A stretch of 47,031 nt of DNA from Nitrospiria bacterium (lineage in GTDB: Bacteria > Nitrospirota > Nitrospiria > JACQBZ01): NCBI GenBank assembly GCA_035517655.1, contig DATIYJ010000066.1, positions 1 to 47,031 on the forward strand. Reading direction: 5' to 3'. Positions 1-47,031 of the stretch are shown in pieces (the stretch's first letter is position 1; every line of letters starts with the position of its first letter). Below the pieces are notes generated by a model. That model saw nothing but the letters and a program-made list of their open reading frames with translations, did not search any database and was not told where the DNA came from. The position numbers and the translations under genes were made by a program.

Positions 1-1
1 T

Positions 2-139
2 CGGATATATACGAATGGAATTTATTTGTCAAGCGCAAAATGCAGGGTTGCTGTCCGCCCTTCGTCCCATGATGACGAAATATCGGAAGCGGATGTTGAA
101 GAAGCCAAAAAGTCGCTTTACGGCAAGATCGCGGTCTAA
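2..139 (+). pseudogene. 3' end of an antitoxin-like gene, cut by the window edge
   Basis: An open frame enters from the left edge and stops at a TAA at 137-139. Its last residues (DDEISEADVEEAKKSLYGKI and two more) are acidic and helical, like the C-terminus of a small antitoxin. A PIN-domain start codon follows 9 bases later, which is the usual antitoxin-toxin spacing. Whether the gene is intact upstream cannot be seen. The frame reads through the first 60 bases without a convincing start, so it may be a remnant like its partner. Confidence 0.4.
106..119 (+). repeat. 14-bp direct repeat, copy 1 (copy 2 at 196-209)
   Basis: CAAAAAGTCGCTTT occurs at 106-119 inside the antitoxin remnant and again at 196-209, exactly where the vapC remnant loses PIN similarity. 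It is a possible deletion or slippage junction. Confidence 0.6.
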
Positions 140-148
140 GAGACCGGC

Positions 149-307
149 ATGAACCACCTCACCGACACTAATGCCCTCCTCTGGCACTTCACCAACAAAA
201 AGTCGCTTTTGATTTTAAGGCCCCCTTCATTTGACGCGCCGATCGGAAATCTCGCCGGCAGGGGGTTTCAAAAAGACCTTGCCAAGCTCCCGAGATTTCA
301 GAGATGA
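149..307 (+). pseudogene. Truncated VapC-type PIN toxin
   Basis: ATG at 149 opens a 52-residue frame beginning MNHLTDTNALLWHFTNK. This is the first strand and first catalytic Asp (D6) of a PIN-domain RNase. After about residue 17 the similarity stops and the rest of the frame is unlike any PIN domain, so the other acidic active-site residues are missing. A full VapC is about 130 residues. The break coincides with a 14-bp sequence (196-209) that also occurs in the preceding antitoxin fragment (106-119), suggesting a repeat-mediated deletion. It cannot be an active nuclease. Confidence 0.55.
270..290 (+). repeat. Left direct repeat flanking the VapBC module
   Basis: AAAAAG, then two or one variable bases, then CTTGCCAAGCTCC. 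The right copy is at 1081-1100. The pair brackets the intact toxin-antitoxin operon and nothing else. Confidence 0.6.
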
Positions 308-319
308 GAAGGGTTTTTT

Positions 320-754
320 TTAATTCCAGGTTTCGAACCGAAACGGTTTGATCGAGGAGATGATTTGAAAGTCCTTGCTGTTTTGAGTAATCAGCGTCGC
401 GCCGATTCGCCGGCAGCAGAGCGCGATCAGGATATCGTTGATCAGCGCGAACCGCTTGGCTTTGAGATGGGGATGCTTGCGAATGATCTTCTGTCCGATC
501 ATCCCGGTTTCTTCCCAGTCCGGATAGAGGGGGTTGACGATTCGGTTCACGCGTTCGAACGGTTTGTAGAAGGCCCGGGCCCTTTTTACGGCCAGATCAT
601 GGAGGCAACCCAGGAGAAGTTCCTGAACAACGACGCTGCAGAAATAGGTGAAAGGGATCCGGCGGATGTAGTCGGCCTCGCGGCGGACGGCGAATTCGCG
701 GTCCCGCATGCATCGGATATAGATATTCGAATCGAAGACATACCTAACGGCCAT
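320..754 (-). CDS. VapC-type PIN-domain toxin (ribonuclease)
   Basis: 144 residues, a usual length for VapC toxins, which are Mg-dependent endoribonucleases that cut tRNA or rRNA when released from their antitoxin. The acidic PIN residues are visible: D8 in the first strand (YVFDSNIYI), E45 (VVVQELLLG), D107 (INDILIALC) and D128 (TQNSKDF). Its start overlaps the end of the upstream antitoxin frame by 11 bases, which implies translational coupling. The catalytic set looks complete, so the toxin should be functional. The exact RNA target cannot be read from the sequence. Confidence 0.8.
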   Translation of the reverse strand: MAVRYVFDSNIYIRCMRDREFAVRREADYIRRIPFTYFCSVVVQELLLGCLHDLAVKRARAFYKPFERVNRIVNPLYPDWEETGMIGQKIIRKHPHLKAKRFALINDILIALCCRRIGATLITQNSKDFQIISSIKPFRFETWN

Positions 755-938
755 TGAGATCCACGAGGCCGCCGTACCCCGCGTTCTCTTTCCAGGCCTT
801 CGCCGCTTCTTCCTGAAAGACGGCCATCTCCAGGGCCTTCTGGATCGCTTCCGTCTCCGATTTGGTTCCGAAAAGCTTCTGGGCCTTCTTGATCGTCGTT
901 TCGTCCAGCCAGTAATTTTTGCGCTTCAACTGTCCCAT
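744..938 (-). CDS. VapB-type antitoxin
   Basis: A 64-residue protein starting MGQLKRKNYWLDETTIKKAQ. I chose the ATG at 936-938 because a GAGGGAA ribosome-binding site lies just upstream. A 23-residue longer reading would run through the palindromic operator region and is unlikely. The N-terminal half resembles a ribbon-helix-helix DNA-binding segment (K-x-Y-W-L-D then a helix with SETEAIQKAL). The C-terminal tail would wrap around the PIN toxin. It is first in a two-gene minus-strand operon and overlaps the toxin gene. The complex probably represses its own promoter through the inverted repeat at 953-987. Confidence 0.7.
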   Translation of the reverse strand: MGQLKRKNYWLDETTIKKAQKLFGTKSETEAIQKALEMAVFQEEAAKAWKENAGYGGLVDLNGR

Positions 939-952
939 GGATTCCCTCACAA

Positions 953-987
953 ATGTACGTATATAAATATCATAGATATACGTACAT
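953..987. promoter_or_regulatory. Probable autoregulatory operator of the VapBC pair
   Basis: A perfect inverted repeat of 12 bp, ATGTACGTATAT (953-964) and ATATACGTACAT (976-987), separated by 11 AT-rich bases, lies 15 bp upstream of the antitoxin start. This position and symmetry are typical of sites bound by toxin-antitoxin complexes. Confidence 0.6.
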
Positions 988-1080
988 GTCAAGAGCCGAC
1001 GCCCCAATCGACTTCAGCATGGCCGCCCTCCCCTCTCTCCACGCCAAAAAGATCTAAAAATCTCATCCGCACCGCGTCTT

Positions 1081-1100
1081 AAAAAGGCTTGCCAAGCTCC
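1081..1100 (+). repeat. Right direct repeat flanking the VapBC module
   Basis: Partner of 270-290, sharing an exact 13-bp core CTTGCCAAGCTCC preceded by AAAAAG in both copies. This copy also supplies the -35 hexamer of the apparent pdxJ promoter, so it is probably the resident sequence and the left copy the duplicate. Confidence 0.6.
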
Positions 1101-1118
1101 AAAGAATTCTGCAATAAT
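1089..1118 (+). promoter_or_regulatory. Probable sigma-70 promoter of pdxJ
   Basis: TTGCCA (1089-1094), 18-bp spacer, AATAAT (1113-1118). Each hexamer matches consensus at 5 of 6 positions. Transcription would start near 1125, followed by a GGAG ribosome site before the pdxJ ATG at 1144. Confidence 0.55.
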
Positions 1119-1143
1119 GAAGCCGCTTAATTGGAGAAAATAA

Positions 1144-1863
1144 ATGGCCCGACTCGGAGTCAATATCGACCATGTCGCCACGTTGCGCCAGGCCCGTGGG
1201 GGGAACGAGCCCGACCCGATCGCGGCAGCCGTGCTGGTGGAACTGGCCGGCGCCGACGGCATCGTGGTCCATCTTCGCGAAGACCGCCGACATATTAAAG
1301 ACCGCGACCTGCACCTCCTTCGCGAAGTGATCCAGACCAAGCTGGACCTTGAAATGGCCCCGGTGGAAGAGATCGTCAAGATCGCGCTGGACGTGAAACC
1401 CCACATGATCACCTTCGTCCCGGAGCGCCGCGAGGAGCTCACGACCGAAGGGGGCCTCGACGTGTCCGGAATCCGGGAATCGCTCCGCGCCACGATCGCG
1501 CTTTTGCACGACGCGGGGATCGCGGTGAGCCTGTTCATCGAGCCGGACTTGGACCAGGTCAAGACCTCGCACCGGATCGGCGCCGATTACGTCGAAATCC
1601 ATACCGGTCGCTTCGTGAACGCCAAGTTGCAGAAGGATGAGGACGCCCAGCTCGAGGCGATCGAGCAGGCCGCCAAGCTGGCCTACAAACTGGGAATGGG
1701 CGTCAACGCCGGCCACGGTCTCAACTACCGGAACATCAAACGGCTTCTACCGATCCATGAAATCGTCGAGTACAACATCGGCCACAGCATCATCTCGCGG
1801 GCCGTGATGGTCGGAGTTCAACAGGCCGTGCGGGAAATGAAGGACGTGCTGAGCAAAGGCTGA
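1144..1863 (+). CDS. pdxJ: Pyridoxine 5'-phosphate synthase
   Basis: 239 residues, the normal length for PdxJ, which condenses 1-deoxyxylulose 5-phosphate with 3-amino-2-oxopropyl phosphate to make pyridoxine 5'-phosphate (DXP-dependent vitamin B6 route). The hallmark start LGVNIDHVATLRQARGG is present, followed by HLREDRRHIKDRDL (substrate loop), the catalytic Glu region TFVPERREELTTEGG, and the C-terminal glycine-rich phosphate site VNAGHGLNYRN. The ATG is preceded by TTGGAGAAAAT. acpS follows immediately, the same pdxJ-acpS pairing seen in many bacteria. Cytoplasmic octameric TIM barrel in the known family. Confidence 0.97.
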   Translation: MARLGVNIDHVATLRQARGGNEPDPIAAAVLVELAGADGIVVHLREDRRHIKDRDLHLLREVIQTKLDLEMAPVEEIVKIALDVKPHMITFVPERREELTTEGGLDVSGIRESLRATIALLHDAGIAVSLFIEPDLDQVKTSHRIGADYVEIHTGRFVNAKLQKDEDAQLEAIEQAAKLAYKLGMGVNAGHGLNYRNIKRLLPIHEIVEYNIGHSIISRAVMVGVQQAVREMKDVLSKG

Positions 1864-1868
1864 TTCCC

Positions 1869-2291
1869 ATTATCATCGGCATCGGGATAGATCTCGTGAA
1901 GAGCGCCCGCATCAAGGACGCCGTCCAGAAATGGGACAAGCGGTTCTTGAATCGAATCTTCACCCCCCTTGAACAGGAATACGCCTTCGCGCACAAGGTC
2001 CCCTATCTTCATCTGGCCGGGCGCTTCGCCGTCAAGGAGGCCGTCATGAAGGCGCTCGGCACCGGCTGGAGCCGCGGCGTCCGGTGGACCGAGATCGGCG
2101 TCGTCAACGAACCCGGCGATCCATCCGAAGGGTCGGCCAAAAGCGCGGGAACGGGCCGGCCGCGGGTGGAGGTGACCGGGAACGTCCGGCGGATGATGGG
2201 CGAGCGCGGCGTCAAGGCGATCCAGGTCAGCATCAGCCACGACACCGATTACTCCATCGCCCAGGTGGTCCTGATTGGAGAGGAAGGGTAA
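1869..2291 (+). CDS. acpS: Holo-[acyl-carrier-protein] synthase, probable ATT start
   Basis: AcpS transfers 4'-phosphopantetheine from CoA to acyl carrier protein. The family begins MIIGIGIDIV, where the Asp at position 8 binds Mg2+. Here that sequence is encoded (IIGIGIDLV), but no ATG, GTG or TTG lies upstream in frame. The first ordinary start, GTG at 1896, would delete the essential Asp. Starting at ATT 1869 gives 140 residues and an exact match to the family N-terminus, with AAAGG at 1855-1859 as ribosome site. ATC at 1872 or a CTG overlapping the pdxJ stop (1860) are alternatives. The second metal and CoA motif GRFAVKEAVMKALGTG and the SISHDTDYSIA region are intact. The gene lies 5 bases after pdxJ. 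Confidence 0.85.
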   Translation: MIIGIGIDLVKSARIKDAVQKWDKRFLNRIFTPLEQEYAFAHKVPYLHLAGRFAVKEAVMKALGTGWSRGVRWTEIGVVNEPGDPSEGSAKSAGTGRPRVEVTGNVRRMMGERGVKAIQVSISHDTDYSIAQVVLIGEEG

Positions 2292-2312
2292 GGTGGCGTC
2301 GGTGGTTTCTTC

Positions 2313-2369
2313 GTAGGGGCGGCCCGGCGGGTCGCCCGGATAAAGGGCGAGGCAACGCCTCGCCCCTAC
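2313..2369. repeat. GTAGGGGC-type palindromic intergenic repeat
   Basis: The element is bounded by inverted 9-mers GTAGGGGCG (2313-2321) and CGCCCCTAC (2361-2369). It contains a perfect 9-bp hairpin GGGCGAGGC-AAC-GCCTCGCCC (2345-2365). It fills the gap between acpS and nnr. A related copy is embedded in udg at 4607-4655. As RNA it would form a strong hairpin between the two genes. Confidence 0.75.
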
Positions 2370-2408
2370 ACCGCAGAACAGGGCCCCGAAATGCACAGGA
2401 TCCCCTAA

Positions 2409-3962
2409 ATGCTTGTCGTCACCGCCGAAGAAATGAAGCGGCTGGACCGCCGGACGATCGAGGAGTTTCAGATCCCCGCCGCCGTCCTGATGGAAAACGC
2501 CGGGCTGCGCGTCGTCGAGGAGATCGAAAAGACCTGGGGGCCCGCGGGCGGGAAGACCGTCACGGTCGCGGTCGGCAAAGGGAACAACGGCGGCGACGGC
2601 CTGGTGGTCGCAAGGCACCTTCTGGAGCGCCAGGCCCGCGTCCACGTTTTTCTGCTGACCCCGCCGGATCAAATGGCCGGCGAAACACGGGCCAACCTCG
2701 AACGCTATCAAAAAAGCTCCGGCCGGGTCCGCGTCGTGACCGAAGTGACGCCCGGCGACCTGGATCAGGCGCTGTCGCAGAGCGATCTGATCGTGGACGC
2801 CCTCTTCGGGACGGGGCTCTCGTCGCCCGTGGAAGGTGCGGCCGCACGGATGATCGCGGCGATCATCGCGTCGGGAAAACCGGTCGTCGCGGTGGACCTC
2901 CCGTCCGGAATCCATACCGACACCGGCCAGGTGATGGGAATCGCCGTGAAGGCGACGGTCACGGTGACCTTCGCGCTTCCCAAACGCGGGCTGCTGCTCT
3001 ATCCCGGATCAGACTATACCGGCCGTTTGAAGGTCGCGGACATCGGCATCCCGCCGGCGCTCGTCCGCCGGCTCTCCGGCGGGGTTCGGTGGATCACCGC
3101 GGCCGAGGTTTCGGAGGGGTTCGGCCCCCGGCCCTTGAACGCGCATAAAGGGACCTTCGGCCATGTGCTCGTGATCGCGGGTTCGGCCGGGAAAGGCGGC
3201 GCGGCCGTGATGGCCAGCCTCTCCGCGCTCCGGACCGGGGCCGGCCTGGTCACGCTCGCGCTCCCGTCCGGTCTCGAAGGGACCCTGCCCGACCGGCCGC
3301 TCGAGATCATGACGCTCCCGCTGCCCCAAACCGACGACCGGTCGCTGGGACGGGCCGCGCTGGAGCCGCTTTTGAAATTCGCCCAGGACAAATCGGTCGC
3401 GGCCGTCGGACCGGGGCTCTCCACCCATCCCGAGACGGCGTTTGTGGTCCACGGCCTGATCGAACAGCTCGCGATTCCGATGGTGATCGACGCCGACGGG
3501 CTGAACGTCCTGGCCGGCCGTCTGGATCTGCTCGCGCGGGCCCGCGCGCCGATCGTGCTGACGCCCCATCCCGGCGAGATGGCCCGCCTGATGGGATGGA
3601 GCAGCCAGGCGGTGCAGACCGACCGGCTCGGCACGGCGGCCGGCTTCGCGAAACGCCACGGTGTGACGGTTGTCTTGAAAGGCGCGCGGACGATCGTGGC
3701 CGATCCGGGGGGCGCCGCGACCTTCAATTCGACCGGCAATCCCGGGATGGCGACGGCCGGCACCGGGGACGTTTTGACCGGTATGATCGCCGGCCTGATC
3801 GCGCAGGGCCACAAACCCGAACAGGCGGCCCGGCTCGGAGTCTATCTGCACGGCCTGGCCGGGGATCTGGCCGCGGCCGAGATCGGCGAAGTCGGCCTTC
3901 TCGCGGGAGACCTGATCCGGCGGATTCCGGCCGCGATCACCCAAGTGACGGGCCTGAAATAA
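2409..3962 (+). CDS. nnr: Bifunctional NAD(P)H-hydrate epimerase / ADP-dependent dehydratase
   Basis: 517 residues joining the two halves of NAD(P)HX repair, as in E. coli YjeF. The N-terminal epimerase (about 1-215) shows VTAEEMKRLDRRTIEE, VLMENAG and GKGNNGGDGLVVARHL. The C-terminal ribokinase-like dehydratase (about 225-515) shows HKGTFGHVLVIAGSAGKGGA, VIDADGLN, LTPHPGEMARL and GNPGMATAGTGDVLTGMIAG. The enzyme restores hydrated NADH/NADPH made by heat or GAPDH side reactions. An AGGA site precedes the ATG. tsaE follows 3 bases later, the same neighbour pair found in many bacteria, so co-transcription is likely. Confidence 0.95.
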   Translation: MLVVTAEEMKRLDRRTIEEFQIPAAVLMENAGLRVVEEIEKTWGPAGGKTVTVAVGKGNNGGDGLVVARHLLERQARVHVFLLTPPDQMAGETRANLERYQKSSGRVRVVTEVTPGDLDQALSQSDLIVDALFGTGLSSPVEGAAARMIAAIIASGKPVVAVDLPSGIHTDTGQVMGIAVKATVTVTFALPKRGLLLYPGSDYTGRLKVADIGIPPALVRRLSGGVRWITAAEVSEGFGPRPLNAHKGTFGHVLVIAGSAGKGGAAVMASLSALRTGAGLVTLALPSGLEGTLPDRPLEIMTLPLPQTDDRSLGRAALEPLLKFAQDKSVAAVGPGLSTHPETAFVVHGLIEQLAIPMVIDADGLNVLAGRLDLLARARAPIVLTPHPGEMARLMGWSSQAVQTDRLGTAAGFAKRHGVTVVLKGARTIVADPGGAATFNSTGNPGMATAGTGDVLTGMIAGLIAQGHKPEQAARLGVYLHGLAGDLAAAEIGEVGLLAGDLIRRIPAAITQVTGLK

Positions 3963-3965
3963 AAA

Positions 3966-4493
3966 ATGAAGACACGCCGAACCCGTCGCGCCGGAACCGC
4001 GAAGAGGCCGAACCCGGTCCGGATCAGCCGGTCGCCGGAGGAGACCCGGGCCTTCGGAGAAGCGCTGGGACGGCGCCTGACCGGCGGCGAGTTGATCGCG
4101 CTGGAGGGAAACCTCGGCGCCGGAAAGACGCATTTCATTCAGGGACTGGCCCGCGGCTTGGAGATCACGGATGCGACGGTCACCAGCCCGACCTTCGTGT
4201 ACGTCCACGAATTCCGGGGACGGCGGCCGCTGGTCCATGTGGACCTGTTCCGGACGGAACGGGAATCGGACCTGTTCGACCTGGGTCTTTTTGAATATTT
4301 GGACGGTCCATGGGTCGTGGCGATCGAGTGGGCGGACAAGGCCGGACCCTCCCTGCCCGCCGAGCGATTGACGGTCCGGATGGTTCATCAAGACGACACG
4401 ACCCGGCGGATCGAGTTCGAAGCGAGCGGCCGACGGCATCTGGCGCTGCTCTCGGCATTTAATCAGCGCGCAAAGCGCGCGAGATCGAAATGA
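3966..4493 (+). CDS. tsaE: tRNA threonylcarbamoyladenosine biosynthesis ATPase TsaE
   Basis: 175 residues. TsaE is the ATPase that drives TsaB-TsaD catalytic cycles when t6A37 is added to ANN-decoding tRNAs. Walker A is GNLGAGKTH (G48-T55 core), followed by the family signatures VTSPTFVYVHEF, HVDLFR and VVAIEWADKAG. A basic N-terminal extension of about 20 residues (RRTRRAGTAKRPNP) is longer than in E. coli TsaE, so a later start is conceivable, although no better one is seen. The TGA overlaps the udg ATG (ATGA), indicating translational coupling. Confidence 0.93.
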   Translation: MKTRRTRRAGTAKRPNPVRISRSPEETRAFGEALGRRLTGGELIALEGNLGAGKTHFIQGLARGLEITDATVTSPTFVYVHEFRGRRPLVHVDLFRTERESDLFDLGLFEYLDGPWVVAIEWADKAGPSLPAERLTVRMVHQDDTTRRIEFEASGRRHLALLSAFNQRAKRARSK

Positions 4494-5344
4494 ATCCCGA
4501 AAAAGAATCCGAAAAGATTATTCTGGACAATGTACGCGCGTACATCCGAATGTATCAAGATTGGGGATTCGAAGGGGTGAATGCAAAATGGCCGGCCACG
4601 GTTTCCGTAGGGGTGCAGCCCCGCCTGCCGGACGGACAGGATGCGTCGCCCCTACCGACCACCGTCCGACCCGCCGCCGCTTCAAAATCCGACGCGCTGG
4701 CCGCCCTCCGCGACGAGATCGGCGACTGCGCGCGTTGCAAGCTGCACGCCAGCCGGACGCATCTCGTCTTCGGAACAGGCGATCCGGAGGCCGCACTGAT
4801 GTTCGTGGGGGAGGCCCCGGGGGAGGATGAAGACCGGCAGGGACTGCCCTTCGTGGGCAAGGCCGGGCAGCTCCTCACCCGCATCATCGAGGCCATGGGT
4901 TACCGGCGCGAGCAGGTCTATATCGCGAACATCATCAAATGCCGCCCGCCCCGAAACCGCAACCCGGAGCCGGACGAGATCGGGACCTGCTCCCCGTTTC
5001 TTTGGCGGCAGATCGGGATCATCCGGCCGAAGGTGATCTGCGCGCTGGGAACCTTCGCGGCCCAGACGCTTCTGGCCACCGAACAAAAAATTTCGCGGCT
5101 TCGCGGTCGCTTTCACGCGCTGCCGACGGTCTTTTCCGACGGCGCGCCGGCCGGGATCCGGGTCATGCCGACCTTCCACCCGGCCTACCTGCTGCGCAAC
5201 CCGGAGGATAAAAAACGCGTCTGGGAGGACATGCAGATGATCATGCAAGAACTTAACCTGGCCGGACGGGTGGCCGGAGGCGGGGCGCTGAAAATTCCCG
5301 TACCGGGGAATTTTAGTAAATCGAGAATGGAAAATGGAAAATAG
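4490..5344 (+). CDS. Family 4 (Fe-S) uracil-DNA glycosylase
   Basis: 284 residues. It removes uracil from DNA after cytosine deamination. Family-4 signs are motif [24 protein letters not shown], motif [10 protein letters not shown], and four spaced cysteines for a [4Fe-4S] cluster: [15 protein letters not shown] and TCSPF. The catalytic core starts near residue 65 ([11 protein letters not shown]). The N-terminal 64 residues are a variable linker, and residues 40-55 (starting [10 protein letters not shown]) are the translation of a palindromic repeat inserted in frame (4607-4655). The C-terminal tail after about residue 255 ([16 protein letters not shown]) looks non-conserved. It overlaps tsaE by 4 bases. 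Confidence 0.92.
4607..4655. repeat. GTAGGGG palindromic repeat translated in frame inside udg
   Basis: GTAGGGGTGCAGCCCC at the left end and GTCGCCCCTAC at the right end enclose CCTGCCGGACGGACAGG. The outer ends match the intergenic repeat at 2313-2369. The middle matches the repeat in mutS and at the end of recJ. Its 49 bp sit in the N-terminal linker of the glycosylase without breaking the frame. Confidence 0.7.
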
Positions 5345-5371
5345 GGGAACTCACCGGCCAGGTCTGTGGCA

Positions 5372-5411
5372 AAGCGAGGATCGGGCTTTGCCCGTCCGAG
5401 CGCGGGGTGCG
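5372..5411. repeat. Dispersed intergenic repeat, copy 1
   Basis: AAGCGAGGATCGGGCTTTGC followed by C/G-GTCCGAG and a G-rich run also occurs at 32853-32893, with few mismatches over about 40 bp. Here it lies in the 183-bp gap between udg and the HIT gene. The remainder of that gap (5412-5518) shows no gene, only GC-rich inverted segments. Confidence 0.55.
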
Positions 5412-5527
5412 GGGGCATGTGAGGACATTGTTTTTTCTTGGCCACAGCGGCCCCCGATAAAAATGCCGACGGATGGGGCTGCCGCAGGACAGGACCCGTC
5501 CGAGAAAAGATTCAATTCGGAGTCCCA

Positions 5528-6034
5528 ATGAAGCAGCTGTGGGCGCCCTGGCGCATGCCGTATCTGAAGGAAGGCCGGCCCAAGGGCTGCATCTTCTGCG
5601 CGAAAATCCGCCAGGACGACGACCGTTCCAACCTGATCCTGCACCGTGGAAAACATTCCTTCGTCATGATGAACCTTTATCCCTACAGCAACGGCCATCT
5701 CCTCGTCTCGCCCTACCGTCACGTCGGCTCGATCGAGGACCTCGATCCGACGGCGCTCACGGACCTGATGCGGGCCGCGCAACGGTCGCTCAAGGCGCTG
5801 CGCGAAACCTTCCGGCCGGACGCCTTCAACCTCGGGATCAACCAGGGCCGCGAAGCCGGGGCCGGGATCGAGTCGCACGTCCATCTCCACATCGTCCCCC
5901 GATGGAACGGCGACACCAACTTCATGCCGGTCCTGGCCGACACCCGCGTCATCCCGGAACAGCTGGCGTCCAGTTACGACAAGCTGCGCCCCCTCTTTCC
6001 ACCGGTCCGGAGAAAGGGCGGGGTGAAACGATGA
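5528..6034 (+). CDS. HIT-family hydrolase (Ap4A phosphorylase-like)
   Basis: 168 residues. The histidine-triad motif HVHLHIVPRW is near residue 120. The Zn-type cysteines of this subfamily lie near the start (GCIFCAKI), followed by LYPYSNGHLLVSPYRHV, a signature of bacterial HIT proteins related to AP-4-A phosphorylase. The family hydrolyses or phosphorolyses nucleotide-ribose phosphodiesters; the exact substrate is not readable. ATG at 5528 is chosen because CGGAG lies 6 bases upstream and the family starts MKQLWAPWRM. An upstream in-frame ATG at 5438 would add 30 non-conserved residues. The stop overlaps lapA (ATGA). Confidence 0.9.
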   Translation: MKQLWAPWRMPYLKEGRPKGCIFCAKIRQDDDRSNLILHRGKHSFVMMNLYPYSNGHLLVSPYRHVGSIEDLDPTALTDLMRAAQRSLKALRETFRPDAFNLGINQGREAGAGIESHVHLHIVPRWNGDTNFMPVLADTRVIPEQLASSYDKLRPLFPPVRRKGGVKR

Positions 6035-6360
6035 TCCGCATCCTGATTTTGATCCTGGTCCTGGCGGGGGCCTTCACCTTCATGATCGAGAACACCGAGC
6101 AGACGGTGCAGATCCGCTACCTGCTGGGCTATTCGACGCCGCCGCTTCCGGTCTACCAGCTCGTCGCCGGCGCCTTCATCGGCGGGATGCTCCTGACCGG
6201 CCTCCTGATTTTTCCGGAATGGATCCGGATGCGGCTGGAGCTGCGCCGCCAGCGCAAGGCCCTGCAGCGGATCGAGGAGCAGATGGACCGCCTCCGGCCG
6301 CCGAGCCCCGTCATGAGCTCCCGGGACCGGGAGGCCGTGGGCGAAGGAGAGGAGTCGTAA
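6031..6360 (+). CDS. LapA-domain (DUF1049) membrane protein
   Basis: 109 residues with two transmembrane helices (about 2-20 and 40-62) joined by the short loop FMIENTEQTVQIRYLLGYS. A basic, coiled-coil cytoplasmic tail (RMRLELRRQRKALQRIEEQMDRL) follows. This is the LapA/DUF1049 layout, which in E. coli works with LapB in controlling lipopolysaccharide assembly. No lapB-like gene lies next to it here, so only the family can be stated. Its ATG overlaps the HIT stop codon and mutS follows after 19 bases, so it is part of the same transcript. Confidence 0.8.
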   Translation: MIRILILILVLAGAFTFMIENTEQTVQIRYLLGYSTPPLPVYQLVAGAFIGGMLLTGLLIFPEWIRMRLELRRQRKALQRIEEQMDRLRPPSPVMSSRDREAVGEGEES

Positions 6361-6379
6361 ACAAAGCGGCGCGAGATTC

Positions 6380-9097
6380 ATGACCGACCTCAGCCCCCTC
6401 ATGAAGCAGTACCGCGAAACCAAGGAGCGTTACAAGGACGCGATCCTGTTTTTCCGCGTGGGCGATTTCTACGAGATGTTCTTCGAGGACGCCGTCGTCG
6501 CCTCGAAGATCCTCGAGATCGCGCTGACGTCCCGGGACAAATCGAAGGAGGATTCCGTCCCCCTCTGCGGCGTTCCGTACCACGCCGCCTCGGCCTATAT
6601 CGCCAAGCTGATCCGGGCCGGAATGAGCGTGGCGGTCTGCGATCAGGTGGAGGATCCCCGTCAGGCCAAGGGGCTGGTCCGGCGCGAGGTGGTGAGGGTC
6701 GTCACGCCGGGCACGCTGACCGAGCCGGAGCTCCTGGCCTCCGATGAAAACAACTACCTCGCCGCCGTCGTTCATTCCGAGGCGGGCTGCGGCCTGGCCT
6801 TCGTCGACCTGTCGACCGGGGAATTCCGCCTGACCCAGTTCGACGGCGCGGACGCGGAAGAAGAGCTTCGGTCCGAGCTGGCCCGGCTGGAGCCGAAGGA
6901 AATTCTGGTCGCCGAATCCGACCTCCCCCGTATGGAAACGTCGTTGACCCGACACCCGATCGGCCCATCCGCCGCGCCGCGGCTCTGCCGGTTTACGGAT
7001 GCTGCGTTTGATCCCGGAACGGCCCGCCGGACTCTCCTGGATCACTTCCGTCTCCAGTCCCTCGCCGGGTTCGAGTGCGAGGATATCCCGACGGCCGCGA
7101 CGGCCGCCGGCGCGCTGCTGCGCTACCTTCAGGAGACCCAGCTCACGGCGCTGGGACATTTGAACCAACTCAAACGATACCGGAAAAGCGATCACCTCGT
7201 TCTGGACGCGACCGCGCAGAGGAATCTGGAGCTCACCCGTCGCTTGAGCGACCTTCCTGACCGGCAGGCAGGCGGACGGACGGAAGGCTCGCTGCTCTGG
7301 GCGCTGGACCGGACCCTCACCCCGATGGGCGCGCGTCTTCTCCGGAACTGGCTGCTCCGGCCGCTCATGGACCTCGGGACGATCCGGGCGAGGCAGTCCG
7401 CGATCGAGACGTTTTTGGGCGACACGACGCGGCGCGGCCGCATCCGGTCGATTCTAAAGCGGATCGCCGACCTGGAACGGATCATCGGGCGGGTCTCGCT
7501 CGGCACCGCCCACGGCCGCGACCTGGTTCAATTGAAGAACTCGATCGAGCCTCTTCCCTCCATGTACAAATGCCTGACGGAAGCGGACCCGTCCGCTTCG
7601 GATGCGGCCGACCCAAGCCTTCTGGAATCGATCCGCGCCGGGTGGGACGACCTGAGCGACCTCCATGCCCGCATCCGGCAGACGCTCGTGGACGATCCGC
7701 CGCCCGGTCTTCATGACGGCGGCTTGATCCGGGACGGCGTCGATCCGGCGCTGGACGAGTTGAACGCGGCCGCCCGAGACGGAAAGCGCTGGATCTCGGC
7801 GCTGGAGGCCAAGGAGCGGGAACGCAGCGGAATCGAGTCGCTCAAAATCCGTTACAACCAGGTGTTCGGCTTCTATATCGAGGTGACGAAGACGCATCTT
7901 TCGCGCGTGCCGCCGGATTTTTACCGGAAGCAGACACTGGTCAACGCCGAACGCTTCATCACGCCCGAGCTCAAGGACCTGGAGACGAAAGTGCTCGGCG
8001 CGGAGGAGCAGGGCCGGGTGCTCGAACACGAAATCTTCGAACGGCTCCGGGCGGAGACGGCCGCGGCCGCGTCGCGCGTCCAGGCCGCGGCCCGGTCGGT
8101 CGCGCTGCTGGACGTTCTGTCCGCGTTGGCCGAGGTCGCGGCCGCGGAGCATTACGTCAAGCCGACGGTGGACGACGGCGACGAGATCCGCATCGTCGAC
8201 GGCCGGCATCCGATGCTGGAGCGGATGCTGCCGGGCGGATCCCGCTTCGTTCCGAACGACGCGACGCTGGATGGGCGGGACAACCGTCTGCTGATCATCA
8301 CCGGCCCCAACATGGCCGGGAAATCCACCTATATGCGCCAGGTGGCCTTGATCGTGATCCTGGCCCAGGCGGGCGGCTTCGTGCCGGCCTCGGAAGCCCG
8401 GATCGGCCGGGTGGACCGGATCTTCACCCGGATCGGGGCGTCGGACGATCTGATGGGGGGGCAGAGCACCTTCATGGTCGAGATGACCGAGACCGCCGCC
8501 ATCCTGCACCAGTCCACCGCCCGCAGCCTGATCCTGCTCGACGAGATCGGGCGGGGCACCAGCACGTTCGACGGACTCAGCATCGCCTGGGCCGTGGCCG
8601 AATACCTTCACGACCCCGACCGGTCGGGCGCGCGGACGCTCTTCGCCACGCATTACCATCAGCTCACCGAACTGGCTTTGACTTTCCCGGGTATAAAGAA
8701 CTACAATATCGCCGTTCGCGAATGGAACGACGAGATCATCTTCCTTCGCAAAATCGTGGCGGGCGGAACCGACCGCAGTTACGGCATCCAGGTGGCCCGC
8801 CTGGCCGGTCTTCCCCCGGAGGTGATTCGCCGCGCCCATGAAATTCTGGCCAACCTGGAAAGCGGGGAATTCAACGAACTCGGCCAACCCCGCCTGGCCT
8901 CGACTCCCCGCCTGCCCGCCGAGGCCGGAGCGCAAGGCGCGGACGCGGACCAGTTCGGACTGTTTACACCGGAAGTTCACCCCGTCATTCGGGAACTCCG
9001 GAAAACGGACCCGGACCGTCTCACACCGCTGGAGGCGCTCAACCTCCTTCATGAGCTGAAAAAGAAAGCCGAGGGTCCCATTCAAGAGAACCGCTAA
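6380..9097 (+). CDS. mutS: DNA mismatch repair protein MutS
   Basis: 905 residues, slightly longer than E. coli MutS (853). The mismatch-contacting Phe-x-Glu is F30-Y31-E32 in VGDFYEMFFEDA. The connector, lever and clamp follow. The ABC ATPase carries Walker A GPNMAGKSTYMRQ (about 641), the FTRIGASDDLMGGQSTFMVEM signature, and Walker B LILLDEIGRGTSTFDG. The C-terminal end DRLTPLEALNLLHELK is the dimer or MutL-interacting type tail. An extra stretch at residues 292-300 (LPDRQAGGR), just before the conserved EGSLLWALDRT, is the translation of a palindromic repeat (7254-7276). The linker near 840-855 (PRLASTPRLPAEAG) is also lineage-specific. Confidence 0.97.
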   Translation: MTDLSPLMKQYRETKERYKDAILFFRVGDFYEMFFEDAVVASKILEIALTSRDKSKEDSVPLCGVPYHAASAYIAKLIRAGMSVAVCDQVEDPRQAKGLVRREVVRVVTPGTLTEPELLASDENNYLAAVVHSEAGCGLAFVDLSTGEFRLTQFDGADAEEELRSELARLEPKEILVAESDLPRMETSLTRHPIGPSAAPRLCRFTDAAFDPGTARRTLLDHFRLQSLAGFECEDIPTAATAAGALLRYLQETQLTALGHLNQLKRYRKSDHLVLDATAQRNLELTRRLSDLPDRQAGGRTEGSLLWALDRTLTPMGARLLRNWLLRPLMDLGTIRARQSAIETFLGDTTRRGRIRSILKRIADLERIIGRVSLGTAHGRDLVQLKNSIEPLPSMYKCLTEADPSASDAADPSLLESIRAGWDDLSDLHARIRQTLVDDPPPGLHDGGLIRDGVDPALDELNAAARDGKRWISALEAKERERSGIESLKIRYNQVFGFYIEVTKTHLSRVPPDFYRKQTLVNAERFITPELKDLETKVLGAEEQGRVLEHEIFERLRAETAAAASRVQAAARSVALLDVLSALAEVAAAEHYVKPTVDDGDEIRIVDGRHPMLERMLPGGSRFVPNDATLDGRDNRLLIITGPNMAGKSTYMRQVALIVILAQAGGFVPASEARIGRVDRIFTRIGASDDLMGGQSTFMVEMTETAAILHQSTARSLILLDEIGRGTSTFDGLSIAWAVAEYLHDPDRSGARTLFATHYHQLTELALTFPGIKNYNIAVREWNDEIIFLRKIVAGGTDRSYGIQVARLAGLPPEVIRRAHEILANLESGEFNELGQPRLASTPRLPAEAGAQGADADQFGLFTPEVHPVIRELRKTDPDRLTPLEALNLLHELKKKAEGPIQENR
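7254..7276. repeat. CTGCCGG-type repeat translated in frame inside mutS
   Basis: CCTGACCGGCAGGCAGGCGG reads LPDRQAGG in mutS. The same unit reads LPDG in udg (4622-4640) and LPDRRA at the end of recJ. It falls in a loop of the core domain that is shorter in other MutS proteins. Confidence 0.55.
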
Positions 9098-9116
9098 ACC
9101 GGAGGACCAAAAAACG

Positions 9117-10529
9117 ATGTCCGAAAACAACCGGGTCAACCTCGTCATCATCGGAGCCGGCCGGGGAGGCCGCGCGCTCATCGAGCTCTTGTTCCAGGAT
9201 CCCACCGTCGAGATCGTCGGCATCGCCGACCTCGATCCGAAGGCCCCCGGCATCGTGCTGGCCAAACGCCTGAAGATCCGCTGCACGTCCGACTACCGGA
9301 GGCTCTTGAAGCGCCGCAAGGTCGATCTCATCATGGACGTGACCGGGGATCCCGCGGTCGGAGCGGACATCGCGAAGATCGCCCCCACCGCCGAGATCAT
9401 CGGCGGACACAGCGCCCGCTTCATGTGGGAGATGGTCGAGGCCCGGATCAAGAGCCGCGAAGAAATCGAACGGCTGCTGATCGAGTATCAGTCCCTCTAC
9501 GAGCTCGGGCTGAAGTTGACGGCCAGCGAGAATCCCGAGAAGCTCTACCACACGATCGTCGACTACGCGACCGGCCTGACGAACACGCCGGCCGGCAGCC
9601 TCACCATTTTCGAGGAGAAACAGGGCACGATGTCCCTCGCGGCCGTCAAAGGCGTCACGAAGCGGTTTTCCAACAAGAACCGGTGGAAGGTCCGTCAAGG
9701 CGGCCTGACCAGCCATATCCTGAACCAGGATGTGCCGCTGGCCGTCCAGGATGTCAAGCGACACCCGAAGTTCGACAACCCCATCATGGTCCGGGAAGGC
9801 ATTCGCTCCCTGATCGCCTCCCCGCTCAAAACCGAGGGGCGGATCGTGGGCATCCTGTATGTCGACGACTTCAAACCGCGGCAGTTCACCACCCGCGAGG
9901 TCTCGCTTTTGTCCCTCCTATCCACCTTCGCCGCGATGGCGATCGAAAAGACGAAACTCCTGGAGAGCACCCGGCAGTTGGCCATCACGGATGAATTGAC
10001 CGGGCTTTACAACCACCGTCATTTCCGTCAACAACTGAGCCTCGAAGTCAATCGCGCCGACCGCTACCACCGTTCGCTCTCGCTCATGATGATCGACATC
10101 GATTACTTTAAAAACTACAACGACACCAACGGTCATCTCAAGGGCAACGAGGTGTTGAAGGATTTGGGGAAAATTTTGAAAGAGATCAGCCGGGAGGTGG
10201 ATATCGTCGCCCGCTACGGGGGCGAGGAATTTACGATCATCATGCCGGAAACGACGCGGCGGCGGGCGTTGATTCTCTCCGAGCGGCTCCGAAGGCGGAT
10301 CGCGTTCCATAAATTCGAGAACGCCCGCAGCCAGCCGAACAAGAGACTGACCGTCAGCATCGGCCTGGCGTCCTACCCGGAGTGCGCGGCGAACGCCTTC
10401 GACCTCATCGCGGAGGCCGACAAGGCGCTGTACGAGGCCAAACGCGCCGGCCGGAATACCGTTTGTGTTTCCACCCGAAAATTGAGGATGACCGCCCAGG
10501 GCCGCGTGCCGGTTTTGAAGACGGGATAA
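9117..10529 (+). CDS. Diguanylate cyclase with Rossmann-like, GAF and GGDEF domains
   Basis: 470 residues. The N-terminal domain (about 5-115) is a dinucleotide-binding-like Rossmann fold: VNLVIIGAGRGGRALIELL with the glycine motif GAGRGG, the strand-end acid GIADLD, and MDVTGDPAVG. A short helix leads to a GAF domain (about 145-295) and then a GGDEF domain (about 305-455) beginning ITDELTGLYNHRHF. The active site is GGEEF (about 368-372), so cyclic-di-GMP synthesis is expected. The product-inhibition I-site RxxD is present (REVD, five residues before GGEEF). The protein has no membrane segment. A redox or nucleotide signal sensed by the Rossmann part is an inference. It is last in the plus-strand run and convergent with the M16 gene. 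Confidence 0.88.
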   Translation: MSENNRVNLVIIGAGRGGRALIELLFQDPTVEIVGIADLDPKAPGIVLAKRLKIRCTSDYRRLLKRRKVDLIMDVTGDPAVGADIAKIAPTAEIIGGHSARFMWEMVEARIKSREEIERLLIEYQSLYELGLKLTASENPEKLYHTIVDYATGLTNTPAGSLTIFEEKQGTMSLAAVKGVTKRFSNKNRWKVRQGGLTSHILNQDVPLAVQDVKRHPKFDNPIMVREGIRSLIASPLKTEGRIVGILYVDDFKPRQFTTREVSLLSLLSTFAAMAIEKTKLLESTRQLAITDELTGLYNHRHFRQQLSLEVNRADRYHRSLSLMMIDIDYFKNYNDTNGHLKGNEVLKDLGKILKEISREVDIVARYGGEEFTIIMPETTRRRALILSERLRRRIAFHKFENARSQPNKRLTVSIGLASYPECAANAFDLIAEADKALYEAKRAGRNTVCVSTRKLRMTAQGRVPVLKTG

Positions 10530-10541
10530 GACGGGGGGAGC

Positions 10542-11834
10542 TCAGGAGCCGGCCAGGAAGGCCTTAAGCGGCCGGGCCTTCGCCCCGGGGCCCAGCACGG
10601 TCAGGGAAAGTTTCCGTCGATCGAACAGCAGATCGCCCAGCCGCCGGACCTGCCGTCTTGAAACCTGGTTGATCTCGTGCAGCGTCTCTTCCAACGAGAA
10701 GTGCCTTCCGAAGTAGATTTCATCCTTGGCCAGGCGGCTCATCCGGCTGTTGGTGCTTTCCAAATTGAGCAGGATGCCGCCTTTCATCTGATTGACGGCG
10801 CGCTGGAGCTCGTCGCGGCTCACGCCCCGCTCCCGCAGCTTTTCAAGTTCCCGAAGCGTGAGTTGAACGACCTGCCGGACGGCCTTCGGACTGGACGCCG
10901 CGTAGACCGTCATCATCCCGGTATCCTGAAAGCCGATGTGATGCGAATAAATCGAATAGACCAGGCCCCGTTTTTCCCGGACTTCCTGGAAGAGGCGCGA
11001 GCTCATTCCCCCTCCCAGCAGCACGTTCAGCGCATAGATCCCGTAGCGGTCCCGATGGTTGAGCGGCAAGCCCGGGAAGCCCAGACAGAGATGCGCCTGC
11101 TCCAGTTTCTTGGGACGGACATAGAGGCCGCCGGAGGCCGCGGGCGGACGGCGGAACACCCCCGCCCCCGGACGGTCCGATCGACGGGCCCGCGCGCCGA
11201 ACGGCCGGAACAAGCGATCGAGTTGTCGGATCAGGGCGGATCGGTTGAACCGTCCGGCGGCCGAAATGACGATCCGCTCCGGACGGTACTTCCGGTTCAG
11301 AAAATCCAGAATCTGTCGGCGGGTGATGGACCGGAGGATGTCGGCTCGGCCGAGAATCGGCCGGCCGAGCGGGCTCCCGCTCCAGACGTTTGCGGTATGC
11401 AGATCGTGGATCAGGTCCTCGGGATCGTCCTCGACCATCTTGATCTCCTCGAGGACGACCCGCTTCTCCCGCTCGATCTCGACGGGCCGGAAGACGGAAT
11501 GACGGAAGAGGTCCGCGAGGAGGTTGACCGCCTTCGGAAGGTGCTCGTCGATCACATTGGCGTAAAACGCGGTGGTCTCGCGGGAGGTGAAGGCGTTGAG
11601 CTCGCCGCCCAGGCCGTCCATCTCCTGGGCGATCTGCCGGGCCGAGCGGCGATGCGTGCCTTTGAAGAACATGTGCTCGGCAAAGTGGGAAAGGCCGGCC
11701 TCGTCGACCGTCTCGTCGCGGGACCCCACCTCGACCCAGATCCCCAACGAGACCGATTTCACGAAGGGGATCTCTTCCGTGACGACCCGGATCCCGTTGT
11801 CCAGGACCTCTTTGTGAAACAGCCGGACGGGCAT
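10542..11834 (-). CDS. M16-family zinc metallopeptidase
   Basis: 430 residues with the inverted zinc motif HFAEHMFFKGT (HxxEH, about 47-51) and the downstream Glu in RETTAFYANV...EEIKMVEDDP. This is the single-chain processing-peptidase-like form found beside pnp in many bacteria. It starts 12 bases after the pnp stop with no obvious ribosome site of its own, suggesting coupling. The C-terminal inactive-type M16 domain (GLPLNHRDRYGIYALNVLLGGGMSSRLFQEVREKRGLVYS) is complete. It is the last gene of the minus-strand translation/RNA cluster. Substrates are unknown. It carries no signal peptide, so it probably acts in the cytoplasm. Confidence 0.92.
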   Translation of the reverse strand: MPVRLFHKEVLDNGIRVVTEEIPFVKSVSLGIWVEVGSRDETVDEAGLSHFAEHMFFKGTHRRSARQIAQEMDGLGGELNAFTSRETTAFYANVIDEHLPKAVNLLADLFRHSVFRPVEIEREKRVVLEEIKMVEDDPEDLIHDLHTANVWSGSPLGRPILGRADILRSITRRQILDFLNRKYRPERIVISAAGRFNRSALIRQLDRLFRPFGARARRSDRPGAGVFRRPPAASGGLYVRPKKLEQAHLCLGFPGLPLNHRDRYGIYALNVLLGGGMSSRLFQEVREKRGLVYSIYSHHIGFQDTGMMTVYAASSPKAVRQVVQLTLRELEKLRERGVSRDELQRAVNQMKGGILLNLESTNSRMSRLAKDEIYFGRHFSLEETLHEINQVSRRQVRRLGDLLFDRRKLSLTVLGPGAKARPLKAFLAGS

Positions 11835-11846
11835 TGAAACGGGTCG

Positions 11847-13946
11847 TTATCCCTTCTGGCCTTCCGCGCCGGCCTTCAGAACCTCTTTTCGGCTCAGTCG
11901 GATCTTCCCCTGCTTGTCGACTTCCAAAACCTTGACCAGGATCTCGTCCCCCTCCTTGACCTCGTCCTGAACCCGGTTGACCCGATGTTCGGCGAGCTGG
12001 GAGATGTGGACCAGGCCGTCCGTCCCCGGCAGGATCTCGACGAAGGCGCCGAAGTCCATGATCTTGACCACCTTGCCCTTGTAGATCTTTCCGACCTCGA
12101 CCTCTTCCGTGATCCGGCCGATCATCTCCATCGCCAGCTTCGCCGCGTCGGCGTCCGAGGAGGCGATGAGAATGGTCCCGTCGTCCTCGATGTCGATCTT
12201 CACGCCCGTTTTCTCGACGATGCCGCGGACGACCTTGCCGCCCGGGCCGATGACCTCGCCGATCCGCTCCTTCTTCACGTGCATCGTGAAGATCCGCGGC
12301 GCCAGCGACGACAGCTCGGGCCGGGGCGCCGCGAGGGCCTGCAGCATCCGGTCCAAGATGTGGATCCGGCCGGCGTGGGCCTGCGCCAACGCGTCCCGGA
12401 GAAGCGCCTCGGTGATGCCCGGGATCTTCATGTCCATCTGCAGGGCCGTCACGCCCTGACGGGTTCCGGTCACTTTGAAATCCATGTCGCCCAGATGATC
12501 CTCCAGGCCCAGGATGTCCGAGAGGATCACGGTCCGCGATCCTTCCTTGATCAGACCCATGGCAATGCCGGCCACGGGGGACTTGATCTGCACACCCGCG
12601 TCCATCAGAGCCAGCGTCCCGCCGCAGACCGTCGCCATCGAGGAGGAACCGTTGGATTCCAGGATGTCCGAGACGATCCGGAGGGTGTAGGGAAAGGCAT
12701 CCCGGCCGGGAATCACCGGCCGCAAGGCGCGCTCGGCCAGCGCGCCGTGCCCGATTTCCCGCCGTCCCGGACCCCGCATCGGCCGGGCCTCGCCCACGGA
12801 AAACGGGGGAAAATTGTAATGCAGCATGAAGGTCTTGGTCGATTCGCCTTCCAGGGCGTCGATCCGCTGTTCGTCCTCGGCCGTGCCCAGCGTCACGACG
12901 GCCAGGCTCTGCGTCTCCCCCCGCGTGAATAGGGCGGAGCCGTGCGTGCGGGGCAGAATCCCCACCTCGCACGAGATCGGCCGGATGTCGGAGCAGCCGC
13001 GGCCGTCCGCGCGAATGCCCTTGTTCAGAATCATCTGTCGGACGGCGTTCCGCTCCAGCGCGTGAAAGATCTCGGCGATCTCCGGCGAGCGGTCCGCTTC
13101 CGGCGTGTTGATCTGATCCTTGACCTCTTTGAGCACCGCGTCCAAGCGCTCCTGCCGGGCCGTCTTGTTGGGAATCAGAACGGCCGCCTCGATGGAGGCC
13201 TGGCTTTTGGACTTCACGGACTCCGCCAGCGCCGGATCCGTCGTCTTTTGTACGGGCTCGCGTTTCGGCTTTCCGGTAAGCGCCTTCAGCTTCAGGATGC
13301 TCTCGATGATTTTCTTGATCTCGGCGTGGGCCAGCGCAATGGCGTCGATCATCGTCTGCTCGGACAGTTCGTTGGCGCCGCCTTCCACCATCATCACGGC
13401 CTCCGTCGTTCCGGCCACGACGAGATTCAGATCGCCGGCTTCCACTTCGGCAAAGGAGGGATTGATGACGAAGCGTCCCTCGACGCGGCCGATCCGGACG
13501 GAAGCGACCGGGTCCTGGAGCGGGATGTCCGAAAGGGTCAGGGCCGCGGAGGCGGCCACGATGGCCAGCACGTCGGTGACGTTTCCCTCGTCCGCCGACA
13601 GGACCGATGCGATCACCTGGGTATCGAAATAAAAACCTTTTGGGAAGAGCGGGCGCAAGGGCCGATCGATGAGACGGCTGGCCAGGATTTCCCGCTCGGA
13701 CGGACGGCCCTCCCGCTTGAAAAAACCGCCCGGAATTTTTCCGGCCGCATAGGCCTTTTCCTGATAGTCCACGGTGAGCGGAAGAAAATCCACGCCCGTC
13801 CGGGCGACCTTGGAGGCGACGGCGGTGGCCAGCACGACGCTGTCGCCGTACCGGGCCGTGACCGCCCCGTCGGCCAGCTTGGCCATGCGACCGGTTTCCA
13901 GAATCAACTGCTTGCCCCTGATTTCTAATTCGACTTGATGGATCAT
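11847..13946 (-). CDS. pnp: Polyribonucleotide nucleotidyltransferase (PNPase)
   Basis: 699 residues. PNPase degrades RNA 3' to 5' by phosphorolysis and can add tails. Two RNase-PH-like domains are visible: the first about 1-220 ([20 protein letters not shown]), the second about 300-540 ([84 protein letters not shown]). A KH domain ([15 protein letters not shown]) and an S1 domain ([32 protein letters not shown]) follow. A GGGGGG ribosome site lies upstream of the ATG, and an AT-rich palindromic element (13964-13990) lies just before it. It lies downstream of rpsO, as in E. coli. Confidence 0.98.
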
Positions 13947-13963
13947 GGAATGCCCCCCTTTGT

Positions 13964-13990
13964 AATCTCAGATTTGAGATTTGAAATTTT
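13964..13990. repeat. AT-rich near-palindrome just upstream of pnp
   Basis: AATCTCAGATTTGAGATTTG and onward. The same element, AATCTCAAATTTGAGATTTC, lies just upstream of the aminotransferase gene at 23524-23547. In both cases it is on the leader side of the minus-strand start, 9-17 bases from the ATG. Confidence 0.6.
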
Positions 13991-14096
13991 AAAGCAGCCG
14001 GGCCTTGACTCGGGGGCAGGAAGTAGGGAGGCATGGGCCAGGCGCGCGCCGCAGGCCCATCCCTTCCTATCTCCTTACCCCAAGGTCGGATATGGA

Positions 14097-14115
14097 TTCG
14101 TCCGAGACGGACGAA
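14097..14115 (-). other. Hairpin directly after the rpsO stop codon
   Basis: TTCGTCCG-TCT-CGGACGAA on the minus strand is a perfect 8-bp stem starting at the base after the rpsO TAG. No U-run follows, so it looks like a processing or stabilising hairpin rather than a terminator. The position corresponds to the terminator/RNase III region between rpsO and pnp in E. coli. The rest of the 169-bp gap shows no gene. Confidence 0.5.
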
Positions 14116-14382
14116 CTATTTACGAATGCCGAGCTTCTCGATGATCTGTTTGTACCGGTTCACATCCTCCCTGTGGAGATAATCCAGCAGTTTCCGGCGC
14201 TGGCTGACCATCCGGAGAAGACCGCGCCGGGAGTGATGGTCGTTCTTATGGCTCTTGAAATGATCGGCAAGCGAATTGATCTGGCTGCTGAGCAACGCGA
14301 TCTGGACCTCCGGCGACCCGGTATCCTTCGGATGGCTGGCAAACTTCTTGATCACCTCGACTTTCTGTTCCTTTTCCAGCAT
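14116..14382 (-). CDS. rpsO: 30S ribosomal protein S15 (uS15)
   Basis: 88 residues, the usual size. S15 binds the 16S rRNA central domain early in 30S assembly. Typical segments are [51 protein letters not shown] and the C-terminal [13 protein letters not shown] strong AAGGAG site precedes the ATG. It sits between truB and pnp in the classic truB-rpsO-pnp order. In E. coli S15 represses its own translation; no leader structure proving this was identified here. Confidence 0.98.
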
Positions 14383-14427
14383 GACCCTTTCTCCTTTTTT
14401 TACACGTTACCGCTTTGATTGCGAACC

Positions 14428-15393
14428 TTACGGATCCTCGACCGACACCAACCATTTGCCAAGCTTGAACAGATCTGTTTTAAGATCGCCTTCTTTAAGA
14501 TCCCCTTCCGGCCCGGCTGTCCCGGGCCAGCCCACCAGCGCCTCGGCCAGGGCGATCAAAACACCGGACGTATTATACACTAAAACAGGCTGCCCTGTCT
14601 TGATTTCTTTTGGCAGCCGCCCCACGCCCCGCAGACCGATCGGCGTCCCGTGCATCAGCAAGCGTGCGCCGTCACGGGTCACGCTCATGCTGGGAAAATC
14701 CCTCAAGACCTCCCCGGCCGTCAAGACCCGCTCCCGGATGCGGCCTTCTCCGGCGGCCGCTTCCGCCTCCGAGACCGTCAGCGCGTCCTCGATGCGAAAC
14801 GGGCCCGAACGCGTCCGCTCGAGACGGAAGAGGTGGGCGCCCGACCCCAGCCTCTCCCCGATATCGGCGCACAGGGTCCGGATGTAGGTCCCCTTGGAAC
14901 AGACGACCGAGAACGCGACGTCGCGGCCTTCCATGCCGCGCATCTCCAGGCGGTGGATCACGACCGTCCGCGGAAGGCGCTCCACCTCGCGGCCGGCCCG
15001 CGCCGCCTTGTACAGCGGCTGCCCGGCGATTTTCACGGCGGAATACATCGGCGGGATCTGCCGGATCTCCCCGCGAAAGGAGGCCAGGGCCTCCCGAACG
15101 CGATCCTCGGTCACCCCGTCGGTCGGGCGGCGGGAGAGCACCTTTCCGGTCGCGTCCTGCGTATCCGTCGTCTCCCCGAGCCGCATCACGGCGTCGTATT
15201 CCTTGTCGGTCTCGGTCAGGAACCGGGCCAGCTTGGTCGCCTTCCCCAGACAGATCGGGAGGACCCCGGTGGCCGCCGGGTCCAGCGTGCCGGTATGACC
15301 GATTTTTTTGATCTTCAGGACGGATCGCAGGCGGGCCACGACGTCGTGCGACGTCCAGCCGGCCGGTTTATGGATGTTTAAGAATCCGTCCAT
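14428..15393 (-). CDS. truB: tRNA pseudouridine(55) synthase TruB
   Basis: 321 residues from the ATG at 15391-15393 (MDGFLNIHKPAGWTSHDVVA). An open frame continues upstream but overlaps the DHH gene and is not conserved. The enzyme makes pseudouridine 55 in the T-loop of tRNAs. The catalytic Asp lies in KIGHTGTLDPAATGVLPICLG (GTLDP). KEYDAVMRLGETTDTQDATG and SKGTYIRTLCADIGERLGSGAHL are further family motifs. A C-terminal PUA-like part follows. Near the end is a small internal duplication (EGDLKEGDLKTDLFKLGKW). It starts 5 bases after the upstream DHH gene stops. Confidence 0.96.
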   Translation of the reverse strand: MDGFLNIHKPAGWTSHDVVARLRSVLKIKKIGHTGTLDPAATGVLPICLGKATKLARFLTETDKEYDAVMRLGETTDTQDATGKVLSRRPTDGVTEDRVREALASFRGEIRQIPPMYSAVKIAGQPLYKAARAGREVERLPRTVVIHRLEMRGMEGRDVAFSVVCSKGTYIRTLCADIGERLGSGAHLFRLERTRSGPFRIEDALTVSEAEAAAGEGRIRERVLTAGEVLRDFPSMSVTRDGARLLMHGTPIGLRGVGRLPKEIKTGQPVLVYNTSGVLIALAEALVGWPGTAGPEGDLKEGDLKTDLFKLGKWLVSVEDP

Positions 15394-15398
15394 CGGGT

Positions 15399-16487
15399 TC
15401 AGGGTTCCTTGAGGGCCCGCTTGAGGCGGTCGGTCAGATAATCCTGAAGAAGGTTCCGCGCCTCCGGAAGCTCGAACCCGGCCGCGGCCGGATGCCCCCC
15501 GCCGCCGAAGCGTCCGGCCAAGCGGGCCAGATCGATTTCGCAGGTCGACGTCCGGCGAAGGCTGATCCGTTGATCCTCCAGATTGTACAGAAGAAGAATC
15601 GCCGCCGGCTCTCCCGGCTTTCCGTCGGGCGGCAGGCTTCGACGAAGGTTTTCGGCCACCTCGCTGGTGTAGCCTTTGCACACCGCGGCGACGATCTTCA
15701 CACCGTCTTCCGCCGACTTCTCCAGACGGGTCCGGTTCGCCAGGGCGATGCTGTCGGCCAATTCCCGGCTGGCCCGGCGGTAGGCTTCCTCCATGCGGGG
15801 CGAATAGCGGAGATCGGCGTCGGCATGGAGCAGTTCCCGGTAGGCCGACGTCCCTCCCAGAGCGGCCACCGTGAGCGCCAATTCCCGGGAACCCCGGCGC
15901 CGGTGCAGCCAGCGGTCGTTATCGTCCGCGAGGAGAACCCCCTCTTCGAACCGCTTCAAAGCGGCCGGCGCCTTCCCCAGGAGATCCTCGGCGGATCGCA
16001 TATAGTTGTACAGAAGCCGGGCCGCCGAAAATTCGCGGCTCGCGACCCAGCCGGTCAGGCCCAGGGACTTGATCTCTTGTTCATCCTTTTCGACGGCGAT
16101 CGAGTGGTGGTCGATCCAGAAAACCCTCCATCCGCGTCGGATGAGCTCCCGGAAGCGTTCCTCGGTCCTTCGGTCCTTCCAGGTGATGTCCGCGATCCAG
16201 AGGTCCCGCGGGTCCTTGGAATTCCGCGTCGCCTCTTCGATCACCCGGTCGACGTCGGAGGGATGCGTGAAGAGCGGCGTGGTCCGCGCCTCGCCGTAGA
16301 ACCGTCCCACGCAGACGGCGGACGCGATTCCGTCCAGACAAAACGGCCCGTGCGTGACGATGACGGCCGAGCGGGCCAAGCGATGATCGTCTCGCGGCGG
16401 ACCCGGCTTGGAAGGGAGGGTTCGCGGACCGGCCCGGCGGACCGGCCGAGCGGGCGCTTTCTTATGGGTCGCGGAGTGCCTCTTCAC
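15399..16487 (-). CDS. DHH/DHHA1-family phosphoesterase (oligoribonuclease-like, divergent)
   Basis: 362 residues from a GTG that overlaps the rbfA stop (GTGA). In this position, between rbfA and truB, many bacteria carry NrnA, which degrades nanoRNA and pAp. Here motif I is THGPFCLDGIASA instead of the NrnA-type HxNPDGDAxGS. Motif II is ADITW, motif III is the DHH triad in WIDHHS, and the C-terminal DHHA1 domain ends with GRFGGGGHPAAAGF. The metal ligands Asp and His therefore look retained, but the first motif and the basic 40-residue N-terminus differ from NrnA. Activity on short RNA is likely but not proven. A relative of archaeal-type DHH phosphohydrolases is the alternative. Confidence 0.75.
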   Translation of the reverse strand: MKRHSATHKKAPARPVRRAGPRTLPSKPGPPRDDHRLARSAVIVTHGPFCLDGIASAVCVGRFYGEARTTPLFTHPSDVDRVIEEATRNSKDPRDLWIADITWKDRRTEERFRELIRRGWRVFWIDHHSIAVEKDEQEIKSLGLTGWVASREFSAARLLYNYMRSAEDLLGKAPAALKRFEEGVLLADDNDRWLHRRRGSRELALTVAALGGTSAYRELLHADADLRYSPRMEEAYRRASRELADSIALANRTRLEKSAEDGVKIVAAVCKGYTSEVAENLRRSLPPDGKPGEPAAILLLYNLEDQRISLRRTSTCEIDLARLAGRFGGGGHPAAAGFELPEARNLLQDYLTDRLKRALKEP

Positions 16488-16831
16488 GGACGGGGCTCTT
16501 TCATTTCATCCATCAGCTTGAAAATCTTCGCGGCCTCTTCCGCCGTGTGGTCTTCATGAAAACTCAGCTCCGGCACGAACCGCAGCTTCATCCTCCGGCC
16601 CAACTCGCTCCGGATAAACGACCGGGCCTTCTCCAAACCCTGAAAGCTCCGGGCGGCCTCCGCTCCCAGGACGCTGATGAAGACCTTGGCGTTCCGCAAA
16701 TCGTCCGACACCGCCACCGATGTGACCGTGACGAATCCGATGCGGGGGTCCTTGACCTTCGTCATCAGGATATCGGCGATCTCCATCCGGATCTGATCCC
16801 CGACCCGCTCCGAGCGCTTATAGTCGGCCAT
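16484..16831 (-). CDS. rbfA: Ribosome-binding factor A
   Basis: 115 residues from MADYKRSERVGDQIRMEIADIL. A start 12 bases upstream (MIVA...) is equally possible. RbfA is a KH-fold factor needed for 16S 5'-end maturation and late 30S assembly, especially in the cold. Typical features are KDPRIGFVTVTSVAVSDDLRNAKVFISVLG and RFVPELSFHEDHT. It lies between ylxP and the DHH gene in the conserved nusA-infB-rbfA-truB order, and its stop overlaps the next gene's GTG. Confidence 0.95.
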   Translation of the reverse strand: MADYKRSERVGDQIRMEIADILMTKVKDPRIGFVTVTSVAVSDDLRNAKVFISVLGAEAARSFQGLEKARSFIRSELGRRMKLRFVPELSFHEDHTAEEAAKIFKLMDEMKEPRP

Positions 16832-16855
16832 GGCGACGATCATCCCGTCTTCTTT

Positions 16856-17137
16856 TCAGATCAACTCCAAGCGGTAATCGATGAGTTCCACCCGAGGCGT
16901 CCCGCGGACCGCGCCGATCACCTTGTCCAACACGGAGTTGACGTGGTCCTTTTGATTGCCCACGCACGCCACCCCGATCACCGTCTTCTGCCAGAGATCC
17001 TGGTCGTCGACCTCCGCAACCGAGACATTGAACCGCTGCTTGAGGCGGTCCTTGAGGCTTTTGAGAACCTGTCGTTTGTCTTTGAGCGAGTCGTTGTCCG
17101 GAAGAAACAATTCGATGGTGCAGACCCCGATAATCAT
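16856..17137 (-). CDS. YlxP-like DUF503 protein
   Basis: 93 residues, MIIGVCTIELFLPDNDSLKDKRQVLKSLKDRLKQRFNVSVAEVDDQDLWQ and onward. This is the DUF503 family (B. subtilis YlxP/YlxQ region), a small ferredoxin-like fold routinely encoded between infB and rbfA. It is suspected to help ribosome maturation, although the role is unproven. Length and motifs are normal. It is separated from infB by the palindromic element at 17159-17284, unlike the tight spacing of the genes after it. Confidence 0.88.
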   Translation of the reverse strand: MIIGVCTIELFLPDNDSLKDKRQVLKSLKDRLKQRFNVSVAEVDDQDLWQKTVIGVACVGNQKDHVNSVLDKVIGAVRGTPRVELIDYRLELI

Positions 17138-17158
17138 GACGTGTACATGACAAAGTTA

Positions 17159-17284
17159 GCAGGTTGCTCAAAAAGCTCCGGATGCAAGACCGCAGGGTTC
17201 AAGAAGCCCGGAGCGTACGAAGTCGGCACGTGATGACTACGAGGACCCGAGAACGCAGCAGACGGACTTTTTCAGCGACCTGTC
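17159..17284. mobile_element. MITE-like element with ~17-bp inverted ends
   Basis: The left end GCAGGTTGCTCAAAAAG (17159-17175) is inversely repeated at the right end CTTTTTCAGCGACCTGT (17267-17283), with about three mismatches. The interior of about 90 bp holds no frame or gene. The right end overlaps the last codon of infB. It is too small to encode a transposase, so it would be a passive element or a large intercistronic hairpin inside the infB-ylxP message. Confidence 0.6.
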
Positions 17285-19865
17285 AGAGTTTGGCGGCGAT
17301 TTTGTCGACCACAAAAGCTTCGATCACGTCTCCCACCTTGATGTCGTTATAATTCTCGATGCCGATGCCGCATTCGTACCCGGCCTGAACCTCCCGCACA
17401 TCGTCCTTAAACCGTTTCAAGGAGGAGAGCTTCCCCGTATAAACCACCACGCTGTCGCGGAGAAGTCGGACCCCCGACCCCGCGCGCGCGATGGTTCCTT
17501 CGGTGACGTAGGCGCCGGCGATCGTCCCCACTTTGGAGATGCTGAAGACCTGCCGCACCTCGCACCGACCCGTCACCCGCTCCTTGAGGGTGGGCTCCAA
17601 CAGGCCTTCCATCGCCGCCCGGATATCGCCGATCGCGTTGTAAATGATGTCGTAGGTCCGTACGTCCACCTTCTCGCGCTCCGCCAGGGCGGCCGCCTTG
17701 GACTCCGGCCGTATATTGAACCCGATGACGATGGCGTTCGACGCGCTGGCCAGGAGGACGTCGGTCTCGGTGATTCCCCCCACGCCGCTGTGGATCACAT
17801 TCAGCTTCACCGCGGGCGTGCTCAATTTGTTCAGGGACTCGATCAAGGCCTCGGCCGACCCCTGCACGTCCGTCTTGAGGATCAGGTTCAGTTCCTTCAC
17901 CGTGCCTTCTTTGATCTGGTTGTAGAGATCTTCAAGCGTGACGCGGTGCTGCTGCGCCAGCCGGGCCGTCCGCTCTTTCTGCAGACGGTCGGCGGCGATC
18001 TCGCGCGCGACCCGTTCTTCCCGGACCGCGGTGAACGAATCGCCGGCCTGCGGAACGCCCGGCAGGCCGATCACCTCGACCGGGTACGACGGGCCCGCCG
18101 ACTCGACCTTCTTCCCTTCATCGTCGATCAACGCGCGAACGCGTCCGTAAAAGCTCCCGGTGACAAAGGCGTCCCCCAGATTCAGGGTGCCCGACTGCAC
18201 CAGCACCGTGGCCACCGGTCCGCGGCCTTTGTCCATCTTGGCCTCGATGACGATCCCTTTGGCCAATCGGGCCGGATCGGCCTTCAGCTCCAGGACATCC
18301 GCCTGGAGCAGGATCATCTCAAGCAGGTGATCCAGATTCAGCCGTTTTTTCGCCGATACTTCCACAAAGATGGACTGGCCGCCCCAGGCCTCCGACAAAA
18401 GGTTGTGCTCGGCCAGCGCGTTTTTCACGCGGTCCGGGTTCGCCTCGGGCTTGTCGATCTTATTGATGGCCACGATAATGGGCACGTTCGCCGCGCGGGC
18501 GTGGTGAATCGCCTCGATGGTCTGGGGCATGACGCCGTCGTCTGCCGCCACGACCAGGACCACGATGTCCGTCACCTTGGCCCCGCGCGCCCGCATGGCG
18601 GTGAAGGCCTCGTGGCCCGGCGTATCCAGAAAAACGATGGTCCGGTCCCCGACCTTGACGGTGTAGGCGCCGATGTGCTGCGTGATCCCCCCGGCTTCAC
18701 CGGCCGCGACCTTGGTGGAACGAATCGCGTCCAGAAGCGAGGTCTTCCCGTGGTCGACATGACCCATGATCGTCACCACCGGAGGACGGGTGCGAAGATC
18801 GCCCCCTCCCGGGGTTTCTTCCCCCGACAGCATATCCTCTTCCGTCGGCCCGTGGACGATCTCGGCCTTCAGGCCGTAATTTTCGGCGATCAGAACGCCG
18901 GCGGCCAGATCCATCGGCTGGTTGATCGTCGCCATGGTTCCCATCTCGACGAGTTTCCGGATCACCTCCGTCGACTTCTGGCCGATCAATTCGGCGTAAT
19001 CCTTCACCGTAAGCCCCTCGGAGAGTTTGATGATCTTTTTGCGCGGCTTGGTGATCTCAACGACGCCGGCCGGCGCTGCCGTTCTTTTATGCCGGTCTTC
19101 GCGATGCGTCGCCGGACGGATGTCCCGCCAGCTGCTCAATTCGTACTGATACTCTTCCAAGGGATTCTCCTTGCTCTTTTTTGTTTTCCGGACTTTTTTG
19201 CCGCGCTGCTTCAGCCGATCGGACAGCTCCTGCTTGGCCAACTCGAATAGATCGGTTTTGAGGAGTTTGTTCTTGACGGGGGCCGCCGCCGTGGAAAGCG
19301 CCGCGCCCGCCGGTTTTTCAGGAACCGCGGCAGGGGCTCCCGTGGAGGCGGGGACAGGAACGGCTTCCGACACGGACGCGGCATGGACCGCAGGCTCGGC
19401 CGGCCGGAGAACCTCGGCGGTCGATGATCCGGACAGGGTCTGCGTCTCCGAAGCAGGCGACGACGCCGTCGGAGCGGAAACGACCACGGCGGGCTCCGGC
19501 TCCGCTTTTTTCTTGATGAGAATCCGCGTCTTTTTTTCCGGCTCGGGCGGCGGGATCGGCTCCGCCTTTTTGAGTTTGACCGTTCTGGCGGCGGGTTTCG
19601 CCGCTTTTTGAAGCGGAACGGCCTTTTTGTCCGCCTTATCGACCGTCTTGGCCTTCTGGAGCTTCGTTTTGACCGGGGCCTCGGCCGCCTTTTTGGCGGT
19701 CTTGGCCGCCGGCGCGGCCTTTTTGTATTTTTCAATAATCTGCTTCACGGCGGACTCTTCGACCGTCGAGGAGGGGCTCGAGGCCCGGCTTCCGAGAGTT
19801 TTCAGTTCGGACAAAAGTTCCTTGGCCGGGATTTTTATTCTTTTTGCGAGATCCGATACATTCAT
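17283..19865 (-). CDS. infB: Translation initiation factor IF-2
   Basis: 860 residues. IF2 is the GTPase that brings fMet-tRNA to the 30S subunit and promotes subunit joining. The N-terminal domain begins [20 protein letters not shown]. Residues 50-250 are a low-complexity Lys/Ala/Pro-rich linker. The conserved N2/G region follows: G1 [16 protein letters not shown], switch [26 protein letters not shown], and then domains II-IV ending [31 protein letters not shown]. Start and stop are unambiguous. It lies 82 bases after nusA. A 14-bp motif shared with the nusA leader lies just upstream (19882-19895). Confidence 0.98.
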
Positions 19866-19881
19866 AATTTTCTTATTTTAG

Positions 19882-19895
19882 GGGCTTGCGTCGCC
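19882..19895. repeat. 14-bp motif upstream of infB, also upstream of nusA
   Basis: GGGCTTGCGTCGCC at 19882-19895 recurs at 21434-21447. On the minus strand (GGCGACGCAAGCCC) it lies 16 bases before the infB ATG and 22 bases before the nusA ATG. It shares GCGTCGCC with the repeat inside udg. Confidence 0.5.
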
Positions 19896-19947
19896 GCATG
19901 GCCTGGGCGGGTCCCTGCGGCGAAATTAAAAAAGCGGCCCGATCGGG

Positions 19948-21411
19948 TTATTCGGACGGCTTCTCGGCCTCCTCCGAGGATCGGTCCGACTCGTCCGTTG
20001 ACGGAAGCGACTCGGTTTTCTTCCCCTGACCATCGAGACGTCCTTGCGCCGCCGACAGAATCCGTTCGGCCGTCTTCTCGCCGATCTTCGGCACCTCCAT
20101 CAATTGTTCCTTGGTCGCCGCGGCAATCTTTTCGATCGAATCAAACCCGCCCGCCGTCAAGGCCTCCAGCAATTTTTTCCCGATGCCGGGGAGATCGATC
20201 AGACGTTCCTCTTCCTTACTCCCCGCCTCGGAGCCCTCCGCGGGCGGACCGGCGGCCGTATCGGCCGCGGCCCATTCGGCGTCCCGAGCTTTTTGCTTGG
20301 CCTCGGCCTCGGCCTGGGCCCGGTGCTCTTGGGCGATCGCCTGCTCAATCTCCTCGGCGCGCTCCTGCGCCCGTTCCTTTTCATACTCGCTCTCGCCCAT
20401 AATGTCAATCTTCCACCCGGTCAGCTTGGCCGCCAGACGGACATTCTGGCCGTTCTTCCCGATCGCCAGGGACAGCTGGTGATCCGAGACCACGACGAGC
20501 GCGGTCTTCTTTTCGTCGTCGATCCCGACCTTTTCCACGGCCGCCGGGTTCAGCGCCTCGCCGATGAAAACGCGCGGGTCCGCGTTCCACGCGATGATGT
20601 CGATCTTCTCGCCTCGGAGCTCGCGCACCACGGCCTGAACGCGGGAGCCTTTGACCCCCACGCAGGCGCCCACCGGATCGACGGCCTGATCCTTGGAGTG
20701 GACCGCGATCTTGGTCCGGTCCCCGGGCTCGCGCACGATGCCCTTGATCTCGACGATCTTCTCGGCCACCTCGGGCACTTCAAGCTTGAACAGTTCGGAC
20801 ACGAAATTCGGATGGGTCCGGGACAGGATGATCTGCGGCCCTTTGGCCGATTTCTTGACCTCCAACAGCAGCGCCCGGATCCTGTCGCCGCGACGGTAGT
20901 TCTCGCGGGGGGCCTGCTCCGAAACGGGGAGGAGCGCCTCGGTCTTGCCCACCTCGACGATGTAATTCCGGCGCTCGTGCCCCAGGACGATGCCGTTGAC
21001 CATTTCTCCCTGGCGGCCGGCGTATTCCTTGTAAACCGCCTCCCACTCCGCTTCGCGGACCCGCTGGAAAATGATCTGCTTGGCCGTCTGGGCGGCGATC
21101 CGCCCGAAGTCACCCGTCTCCAGCATCAGGCCGATCTCATCGCCCAATTCGGCGCCGGCGTCCACGCTCTTGGCCTCTTCCAACGAGACCTCCGCTTTGG
21201 GATTGGCGACGCTTTCGACGACTTTCCGGAGCGAGACCACCTCGATTTCTCCCGTCTGGCGGTCAAGCCGGACCTGGACATTTTCGTTGGCGCCGTATTT
21301 TTTCTTGGCGGCGGTCTGGACCGCCATCTCGACGGCGCTGGCGATCTTCTGACTATCGATTCCCTTTTCCCGGCCGATCTGTTCGATCACGGCCAATAAT
21401 TCACGATTCAT
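19948..21411 (-). CDS. nusA: Transcription termination/antitermination factor NusA
   Basis: 487 residues. The N-terminal RNA-polymerase-binding domain is about 1-125, followed by S1 (EMVNGIVLGHERRNYIVEVGKTEALLP) and two KH domains (VDPVGACVGVKGSRVQAVVRELRGEKIDIIAW and LAIGKNGQNVRLAAKLTGWKIDI). An acidic, coiled linker follows (ERAEEIEQAIAQEHRAQ). The C-terminus carries a helix-hairpin-helix unit (DLPGIGKKLLEALTAGGFDSIEKIAAATKEQLMEVPKIGEKTAERIL) in place of the E. coli acidic repeats. It is second gene of the rimP operon. In E. coli NusA controls its own operon, which fits the attenuator upstream of rimP. Confidence 0.97.
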   Translation of the reverse strand: MNRELLAVIEQIGREKGIDSQKIASAVEMAVQTAAKKKYGANENVQVRLDRQTGEIEVVSLRKVVESVANPKAEVSLEEAKSVDAGAELGDEIGLMLETGDFGRIAAQTAKQIIFQRVREAEWEAVYKEYAGRQGEMVNGIVLGHERRNYIVEVGKTEALLPVSEQAPRENYRRGDRIRALLLEVKKSAKGPQIILSRTHPNFVSELFKLEVPEVAEKIVEIKGIVREPGDRTKIAVHSKDQAVDPVGACVGVKGSRVQAVVRELRGEKIDIIAWNADPRVFIGEALNPAAVEKVGIDDEKKTALVVVSDHQLSLAIGKNGQNVRLAAKLTGWKIDIMGESEYEKERAQERAEEIEQAIAQEHRAQAEAEAKQKARDAEWAAADTAAGPPAEGSEAGSKEEERLIDLPGIGKKLLEALTAGGFDSIEKIAAATKEQLMEVPKIGEKTAERILSAAQGRLDGQGKKTESLPSTDESDRSSEEAEKPSE

Positions 21412-21433
21412 GAAAACCTTCTTTCTTGTGATA

Positions 21434-21447
21434 GGGCTTGCGTCGCC
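21434..21447. repeat. 14-bp motif upstream of nusA (partner of 19882-19895)
   Basis: An exact second copy of GGGCTTGCGTCGCC, in the 107-bp gap between rimP and nusA. Nothing else was recognised in that gap. Confidence 0.5.
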
Positions 21448-21518
21448 CCCTCTCGCTCGCCTTGCTCGCTGTAACGGACAAGCCGAGCCTGGCGTTCTAT
21501 GCTGCTAATTTATACTTT

Positions 21519-21989
21519 CTACCATTCCACTTCAAGCCGGGCCTGCGCGATATCCGCCAGGGCGATCTGCACCGCTTCCCGGTCTTCGGGCTGAAGCTCG
21601 ACGCGATCCCCCTCAAGACCCCGCAATCGGCCGACGACGACCCACGCTCCGTCCAGGGGACGGACCAGCTTCAATCGGGCCAATTTTCCCGCGAATCGCC
21701 GGTAGTCCTCGGCCTTCCGCAAGGGGCGGTCCAATCCCGGAGAGGATACCTCCAGGAGATATGCGTTCGGAATGGGATCGACGGCATCCAGCGCGTGGCC
21801 GACATAACGGCTCGCCTGCTCGCAATCGTCGACATTCACCCCGCCGTCCTTGTCGATGAAGATTCGGAGATGGCCCCGCCTCCCTTGACCGGACAGTTCC
21901 AGATCGACCAGTTCCAGACCCATGGAACTCAGAATGGGACCGACAAGCTCCCGGATCCGTTCGATGATCGTTTGAGTATCCCGGACCAT
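21519..21989 (-). CDS. rimP: Ribosome maturation factor RimP
   Basis: 156 residues from ATG 21989 (MVRDTQTIIERIRELVGPIL). RimP assists 30S maturation around protein S12. Family motifs are GLELVDLELSGQGRRGHLRIFIDKDGGVNVDDCEQASR and YLLEVSSPGLDRPLRKAEDYRRFAGKLARL. An upstream GTG at 22040 is in frame but lies within the terminator-like hairpin and would add 17 atypical residues, so I reject it. It is first gene of the rimP-nusA-infB transcript. Confidence 0.93.
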   Translation of the reverse strand: MVRDTQTIIERIRELVGPILSSMGLELVDLELSGQGRRGHLRIFIDKDGGVNVDDCEQASRYVGHALDAVDPIPNAYLLEVSSPGLDRPLRKAEDYRRFAGKLARLKLVRPLDGAWVVVGRLRGLEGDRVELQPEDREAVQIALADIAQARLEVEW

Positions 21990-22018
21990 TCCAAGACCAT
22001 TCCAAACCGCGTCAAATG

Positions 22019-22047
22019 AAAAAAGTGGGCGGAACCGCACCCACTTT
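22019..22047 (-). terminator. Terminator-like attenuator in the rimP leader
   Basis: On the minus strand AAAGTGGG, about ten bases, CCCACTTT, then a run of six T in all: an intrinsic terminator shape. It lies between the rimP promoter (22059-22087) and the rimP ATG, starting only a few bases after the expected transcription start. It can therefore act only as an attenuator of this operon, not as the end of another gene. Confidence 0.65.
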
Positions 22048-22058
22048 GAACATCCAGT

Positions 22059-22087
22059 TTTATATCACAGCGTTAAATAAAATGCAA
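22059..22087 (-). promoter_or_regulatory. Probable promoter of the rimP-nusA-infB operon
   Basis: On the minus strand TTGCAT (22087-22082), a 17-bp spacer and TATAAA (22064-22059), in an AT-rich patch. The predicted start is near 22052. Confidence 0.6.
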
Positions 22088-22289
22088 GAATAATTTAATC
22101 AACCCGTGCCATGGAGACGGACAGAGGGGGGTCGGGCTTGGGGAGGAGCAGGGGTGCATCAAACCCAGGCGCATGAACCGGAACCGGGCGTCGGCCGCGG
22201 CCCAACACAGGGTCAATTCTCCGCAGGGCCTTGTCGGAAAACTGAGCGGCCGAGCCCGCGGTCCGGTTCAATACAAAAGCTCAGCAAAA

Positions 22290-22508
22290 ACCACAAAAGC
22301 CTCCCCCCGAGCCTCGGCTCGGAAGAAGGCTTATCATTATAATCGGTAACCCGATTTCCAGGGAGGGCGCATGGGCTTAATCCTCTATAGAGAAGCCTGA
22401 GGCACTGCCTTAATACGACTCACAGGTGGCCCTGGTTCTCCCGTGAGGGGGTGCCTGGCCTCTAAGAAGTCTCTTTTTCAGGTTCCGGTGAAAATTTCAA
22501 AAATGGCG
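22290..22508 (-). ncRNA. Candidate small RNA gene (unidentified)
   Basis: A stretch of about 215 bases has no conserved open frame but is bracketed by a promoter and a terminator on the same strand. The promoter (minus strand) is TTGACT at 22543-22538 with TATACT at 22518-22513, spacing 19. The terminator is the 15-base-arm hairpin at 22297-22332 followed by TTTTG and TTTTT. The interior shows pairing potential, e.g. GAGGCAC with GTGCCTC and CTCAC with GTGAG, as expected of a structured RNA. Size suits 6S RNA, but I could not match its conserved features, nor those of SRP RNA, RNase P RNA or tmRNA. A plus-strand TATAAT at 22338-22343 lacks a good -35. Confidence 0.45.
22297..22332 (-). terminator. 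Intrinsic terminator of the candidate small RNA
   Basis: Minus-strand arms AAGCCTTCTTCCGAG and CTCGGGGGGAGGCTT pair at 12 of 15 positions around the loop CCGAGG. They are followed by TTTGTGGTTTTT. No protein gene on this strand ends here. Confidence 0.6.
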
Positions 22509-22512
22509 GCTC

Positions 22513-22543
22513 AGTATAAACATATTTTTAGACAAAAAGTCAA
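22513..22543 (-). promoter_or_regulatory. Probable promoter of the candidate small RNA
   Basis: TTGACT and TATACT on the minus strand with 19 bp between them (or TTATAC with 18), in an AT-rich island that contrasts with the GC-rich surroundings. Confidence 0.45.
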
Positions 22544-22671
22544 CTACACAAAAGGATGTTTTCTCTCCGGTTAATCTCAATATATAGTGGATCGGCGGGC
22601 ATGACCGCAACAGGAATCCTGCAACGCCTCCACACGGCCGCAAAGAAGATGTGGAAGCGAATCCGTTTTTT

Positions 22672-23514
22672 CTAAGGACGGGTGGATTGAAGAAACTGCC
22701 GATAGAGCCGGCGGGTCGTCCGGCCGGGCCGCCCGTCGCCGATGGTTTTCCCGTCCACCTTGACCACCCCCAAAATCTCGGTGGTGGTGCCGGTGAGAAA
22801 GACCTCCTCCGCGCCGAGGAGATCTTCCACCGTGATCCCTTTTTCGATAACAGGGTCGCGGGCCCCGCGGGCCAGGCCGATCGCCACGTCCCGCGTAATG
22901 CCGGGTAAAATGAACGGTCCGTTCGGCGGGGTGACGATCCGGCCACCGATCACGGCGAAGACGTTGGAGCCGGCGCCTTCCAGGACCAGCCCGTCCCGCA
23001 CAAAAAGCGCCTCGAACGCGCCGGCCGACCGGGCCTTCTGCCGGGCCATGATGTTGGGAAGGAGATTGATCGATTTGATGTCGCAACGGCCCCACCGCAA
23101 GTCCGGCACCGTGACGACGGCGGCCCCCTTTTCATGAAGCTGGGCCGACAGCGGAGCCAGTTTCCGGACCGTGATGATCACGCTGGGCCGGTTTTTTTTT
23201 GGAAAGGAATGGTCCCGGGGCGCGGCCCCCCGCGTGATCTGGATATAAAGCTTTGCATCCGGATAACCGCTCCGGACATGGGCCTTTTCCAGAATCGCCT
23301 TCCAACGGGATTTTGAATAGACGATCGACAGTCCGAGCGCCTCGGCGCTCTGATCGAGTCGCCGGAGGTGATCCTCGATATGAAAGATCCGGCCCCCGTA
23401 GGTCCGGATCAGCTCGTAGATGCCGTCGCCGAACTGGAAGCCGCGGTCCTCCACCGAGACGCGGGCTTTCGCCAGGGGCATGAATCGTCCGTTCACAAAC
23501 GCAATATTGGGCAC
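22672..23514 (-). CDS. dat: D-amino acid aminotransferase (class IV)
   Basis: 280 residues of the PLP fold-type IV family. The motif CDIKSINLLPNIMARQKA contains the PLP-binding Lys and is typical of D-alanine aminotransferase rather than branched-chain or 4-amino-4-deoxychorismate enzymes. VSVEDRGFQFGDGIYELIRTYGGR and EGAGSNVFAV, and the later TGTTTEILGVVKVDGKTIGDGRPG, complete the fold. Likely role: interconversion of D-alanine and D-glutamate for peptidoglycan. A GGAGG site precedes the ATG, and an AT-rich perfect palindrome (23525-23540) lies just upstream. Confidence 0.88.
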   Translation of the reverse strand: MPNIAFVNGRFMPLAKARVSVEDRGFQFGDGIYELIRTYGGRIFHIEDHLRRLDQSAEALGLSIVYSKSRWKAILEKAHVRSGYPDAKLYIQITRGAAPRDHSFPKKNRPSVIITVRKLAPLSAQLHEKGAAVVTVPDLRWGRCDIKSINLLPNIMARQKARSAGAFEALFVRDGLVLEGAGSNVFAVIGGRIVTPPNGPFILPGITRDVAIGLARGARDPVIEKGITVEDLLGAEEVFLTGTTTEILGVVKVDGKTIGDGRPGRTTRRLYRQFLQSTRP

Positions 23515-23523
23515 CGATCCTCC

Positions 23524-23547
23524 AATCTCAAATTTGAGATTTCAAAT
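23524..23547. repeat. AT-rich palindrome just upstream of dat
   Basis: ATCTCAAATTTGAGAT (23525-23540) is a perfect 16-bp palindrome extended by TTCAAAT. It is the sister of the element before pnp (13964-13990). Confidence 0.6.
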
Positions 23548-23553
23548 CCCGCA

Positions 23554-24201
23554 TCATTTCTTTCTCATCAAGACGTCCCAAAAAACATACAGGCCGTCGC
23601 CGCGTTCTTCCATTTTTAAGATATCAAACTGTTTTCCGAACAGCGTCTTGAAGTCCCGTTTCCGGAAGAACCGGTCGTAATGGCCACGATGGACCAGCCA
23701 GTTGCGGCGGCGCTTCTCGTCCGGATGGTGCTTGAAGCGGGTCGAAAAGCAGGACAGGATGAGATGGCCGCCCGGCTTCAAGCGCGTCAGAACGCTTTCA
23801 AAGTAACGGCGCGTATCGGCGATCTTCACATGATGCAGGCAGCCGTAATCGATAATCGCATCGAATGCGTTCGGCGAAAACGGCAGCCGGAACGCGTCGC
23901 CGACCATGAAGCGGAAGGCGCCGCGGACCTTGCGTCCCCGCGCGAAGGACCGCGCCCGACGGATCGCCAGGGGCTGGTAATCGAGGCCCACGACATCGAA
24001 CCCTTCGCGCGCGCAGGCCAGCGTGTGCCGGCCCTCGCCGCAGCCCAGGTCCAGAATCCGCCCGCGACCGGAATCGAGCGATTTCCGTATTCGGGGAATG
24101 GCGCGCAGCACGAACGGCGTCGGACCGACCGTCGGCCAGCCGTGCCGGCCGGTCTCATACGCGTTTTCAAAATACTTCTTCTGTCTTAAATACAATCCCA
24201 C
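23554..24201 (-). CDS. Class I SAM-dependent methyltransferase
   Basis: 215 residues from the GTG at 24199-24201 (GLYLRQKKYFENAYETGRHG). The frame stays open upstream into the sedolisin gene, but that part is a shadow. SAM-binding motif I is ILDLGCGEGRHTLACAREG, the acidic ribose ligand is in VVGLDYQ, and the motif IV region is FDAIIDYGCLHHV. A late RLKPGGHLILSCFS segment completes the Rossmann fold. The substrate cannot be deduced. It lies 55 bases after the sedolisin gene on the same strand, possibly on the same transcript. Confidence 0.8.
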   Translation of the reverse strand: MGLYLRQKKYFENAYETGRHGWPTVGPTPFVLRAIPRIRKSLDSGRGRILDLGCGEGRHTLACAREGFDVVGLDYQPLAIRRARSFARGRKVRGAFRFMVGDAFRLPFSPNAFDAIIDYGCLHHVKIADTRRYFESVLTRLKPGGHLILSCFSTRFKHHPDEKRRRNWLVHRGHYDRFFRKRDFKTLFGKQFDILKMEERGDGLYVFWDVLMRKK

Positions 24202-24232
24202 GGCTTGATGCTCTCTGGAGATCCCGCGGCAC

Positions 24233-24252
24233 GGCCCGCCGGGCGGCGGGCC
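24233..24252 (-). other. GC-rich hairpin after the sedolisin gene
   Basis: GGCCCGCC-4 bases-GGCGGGCC is a perfect 8-bp stem in the 55-bp gap between sedolisin and the methyltransferase. No U-run follows, so intrinsic termination is doubtful. It could stabilise the protease message. Confidence 0.4.
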
Positions 24253-24256
24253 GGCC

Positions 24257-25903
24257 TCAGTAGCCCACGAGGAAGTTGAAGGCCTCGGGGGTGCCCACAC
24301 CCGTCGTCTGGTCGTAGCCGGGCCCGGCCGGGAAATCGCCGTTGCTCCCGGCGGTGATGTCATGGTAGGCGCCGGTGCCGCACAGTTGGTAGATGCGAAC
24401 CCCCGGGTTGCCCATGCCGGCTCCGCCGTATTTCTGGTTCAGTTCGGCAAAGAAACCGCCCCACTGGGGCGCCGCGTCGCTGGTGCCGCCGACGATGTAC
24501 CAACGGCCGTTATTGAGGACGTAGTTCCCGTACGCATTTGGATCCGCCTCGAGGCTCACATCGGGCACGTCGCGCGCGCCGTCCTCCTGAACGTTGCAGC
24601 CGGTCTGCCACGTCGGCTTGGCGAAGAGGGCGCTCTTGCCGCCGCCGCTTCCGCTCCACGCGGTCTCCGAGCCATAGCCGCCGCAGGGCGGGCTGCCGGA
24701 GGTCATCCCGGAATCGCAGGTCGCGGAGGTGCCGCCGACCCCCATGACGTGGGGCGAGTTCGCGGGGTGGTCGACCGTGACGGTTACGGAATCGCCGCAG
24801 TCCCTGGAACCGTTGTCGCCCGAGGCCGCGAACCAGCTCTGGCCGACGGCGTTGCCGTTGGCGAAGATGGAGTCGTCTATTTTCTGGATGGTCGCCGAGA
24901 GCCCGGCCTCGCAGCCGCCCCAGCTTGTGCTCACGATATGGCCGGGGTTGTCCGCGACGATCCGGTTGTACATCACCAGGAAGGAGGCGAAGCTCGTCGA
25001 GGCCGCCATGTAGTTCTTGACGACCGCGTAGGGCGCCGCGCCGTGACTGTACTCCACGTCGAGACTGACCTCAATGGAGTTCTGGGAGTCGAATTGGCAG
25101 CCATGGCTTGCGGACCGGCCCGTGCAGACCTGGCCGCTGCCCGAGGGAAGCTGGGGCAGGCCCCATTGCTTGCTGAAGGAGTATTGATCGATCCACTTCC
25201 ACGCATAGACACCGGCGATGACGACGGTCTGGCCGCGGCCGTCATAGGCCGGTGCGTCGTCGTAGAAGGTCGCGAGATCGTTCGGAGAGAAGTGGCAGCA
25301 GTTCGAGCCCTGCGCGGCGTCCGGGTCCACGGTGGGAATCGCGCGAAGCATGGGCCTCATCTCCGTAAGGTTGTCCAGGCCCGCCACGCCCGTGGTGAAC
25401 GCCGCAATGTCCGCGGGGAAGAAAGGTTCCTCCAGGGCCGCGTACTTGAGCCGGCCCCGGACGAGCACGTTGTGCAGGCTCACACCGAACGCGCGCTCCG
25501 CGGCCGCGTTGCTCCCCATGGCGCCCACAATGAGGCGATTCGGGAAGCGATCCGTCACCTGGAACCCGCTGGCCGTCAGCCAATCCACAACCCGTTGTTC
25601 CTCCTCCGGCGTGGGCGCGTACAGGGCGTTGAACTCTCCCTGGCTCAGGAAGCGCTGGAAGTTTGGCGACGCGGGGTTGGAAACATCCGCAATGAACGCG
25701 TCCAGAGCCGCTTTGTTGCGCAGGTCGAGGCCCACCACAATACGCAGGGGGAAGCCCGCCGGGGCTCGGCCGAGGTCGGTCGCTTGGGCCACCAGGGGCG
25801 ACCGGGAACCCGGCTTGATCCCCTGGGCCGTGGCCGACTCCGCCAGCCCTCCCAAGAACCCAACCACCATGACCGTCCAAAGGAAATATACGGATGTTCG
25901 CAT
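24257..25903 (-). CDS. Secreted sedolisin-family (S53) serine-carboxyl peptidase
   Basis: 548 residues from MRTSVYFLWT; AGGAGG lies 8-10 bases upstream, so the longer in-frame start is rejected. A signal peptide (about 1-27, ending ATAQG) is followed by a pro-kumamolisin activation domain (about 35-190, with NFQRFLSQGEFNALYAPTPEE) and the catalytic domain. The catalytic triad is E278 and D282 (IEVSLDVE) and S475 in GGTSDAAP. The oxyanion Asp is D363 in SGDNGS. The C-terminal Ca site is HDITAGSNGDFPAGPGYDQTTGVGTP. Several cysteines suggest disulfides, consistent with export. These enzymes act at acid pH. A perfect TTGACA promoter lies upstream, overlapping that of the divergent TPR gene. Confidence 0.93.
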   Translation of the reverse strand: MRTSVYFLWTVMVVGFLGGLAESATAQGIKPGSRSPLVAQATDLGRAPAGFPLRIVVGLDLRNKAALDAFIADVSNPASPNFQRFLSQGEFNALYAPTPEEEQRVVDWLTASGFQVTDRFPNRLIVGAMGSNAAAERAFGVSLHNVLVRGRLKYAALEEPFFPADIAAFTTGVAGLDNLTEMRPMLRAIPTVDPDAAQGSNCCHFSPNDLATFYDDAPAYDGRGQTVVIAGVYAWKWIDQYSFSKQWGLPQLPSGSGQVCTGRSASHGCQFDSQNSIEVSLDVEYSHGAAPYAVVKNYMAASTSFASFLVMYNRIVADNPGHIVSTSWGGCEAGLSATIQKIDDSIFANGNAVGQSWFAASGDNGSRDCGDSVTVTVDHPANSPHVMGVGGTSATCDSGMTSGSPPCGGYGSETAWSGSGGGKSALFAKPTWQTGCNVQEDGARDVPDVSLEADPNAYGNYVLNNGRWYIVGGTSDAAPQWGGFFAELNQKYGGAGMGNPGVRIYQLCGTGAYHDITAGSNGDFPAGPGYDQTTGVGTPEAFNFLVGY

Positions 25904-25935
25904 TCTGAGACCTCCTTGATCTTTGACATATCCCA

Positions 25936-25964
25936 TTGACAGCTTCGCCGTAGATTTCTACTAT
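25936..25964 (+). promoter_or_regulatory. Promoter of the TPR membrane protein gene
   Basis: TTGACA (25936-25941), 17 bp, TACTAT (25959-25964). The -35 is perfect and the -10 matches 4 of 6. Its -10 overlaps the -10 of the opposing sedolisin promoter. Confidence 0.55.
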
Positions 25965-25986
25965 CACGCCACCTCGCGATTGTCAA
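25958..25986 (-). promoter_or_regulatory. Promoter of the sedolisin gene
   Basis: On the minus strand TTGACA (25986-25981), 17 bp, TAGTAG (25963-25958). The -35 is perfect and the -10 is weak. It occupies the same -10 bases as the plus-strand promoter. Confidence 0.45.
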
Positions 25987-26057
25987 GAAAGAAGAAGACG
26001 TGCCGCCGCCCGCGGCGACCTTTACATTTAAAATGCGATTTGATAAGGTGCGGGGTC

Positions 26058-28328
26058 ATGGGAAAAGCCCGTCGGAAAAAAGAGGCCGCCGAAAATAATT
26101 CCAAGGAAATCCGATCCGCCGCCCTCCCTCGAACCCCGCGGCTTCCAGCCTACGGCTGGCTCATCCCTCTTCTTCTGGCGCTCCTCGTCAATATCGGTGT
26201 GCTGTTCAACGGCTATGCGTGGGAGGACGACACTTCCGTTGCGTCATTTTCGGACCAGAAACCCCGGTTCGATTCGCCCGCCGTCACTTCCGACCCGTAT
26301 TTTCGTCCGCTCATCGATTGGAGCCGCCGTCTCGATTACTGGATGTGGGGTCCCGCCCCCTTCGGTTTTCATTTCACCGTCTACCTGGCCCACGCCATGA
26401 CCGTCTTGTTGGTCTACCGGTTGGTTAACCTCCTAACGCAATTCTACCGAAAAGATTCGGGCATCGCATTGATCACGGCTTCCCTGTTTGCCGTCCATCC
26501 GATCCATGTGGAAGCGGTGGCCTGGATCAACGGCCGCAGTGATGTGTTCATGGCCCTCTTCATGATGCTCGCCTTTTATGCCTATCTCCGGTACCGGCAG
26601 GGCGCCCCGACCGGAATCACGCTCCCTTTATTTGTCTTGGGCTGCGTCATGGGGCTGTTGACCAAGGAAACGGCCATCCCGTTTATCATGTTGTTCTTTC
26701 CGGCTTTGTATTTTCTTTTGCCGTCCTCGGCCGTGGTTCATCCACGGAGGATGAGAGATCCGTTCATCTGGGCATGGATCGCGGTCCTGGCCGGTTTTAT
26801 CGTTTTCCGGCTTGTCCATATAGAACTTCCCGCTCCCAGCGCCGAAGGCGGCGGATCCTTCTTAACCAAACTCATCACTCTGTTGTTGGCCTGGGGTTAT
26901 TATCTAAAAATGATGTTGCTACCCCATCCTTTAAATTTATTGACTCCCGCGCCGACGATTGGAGACGCTCAAGGCGCGATTGATCTGGTCATCGGAACGG
27001 TCGGAGTTGTCGGCCTGCTTTGGATCATCGCCCGACGACGTCGGACCCTCTGGGCGATCGGAGCCGTCTGGTGGGCCGCCGGGCTCGCGGCACCGCTGAT
27101 CGTTCCCTTGGTGAAAGTCTCGGCGACTCCGGTGGCGGAACGGTATGCCTATCTGGCTTCGGGCGGATTTCTGTTGATGATCGCCGCGGGGATCGTTGAG
27201 GGCTGGAGTCGGGTTGAGGAACACCGGACCGGGCAACGACGCTTGAAATGGATCATCGGCTTCGTCGGCTTGCTGGCGGGGCTGTTTTCACTTCTGACCA
27301 TCCATCGGAACACGGTTTGGCAAGACGCGGCGACTCTGTGGGAAGACACGGTCCGTCAATCGCCCATCGCCGCATTGCCGCATAACAATCTTGGAGTCAT
27401 TTACTCCGACCGGAAGCGATGGAACGACGCAGCCCGAGAATTTCAAACGGCGGTTCAACTGAAACCCGACTATTTCATTGCTCACTATAATCTTGGAGAT
27501 GTCTACGAGCAAAACCACCGATGGCCGGACGCCCTCCGCGCATATCAAACCGCGTTGACGTTGCGACCGGATTTTGTCCCGGTCCGCTTCAACCTGGGGA
27601 ATGTCCGTGCGGCCCTCGGGCAATTTCCGGCCGCGACCCAGGAGTATCAAATATTCCTGGCGCATCAACCCAATCATGCCTTGGCGCACATGAACCTGGG
27701 CAACGTTTACGCCGCCCAGCGACACTTTGACCGGGCCGTTCAAGAATACCAGACGGCGATCCGGCTTCAGCCGAATTTTGCCCAAGCCTACTATAATCTC
27801 GGAATGGCCTATTCGGAGCAAGGACGGCCGGAGGACGCCATTGACGCTCAGTCCAAGGCCTTAAAAATACAACCGGACTTTGTCGATGCCTACTTGACAC
27901 TTGGAAATGTCTACGTGACCGAAAAGCGGCTGGACGACGCGATGGACGCCTACTCAAAAGCGTTAAAGCTCAAACCCGGCGATGCCGAGGCTCACAACGA
28001 TCTTGGAATCGTCTACCTGCAACAAACCCGCTATGAAGAGGCCTCGCAACAATTTAAAGCGGCTATCAACCTGCAACCGAATCACATCGGCGCGCGCAAC
28101 AATCTCGGCGTTATTTATGCCCGCACCGACCGCCTGGACCAGGCGGTCATAGAATTTGAAGCCGCCCTGAAATACAACCCGACCAATTTCGAGGTGATGA
28201 CCAGCCTGGGAATGGCGTTACTGCGGGAAGGCCATCCCATCGAGGCCAAAAAAGAATTCGAAAAGGCCTTACAGATCCGGCCGGACTTTCTTCCGGCCCG
28301 CCAAGCGTTAAATTCCATGCGCAGATAA
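26058..28328 (+). CDS. TMTC-like GT-C membrane protein with nine TPR repeats
   Basis: 756 residues from ATG 26058 (MGKARRKKEAAENN); the longer reading adds 45 atypical residues. After a basic N-terminus come about ten hydrophobic helices (about 30-430). The large loop with WEDDTSVASF and the motif HPIHVEAVAWINGRSDVFMALF resemble the GT-C fold of TMTC/DUF1736 O-mannosyltransferase-like proteins. The C-terminus (about 445-755) is nine consecutive 34-residue TPRs, each with the pattern A-x2-NLG-x2-Y and A-x3-F/Y. In animals TMTC proteins O-mannosylate cadherins. The bacterial substrate is unknown, and glycosyl transfer here is an inference. It is transcribed divergently from the sedolisin gene. 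Confidence 0.8.
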   Translation: MGKARRKKEAAENNSKEIRSAALPRTPRLPAYGWLIPLLLALLVNIGVLFNGYAWEDDTSVASFSDQKPRFDSPAVTSDPYFRPLIDWSRRLDYWMWGPAPFGFHFTVYLAHAMTVLLVYRLVNLLTQFYRKDSGIALITASLFAVHPIHVEAVAWINGRSDVFMALFMMLAFYAYLRYRQGAPTGITLPLFVLGCVMGLLTKETAIPFIMLFFPALYFLLPSSAVVHPRRMRDPFIWAWIAVLAGFIVFRLVHIELPAPSAEGGGSFLTKLITLLLAWGYYLKMMLLPHPLNLLTPAPTIGDAQGAIDLVIGTVGVVGLLWIIARRRRTLWAIGAVWWAAGLAAPLIVPLVKVSATPVAERYAYLASGGFLLMIAAGIVEGWSRVEEHRTGQRRLKWIIGFVGLLAGLFSLLTIHRNTVWQDAATLWEDTVRQSPIAALPHNNLGVIYSDRKRWNDAAREFQTAVQLKPDYFIAHYNLGDVYEQNHRWPDALRAYQTALTLRPDFVPVRFNLGNVRAALGQFPAATQEYQIFLAHQPNHALAHMNLGNVYAAQRHFDRAVQEYQTAIRLQPNFAQAYYNLGMAYSEQGRPEDAIDAQSKALKIQPDFVDAYLTLGNVYVTEKRLDDAMDAYSKALKLKPGDAEAHNDLGIVYLQQTRYEEASQQFKAAINLQPNHIGARNNLGVIYARTDRLDQAVIEFEAALKYNPTNFEVMTSLGMALLREGHPIEAKKEFEKALQIRPDFLPARQALNSMRR

Positions 28329-28350
28329 CGAATTCGCGTTCGAAGGGCGA

Positions 28351-28379
28351 TTGACTTTCTTTAGAGGGTATCGCATACT
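28351..28379 (+). promoter_or_regulatory. Promoter of the DUF192 gene, giving a possible leaderless mRNA
   Basis: TTGACT (28351-28356), 17 bp, CATACT (28374-28379). The usual start point, seven bases past the -10, is the A of the ATG at 28386. No clear ribosome site lies between. Confidence 0.5.
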
Positions 28380-28385
28380 CGGGGC

Positions 28386-28829
28386 ATGAAAAAATATCTG
28401 TCCGTCATGCTCCTCGTCGCGACCGCGGCCGTCGTCCACGGGCAGGAATCCACGGCGTCCACGATGCCGTTGGCCCTCCCGGACGGTAAGACCCTTCGGG
28501 TCGAGGTCGCCCGAACACCGGAGGAACAGACCCGCGGACTGATGTTCCGCACGGCCCTTCCGGAGGATCGCGGCATGCTCTTCATCTTCGAGCGGCCCGC
28601 GGAGCATCTCTTCTGGATGAAAAACACCCTGATCCCGCTGGACATGGTCTGGATGGACGACCGGAAACGGATCATTCACATCGAGTACCAGGTTCCGCCC
28701 TGCCAACTGGAACCCTGCCCGGTCTACGGGCCTTCGGCCGACAGCCTCTACGTTCTGGAAGTGGTTTCCGGCACGGCCTTGCGCGAGGAGCTGCGCGTGG
28801 GCCAGACCCTGACGTTTAAAGGAGGCTGA
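28386..28829 (+). CDS. Exported DUF192-family protein
   Basis: 147 residues. The signal peptide is MKKYLSVMLLVATAAVVHGQ (about 1-20). The DUF192 domain follows, with VEVARTPEEQTRGLMFRTALPEDRGMLFIFERPAEHLFWMKNTLIPLDMVWMD. The family is a small beta fold of unknown function, common in archaea and environmental bacteria and often exported. The C-terminal part YVLEVVSGTALREELRVGQTLTF is complete. It faces the rsh gene, convergently, with 9 bases between them. Confidence 0.88.
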   Translation: MKKYLSVMLLVATAAVVHGQESTASTMPLALPDGKTLRVEVARTPEEQTRGLMFRTALPEDRGMLFIFERPAEHLFWMKNTLIPLDMVWMDDRKRIIHIEYQVPPCQLEPCPVYGPSADSLYVLEVVSGTALREELRVGQTLTFKGG

Positions 28830-28838
28830 TCCCTTCCG

Positions 28839-31004
28839 TTAACCCGGGCGGAGCCGTTTGGCCTGGACGACGCCGTCGACCGCTTCGATGCCTTTTAATA
28901 CCTTCGCGAGATGGCCGGCGTTCAGGATTTCCACGACGAAGTTCAGGATGGCCCGCCGGTCCGCCGTGGTCGTGATGTCGGCGTGGCTGATGTTGGCCTT
29001 GGCCGAGGTAATCGCGGCCGAGACCGAGGCCAGCATGCCCGGCCGGTCGACCGTCACAACGCCGATCTTCACGGCGTAGGACGCGGCGTCTTTGGTATCC
29101 CAGGCCACCTCGACGATGCGGTCCTTGTCGTAGTCCAGCTCGTCGATGTTGGGACAGTCCACCGTGTGCACCGAGAGTCCCCGCCCCCGCGTGACGAACC
29201 CGATGATCGGATCGCCCGGCACCGGGTTGCAGCATTTCGAGAGATGGATCAGCAGGTCGCCGATCCCCTTGATCTTGACCCCGCTCGGACGGCTCCCGAT
29301 CTTGCGGATGAGTTTGTCGGCTAGACCTTCCTTCACCGCCGCCGAGGGTTGCAGGCGCCGGATCACCTGCTCGGTCGTGATCCGACCGTAACCTATCGCG
29401 GCCAGCAAATCCTCCGGGGTCGCGATCCCGAAGTCCTTGGTCAGCGCCGTCAGATGCTCCGGTTTGAAGGCCTCGGTCGAACTCAAGTTGTGCCGCTGCA
29501 GCGCCCGCTCGAGCAGTTTTTTCCCCACCTCCGTGCTCCGGAGGCGTTCTTCGGTCTTGATCCAGTGTTTGATCTTGGTCTTGGCGCGCGCCGTCCGGGC
29601 CCATTTGAGCCAATCCTTGCTGGGCGTCTGGTTCGGGGAGGTCGTGACCTCGATGGAATCGCCGCTGTGAAGGACGTAGCGAAGCGGAACCAGTTTTCCG
29701 TTGACCTTGGCGCCCGTGCAGCGGTTCCCGACCTCGGTGTGGACGCTGTAGGCGAAGTCGATCGGGCAGGACCCCTTGGCCAGTTCCTTGACATCCCCCT
29801 TCGGTGTAAACACATAGATGACGTCGGGGAAAAGATCCATCTTGACCGAGTCCATGAACTGCCGGTTGTCGGCCAGGTCCTGCTGCCACTCGACCAACTG
29901 ACGCAGCCACCCGAAAACGCGGTCCGTCTTCTGATCGATCTGGCCCTTTTCCTTGTACTTCCAGTGCGCCGCGATTCCCTCTTCGGCCACCCGGTGCATC
30001 TCTTCGGTCCGGATTTGGAACTCCACATGAAAACCCTTCGGGCCGACCACCGTCGTATGCAGGGATTGATAGCCGTTGGATTTCGGCACGCCGATATAAT
30101 CCTTGAACCGTCCCGGGACCGGCCGCCAGAGGGAATGGATCATCCCGAGGATCGCGTAGCAGTTCATCTTGGTGTCCGTGATGATCCGGACCGCCGCCAG
30201 GTCGTAGACTTCCTCGAGCGGGATCCCCTGCCGCTCCATCTTCTGGTAGATTCCGAAAAAATGCTTGGAGCGCCCCAACACCTGGCCCCTGAAACCGTAC
30301 TCCGTTAGACTTTTCTGGACGATCTTGATGACCTCCTGAATATAGGCGTCCCGCACGTCCTGCCGCTGCGCCACCTTCTTGGCGAGGTTGTTGTACACCT
30401 CGGGCTTAAGGTAGCGGAGACAAAGATCCTCCAGCTCCGTCCGCATCCAGCCGATGCCGAGCCGATTGGCCAACGGAGCGTAGATGTCGAGCGTTTCCTG
30501 GGCGATCCGTTTCTGTTTTTCCTCGGGCAGGTAATGCAGCGTGCGCATGTTGTGCAGACGGTCGGCGAGTTTGATCAGGATGACGCGGATGTCCTCCGAC
30601 ATCGACAGAAGCATTTTGCGGAAGTTCTCGGCCTGCTTCTCTTCGTGCGTCTTGAACTGGATCTTGCCGATCTTGGTCACGCCGTCGACCAGATAGGCCA
30701 CGTCTTTTCCGAACCGTTGCTCCAGCTCGGCCTTGGGGATGTCGGTGTCTTCGATGGTGTCGTGGAGCAGCGCCGCCACGATCGAGGGAACGTCGAGTTT
30801 GAGATCGACGATGATCCGGGCCGTCTGGAGCGGGTGCTGGAGATAAGGCTCGCCCGACTCCCGCTTTTGCCCGGCATGGGCCTTGGCCGAAAAGTCATAG
30901 GCTTCCTGGATCGGCTGCACGTCGGCCTGCGGATTATACTGCCGCAGCGACTGGACGATCGACTGCACGGAGACGGGTTCTGCATTTCGGAGTTTTAGGG
31001 CCAT
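28839..31004 (-). CDS. rsh: Bifunctional (p)ppGpp synthetase/hydrolase (RelA/SpoT homologue)
   Basis: 721 residues. The N-terminal HD hydrolase is intact: YLQHPLQTARII, ALLHDTIEDTD and LADRLHNMRTL supply the Mn ligands. The synthetase follows with GRSKHFFGIYQKM, YDLAAVRIITD, DYIGVPKSNGYQSLHTTVVG and EFQIRTEEMHRVAEEGIAAHW, so both activities are expected. The TGS (VFTPKGDVKELAKGSCPIDFAYSVHTEVG), zinc-finger (LSKCCNPVPGDPIIGFVTRGRGLSVHTVDCPN) and ACT (IGVVTVDRPGMLASVSAAITSAKANIS) domains complete the long Rsh form. Probably the main stringent-response enzyme. Its ATG comes one base after the recJ stop, so the two genes are coupled. Confidence 0.96.
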   Translation of the reverse strand: MALKLRNAEPVSVQSIVQSLRQYNPQADVQPIQEAYDFSAKAHAGQKRESGEPYLQHPLQTARIIVDLKLDVPSIVAALLHDTIEDTDIPKAELEQRFGKDVAYLVDGVTKIGKIQFKTHEEKQAENFRKMLLSMSEDIRVILIKLADRLHNMRTLHYLPEEKQKRIAQETLDIYAPLANRLGIGWMRTELEDLCLRYLKPEVYNNLAKKVAQRQDVRDAYIQEVIKIVQKSLTEYGFRGQVLGRSKHFFGIYQKMERQGIPLEEVYDLAAVRIITDTKMNCYAILGMIHSLWRPVPGRFKDYIGVPKSNGYQSLHTTVVGPKGFHVEFQIRTEEMHRVAEEGIAAHWKYKEKGQIDQKTDRVFGWLRQLVEWQQDLADNRQFMDSVKMDLFPDVIYVFTPKGDVKELAKGSCPIDFAYSVHTEVGNRCTGAKVNGKLVPLRYVLHSGDSIEVTTSPNQTPSKDWLKWARTARAKTKIKHWIKTEERLRSTEVGKKLLERALQRHNLSSTEAFKPEHLTALTKDFGIATPEDLLAAIGYGRITTEQVIRRLQPSAAVKEGLADKLIRKIGSRPSGVKIKGIGDLLIHLSKCCNPVPGDPIIGFVTRGRGLSVHTVDCPNIDELDYDKDRIVEVAWDTKDAASYAVKIGVVTVDRPGMLASVSAAITSAKANISHADITTTADRRAILNFVVEILNAGHLAKVLKGIEAVDGVVQAKRLRPG

Positions 31005-31005
31005 G

Positions 31006-32751
31006 TCAGGCCCGCCTGTCCGGCAGGCAGGCTTCTCCCGAAATCCGGAGGTCCTTTACGCGCAGCTGGAGCTGCTCGCGACCCTGCCAGGCGTTTCGTT
31101 CCGGGGTAAAGACCAGGTCCAAGCCGGAGCCGTTGCGCAACAAGTCCATGCGATCGCCCATGCGAAACCCGATGGCGTCGTACAAAACGCCCGCGGGGAC
31201 GCCGGCCAGCCCGCTCCGTTTTTGAACGGAGAACTTCAGGTGGTTGCCGCCGACGATGCGTGCGTTGACCGGAAACAGCCCCCGGAGGAGCAGCGTCGGC
31301 TCCGGATTGGCCGGCCCGAACGGGGCCAGGCTCTCGAGCTCACGGACCAGCTTCGGCGTCAGGTCCTCGCACTCGACCGCCGCGTCGATGAATTGCTTCG
31401 GTTGAAAATCCTCCGGCTTCAGCGTTTCAAATACGACGGCGGACAGGCGCTCGCGCAACGCCGGAATCCGCTCTTCCCGGAGGGTCAATCCGGCCGCGGC
31501 CTGGTGGCCTCCGAAACGGATCAGAAACTCCCGGCACCGTCGCAATCCCTCGCACAGATGAAACCCGGCGATGCTCCGGGCCGAGCCCTTGGCCAGGCCG
31601 TCCGGGTCGATCGCCAGGAGAACGGCGGGACGTCCGTACCGCTCCACCAGCCGGGCCGCCACGATTCCGACTACGCCCACATGCCATGCACGCGAGGCCA
31701 GAACGATGCATCCGGATTGATGGAAATCGGACTCCGATTCCACGCGGGCGCAGGCCTCCTCCAGAATCTTTTCCTCGATCGCCTGCCGCCGCCGGTTTTG
31801 AAGATTCAGAGACTGGGCGATCCGACGGGCTTCGTCCAAGGACGGCGTGGTCAGGAGGCGCACGGCCTCCCCCGCGTCCGTCAGTCGGCCGGAAGCGTTG
31901 ATGCGCGGGGCCAAGGTGAATCCGACCGTGCCGGCCTTCACCGGCGCATCCGGAACCCCGGCCGCTTCTTTCAAAGCCCGGACGCCGGGCCTCCGCCCTT
32001 CCGTCAGTTGTTTTAAGCCCTCTTTGACCAGGAACCGGTTCTCACCGGTCAACGGACAAACATCCGCAACGGTTCCCAGGGCGACCAGATCCAGTCCCTC
32101 GGTCGGAACGGTACCCGTCAGGGCCTGGATCACCTTGAAGGTCAGCCCGGCGGTGCAGAGGCCCTTTTCCGGATAGCCCGCATCGTTCCGTTTCGGATTC
32201 AGAAGCGCCGTGGCGGGCGGAAGCTCGTCCGGCACGTCGTGATGATCCGTCACGATCACGTCCATGCCCAGGGAACGGGCCAGGCGGATCTCTTCAACCG
32301 AGGTGGTGCCGCAATCGGCCGTGATCAGAAGCGTCGTTCCCCGCGCATGAAGGGCGCGGACGGCCGCCTCGTTCAAACCGTACCCTTCGCTCAAGCGGTG
32401 CGGAATGTAGAAGTCGGCGTCCAGACCCTGACGTTTAAAGAAATCCAGGTAGAGCGTGGTCGCCGTTATACCGTCTACGTCATAGTCCCCGTAGATCACG
32501 ACGCGTTCCGTCCGTCGGACGGCCGCGCGGATCCGAGAAACGGCCCGGTCCATTTCGTTCAGCCGCAGCGGATCCCACAGGTCCGAAACCGACGGGTCGA
32601 CAAACGACCGCGCCATCCCGGGAGTGTCGATGCCCCGGCCGATCAAGATGGACGCCGTGACCGGTTCAAACCCGAGTTCCCGCACCAGCTTCGGATGCGC
32701 TTCACGGTCGTGCGGCCGCTGAATCCACCGTCTGGAATACACCGTCGCCAT
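31006..32751 (-). CDS. recJ: Single-stranded-DNA-specific exonuclease RecJ
   Basis: 581 residues from ATG 32751 (MATVYSRRWIQRPHDREAHPK). The frame upstream of it is repeat-derived. RecJ is a 5'-3' ssDNA exonuclease for recombination and repair. DHH motifs: VIYGDYDVDGITATTLY, LLITADCGTTS, DVIVTDHHDVPDELPPA, and LVALGTVADVCPLTGENR. The DHHA1 motif is FGGHQAAAGLT, and the OB-fold C-terminal domain ends QLRVKDLRISG. The last residues, EACLPDRRA, are encoded by the palindromic repeat at 31012-31034, so the C-terminus has been extended by a repeat. No promoter was recognised upstream. Confidence 0.95.
   Translation of the reverse strand: MATVYSRRWIQRPHDREAHPKLVRELGFEPVTASILIGRGIDTPGMARSFVDPSVSDLWDPLRLNEMDRAVSRIRAAVRRTERVVIYGDYDVDGITATTLYLDFFKRQGLDADFYIPHRLSEGYGLNEAAVRALHARGTTLLITADCGTTSVEEIRLARSLGMDVIVTDHHDVPDELPPATALLNPKRNDAGYPEKGLCTAGLTFKVIQALTGTVPTEGLDLVALGTVADVCPLTGENRFLVKEGLKQLTEGRRPGVRALKEAAGVPDAPVKAGTVGFTLAPRINASGRLTDAGEAVRLLTTPSLDEARRIAQSLNLQNRRRQAIEEKILEEACARVESESDFHQSGCIVLASRAWHVGVVGIVAARLVERYGRPAVLLAIDPDGLAKGSARSIAGFHLCEGLRRCREFLIRFGGHQAAAGLTLREERIPALRERLSAVVFETLKPEDFQPKQFIDAAVECEDLTPKLVRELESLAPFGPANPEPTLLLRGLFPVNARIVGGNHLKFSVQKRSGLAGVPAGVLYDAIGFRMGDRMDLLRNGSGLDLVFTPERNAWQGREQLQLRVKDLRISGEACLPDRRA
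31012..31034. repeat. CTGCCGG-type repeat forming the 3' end of recJ
   Basis: CCCGCCTGTCCGGCAGGCAG on the plus strand, a near-palindrome related to the units inside mutS and udg. It supplies the last codons of recJ. Confidence 0.6.
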
Positions 32752-32852
32752 ATCGAAACTATCATATGGCCAACGACCCCTCTTTGTCAAACCGCGACGC
32801 GCCTCGGGACGGGTCAGAAAAATACCGGATTTGGAATGAAATCGGATGGAGT

Positions 32853-32893
32853 AAGCGAGGATCGGGCTTTGCCGGTCCGAGGGCGGGGCCGGG
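32853..32893. repeat. Dispersed intergenic repeat, copy 2
   Basis: AAGCGAGGATCGGGCTTTGC, then CGGTCCGAGGGCGGGG, matching 5372-5411. It lies in the 233-bp gap between recJ and the PATAN-J-TPR gene. The rest of that gap is GC-rich with a run of nine G and shows no gene. Confidence 0.55.
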
Positions 32894-32984
32894 GGGGGGC
32901 GTCGGAGGGCCGGGTTTATATGTCGCCGGACGGTCCCCACAGACAAGGTCGGCGGCGCGAGCCCCCATGATCGCAGCAGCGAGC

Positions 32985-34541
32985 TTAACTTGGAAGTTGC
33001 CGAAGCTCTTCTTTCGCCGTCTTGTTTTCCGGGTCCCAGAGCAGCGCTTCTTCAAACTGACGCTGGGCCCGCTGGGTCATGCCTCCTTTTTTATAAAGCA
33101 AGCCGAGACCGAGGTAATGATCCACGCCGGACGGATCAAGTTCAATCGCCTTTTTATAATGCGTTTCCGCGTCGCGCTGCCGACCCGGAATCTGGGTCAA
33201 GGTTTTGGCCAGCAGCGAATGATAGCTGGCCTGGTTCGGCGCGGCCTTGGCCGCGGTTTCAAAATAATAGGCCGCGGTCTTCAAATCGCCTTTTCGAAAC
33301 GCCTGCTGCCCCGCATGGACTTGGGCCTCCGGGGAGGGACCCGCGGGCTTCTCCTCCCGGCCCAAAACTTTTTTCAAGGCCAATTGCGTGTCGTATTCCT
33401 GCCGTGTCCGCTCCATCAACAGGGTGTCGTACGCCTCCGTGATGCTCCGGAACAGCGTTTCAAGGTGGGGGGTGAGTTCCTCCAGACCGGCCTGGAAATG
33501 ACGATCGGGATGGTATTCTTTGGCCAGATGAAAATAGGCCCGCTTGATCTGATCCCGCGTCGCCGTTCTTTCCAGCCCCAGCACTTGATAATAATCCTGG
33601 TGTTGCAGGGATTCGTAGGCCTCCCGGATTTTCATTTTCGTTCCTTGGATTTCCTGGGCGTCCTCGCGGGTCTCCTCGGACCGAAAAATCTCTTCCCGGC
33701 TTTCGATGACCGCCTCTCGTTGCTCCGACTTGACTTCCGTCTTGGGTGGCTCTTGCGGATGTGCCGACAGGGGTTCGGAAACCGCCGGAGCCGCTTGAAC
33801 GAAGGGGCCCGGTTGCGGGGCGGCGACGACCGTCTCGGCCAGTCCGATGGAAAGGAAGAAGAAAAGCAGCTTCAGAGTTTCAAACGCCGGGAGTTCGGAC
33901 GCGGCGAAGATTTCGGAAATCGTATTTTTCCCGTCCATCTGCATCAACACCTTCCGCTCATTCTCTTTCAGGTCGATGTTCTGAAACAAAACCAGCGGAT
34001 CCGTTGTGATATGCAGGACCGCGTTCAGGGGCGGGAGCTCGTTCCGTAGACGGACGAAATCGTTGATCCGGCGGATGCCGTCCAGAATAAGATTGCCCGT
34101 GCTCATTTTAAGCGTGATGATCTCCTGGGTCGGCAACGGTCCCTCTTCAAACCGGTATTCGCCGTCCAGCCAGGTGAATAGGCTCAGGACGATTTCTTTG
34201 ACTTGAAACGTGACCGACGAAAAGAGATCCTTGGCGGCGAGCGCGCCCTGCTCGACCAGAACCGTGCCGAACCGCTTCCGGGTATTGCGCGTAACTTCGG
34301 ACGCCACCTCGTACTGGTTCAAGGTGATCCGGCCGGATTTGAGGAGCACTTCGCCCAACCAGTCATCCTGGTATTTGGACGTCGCGAAGATGATGTCGCC
34401 GTCTTTGATGAAGAGCGATTTATGTTGGTCGTTGCGTCCGATGACCAGCACACCGGTTTTCTTTTGCCGTTGTAAATGGGTCAGAATCTTCGGCAGTCGT
34501 TGATCCCGAAGTCTCCCCGATACGGGCAGGTCGCCGTCCAT
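32985..34541 (-). CDS. PATAN (DUF4388) - DnaJ domain - TPR protein
   Basis: 518 residues in three parts. The N-terminal DUF4388/PATAN-type region (about 1-230, RLPKILTHLQRQKKTGVLVIGRNDQHKSLFIKDGDIIFA) is found in two-component and motility regulators. An acidic Pro/Glu linker follows. The J domain (about 318-390) has DYYQVLGLERTATRDQIKRAYFHLAKEYHPDRHF with the HPD motif that activates Hsp70. About three TPRs complete the C-terminus (AGQQAFRKGDLKTAAYYFETAAKAAPNQ and onward). The protein is soluble. Linking a signalling-type domain to an Hsp70 co-chaperone is unusual outside Myxococcota-like lineages. It lies directly upstream of no other gene and downstream of secF (9-base gap), so it is the last gene of the sec operon. 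Confidence 0.82.
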   Translation of the reverse strand: MDGDLPVSGRLRDQRLPKILTHLQRQKKTGVLVIGRNDQHKSLFIKDGDIIFATSKYQDDWLGEVLLKSGRITLNQYEVASEVTRNTRKRFGTVLVEQGALAAKDLFSSVTFQVKEIVLSLFTWLDGEYRFEEGPLPTQEIITLKMSTGNLILDGIRRINDFVRLRNELPPLNAVLHITTDPLVLFQNIDLKENERKVLMQMDGKNTISEIFAASELPAFETLKLLFFFLSIGLAETVVAAPQPGPFVQAAPAVSEPLSAHPQEPPKTEVKSEQREAVIESREEIFRSEETREDAQEIQGTKMKIREAYESLQHQDYYQVLGLERTATRDQIKRAYFHLAKEYHPDRHFQAGLEELTPHLETLFRSITEAYDTLLMERTRQEYDTQLALKKVLGREEKPAGPSPEAQVHAGQQAFRKGDLKTAAYYFETAAKAAPNQASYHSLLAKTLTQIPGRQRDAETHYKKAIELDPSGVDHYLGLGLLYKKGGMTQRAQRQFEEALLWDPENKTAKEELRQLPS

Positions 34542-34550
34542 CGTCCTCCC

Positions 34551-35468
34551 TCAAGCGCGTTTGAGCAGTTTGCCCTGACTCCCTCTCCAGACCACCAAGA
34601 TCGAACTCGCCACGAAAATGGAGGAATAGTTGCCCACGATCACGCCCACCAAAAGGGCGAAAGAAAAATCGTGGATGACCTCTCCCCCGAAGAAAAACAG
34701 CGCGACCAGCACCAGAACGACGGTCAACGAAACGACGATCGTCCGGCTGAGCACCTGATTGATTCCGCCGTTGATCACCTGCTCCAGCGACTCCCGCCGA
34801 CGAAACTTCAGGTTTTCACGGATCCGGTCGAAAACCACCACTTTATCCGTCAGGGAGTAACCGGCCAGCGTCAACAGGGCCGTCACGATGAGCAGGGTGA
34901 TTTCCTTGTTGGCCAGATAGAGCACGCCCAGAACGGCCAGGACGTCGTGAAACGTCGCGATCGCGGCCGCAATCCCGAAACGGAATTCAAAACGGACCGC
35001 GATGTAAAGAATGATGCCGATCATCGAGAAAACGACCGCGATGACGGCTTTCTTCTGAAGTTCCTGGCCGATCGTGGGGCCGATCGCCGTGCTGCTGTCC
35101 ACCACGAAGGGGTTCGACGAGAACTCTTTCTCGAAAACCTGGACGATCCGATTGGCCGCATCCTCCTGAATCGTGTTCTCCTGTTTCACGCGGATCAGAA
35201 TCCGATTCCCGTTCGTGAACTGCTGAAGCTCGGCGTCCGGAAACCCGTTCGACGACAGAACCCGACGGGCGTCGTCGATCTTGATCGGCTGCTCGAATTT
35301 GAGCTGGACCGCGGTCCCCCCCGCAAAGTCGATGCCGAGATTCGCCTTTCCCCGGCCGATCTGAACCAGGGTCAGCAGCCCGAGAAGCACAAGGACGCCG
35401 GAAAAAATAAACGCATAATTCCGCTTGCCGACAAAATCAATATTCGTTTTCCCGAGGATTTCGAACAT
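34551..35468 (-). CDS. secF: Protein translocase subunit SecF
   Basis: 305 residues from ATG 35468 (MFEILGKTNIDFVGKRNYAF), chosen because GGGAGA precedes it; the longer frame overlaps the secD leader region. SecF works with SecD in proton-motive-force-driven pulling of secretory proteins across the membrane. Features are TM1, NLGIDFAGGTAVQLKF, the periplasmic P4-like domain, and five C-terminal helices with GYSLTDKVVVFDRIRENLK and NQVLSRTIVVSLTVVLVL. It follows secD by 29 bases. Confidence 0.96.
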   Translation of the reverse strand: MFEILGKTNIDFVGKRNYAFIFSGVLVLLGLLTLVQIGRGKANLGIDFAGGTAVQLKFEQPIKIDDARRVLSSNGFPDAELQQFTNGNRILIRVKQENTIQEDAANRIVQVFEKEFSSNPFVVDSSTAIGPTIGQELQKKAVIAVVFSMIGIILYIAVRFEFRFGIAAAIATFHDVLAVLGVLYLANKEITLLIVTALLTLAGYSLTDKVVVFDRIRENLKFRRRESLEQVINGGINQVLSRTIVVSLTVVLVLVALFFFGGEVIHDFSFALLVGVIVGNYSSIFVASSILVVWRGSQGKLLKRA

Positions 35469-35497
35469 GAGATCTCCCGATGATTCGTAAACGAACC

Positions 35498-37138
35498 TTA
35501 AATGCTCAACCGCTGCAACTTCCAACGGCCGTTGACAAAGTCAAAGACCACCTTGGTTCCCACCAGCGCCGTGAATAGATTGATCGCAATGCCCAGGCTG
35601 AGGCTGACCGCAAACCCTTTGATCGGACCGGTGCCGAACAGGAAGAGCACCAGCGCCGTGATCAGGGTCGTGACGTGGGAATCGACAATGGTGAGAAACG
35701 CCTTGTCATAGCCGCCGTCCACGGCCAGACGGACCGGCTTGCCCTGCCGGAGTTCCTCGCGGATCCGCTCAAAGATCAGAACGTTCGAGTCCACCCCCAT
35801 GCCGATCGTCAGAATAATGCCAGCAATGCCCGGCAGAGTCAAGGTGGCATTGAGCGCCGCCAGGGCGCCGATCAAAACGATCAAGTTCAGGATCAGGGCC
35901 ATATCGGCGACGATGCCGGCCATCCGGTAATAAATCATCATGAATAAGACGACCATCGCGCCCGCCAGGACGGTGGCCTGAATTCCCATCCGGATCGAAT
36001 CCTGTCCAAGCGACGGGCCCACCGTGAGATCCTCCAGCGTACGGACGGGGGCCAGCAAGGCCCCGGCCCTCAAGACGATGGCCAGGTCGTTGGCCTCCTG
36101 GGTGGTGAAGCTGCCGGTGATCTGCGCGTTCCCGCCGGTGATTCGATCCTGGATGGTCGGCGCCGAATAGACGTTGTCGTCCAGGATGATGGCCAGACGC
36201 TTCTTCACGTTTTCGGCCGTGATGCGTTCGAACAACTGGGCGCCGATGCCGTTCATGCTGACCGAGACGTACGGCTCGTTGAATTGACCGATGCTCACGC
36301 GGGCGTCGGTCAGGACGTCCCCGGTCATCAACGTCCGCTTCTTGATCAGATAGGGTCGCTTTCGGACCTCGCCGGATTGCTTGTCGACCATTCGCTCGAA
36401 CATGATCTCATCCCCTTCCGGAACCTTGCTTTTGTATTCGGCCGTGAAGGTTTCTTCATTTTGCGGCGTAATGGAAAGGGGAAGGGTCCGGCTGAGCGGG
36501 TTGTCTTCATCCAACAACTTGAACTCCAAAAGCGCCGTCTTTCCGATCAGCTCCTTCGCCCGCTTGGAATCCTTCACTCCCGGAAGCTGGATGACGATCT
36601 GCTTGGGTCCTTGTCGCTGGATCAGGGGTTCGGCCACGCCGAACTGGTCGATCCGGTTGCGGATCGTCTCGAGCGCCTGAGTGGTCGCGGTGTCCTTGAT
36701 TCGGGTCACCTCCCCCTCCCGGAGGGAATACACCAGATCATTTCCCGGCGCTTCCTTCGGAACAAAATTCGGGAAGTTGGCCTCGATCTTTTTCCCGACC
36801 TCCGCCTTTTTGTCCGGCCCGGGAAGGGTCACGGTCAATTCCGCGGGCCCCGTCCTCTTGACCGACGCGACCGGAAGCTTGCTTTCGGCTAGAAGATCGT
36901 TGATGGATGAAGCGGTCCTTTCCACCAGATTTTCGACCGCCTTGTCCTCTTCCACCTCCAGCACCATGTGGATCCCTCCCTGTAGGTCGAGACCCAGCGT
37001 GACTCCGCGGTTCGGCAAATATTTTTTCCACCAGTCCGGCAGTTCTTGAAAGACCGGCGTGGACGGCAGAAAGTAAATGATCGAAATCAGCACGGTCAGG
37101 CTCAACAGCAGCAGTCGTCCTCGAATTCCTCGTTTCAC
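35498..37138 (-). CDS. secD: Protein translocase subunit SecD
   Basis: 546 residues if translation begins at GTG 37138 (KRGIRGRLLLLSLTVLISI), which has AAGGAGAGG at proper distance. A GTG nine bases upstream is too close to that site. SecD motifs are GLDLQGGIHMVLEVEEDKAVE, RNRIDQFGVAEPLIQRQG, GALLAPVRTLEDLTVGPSLGQDSIRMG, and GMGVDSNVLIFERIREELRQGK in the RND-like transmembrane domain. The periplasmic P1 domain lies at about 40-340. Order yajC-secD-secF as in E. coli. Confidence 0.96.
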   Translation of the reverse strand: MKRGIRGRLLLLSLTVLISIIYFLPSTPVFQELPDWWKKYLPNRGVTLGLDLQGGIHMVLEVEEDKAVENLVERTASSINDLLAESKLPVASVKRTGPAELTVTLPGPDKKAEVGKKIEANFPNFVPKEAPGNDLVYSLREGEVTRIKDTATTQALETIRNRIDQFGVAEPLIQRQGPKQIVIQLPGVKDSKRAKELIGKTALLEFKLLDEDNPLSRTLPLSITPQNEETFTAEYKSKVPEGDEIMFERMVDKQSGEVRKRPYLIKKRTLMTGDVLTDARVSIGQFNEPYVSVSMNGIGAQLFERITAENVKKRLAIILDDNVYSAPTIQDRITGGNAQITGSFTTQEANDLAIVLRAGALLAPVRTLEDLTVGPSLGQDSIRMGIQATVLAGAMVVLFMMIYYRMAGIVADMALILNLIVLIGALAALNATLTLPGIAGIILTIGMGVDSNVLIFERIREELRQGKPVRLAVDGGYDKAFLTIVDSHVTTLITALVLFLFGTGPIKGFAVSLSLGIAINLFTALVGTKVVFDFVNGRWKLQRLSI

Positions 37139-37234
37139 GTCGGGCACCCTCTCCTTTCATTGGATTCAGACTTGATCGGCTTAAAATGAATCCGTCTCTC
37201 CTTCTCCCTTTTTTCCCGCGCCGGAGGCGGGATG

Positions 37235-37585
37235 TCAGGATCCTTCATCCGGCTCTTCCTGAAGTTCCGCGATGTAGTCGCGCCGGATTTTGACCCGGAC
37301 GTTGTCCGCCACCTGGATCGTGACCACATGTTTATTCAGAGCCGCAACGGTGCCCAAGAGCCCGCCGGTGGTCAACACCCGATCGCCCTTCTTCAGGGCC
37401 TCCAGCATGCCCTTGTGCTTCTTCTGCTTTCGTTGCTGGGGAAGGATCAAAAGAAAATAGAACACGACGAAAATCAGGACAAACGGCAGGAAAGAGACCA
37501 CCATCCCTCCCGGTCCGGCGGACGGAGCCGCCGCGGGGGCCCCTCCCGTTTCTTGAGCCCACACGATCGTTGAGAAGATTCCCAT
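37235..37585 (-). CDS. yajC: Preprotein translocase subunit YajC
   Basis: 116 residues. A single membrane helix (about 29-47, VVSFLPFVLIFVVFYFLLI) is followed by LPQQRKQKKHKGMLEALKKGDRVLTTGGLLGTVAALN, the YajC signature. It has a small Ala/Gly/Pro-rich exported N-terminus (TGGAPAAAPSAGPGG). It associates with SecDF in known systems. It begins 4 bases after tgt ends and precedes secD by 96 bases; that gap shows nothing notable. Confidence 0.95.
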   Translation of the reverse strand: MGIFSTIVWAQETGGAPAAAPSAGPGGMVVSFLPFVLIFVVFYFLLILPQQRKQKKHKGMLEALKKGDRVLTTGGLLGTVAALNKHVVTIQVADNVRVKIRRDYIAELQEEPDEGS

Positions 37586-37589
37586 TCGT

Positions 37590-40437
<2,848 letters not shown>

Positions 40438-40458
40438 GGAAGGGCCGTCCCTCTGGAC

Positions 40459-41697
40459 TTAATATCCCGGATCGGGTTGACCTAAAAAGCTTTTGCCCAG
40501 CAGCTGCACCTTCACAACCTGTCCCTTCGCCATTTCATCGGACTCCGACGGAAAGATCAAGAGGCCGTCGGCTTTGACCATCGAGGTCAGGACGCCGGAG
40601 CTCTGGCTTCCCGTTGTCCAGACTTCATAGCGGTCCCCCGTTTTTTTCACCACCGCTCTCACGAAATGGGTCTTCCCCGGCTTCTTCGTGAGCCGTTCCA
40701 TCAGGCTCGCCTCGATGACCGGGCGGAACAGCAAGGTGTGCCCCTCCATCTTCCGGAGCGCCGGCCGCACAAATTGTTCAAAGGTCACCATCGTCGATAC
40801 GGGATTTCCCGGAAGGCCGAAAATGGGTTTCCCTTGAAGGCTGCCGAAGGCCAGCGGCTCGCCCGGTTTCATCGCAACCTTCCAGAAAGCCATCAGGATC
40901 CCCAGTTGTTCCAGCACATCCTTGACGAAATCGTACATCCCGACCGAGACGCCTCCCGAAATCAGAATTAGATCGGACGACCGCGCCTGCGTCAGGCGGT
41001 CTTGAAGATCCTCGCGGTTATCCCTCGCGATGCCGAGGATCACCGGAACGCCTCCCGCTTCGAGCACCTGAGCCGCCAATGCATACCCGTTGCTGTTCAT
41101 GATTTTGTTCGGGGTCAACGGCTCATGGAAATCGGCCAGTTCATTGCCCGTCGCAAGAATCGCAACCCGCGGACGCTGGTAAACAAGGACATGGGACCGG
41201 CCCACAGAAGCCAGCATCCCCACCTCCGCCGGACCCATCACGCTGTTTTGGGCCAGAACGACAAGACCGGCCTGGATATCCTCGCCGCGCAGGCGGACAT
41301 TTTCGCCCCGCTCGGCGGGACAAACGATCTGGACGGAATCCCCTTCCGTGCGGGTGTCCTCAACGCGAACGACCGCATCCGCCCCCTTCGGAACAGGCGC
41401 CCCTGTCATGATCCGACCGGCCTGTCCTTTTTCGACGGTCTTGGTCGGAAGGGCGCCCGCCGCAATCTCCTCAACCACATCCAGGCGAACCGGTTTTTTT
41501 TCTGAGGCTGTCGAGACATCCTCGTGCCGGACCGCATAGCCGTCCATCGCGGAACTGTTCCACGGCGGATGATCCCGTCCCGAGACCACCGGTTCGGCCA
41601 GCACGCGCCCCAACGAATGAAGGAGATCCTGTTTCTCGGTTCCCATTCGCTGGATTTGATCAAGCACCAACGACCGCGCCTTTTCAACCGGAATCAT
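40459..41697 (-). CDS. moeA: Molybdopterin molybdenumtransferase MoeA
   Basis: 412 residues from MIPVEKARSLVLDQIQRM; an ATG four codons upstream is an alternative. MoeA inserts molybdenum into adenylated molybdopterin. Typical features are WNSSAMDGYAVRHEDV, AGRIMTGAPVPKGADAVVRVEDT, VLATGNELADF-like VAILATGNELADFHEP, the GGVSVGMYDFVKDVLEQLG motif, and GNPVSTMVTFEQFVRPAL. It suggests molybdoenzymes in this organism; no molybdoenzyme catalytic subunit is inside the window. It starts 94 bases after the terminator of the cytochrome operon. Confidence 0.95.
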   Translation of the reverse strand: MIPVEKARSLVLDQIQRMGTEKQDLLHSLGRVLAEPVVSGRDHPPWNSSAMDGYAVRHEDVSTASEKKPVRLDVVEEIAAGALPTKTVEKGQAGRIMTGAPVPKGADAVVRVEDTRTEGDSVQIVCPAERGENVRLRGEDIQAGLVVLAQNSVMGPAEVGMLASVGRSHVLVYQRPRVAILATGNELADFHEPLTPNKIMNSNGYALAAQVLEAGGVPVILGIARDNREDLQDRLTQARSSDLILISGGVSVGMYDFVKDVLEQLGILMAFWKVAMKPGEPLAFGSLQGKPIFGLPGNPVSTMVTFEQFVRPALRKMEGHTLLFRPVIEASLMERLTKKPGKTHFVRAVVKKTGDRYEVWTTGSQSSGVLTSMVKADGLLIFPSESDEMAKGQVVKVQLLGKSFLGQPDPGY

Positions 41698-41790
41698 TCC
41701 GACACCCATTCATTAAAGGCCCGTATTATAACCCAAGGGCGGCAACCTGTAAAGGCAAGCCGACTCATGATCGAATTCAGCCGAAACGCA

Positions 41791-41820
41791 AAAGGGGGTG
41801 ACACGCGTCACCCCCCTTGC
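41791..41820 (-). terminator. Rho-independent terminator of the cytochrome operon
   Basis: On the minus strand GGGGGTGAC-GCGT-GTCACCCCC followed by TTTTGCGTTT: a perfect 9-bp stem with a four-base loop, 20 bases after the last cytochrome gene stops. It separates that operon from moeA. Confidence 0.8.
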
Positions 41821-41840
41821 ATGAAAGACTACAGCGGTTT

Positions 41841-43541
41841 TTATTTGCGCTTTTGCTTATCCGCGCTGACCTTGCGAATGATCCAGCCCTCGATTCCGAA
41901 GACCACGATCACGGCGAAGAACGGATAAACATACGCCTGCATCGGAGTCGGCGGCTGAAGGATGGTGTAGTACCAGGTCGAGATCGACGTCTTCAAACCA
42001 TGGTCGCCGTTGTTGCCGTCCCAGACGAAGAACACGGTCGGAATATATTTCCCCATTTCAAATTGCACGTCGTTTTCCTTGTCGCTCGTGGTCATCGCGC
42101 GTGTCATAATGACGTACCAGCGGCCGTCTTTATACTCGGCATAAACCGTTTTCACGTTGTGCGTGGGACGGGCATCCAGCTTCAGGTCGCCGCCGATCGA
42201 CCCGTGACCGGTATATTCGGTCGTCGTTCCGTCGGCCTCCCATTTCCAGACATCGACCGCGTTCTTGGTATCCCCGAATATGAACCGCGGCTTCTCCGGC
42301 GGGGCCAACGTCTGCCACTTGGCGGGAAACTGGATGGCAACCGCATCGTTGAACATCGGGTATTGCCTCAATGCGATCGGCTCCCCGGCCGGCGGCGTTT
42401 CCTGGAAACTGGCCGCTTGCGCCAACGTTTCCGGAGTGGCCACGCTCTTGATCCGATCGTCCCATTCAAACTCCCAGCCGATTTCTTTGCCGTTGAAGAT
42501 GGACTTCACCCAAACATCGTCCACCAGACGGACGAAGTTGCGGGGTTTGTGGGTGATCTGCCCGGCCAGACCGATATACTGCGGATCGATTTTCTGCCAG
42601 GTCGGATCATTCGGGTTGCTCGGTATATCACCTTTGACAAAGAGCGATTTGACCACAAACGACAGGGCCGGATGGGCCGTCAGCGGATCGATCTTTTGCT
42701 TCGGGCAGAGGGAAATCACAAAATTGGCCACGTCCCAACGCTGTTCCGGAGTCAGGGCATCGGCGAACGAGGGCATCGGGGTGCCGTTCAGGCCGGTCGA
42801 GACTTCCCGGAAGATGTTCCTTGGATTATAGGGATCTTCACGGTTCCCGCGGAAGTTCCAGCATTTGTGCAGATCGGCCGGAAAGATGGGGAAGCCCCAC
42901 TCATCCTTCTGGGTTTTGTTCCCGTCGCCGCGCTCGTCATTGCCGTGGCACTCCACGCACTTCCCCTTGTTCATGAAAACATCCTTCCCTCTTTTGATGC
43001 TTTCGTCGGAGGTGGGGATCTGTTTGCCGAAGTCGATCACATGGAAGTCTTCATTCTCGGTATCCTGAAAGTTCCGGTCTTTCACAAGATTGGTCATGAC
43101 GAACGCGATCACCTGGTGGCGCTGCTGGTCGGTCAGAATCCCATCCCAGGACGGCATGGCGGAGCCCGGCAATCCGTGGGTCACGGTCAAGAAGAGATCG
43201 TTCTCGGTCGGAAGCTCGCCGCTCGCCGTGGTCCGAATCTTGAATGTTCCCGCGTTGAAATTTCTGGGCCTCGGCCAGAGGCGATCGGCCGACGGCCCGT
43301 CTCCCGCGCCTTCGGGGCCGTGGCACCAAACACACTTCTTAAAATAGATCTGCTTGCCGGCATCGATATCGGGCTGCGATGGCTTGGCCGGACGACCCGC
43401 GCCCGCGGCAGCGGCGGGGGCCTTTTCATCCTTGGTCTGGGCCAAGGTCAGGACCACGCTTCCGGATGCGATGAGCGCAACCGTGACGATCCCCACCGCG
43501 ACCGCTTTCTTATTTCCGAAGACAGATAAAATCTTGTTCAT
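41841..43541 (-). CDS. Di-heme cytochrome c with NxrC/ethylbenzene-dehydrogenase-gamma-like domain
   Basis: 566 residues from ATG 43541 (MNKILSVFGNKK), with AAAGGGG upstream. An N-terminal helix (about 11-33) is a signal or anchor. Two c-heme sites follow, CVWCHG (about 70) and CVECHG (about 195), each in a cytochrome-c-like domain with PSW and MPSF axial-Met segments. From about 280 the protein resembles the heme-b-binding gamma subunit of ethylbenzene and DMSO dehydrogenases (VWVKSIFNGKEIGWEFEWDDR, DAVAIQFPAKW, VWKWEADG, GRWYVIMTRAM). A single C-terminal helix (about 540-556) anchors it. In Nitrospira such proteins are candidate NXR gamma subunits or oxidase partners. Last gene of the operon. 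Confidence 0.82.
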   Translation of the reverse strand: MNKILSVFGNKKAVAVGIVTVALIASGSVVLTLAQTKDEKAPAAAAGAGRPAKPSQPDIDAGKQIYFKKCVWCHGPEGAGDGPSADRLWPRPRNFNAGTFKIRTTASGELPTENDLFLTVTHGLPGSAMPSWDGILTDQQRHQVIAFVMTNLVKDRNFQDTENEDFHVIDFGKQIPTSDESIKRGKDVFMNKGKCVECHGNDERGDGNKTQKDEWGFPIFPADLHKCWNFRGNREDPYNPRNIFREVSTGLNGTPMPSFADALTPEQRWDVANFVISLCPKQKIDPLTAHPALSFVVKSLFVKGDIPSNPNDPTWQKIDPQYIGLAGQITHKPRNFVRLVDDVWVKSIFNGKEIGWEFEWDDRIKSVATPETLAQAASFQETPPAGEPIALRQYPMFNDAVAIQFPAKWQTLAPPEKPRFIFGDTKNAVDVWKWEADGTTTEYTGHGSIGGDLKLDARPTHNVKTVYAEYKDGRWYVIMTRAMTTSDKENDVQFEMGKYIPTVFFVWDGNNGDHGLKTSISTWYYTILQPPTPMQAYVYPFFAVIVVFGIEGWIIRKVSADKQKRK

Positions 43542-43583
43542 CGCTCGTGCCCCTTTCACGTAAACGGATGATGGACCCTAATT

Positions 43584-44495
43584 CTAATCCCATGTCCTGG
43601 GGAAGAATTCCGTATGCCAATATTCAAACATGTTCACTTTCCAGATCTCATCCGTGGTCAGATGTTCCTCCCACGGAGGCATGGCGGAGGCCCAGGGGAA
43701 ACCTTCCCGAGGAAGCCCGGGTCCTCCCTTCGAGATTCGCCAGAAGACGAAGGTCTCCTGAAGCTGGGCGATGGTTCCCGGGTCGGAAAAGTTGGCCGGA
43801 ATCGGGTTGAAGGCAAACGCAAACATACCGCGGCCGTTCAGGTTGTCGCCGTGGCAGAAATGACAGTTCTGAAAGAAAATGGCCCCGCCTTCCCTCACAT
43901 ACAAAAGGTACCCTTTCGCATCCGGTGAAAAGGGATTCATATGAAAATACTTTTCCTCTTTACCCACATCCAGATAATTTCCATTTTCATCGACGCGGAA
44001 GGGATTGCGGGCGGTTTGCAGTGTGAAGTTTTGGCCGCGTACCGTGACGGCCGCGGGCGGCGCCGGATGCACGGTTCTCAGTTCGACCGGTTCGTCGAAA
44101 GACGGAACGATCAAATCGTAGGTCCCGTAGCCCACCAACAAAGGAATCGCCACGAAGGAAACCGTTCTGACCCCCTTGTAAATCGGGGTCGCGGCCATGA
44201 CGGTATTGAGGATCGGCCTCTTAAATTCCGTCCATCCCTTCTCCGTGGATGAAATGAACAGGAAGACAACCAGGGTGACCAGCCCCATGTAGGTGTAGAG
44301 AAGCGCGGAAGGAATCGGCGGGGTCAACACATACTTGAAAATCGTGTAGGCCCCAAGCCAGAGCAGAATGGCCTGCGGGAAAGCCGGGATCCTTTTGCCT
44401 ATGTTAGTCAGCAAATAATTGATGCCGACATAGGCAATCGCCACGGCCGTGATAATTAGGAGCAGTTCAATAGGTTGTATACCTGGAATCCACAT
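43584..44495 (-). CDS. Membrane-anchored mono-heme cytochrome c
   Basis: 303 residues from ATG 44495; GGAGGTGAG is 3-5 bases upstream. Four hydrophobic helices (about 8-30, 40-58, 64-82, 110-130) precede an extracytoplasmic cytochrome c domain with CHFCHG (C211-H215) and a likely Met ligand in ASAMPPWEEHLTTDEIW. The linker (VRGQNFTLQTARNPFRVDENGNY) is shared by many Nitrospirota homologues as far as I recall. It is likely a membrane subunit that relays electrons within the same complex as its neighbours. Spacing: 42 bases before the next gene. Confidence 0.8.
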   Translation of the reverse strand: MWIPGIQPIELLLIITAVAIAYVGINYLLTNIGKRIPAFPQAILLWLGAYTIFKYVLTPPIPSALLYTYMGLVTLVVFLFISSTEKGWTEFKRPILNTVMAATPIYKGVRTVSFVAIPLLVGYGTYDLIVPSFDEPVELRTVHPAPPAAVTVRGQNFTLQTARNPFRVDENGNYLDVGKEEKYFHMNPFSPDAKGYLLYVREGGAIFFQNCHFCHGDNLNGRGMFAFAFNPIPANFSDPGTIAQLQETFVFWRISKGGPGLPREGFPWASAMPPWEEHLTTDEIWKVNMFEYWHTEFFPRTWD

Positions 44496-44557
44496 CACTC
44501 ACCTCCAGAAAATTTCGGGGATGACAATAATTGAAAAGCTTCCTTATCGGCCGACAC

Positions 44558-45784
44558 TCATTTGGCCGAAGCCGACTTCCCTCCACCGCCGCCGCAGACT
44601 GTGGCGAATGATTCTTGCGGGGGCCCTTTTAAACCGTCCTTTTGAGCTTGTTCACAGTTCTGTGCCAATAAATAGTCGGCCATCTTTTCCAAGGCCCCGT
44701 AAGTAAACTTCTGGGCAAAGTCCTGAATCATCGGTGAAACGGTCGGAGTGGCCTTTTGGACAAACTGGGGAACAATAAACGCATTCGGATTGACGATGGA
44801 TTCCATCACGTATTCCTTCGGCGTTTTTGCATGGGCCTTCCCCGCTTTGACCTGGGCCTGGTATGCCGGAGAGGCAATACGTCTGGCCGCATTGTGCCCT
44901 TCGATCAACAGAGGCCCGATCACACCGAACTTCGCGGTGGCGATCCCCGGAATCTGATGGCAGGCAAAACAACCCATCTTCGTCACGATCTGCTCCGGTG
45001 TATCGGAGGCCAACGCAACGGGCGGACCGGCCGCTGCGGGAGCCTGCGCGGTGGTCGGAGCGCCTGCTTTGGGCCGATCGGATTCCGGGATGAATTTTTC
45101 GTAAGCCGCACGGATTTCTTTTGCAGAAGGCGGGGTATTCCCTTCCCTGAAAAACAGCCAGGTATCAACCGCAATCAGCTGATCGATGGTCAAACTGATC
45201 GGGGGCTTGTGAATGGCCGGCATCGGGCTCTCTCTGTCGTTGGTGCCCTTTGTGCCAAAGCCCGCGACCACATAACAGGACGGACAAACGTGAGACTCGG
45301 CGATATACTCTTCGGCCGTCGTGGCCCGACCGCTCCCTTTAAAGGACTCGGTCTGAACGGTATCGGGCTTCAAATATCGGGGATCCTTGATCCGCTCTGC
45401 GGCCCGCTCGGCAATCCCGATCAGGTTCGGCGCGCGATCCCCGATATCGCCTTTCTTAAAGGTATGACAAAGTGGGCATTGCCCCGGCCCGATGCCTCGC
45501 TCGGCAAACCCGCCGACCTTTCCAAAAATCACCGCTTCGCCCATATCGGCCAGTTTATCCGTCGGCATGGCGTCCACTGCTCCGGCCTCCATCTTCGGCG
45601 GGGGCGGCGGAACTTCACCACGGGTTTGCGGGAGCCAGTTCGAATAGGTGTCAAAAATTCCGGTCATGACCGCGTAAAAACCAATGGCTACGAGGATAGT
45701 TCGTAACTTTGGAAAATTGTAGGCCAGTATGAAAAGAAGGACCGGAGCTAACAGGATTACAACGGATAAATACCCTTTTGTCAC
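44558..45784 (-). CDS. Membrane-anchored multi-heme cytochrome c with one CxxCY site
   Basis: 408 residues from a GTG with AGGAG upstream. Two N-terminal helices (about 5-22, 28-45) are followed by a long Pro-rich linker and cytochrome modules. Heme sites: CPLCH (C103-H107), CPSCY (C167-Y171) and CFACH (C272-H276). The middle one has Tyr in place of the His that normally ligates heme iron, so it either binds heme unusually or not at all. A Pro/Ala linker (about 240-260) separates the modules, and the C-terminus is Gly-rich. It follows the bd-like gene, separated by a strong hairpin (45810-45830). Confidence 0.8.
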   Translation of the reverse strand: MTKGYLSVVILLAPVLLFILAYNFPKLRTILVAIGFYAVMTGIFDTYSNWLPQTRGEVPPPPPKMEAGAVDAMPTDKLADMGEAVIFGKVGGFAERGIGPGQCPLCHTFKKGDIGDRAPNLIGIAERAAERIKDPRYLKPDTVQTESFKGSGRATTAEEYIAESHVCPSCYVVAGFGTKGTNDRESPMPAIHKPPISLTIDQLIAVDTWLFFREGNTPPSAKEIRAAYEKFIPESDRPKAGAPTTAQAPAAAGPPVALASDTPEQIVTKMGCFACHQIPGIATAKFGVIGPLLIEGHNAARRIASPAYQAQVKAGKAHAKTPKEYVMESIVNPNAFIVPQFVQKATPTVSPMIQDFAQKFTYGALEKMADYLLAQNCEQAQKDGLKGPPQESFATVCGGGGGKSASAK

Positions 45785-45809
45785 GTTTAATCTCCTGTGG
45801 GTAAGTTTT

Positions 45810-45830
45810 GGGGGCCGGCAGCCGGCCCCC
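45810..45830 (-). other. Strong intercistronic hairpin in the oxidase operon
   Basis: GGGGGCCGGC-T-GCCGGCCCCC on the minus strand: arms of ten perfectly complementary bases, between the bd-like gene stop and the next GTG. Followed by AAAAC rather than U residues, so it is not an intrinsic terminator. It probably stabilises or processes the mRNA and uncouples expression of the membrane subunit from the cytochromes. Confidence 0.6.
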
Positions 45831-45854
45831 AGAGATTATTAATGAGGTGGGCGT

Positions 45855-47030
45855 TTACTCCGAGCCACCGGCTATTACGGGTCTTGCAATCTCTTTCTTC
45901 GCCTCGGCAACCGCATGCTTTGAGGTCAGTTCGCCCAACCAGAACACGAACAACACAAATAACCAGAAGGCCAGAACGTTCAACGACATCATATTCGCAG
46001 CAAACCCGATCGTGTGGGTAAAGGCCCACGGGGAATTATCCCGAAAGACTTCCATCACGTGCCAGAACAAGCGCACCGAGGACCGGATGTATCCCATCAA
46101 GGCCATCAACCATGTAAAGGAGACCGCCAACGCAAACAAGGCGTACTGCGAACGAACCGAGATTTTACCCCACTCGATCGGACCGGTCAACTTGGACCCC
46201 CTCATCATCGCAATGTTGATTGCGCTCCCCACAAACAAGGTGGTTAACGTTCCGATCACCTGGGGTACCGAGAGCCCGACGCGCACGTTGGCCGGGATGT
46301 AATATCCGTAGATCGCCAGCCACCAGTTGTTCACAAGGGCCACCGTAAACATCGCCATCAATGCGGCGTTGCCCCAGGCCTCCCATTTCACCGTAACGAT
46401 TTTATTGCTGCGTTGATACAAAAGAAACGAAATGATCGTGGTCATGATCATGGTGTTCACGGCCCCGTTCTTGGCCGACATAACGCCGAAGTTTCCGATT
46501 ACGGGGTGCTGCTGCCCGCCGATCGCTTTCAACTCGGCCGGTCGCATGACCAAGGTATGCGGCGTCAACCAGACCAGGAAGGCGGCGGTTGTAAGGAAAA
46601 GAACATACTTGATGTATTTTTGGTACCGCTCCGCCCCCCTCATCCGCTCCATGCCGTTGAACAGGTAGTAGTTGGTGGAAAAGAAGAGCGCGCCGATCAG
46701 AACCGCCTGGATGATGAACAACCAGGCCAGCAGACCGCCCATCAGCGTAATGCCCATCTGTTGACGGAAACCGTAGACCTCGCGCATCAGCCAGTAACCG
46801 GCGAAGGGCAACGGGATTAACGATGCAACCGCCATGAACATCGCGATGTAGCCCATCCAGTCGTAGTAGGCTTTTTCTTCCTGGTTCTTAGCCGCGAGAA
46901 ATTTATAGGCCGCGTAGGCCGCAACGATTCCGCCGCCGAACACCATGTTCCCGATGATCCGGTGAACGTTCAGAGGATTCCATAAGGCATTGTGCATGAC
47001 CGCCCAGAGATTCCCCAAATATCTCCCCTT
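45855..47030 (-). CDS. Cytochrome bd-like oxidase subunit I, 5' end outside the window
   Basis: The frame is open to the right edge (residues KGRYLGNLWAVMHNALWNPLNVHRIIGN), so the N-terminus is missing; TTG at 47018 is not a credible start. About 392 residues with ten or so hydrophobic helices remain. The pattern resembles CydA-related proteins: early His in NVHRIIGNMVFGGG, PLPFAGYWLMREVYGFRQQMG, and TPHTLVMRPAELKAIGG. Canonical CydA motifs such as the Q-loop are not recognisable, so it fits the divergent bd-like oxidases described in Nitrospira. Function as an oxygen reductase, or instead as a quinone-reactive membrane cytochrome, is uncertain. First visible gene of the cytochrome operon. 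Confidence 0.75.
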   Translation of the reverse strand, partial: KGRYLGNLWAVMHNALWNPLNVHRIIGNMVFGGGIVAAYAAYKFLAAKNQEEKAYYDWMGYIAMFMAVASLIPLPFAGYWLMREVYGFRQQMGITLMGGLLAWLFIIQAVLIGALFFSTNYYLFNGMERMRGAERYQKYIKYVLFLTTAAFLVWLTPHTLVMRPAELKAIGGQQHPVIGNFGVMSAKNGAVNTMIMTTIISFLLYQRSNKIVTVKWEAWGNAALMAMFTVALVNNWWLAIYGYYIPANVRVGLSVPQVIGTLTTLFVGSAINIAMMRGSKLTGPIEWGKISVRSQYALFALAVSFTWLMALMGYIRSSVRLFWHVMEVFRDNSPWAFTHTIGFAANMMSLNVLAFWLFVLFVFWLGELTSKHAVAEAKKEIARPVIAGGSE

Positions 47031-47031
47031 C

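What the first reader, a model, noticed from the sequence alone, without database searches (positions are those of the whole stretch)
9117..10529. Diguanylate cyclase with a dinucleotide-binding-like domain
The N-terminus keeps a GAGRGG nucleotide-binding loop, a strand-end Asp and a TGDPAVG segment as in oxidoreductases, but no catalytic domain follows; GAF and an active GGEEF domain do. It may read NAD(H) redox state and translate it into cyclic-di-GMP, which would suit a chemolithotroph with a variable electron supply.
Basis: partly seen in the sequence, partly recalled or inferred. Interest (0 to 1): 0.52.

Follow-up and report, generated by a model that had tools for sequence, protein, structure and literature searches.

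The report
Shared NAD-type sensor module on cyclase
The start of this cyclic-di-GMP enzyme looks like a small NAD-binding domain that many bacteria have plugged into almost every kind of signalling protein, which suggests a widespread, so far unnamed module for reading the cell's redox or central-carbon state.

Summary
ORF 9117-10529 (+) encodes a Rossmann domain (residues 1-96), a long helix (97-138), a GAF domain and a GGDEF domain with intact GGEEF and RxxD motifs; no oxidoreductase catalytic domain follows. The Rossmann part belongs to a distinct ~115-residue family without a Pfam or NCBIfam model of its own, found in Nitrospirota, Bacillota and Pseudomonadota and fused to histidine kinases, hybrid kinases, sigma-54 activators, chemotaxis signalling domains, GGDEF and GGDEF-EAL. 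The dinucleotide-site residues are the most conserved (101 non-redundant members); the Gfo/Idh/MocA EKP motif is absent. Genome context points to redox/C4 metabolism: in 9 of 9 Nitrospirota sigma-54 versions the gene follows malate dehydrogenase, and in 7 of 8 it precedes a NuoF-like NADH dehydrogenase gene; in Bacillota 30 of 44 sigma-54-type loci precede fumarase, with a -24/-12 motif in 29 of 29 gaps scanned. None of 98 relatives has Rex over its cut-off. Best reading: an NAD(H)-redox input module, here driving c-di-GMP synthesis. Ligand binding is inferred, not shown; a C4 acid or another ligand remains possible.

The parts
9117..10529 (+). ORF, 470 aa: Rossmann - helix - GAF - GGDEF
9117..9404 (+). 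Rossmann-type input domain, residues 1-96
   Evidence: Pfam GFO_IDH_MocA 26.9 bits on the N-terminus alone; AlphaFold2 pLDDT 90.2 for residues 1-140; fold matches to NAD enzymes and Rex
9153..9170 (+). Gly-rich loop GAGRGG, residues 13-18
   Evidence: G13 101/101, G15 94/101, G18 94/101 of non-redundant members
9228..9230 (+). Asp38 at the end of strand 2 (acid expected to hold the adenosine ribose)
   Evidence: D in 92 and E in 8 of 101 members
9243..9251 (+). APG loop after strand 2, residues 43-45
   Evidence: A 88, P 81, G 84 of 101
9336..9350 (+). DVTGD at the end of strand 4, residues 74-78
   Evidence: T76 96/101, G77 91/101
9405..9530 (+). long helix, residues 97-138, from the Rossmann domain to the GAF domain
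   Evidence: secondary structure of the model
9528..9947 (+). GAF domain, residues 138-277
   Evidence: Pfam GAF_2 1.4e-16
9981..10457 (+). GGDEF diguanylate cyclase domain, residues 289-447
   Evidence: Pfam GGDEF 9.1e-49
10191..10202 (+). RxxD (REVD) product-inhibition motif, residues 359-362
   Evidence: motif scan, read in the sequence
10218..10232 (+). GGEEF active-site motif, residues 368-372
   Evidence: motif scan, read in the sequence
6380..9097 (+). mutS-like ORF directly upstream, 19 bases away; same neighbour in L016 and L124
   Evidence: the name MutS is my reading of the sequence

Best explanation
The N-terminal domain is a stripped-down dinucleotide-binding Rossmann domain that serves as a soluble sensory input module. 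It most likely binds NAD(H) and passes the bound state through the long helix after its last strand (residues 97-138) to whatever output is fused behind it. In this protein the parts behind it are a GAF domain, possibly with a second ligand, and a diguanylate cyclase with intact active-site and product-inhibition motifs. The cell would thus set c-di-GMP synthesis by its NADH/NAD+ state or the closely tied flux through malate and fumarate. Shown here: domain order, fold prediction, conserved dinucleotide site, loss of the EKP catalytic motif, fusion of the same module to many outputs, and context of the sigma-54 versions. Inferred: that NAD(H) is the ligand, that the helix transmits the signal, and which redox form switches the cyclase on.
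For: Fold: AlphaFold2 pLDDT 90.2. Foldseek best matches are NAD enzymes (1nvm_B, E 9.5e-6); VIA-align gives NAD-bound GenD2 (6nor_B Z 12.8, rmsd 1.8, 93 aligned), acetaldehyde dehydrogenases Z 10.9-12.6, and Rex (3wg9_D Z 10.6, rmsd 2.0, 89 aligned; 7wb3_A Z 10.5, rmsd 2.4, 90 aligned). Sequence profile against PDB: acetaldehyde dehydrogenase 1e-5, Rex 5zz5 2.6e-5. Site conservation in 101 non-redundant members: strict GxGxxG 90, acid at the end of strand 2 in 100, T76 in 96; EKP in 0. Modularity: 168 distinct domain sequences fused to kinases, hybrid kinases, sigma-54 activators, MCP signalling, GGDEF, GGDEF-EAL, or alone. Context: malate dehydrogenase directly upstream of 9 of 9 Nitrospirota sigma-54 versions, NuoF-like gene downstream in 7 of 8 with a -24/-12 motif of at most 1 mismatch in 6 of 8; fumarase downstream in 30 of 44 Bacillota loci and succinyl-CoA ligase next in 6 more; -24/-12 motif in 29 of 29 regulator-fumA gaps scanned. 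No Rex over its cut-off in 98 relatives (control 6 of 14), and the own genome's best Rex match is this very domain.
Against: No ligand was seen or modelled. The context fits C4-dicarboxylates or general energy state nearly as well as NAD(H). The window's own gene sits after mutS, which says nothing about redox. The 12 loci of the chemotaxis-type version examined (L218-L229) have none of the queried TCA genes nearby. 8 of 44 Bacillota sigma-54-type loci have neither fumA nor sucCD downstream. L160 lacks the NuoF-like gene, and L160 and L163 lack a good -24/-12 motif. Bacillota sigma-54 versions also carry a PAS domain that could be the real sensor. The alignment behind the model is shallow (20 rows), and the full-length model is poor outside the N-domain (mean pLDDT 50.6).
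Confidence: 0.6

Rival explanations
1. The Rossmann cleft binds another ligand: a C4-dicarboxylate, an adenylate, CoA or another nucleotide. The module then reports central-carbon or energy status rather than NAD redox state.
For: The sigma-54 versions sit by fumarase, succinyl-CoA ligase, malic enzyme and malate dehydrogenase, whose substrates are C4 acids; a weak CoA_binding match occurs in two members; Rossmann folds bind many ligands.
Against: GxGxxG plus an acid at the end of strand 2 is the usual NAD pattern (established knowledge) and is kept in nearly all members; the Nitrospirota versions sit before a NuoF-like NADH dehydrogenase gene.
Confidence: 0.22
2. The domain is a vestigial scaffold used only for dimerisation; GAF, PAS or other partners do the sensing.
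For: In this protein and many others a GAF or PAS domain follows.
Against: The conserved positions lie in the cofactor loops, not only in the core. Many versions have no other recognised input domain, e.g. R-HisKA, R-HisKA_3, R-sigma54, R-MCP and R-GGDEF, and stand-alone copies exist.
Confidence: 0.13
3. The domain still catalyses a hydride transfer, i.e. the protein is a bifunctional oxidoreductase.
For: The closest folds are dehydrogenases.
Against: No substrate domain follows; the EKP motif of Gfo/Idh/MocA enzymes is absent in 101 of 101 members.
Confidence: 0.03

Closest known systems
Rex redox-sensing repressor (NADH/NAD+ sensor)
   Same: Rossmann domain with the same glycine loop and acid after strand 2; second-best PDB family by sequence profile; Z 10.6 over 89 residues
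   Different: Rex has an N-terminal winged-helix DNA-binding domain (recalled) and represses genes directly; here the Rossmann domain comes first and is fused to GAF-GGDEF, kinases, sigma-54 activators or MCP domains
Gfo/Idh/MocA oxidoreductases (Pfam PF01408)
   Same: Pfam's best match to the N-domain; NAD-binding Rossmann half
   Different: No EKP motif, no C-terminal substrate domain; distinct conserved APG, DVTG and A..(F/L)(M/L) segments
Acylating acetaldehyde dehydrogenase N-domain (1nvm_B)
   Same: Top Foldseek and profile match
   Different: The enzyme goes on with a catalytic domain; none here
Diguanylate cyclases with soluble GAF or PAS inputs
   Same: GAF-GGDEF part with GGEEF and RxxD
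   Different: An extra N-terminal Rossmann input module
Regulator gene at the Pelotomaculum fumarase / mmc cluster
   Same: The R-PAS-sigma54 genes lie directly upstream of fumA-fumB-sucC-sucD; PMC6046458 (passages seen) places fumarase and succinyl-CoA synthase in the mmc cluster PTH_1356-1369. I recall the name MmcZ for a PAS-type regulator there, but no call confirmed it
   Different: Sigma-54 activator output instead of a cyclase

Membership tests
Diguanylate cyclase (GGDEF) | GGDEF domain over Pfam cut-off with GG(D/E)EF motif | tested here: met
   165.8 bits against 23.8; GGEEF
Diguanylate cyclase (GGDEF) | c-di-GMP synthesis | not testable with these tools
   needs an enzyme assay
Gfo/Idh/MocA oxidoreductase | N-terminal NAD-binding Rossmann domain | tested here: met
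   26.9 bits against 24 for the N-terminus alone, 23.8 for the whole protein; fold
Gfo/Idh/MocA oxidoreductase | EKP motif with the catalytic lysine after strand 5 | tested here: not met
   0 of 101 family members; the window has IIGGHSARF there. That this motif holds the catalytic lysine is recalled
Gfo/Idh/MocA oxidoreductase | C-terminal substrate/catalytic domain | tested here: not met
   GAF and GGDEF follow instead
Rex | Rossmann NADH-binding domain | tested here: inconclusive
   structural and profile similarity; NADH binding itself untested
Rex | N-terminal winged-helix DNA-binding domain | tested here: not met
   the ORF starts at the Rossmann domain
Rex | NCBIfam Rex model over cut-off | tested here: not met
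   24.1 bits against 138
NAD(H)-sensing protein | binding of NAD(H) | not testable with these tools
   needs a binding assay

The most novel reading that the evidence does not exclude
A general NAD(H)-redox input domain of bacteria, comparable in role to PAS or GAF, plugs into two-component, c-di-GMP, chemotaxis and sigma-54 outputs, and stands in for Rex in Nitrospirota; this protein is its c-di-GMP branch.
Probability: 0.5. Interest if true: 0.85.

Novelty: new variant of a known kind. Interest (0 to 1): 0.7.

Why it matters
Direct NAD(H) sensing in bacteria is best known from one repressor family, Rex (recalled). If this module binds NAD(H), redox state can be wired straight into c-di-GMP, phosphorelays, chemotaxis and sigma-54 transcription in three phyla, including nitrifiers (Nitrospira) and propionate-oxidising syntrophs (Pelotomaculum), whose energy budgets are tight. 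It gives a clear, cheap test: one 115-residue domain, many fused read-outs.

Tried and rejected
Full-length AlphaFold2 model: only about residues 1-100 were reliable (mean pLDDT 50.6), so nothing is concluded about the GAF-GGDEF arrangement. A promoter for the window gene: no sigma-70 site found in 8900-10700; sigma-54 pattern matches in the window are no more than chance (2 found, 3.9 expected). A sigma-54 site upstream of mdh in Nitrospirota: none convincing in 9 loci; it lies downstream of the regulator instead. mutS linkage as a family trait: found in L016 and L124 only, of 19 loci searched, which include some genes twice and some short flanks. Defence link: no PADLOC match.

Not every profile match counts as a member. 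L034-L044 are ordinary oxidoreductases by my reading of length and EKP-type motif; they score at most 44 bits and fell below the 58-bit threshold before the counts. The 254 of 395 used E <= 1e-8 and may include such enzymes among the weak hits. Searches with few or no hits: phylum of L042, 0 of 201 at 1e-15, with no positive control in that phylum; the six genomes behind L034, L035, L037, L040, L041 and L042, 0 of 6; order of Marinobacterium, 1 of 194.

Literature: the ten text searches found no description of this module in the open-licence PMC library; for their hits I saw the listing and the starts of abstracts only, except as follows. PMC6615313 (section 5 and passages) lists the N-terminal domains of 431 Clostridiales sigma-54 activators and names no NAD-binding one. 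PMC6046458: passages only. Subscription papers are not covered.

Full report
Observation. The ORF at 9117-10529 (+) is real and has the anatomy described. Residues 13-18 are GAGRGG, Asp38 ends strand 2, TGDPAVG is at 76-82. GAF (138-277) and GGDEF (289-447) follow. The cyclase has GGEEF (368-372) and REVD five residues before it, so both the active-site and product-inhibition motifs are intact.

Fold. AlphaFold2 on the N-terminal 140 residues with 20 sequences gave pLDDT 90.2: strands 7-12, 31-37, 71-74, 93-95 with helices between, then one helix from 97 to 138. Foldseek and VIA-align place it among NAD-dependent Rossmann enzymes and Rex.

A module, not a one-off. The own genome has one further good copy, 55% identical, on a HisKA_3 histidine kinase followed by a NarL-type response regulator (the regulator type is my reading of the sequence). 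A scan of genome contigs returned 31 loci, of which L014-L033 carry the same domain and L034-L044 look like ordinary oxidoreductases. A 115-position profile (A2) finds it in 254 of 395 Nitrospirota genomes at E <= 1e-8 (its listing, which appears ordered by kinship, shows one same-class genome without a match), in 52 of 113 genomes of the class of Pelotomaculum at 1e-12, in 108 of 398 of its phylum and in 90 of 398 of the phylum of a Paraburkholderia, both at 1e-15, but in 0 of 201 genomes of the phylum of L042.

Outputs. Pfam scans of representatives and a phmmer classification of all 168 distinct domain sequences held at that point give: HisKA/HATPase kinase 38, PAS-sigma54 29 (and PAS-PAS-sigma54 1), MCP signalling 26, HisKA_3 kinase 12 plus 1 cut, sigma54 8 plus 1 cut, GAF-GGDEF 7, GGDEF without a recognised middle domain 6, stand-alone 6 plus 1 cut, receiver-first 2, PAS only 2, GAF-GGDEF-EAL 1, PAS-GGDEF 1, kinase-receiver 1, and 25 long GAF/PAS-kinase-receiver-GGDEF hybrids, 10 of them cut by the locus end. 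The sample is not even: it follows what the searches fetched. A quick tree of 101 non-redundant domains needs 17 label changes over 8 groups, where 7 is the least possible. The label 'other' there includes cut proteins and half of the forks are unresolved, so repeated fusion is likely but not counted exactly.

The site. In the 101 non-redundant members (<70% identity), G13 is kept in 101, A49 in 100, T76 in 96, G15 and G18 in 94, D38 in 92 with Glu in 8 more, G77 in 91. Strict GxGxxG occurs in 90 and an acid at the strand-2 end in 100. The EKP motif of Gfo/Idh/MocA enzymes occurs in none. A Gly-rich loop with an acid after strand 2 is the classical NAD, rather than NADP, pattern (established knowledge). 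The most conserved residues are thus those of a cofactor site.

Context in Nitrospirota. All nine sigma-54 versions found have a malate dehydrogenase gene directly upstream on the same strand (named by NCBIfam and Pfam in one case, the rest by similarity to it). Of the eight with downstream sequence, seven are followed by a NuoF-like gene (Complex1_51K and NADH_4Fe-4S domains; NuoF model 1e-141, below its equivalog cut-off). Six of eight have a -24/-12 motif with at most one mismatch downstream of the regulator stop.

Context in Bacillota. The R-PAS-sigma54 gene lies upstream of fumA in 19 of 20 fetched loci of the first sample (L198-L217; L201 the exception), in L230, L232 and L233, in L145, and in 7 of 20 of the second sample (L281-L300, identified by length and GAFTGA motif; L299 lacks GAFTGA): 30 of 44. 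Six more of the second sample are followed by sucC-sucD, and seven by neither. By my reading of the sequences, five of those seven precede FAD-dependent oxidoreductase genes. A -24/-12 motif with 0-2 mismatches lies in all 29 regulator-fumA gaps scanned, 20 of them with at most 1, each at shuffle frequency 0.035 or less (the loci are related, so they are not independent). In the HGW-Firmicutes-8 genome a version without the AAA+ domain precedes fumA, fumB and malic enzyme. Twelve loci of the MCP version show none of these genes, which serves as an internal control and also means that the link is seen for the sigma-54 branch only.

Rex. No Rex over cut-off in 98 relatives, while the control rings in 6 of 14 genomes; the own genome's only, weak match is the window domain itself. 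So a redox sensor of Rex type was not found where this module is common. That is suggestive, not proof.

Mechanism. Most likely the domain binds NAD(H); closure or opening of the cleft shifts the helix 97-138, which in a dimer would form a parallel coil and set the pairing of the output domains. For the cyclase this means pairing of two GGDEF domains. The GAF domain may add a second signal. The direction of the response cannot be told. Ligand identity and signal transmission are inferred.

Standing. As a kind, this is a new combination and apparently an undescribed input family (no dedicated Pfam or NCBIfam model; text searches listed under Tried and rejected). Automated annotation may already label single members as NAD-binding, since PF01408 exceeds its cut-off in several. 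The claim of novelty concerns the family and its shared role, and is limited by the open-licence library.

Noticed in passing
L008:1387-3214 (own genome, contig C6): The only other good copy of the domain in the genome is fused to a HisKA_3 histidine kinase with an overlapping NarL-like response regulator; a 68-70% identical regulator follows the domain in L153 and L157.
   Followed up: partly
L218-L229: Soluble ~225-295-residue proteins made of the Rossmann domain and an MCP signalling domain only (Pfam on five of the twelve): candidate cytoplasmic redox chemoreceptors in Bacillota.
   Followed up: partly
L275:4746-6195: Stand-alone copy in a Pseudomonadota genome directly before what reads like a CRP/FNR-type regulator, with cytochrome-oxidase assembly-like genes nearby (names are my reading of the sequence).
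   Followed up: no
L286, L291, L292, L299, L300: R-PAS-sigma54-type genes followed by FAD-dependent amino-acid-oxidase-like genes, with a -24/-12 motif of 1-2 mismatches behind the regulator in all five (gene names by reading).
   Followed up: no
L125, L131, L267: About 1000-1180-residue proteins with the domain, GAF, with or without PAS, kinase, two receivers and GGDEF; my motif scan found no canonical GG(D/E)EF in these long hybrids.
   Followed up: partly

Follow-up and report, generated by a model that had tools for sequence, protein, structure and literature searches.

Organization of the D-C-B-A locus

The DNA analysed here (the window, 47,031 nt) corresponds to the entire contig G000:C66 of a Nitrospiria genome of 2.65 Mb and 99% completeness. 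Reading inward from the contig end on the minus strand, it carries four genes, termed D, C, B and A, followed by a MoeA gene, an ArgS gene and a Tgt-like gene that was named by eye. D (45855-47031) encodes a bd-like membrane subunit of the CydA superfamily, of which the window holds the 3′ 391 codons only, the gene being cut by the contig end; full-length sister orthologues run to ~640 amino acids, so that ~250 N-terminal residues are missing from the window. The missing ~250 codons were sought in the rest of the assembly and not found, and a 5′ end of D on another contig was therefore rejected. C (44558-45784) encodes a membrane-anchored dihaem cytochrome c of 408 amino acids, B (43584-44498) a monohaem cytochrome c of 304 amino acids with three predicted N-terminal membrane helices, and A (41841-43559) a 572-amino-acid protein of the alt_NxrC_2 type in which a dihaem cytochrome c is fused to an NxrC-like EB_dh domain and a C-terminal membrane helix.

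The intergenic gaps are short (70 bp for D/C, 59 bp for C/B and 24 bp for B/A), and 3′ of A lies a strong hairpin (41794-41816, minus strand) with a short T tail (TTTT), which sequence and fold mark as a probable terminator and which is unlisted by a consensus terminator scan. An earlier note on this DNA had described a CydA-like protein encoded together with three membrane cytochromes c in an operon ending at a single terminator; all four genes were confirmed on the minus strand, and the hairpin after A agrees with the single terminator. Together, the four genes form a genuine operon, and the membrane complex it encodes couples a divergent bd-like subunit to cytochromes c.

A second hairpin, also strong and G+C-rich, is predicted from the fold between D and C (45810-45830, minus strand), where it may perhaps serve RNA processing or stability; it is present with altered loops in the sister loci L091 and L092 and absent in L093.

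Relationship to previously described clusters

The four-gene cluster is already known, as the orthologue of the Nitrospira bd-like_3/alt_NxrC_2 cluster. In N. moscoviensis, this cluster encodes bd-like_3, a pair of membrane-bound cytochromes c and alt_NxrC_2, a protein with a single membrane helix and two haem motifs. It is strongly transcribed during nitrite growth and has been proposed to serve reverse electron flow or as an anchor for nitrite oxidoreductase (NXR) (PMC6606698). The same kind of bd-like protein has been discussed for Nitrospina, Kuenenia and Nitrospira, where haem b ligands are kept and quinol residues are missing, with a possible reverse complex III-like role and reverse electron flow to quinone already suggested (PMC3578206). 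The cluster itself is reported to be conserved in Nitrospina as well as in anammox bacteria. The novelty attached to the gene set by the earlier note was therefore overstated; its remark that no biochemistry had been assigned holds as far as literature could be found, since our search returned none for any member of the complex.

The host locus shares with that of N. moscoviensis (L112) the same four proteins and their order. Two genes with FGE-sulfatase (SUMF1-like) domains also lie upstream of D in both L112 (5564-7428) and the sister locus L091 (4189-7384). Unlike the Nitrospira cluster, the host complex occurs in a genome without NXR, and the nearby second copy, bd-like_4, is absent from the host genome and from the sister loci L091 and L092.

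Subunit D is a CydA homologue

The windowed part of D has no Pfam match, scoring 20.5 bits against the PF01654 cut-off of 26.2, and its homology to CydA is consequently shown only through full-length sisters: the window part is 95% identical to the C-terminal portion of the 640-aa sister orthologues, and a full-length sister D reaches 52.8 bits against the same cut-off. A PDB sequence search with a single D returned no match; a profile of the D family recovered the CydA proteins of Geobacillus (5doq, E 1e-13) and Mycobacterium smegmatis (9r2g). Furthermore, the ten best PDB fold matches to an AlphaFold2 model of D (pLDDT 77, pTM 0.77) are all CydA chains. D is a true CydA homologue, and the Pfam and fold matches speak against its being an unrelated transporter, an outcome that the earlier note had considered.

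D resembles the CydA of canonical CydAB in its N-terminal core, its overall fold and the positions of H19, E107 and H186. It differs in having no alignable Q-loop, GRQPW motif or E445, and in the ~13-14 helices of its model compared to nine in canonical CydA; in addition, the operon lacks CydB, and the subunits that partner D carry five c haem sites.

Because aligning D globally with the CydA profile gave no usable result, residue equivalences were taken from a local alignment, reliable up to about residue 300, a range that yields no counterpart of CydA M393. In this alignment, H102 of D matches CydA H19, a high-spin haem ligand in E. coli, E193 matches E107 and Y186 matches E99. Alignment to 5doq makes H272 (full-length orthologue numbering; 46962-46964, minus strand) the counterpart of CydA H186, a haem b558 ligand. 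H407, in a TPH motif (46557-46559, minus strand), is a further candidate haem ligand, as is H573 (46059-46061, minus strand) in the motif GYxRSSxRxxWH, which by eye takes the place of GWxxxExGRQPW in CydA. Across 126 family members, H272, H407, H573 and also H424 never vary; H102, whose codon is lost beyond the contig end and which was read from the sisters, is kept in 125 of 126. The alignment to CydA that the earlier note had proposed thus retains the equivalents of H19, E107 and H186 rather than losing all haem ligand positions; E99 and E445 are replaced by Tyr and Ser. The canonical CydA Q-loop has no alignable counterpart in D, as the profile alignment ends before the loop and the model has extra helices there, and no quinone site was identified in D.

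Cytochrome subunits A, B and C

The earlier note had counted at least five haem sites, and exactly five CxxCH motifs are found (two in A, one in B, two in C), each invariant or near-invariant and paired with a conserved distal Met among 79-93 relatives. In C, the motifs at residues 103 and 272 go with Met 188 and Met 352; in B, the motif at residue 212 goes with Met 273. Within the first of its cytochrome domains, C additionally carries a CPSCY sequence (45272-45286, minus strand), in which the Cys pair is present and Tyr or Phe replaces the haem His. This CPSC[Y/F] motif is invariant in 93 of 93 sequences, and we rejected it as a sixth haem site since the haem His is absent in all of them.

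The EB_dh domain of A (PF09459; 41988-42608, minus strand) scores 59.4 bits against a cut-off of 33.3, with weak matches to NxrC (7b04_C) and EbdC (2ivf_C); against TIGR03477, A scores 89.5, under the curated score of 169.85. In gamma subunits of type II DMSO reductases such as NxrC, a Met and a Lys ligate haem b. The candidate haem Lys of A (K523) is kept in 76 of 79 sequences and the Met is not conserved; of the NxrC-like haem b domain described in the earlier note, the domain itself stands, and haem b would be a putative cofactor. A resembles NxrC and the ethylbenzene dehydrogenase gamma subunit in its EB_dh domain and candidate haem Lys, and differs from them in its fusion to a dihaem cytochrome c and membrane helix, in the unconserved Met and in having no NXR catalytic partner in the host.

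The closest PDB entry to the dihaem cytochrome c part of A is 6h5l_B (E 8.5e-49). The host genome also encodes a separate cbb3-type oxidase, a fusion with COX1 and FixO domains, and the dihaem part of A shares homology with the C-terminal cytochrome c part of that oxidase (36% over 248 aa, E 6e-37), which suggests that A may dock the same cytochrome c. The oxidase gene (L212:1-2829, G000:C11) is a single 943-aa frame joining cbb3 subunits N and O to the A-homologous dihaem cytochrome c.

Conservation across the class is independent of NXR

A comparison of gene order among relatives, also suggested by the earlier note, found D-C-B-A in 63 of 80 named loci, N. moscoviensis included, with most exceptions being contig ends; this recurrence is far above chance. 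Counted at an E-value of at most 1e-100, D is present in 263 of 270 class genomes (~10 of the hits having only paralogue-level scores) and in 176 of the 177 high-quality genomes. NxrA is present in 187 of the 270 genomes and 131 of the 177, and the NxrA-bearing genomes listed all belong to families f2, f12 and f14. The D-C-B-A order was directly seen in eight families without NxrA (f1, f3, f5, f6, f7, f8, f9 and f11). These counts show that the set is conserved class-wide independently of nitrite oxidoreductase, and the complex is accordingly not merely an NXR accessory.

NxrA was not found in the host genome or its family, and NXR was on that ground rejected as partner of the host complex; the two PF00384 proteins of the host are one NuoG and one NuoG/formate dehydrogenase-like protein, neither of them NXR. 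This bears on the idea that the complex is an electron hub, a membrane anchor that gathers electrons from periplasmic dehydrogenases (NXR in nitrifiers) for cytochrome c, with D serving as a structural element or haem b relay only. The NxrC-like domain of A fits such a role, as does the published proposal of the cluster as NXR anchor point (PMC6606698). However, the occurrence of the complex in at least eight families without NxrA weakens the anchor idea, particularly as an anchor of NXR only, and favours a general respiratory role, the host itself has no NXR among its PF00384 proteins, and a mere anchor needs no membrane core with invariant candidate haem ligands. We regard the hub as improbable, though worth keeping in view.

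A paralogous module and the oxidase and forward-reductase alternatives

Contig 58 of the host carries a paralogous module that consists of bd1, a cytochrome c gene, a Rieske-like gene (named from sequence, with no Pfam match at strict threshold), a cytochrome b gene and bd2, then C-like, B-like and A-like genes and another dihaem cytochrome. In Nitrospira, the counterpart of the bd1/bd2 pair is the region of bd-like_1/2 and alt_NxrC_1, termed OR-N1/OR-N2 in the literature; a role as a cytochrome c-fed OR-N oxidase has been proposed for pairs of this kind (PMC10839748, PMC12342949). In having C-like, B-like and A-like genes after bd2, the module recalls the D operon; unlike D, the pair lies beside a cytochrome b gene, and no c haem motif is present in the A-like protein of the module. 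A tree separates four groups (D with bd4, bd2, bd1 and canonical CydA), read with the L176 rows carrying swapped bd1/bd2 labels and one bd2-labelled L177 row placed beside D and bd4. H102, H272, H407 and H573 are common to D and both paralogues, H407 being invariant in each.

These shared residues underlie the possibility that the complex is a cytochrome c oxidase, in which a haem site in D would use electrons delivered by A, B and C to reduce O2. The conserved equivalents of H19, H186 and E107 are in keeping with an oxidase, and the ligand set of D is that of paralogues for which oxidase function has been proposed. Since bd1 and bd2 carry the same candidate ligands, these residues cannot separate an oxidase from another function; the replacement of E445 and E99 counts against an oxidase, though both are likewise replaced in bd1 and bd2. 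Furthermore, according to PMC3578206 the cluster is conserved in anaerobic anammox bacteria, an argument against O2 as sole acceptor, and the genome already has the cbb3 oxidase and the separate bd-like pair. We consider an oxidase unlikely, at perhaps one case in four. The earlier note had left the choice between an oxidase and a complex running in reverse to reduce quinone; on the same grounds the first option is weakened and the second favoured.

A forward quinol:cytochrome c reductase, resembling alternative complex III, would have quinol reduce the cytochromes c. The same subunits could run in the quinol-oxidising direction and bd homology implies ancestral quinol contact, but a bc-type cytochrome b with a Rieske-like neighbour is already encoded in the genome, and quinol ligands are absent according to PMC3578206, leaving this direction very improbable.

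A candidate route from cytochrome c to quinone

We propose that the membrane complex, present class-wide, receives its electrons from periplasmic cytochrome c and most likely reduces quinone uphill, a reading to which we assign slightly less than an even chance. Electrons from high-potential periplasmic cytochrome c would enter via A, B and C, which would pass them to the haem(s) b of D; D would most likely hand them uphill to quinone, powered by the proton-motive force, and complex I could then make reductant for CO2 fixation. Such a complex would amount to a bd-based cytochrome c:quinone oxidoreductase operating in reverse. The exchange of electrons between a bd-like core and the periplasmic cytochrome c pool, put forward in the earlier note, is supported at the level of gene content, in the coupling to cytochromes c.

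The separate cbb3 oxidase and the additional bd-like module with its adjoining cytochrome b gene favour quinone reduction. Against it stand the lack of an identified quinone site, with the canonical Q-loop unalignable and the quinol residues reported as absent (PMC3578206), and the candidate ligands that D shares with the putative oxidases bd1 and bd2. The host genome holds two complex I loci, one of which resembles the 2M type. At this locus (L174:3-4662, G000:C45), three antiporter-like subunits lie in a row, possibly making it a complex I of the 2M type, which has been proposed for reverse electron transport.

Nitrification and manganese oxidation both pose the question of how electrons from very high-potential donors reach quinone and NADH; a complex retained in nearly all members of the class, whether or not they have NXR, makes a good candidate for the route. 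To the reverse electron flow already proposed, the present analysis adds this near class-wide presence, including whole families without the nitrite-oxidising enzyme. More tentatively, and with the balance tipping against it, D-C-B-A could be the general reverse cytochrome c:quinone oxidoreductase of Nitrospiria, working with any donor (nitrite, manganese or others) and independent of NXR. Manganese-oxidising Nitrospirota lack nitrification genes and have bd-like terminal oxidase clusters (PMC9040806), among which TO_1 may be the present cluster or the bd1/bd2 one.
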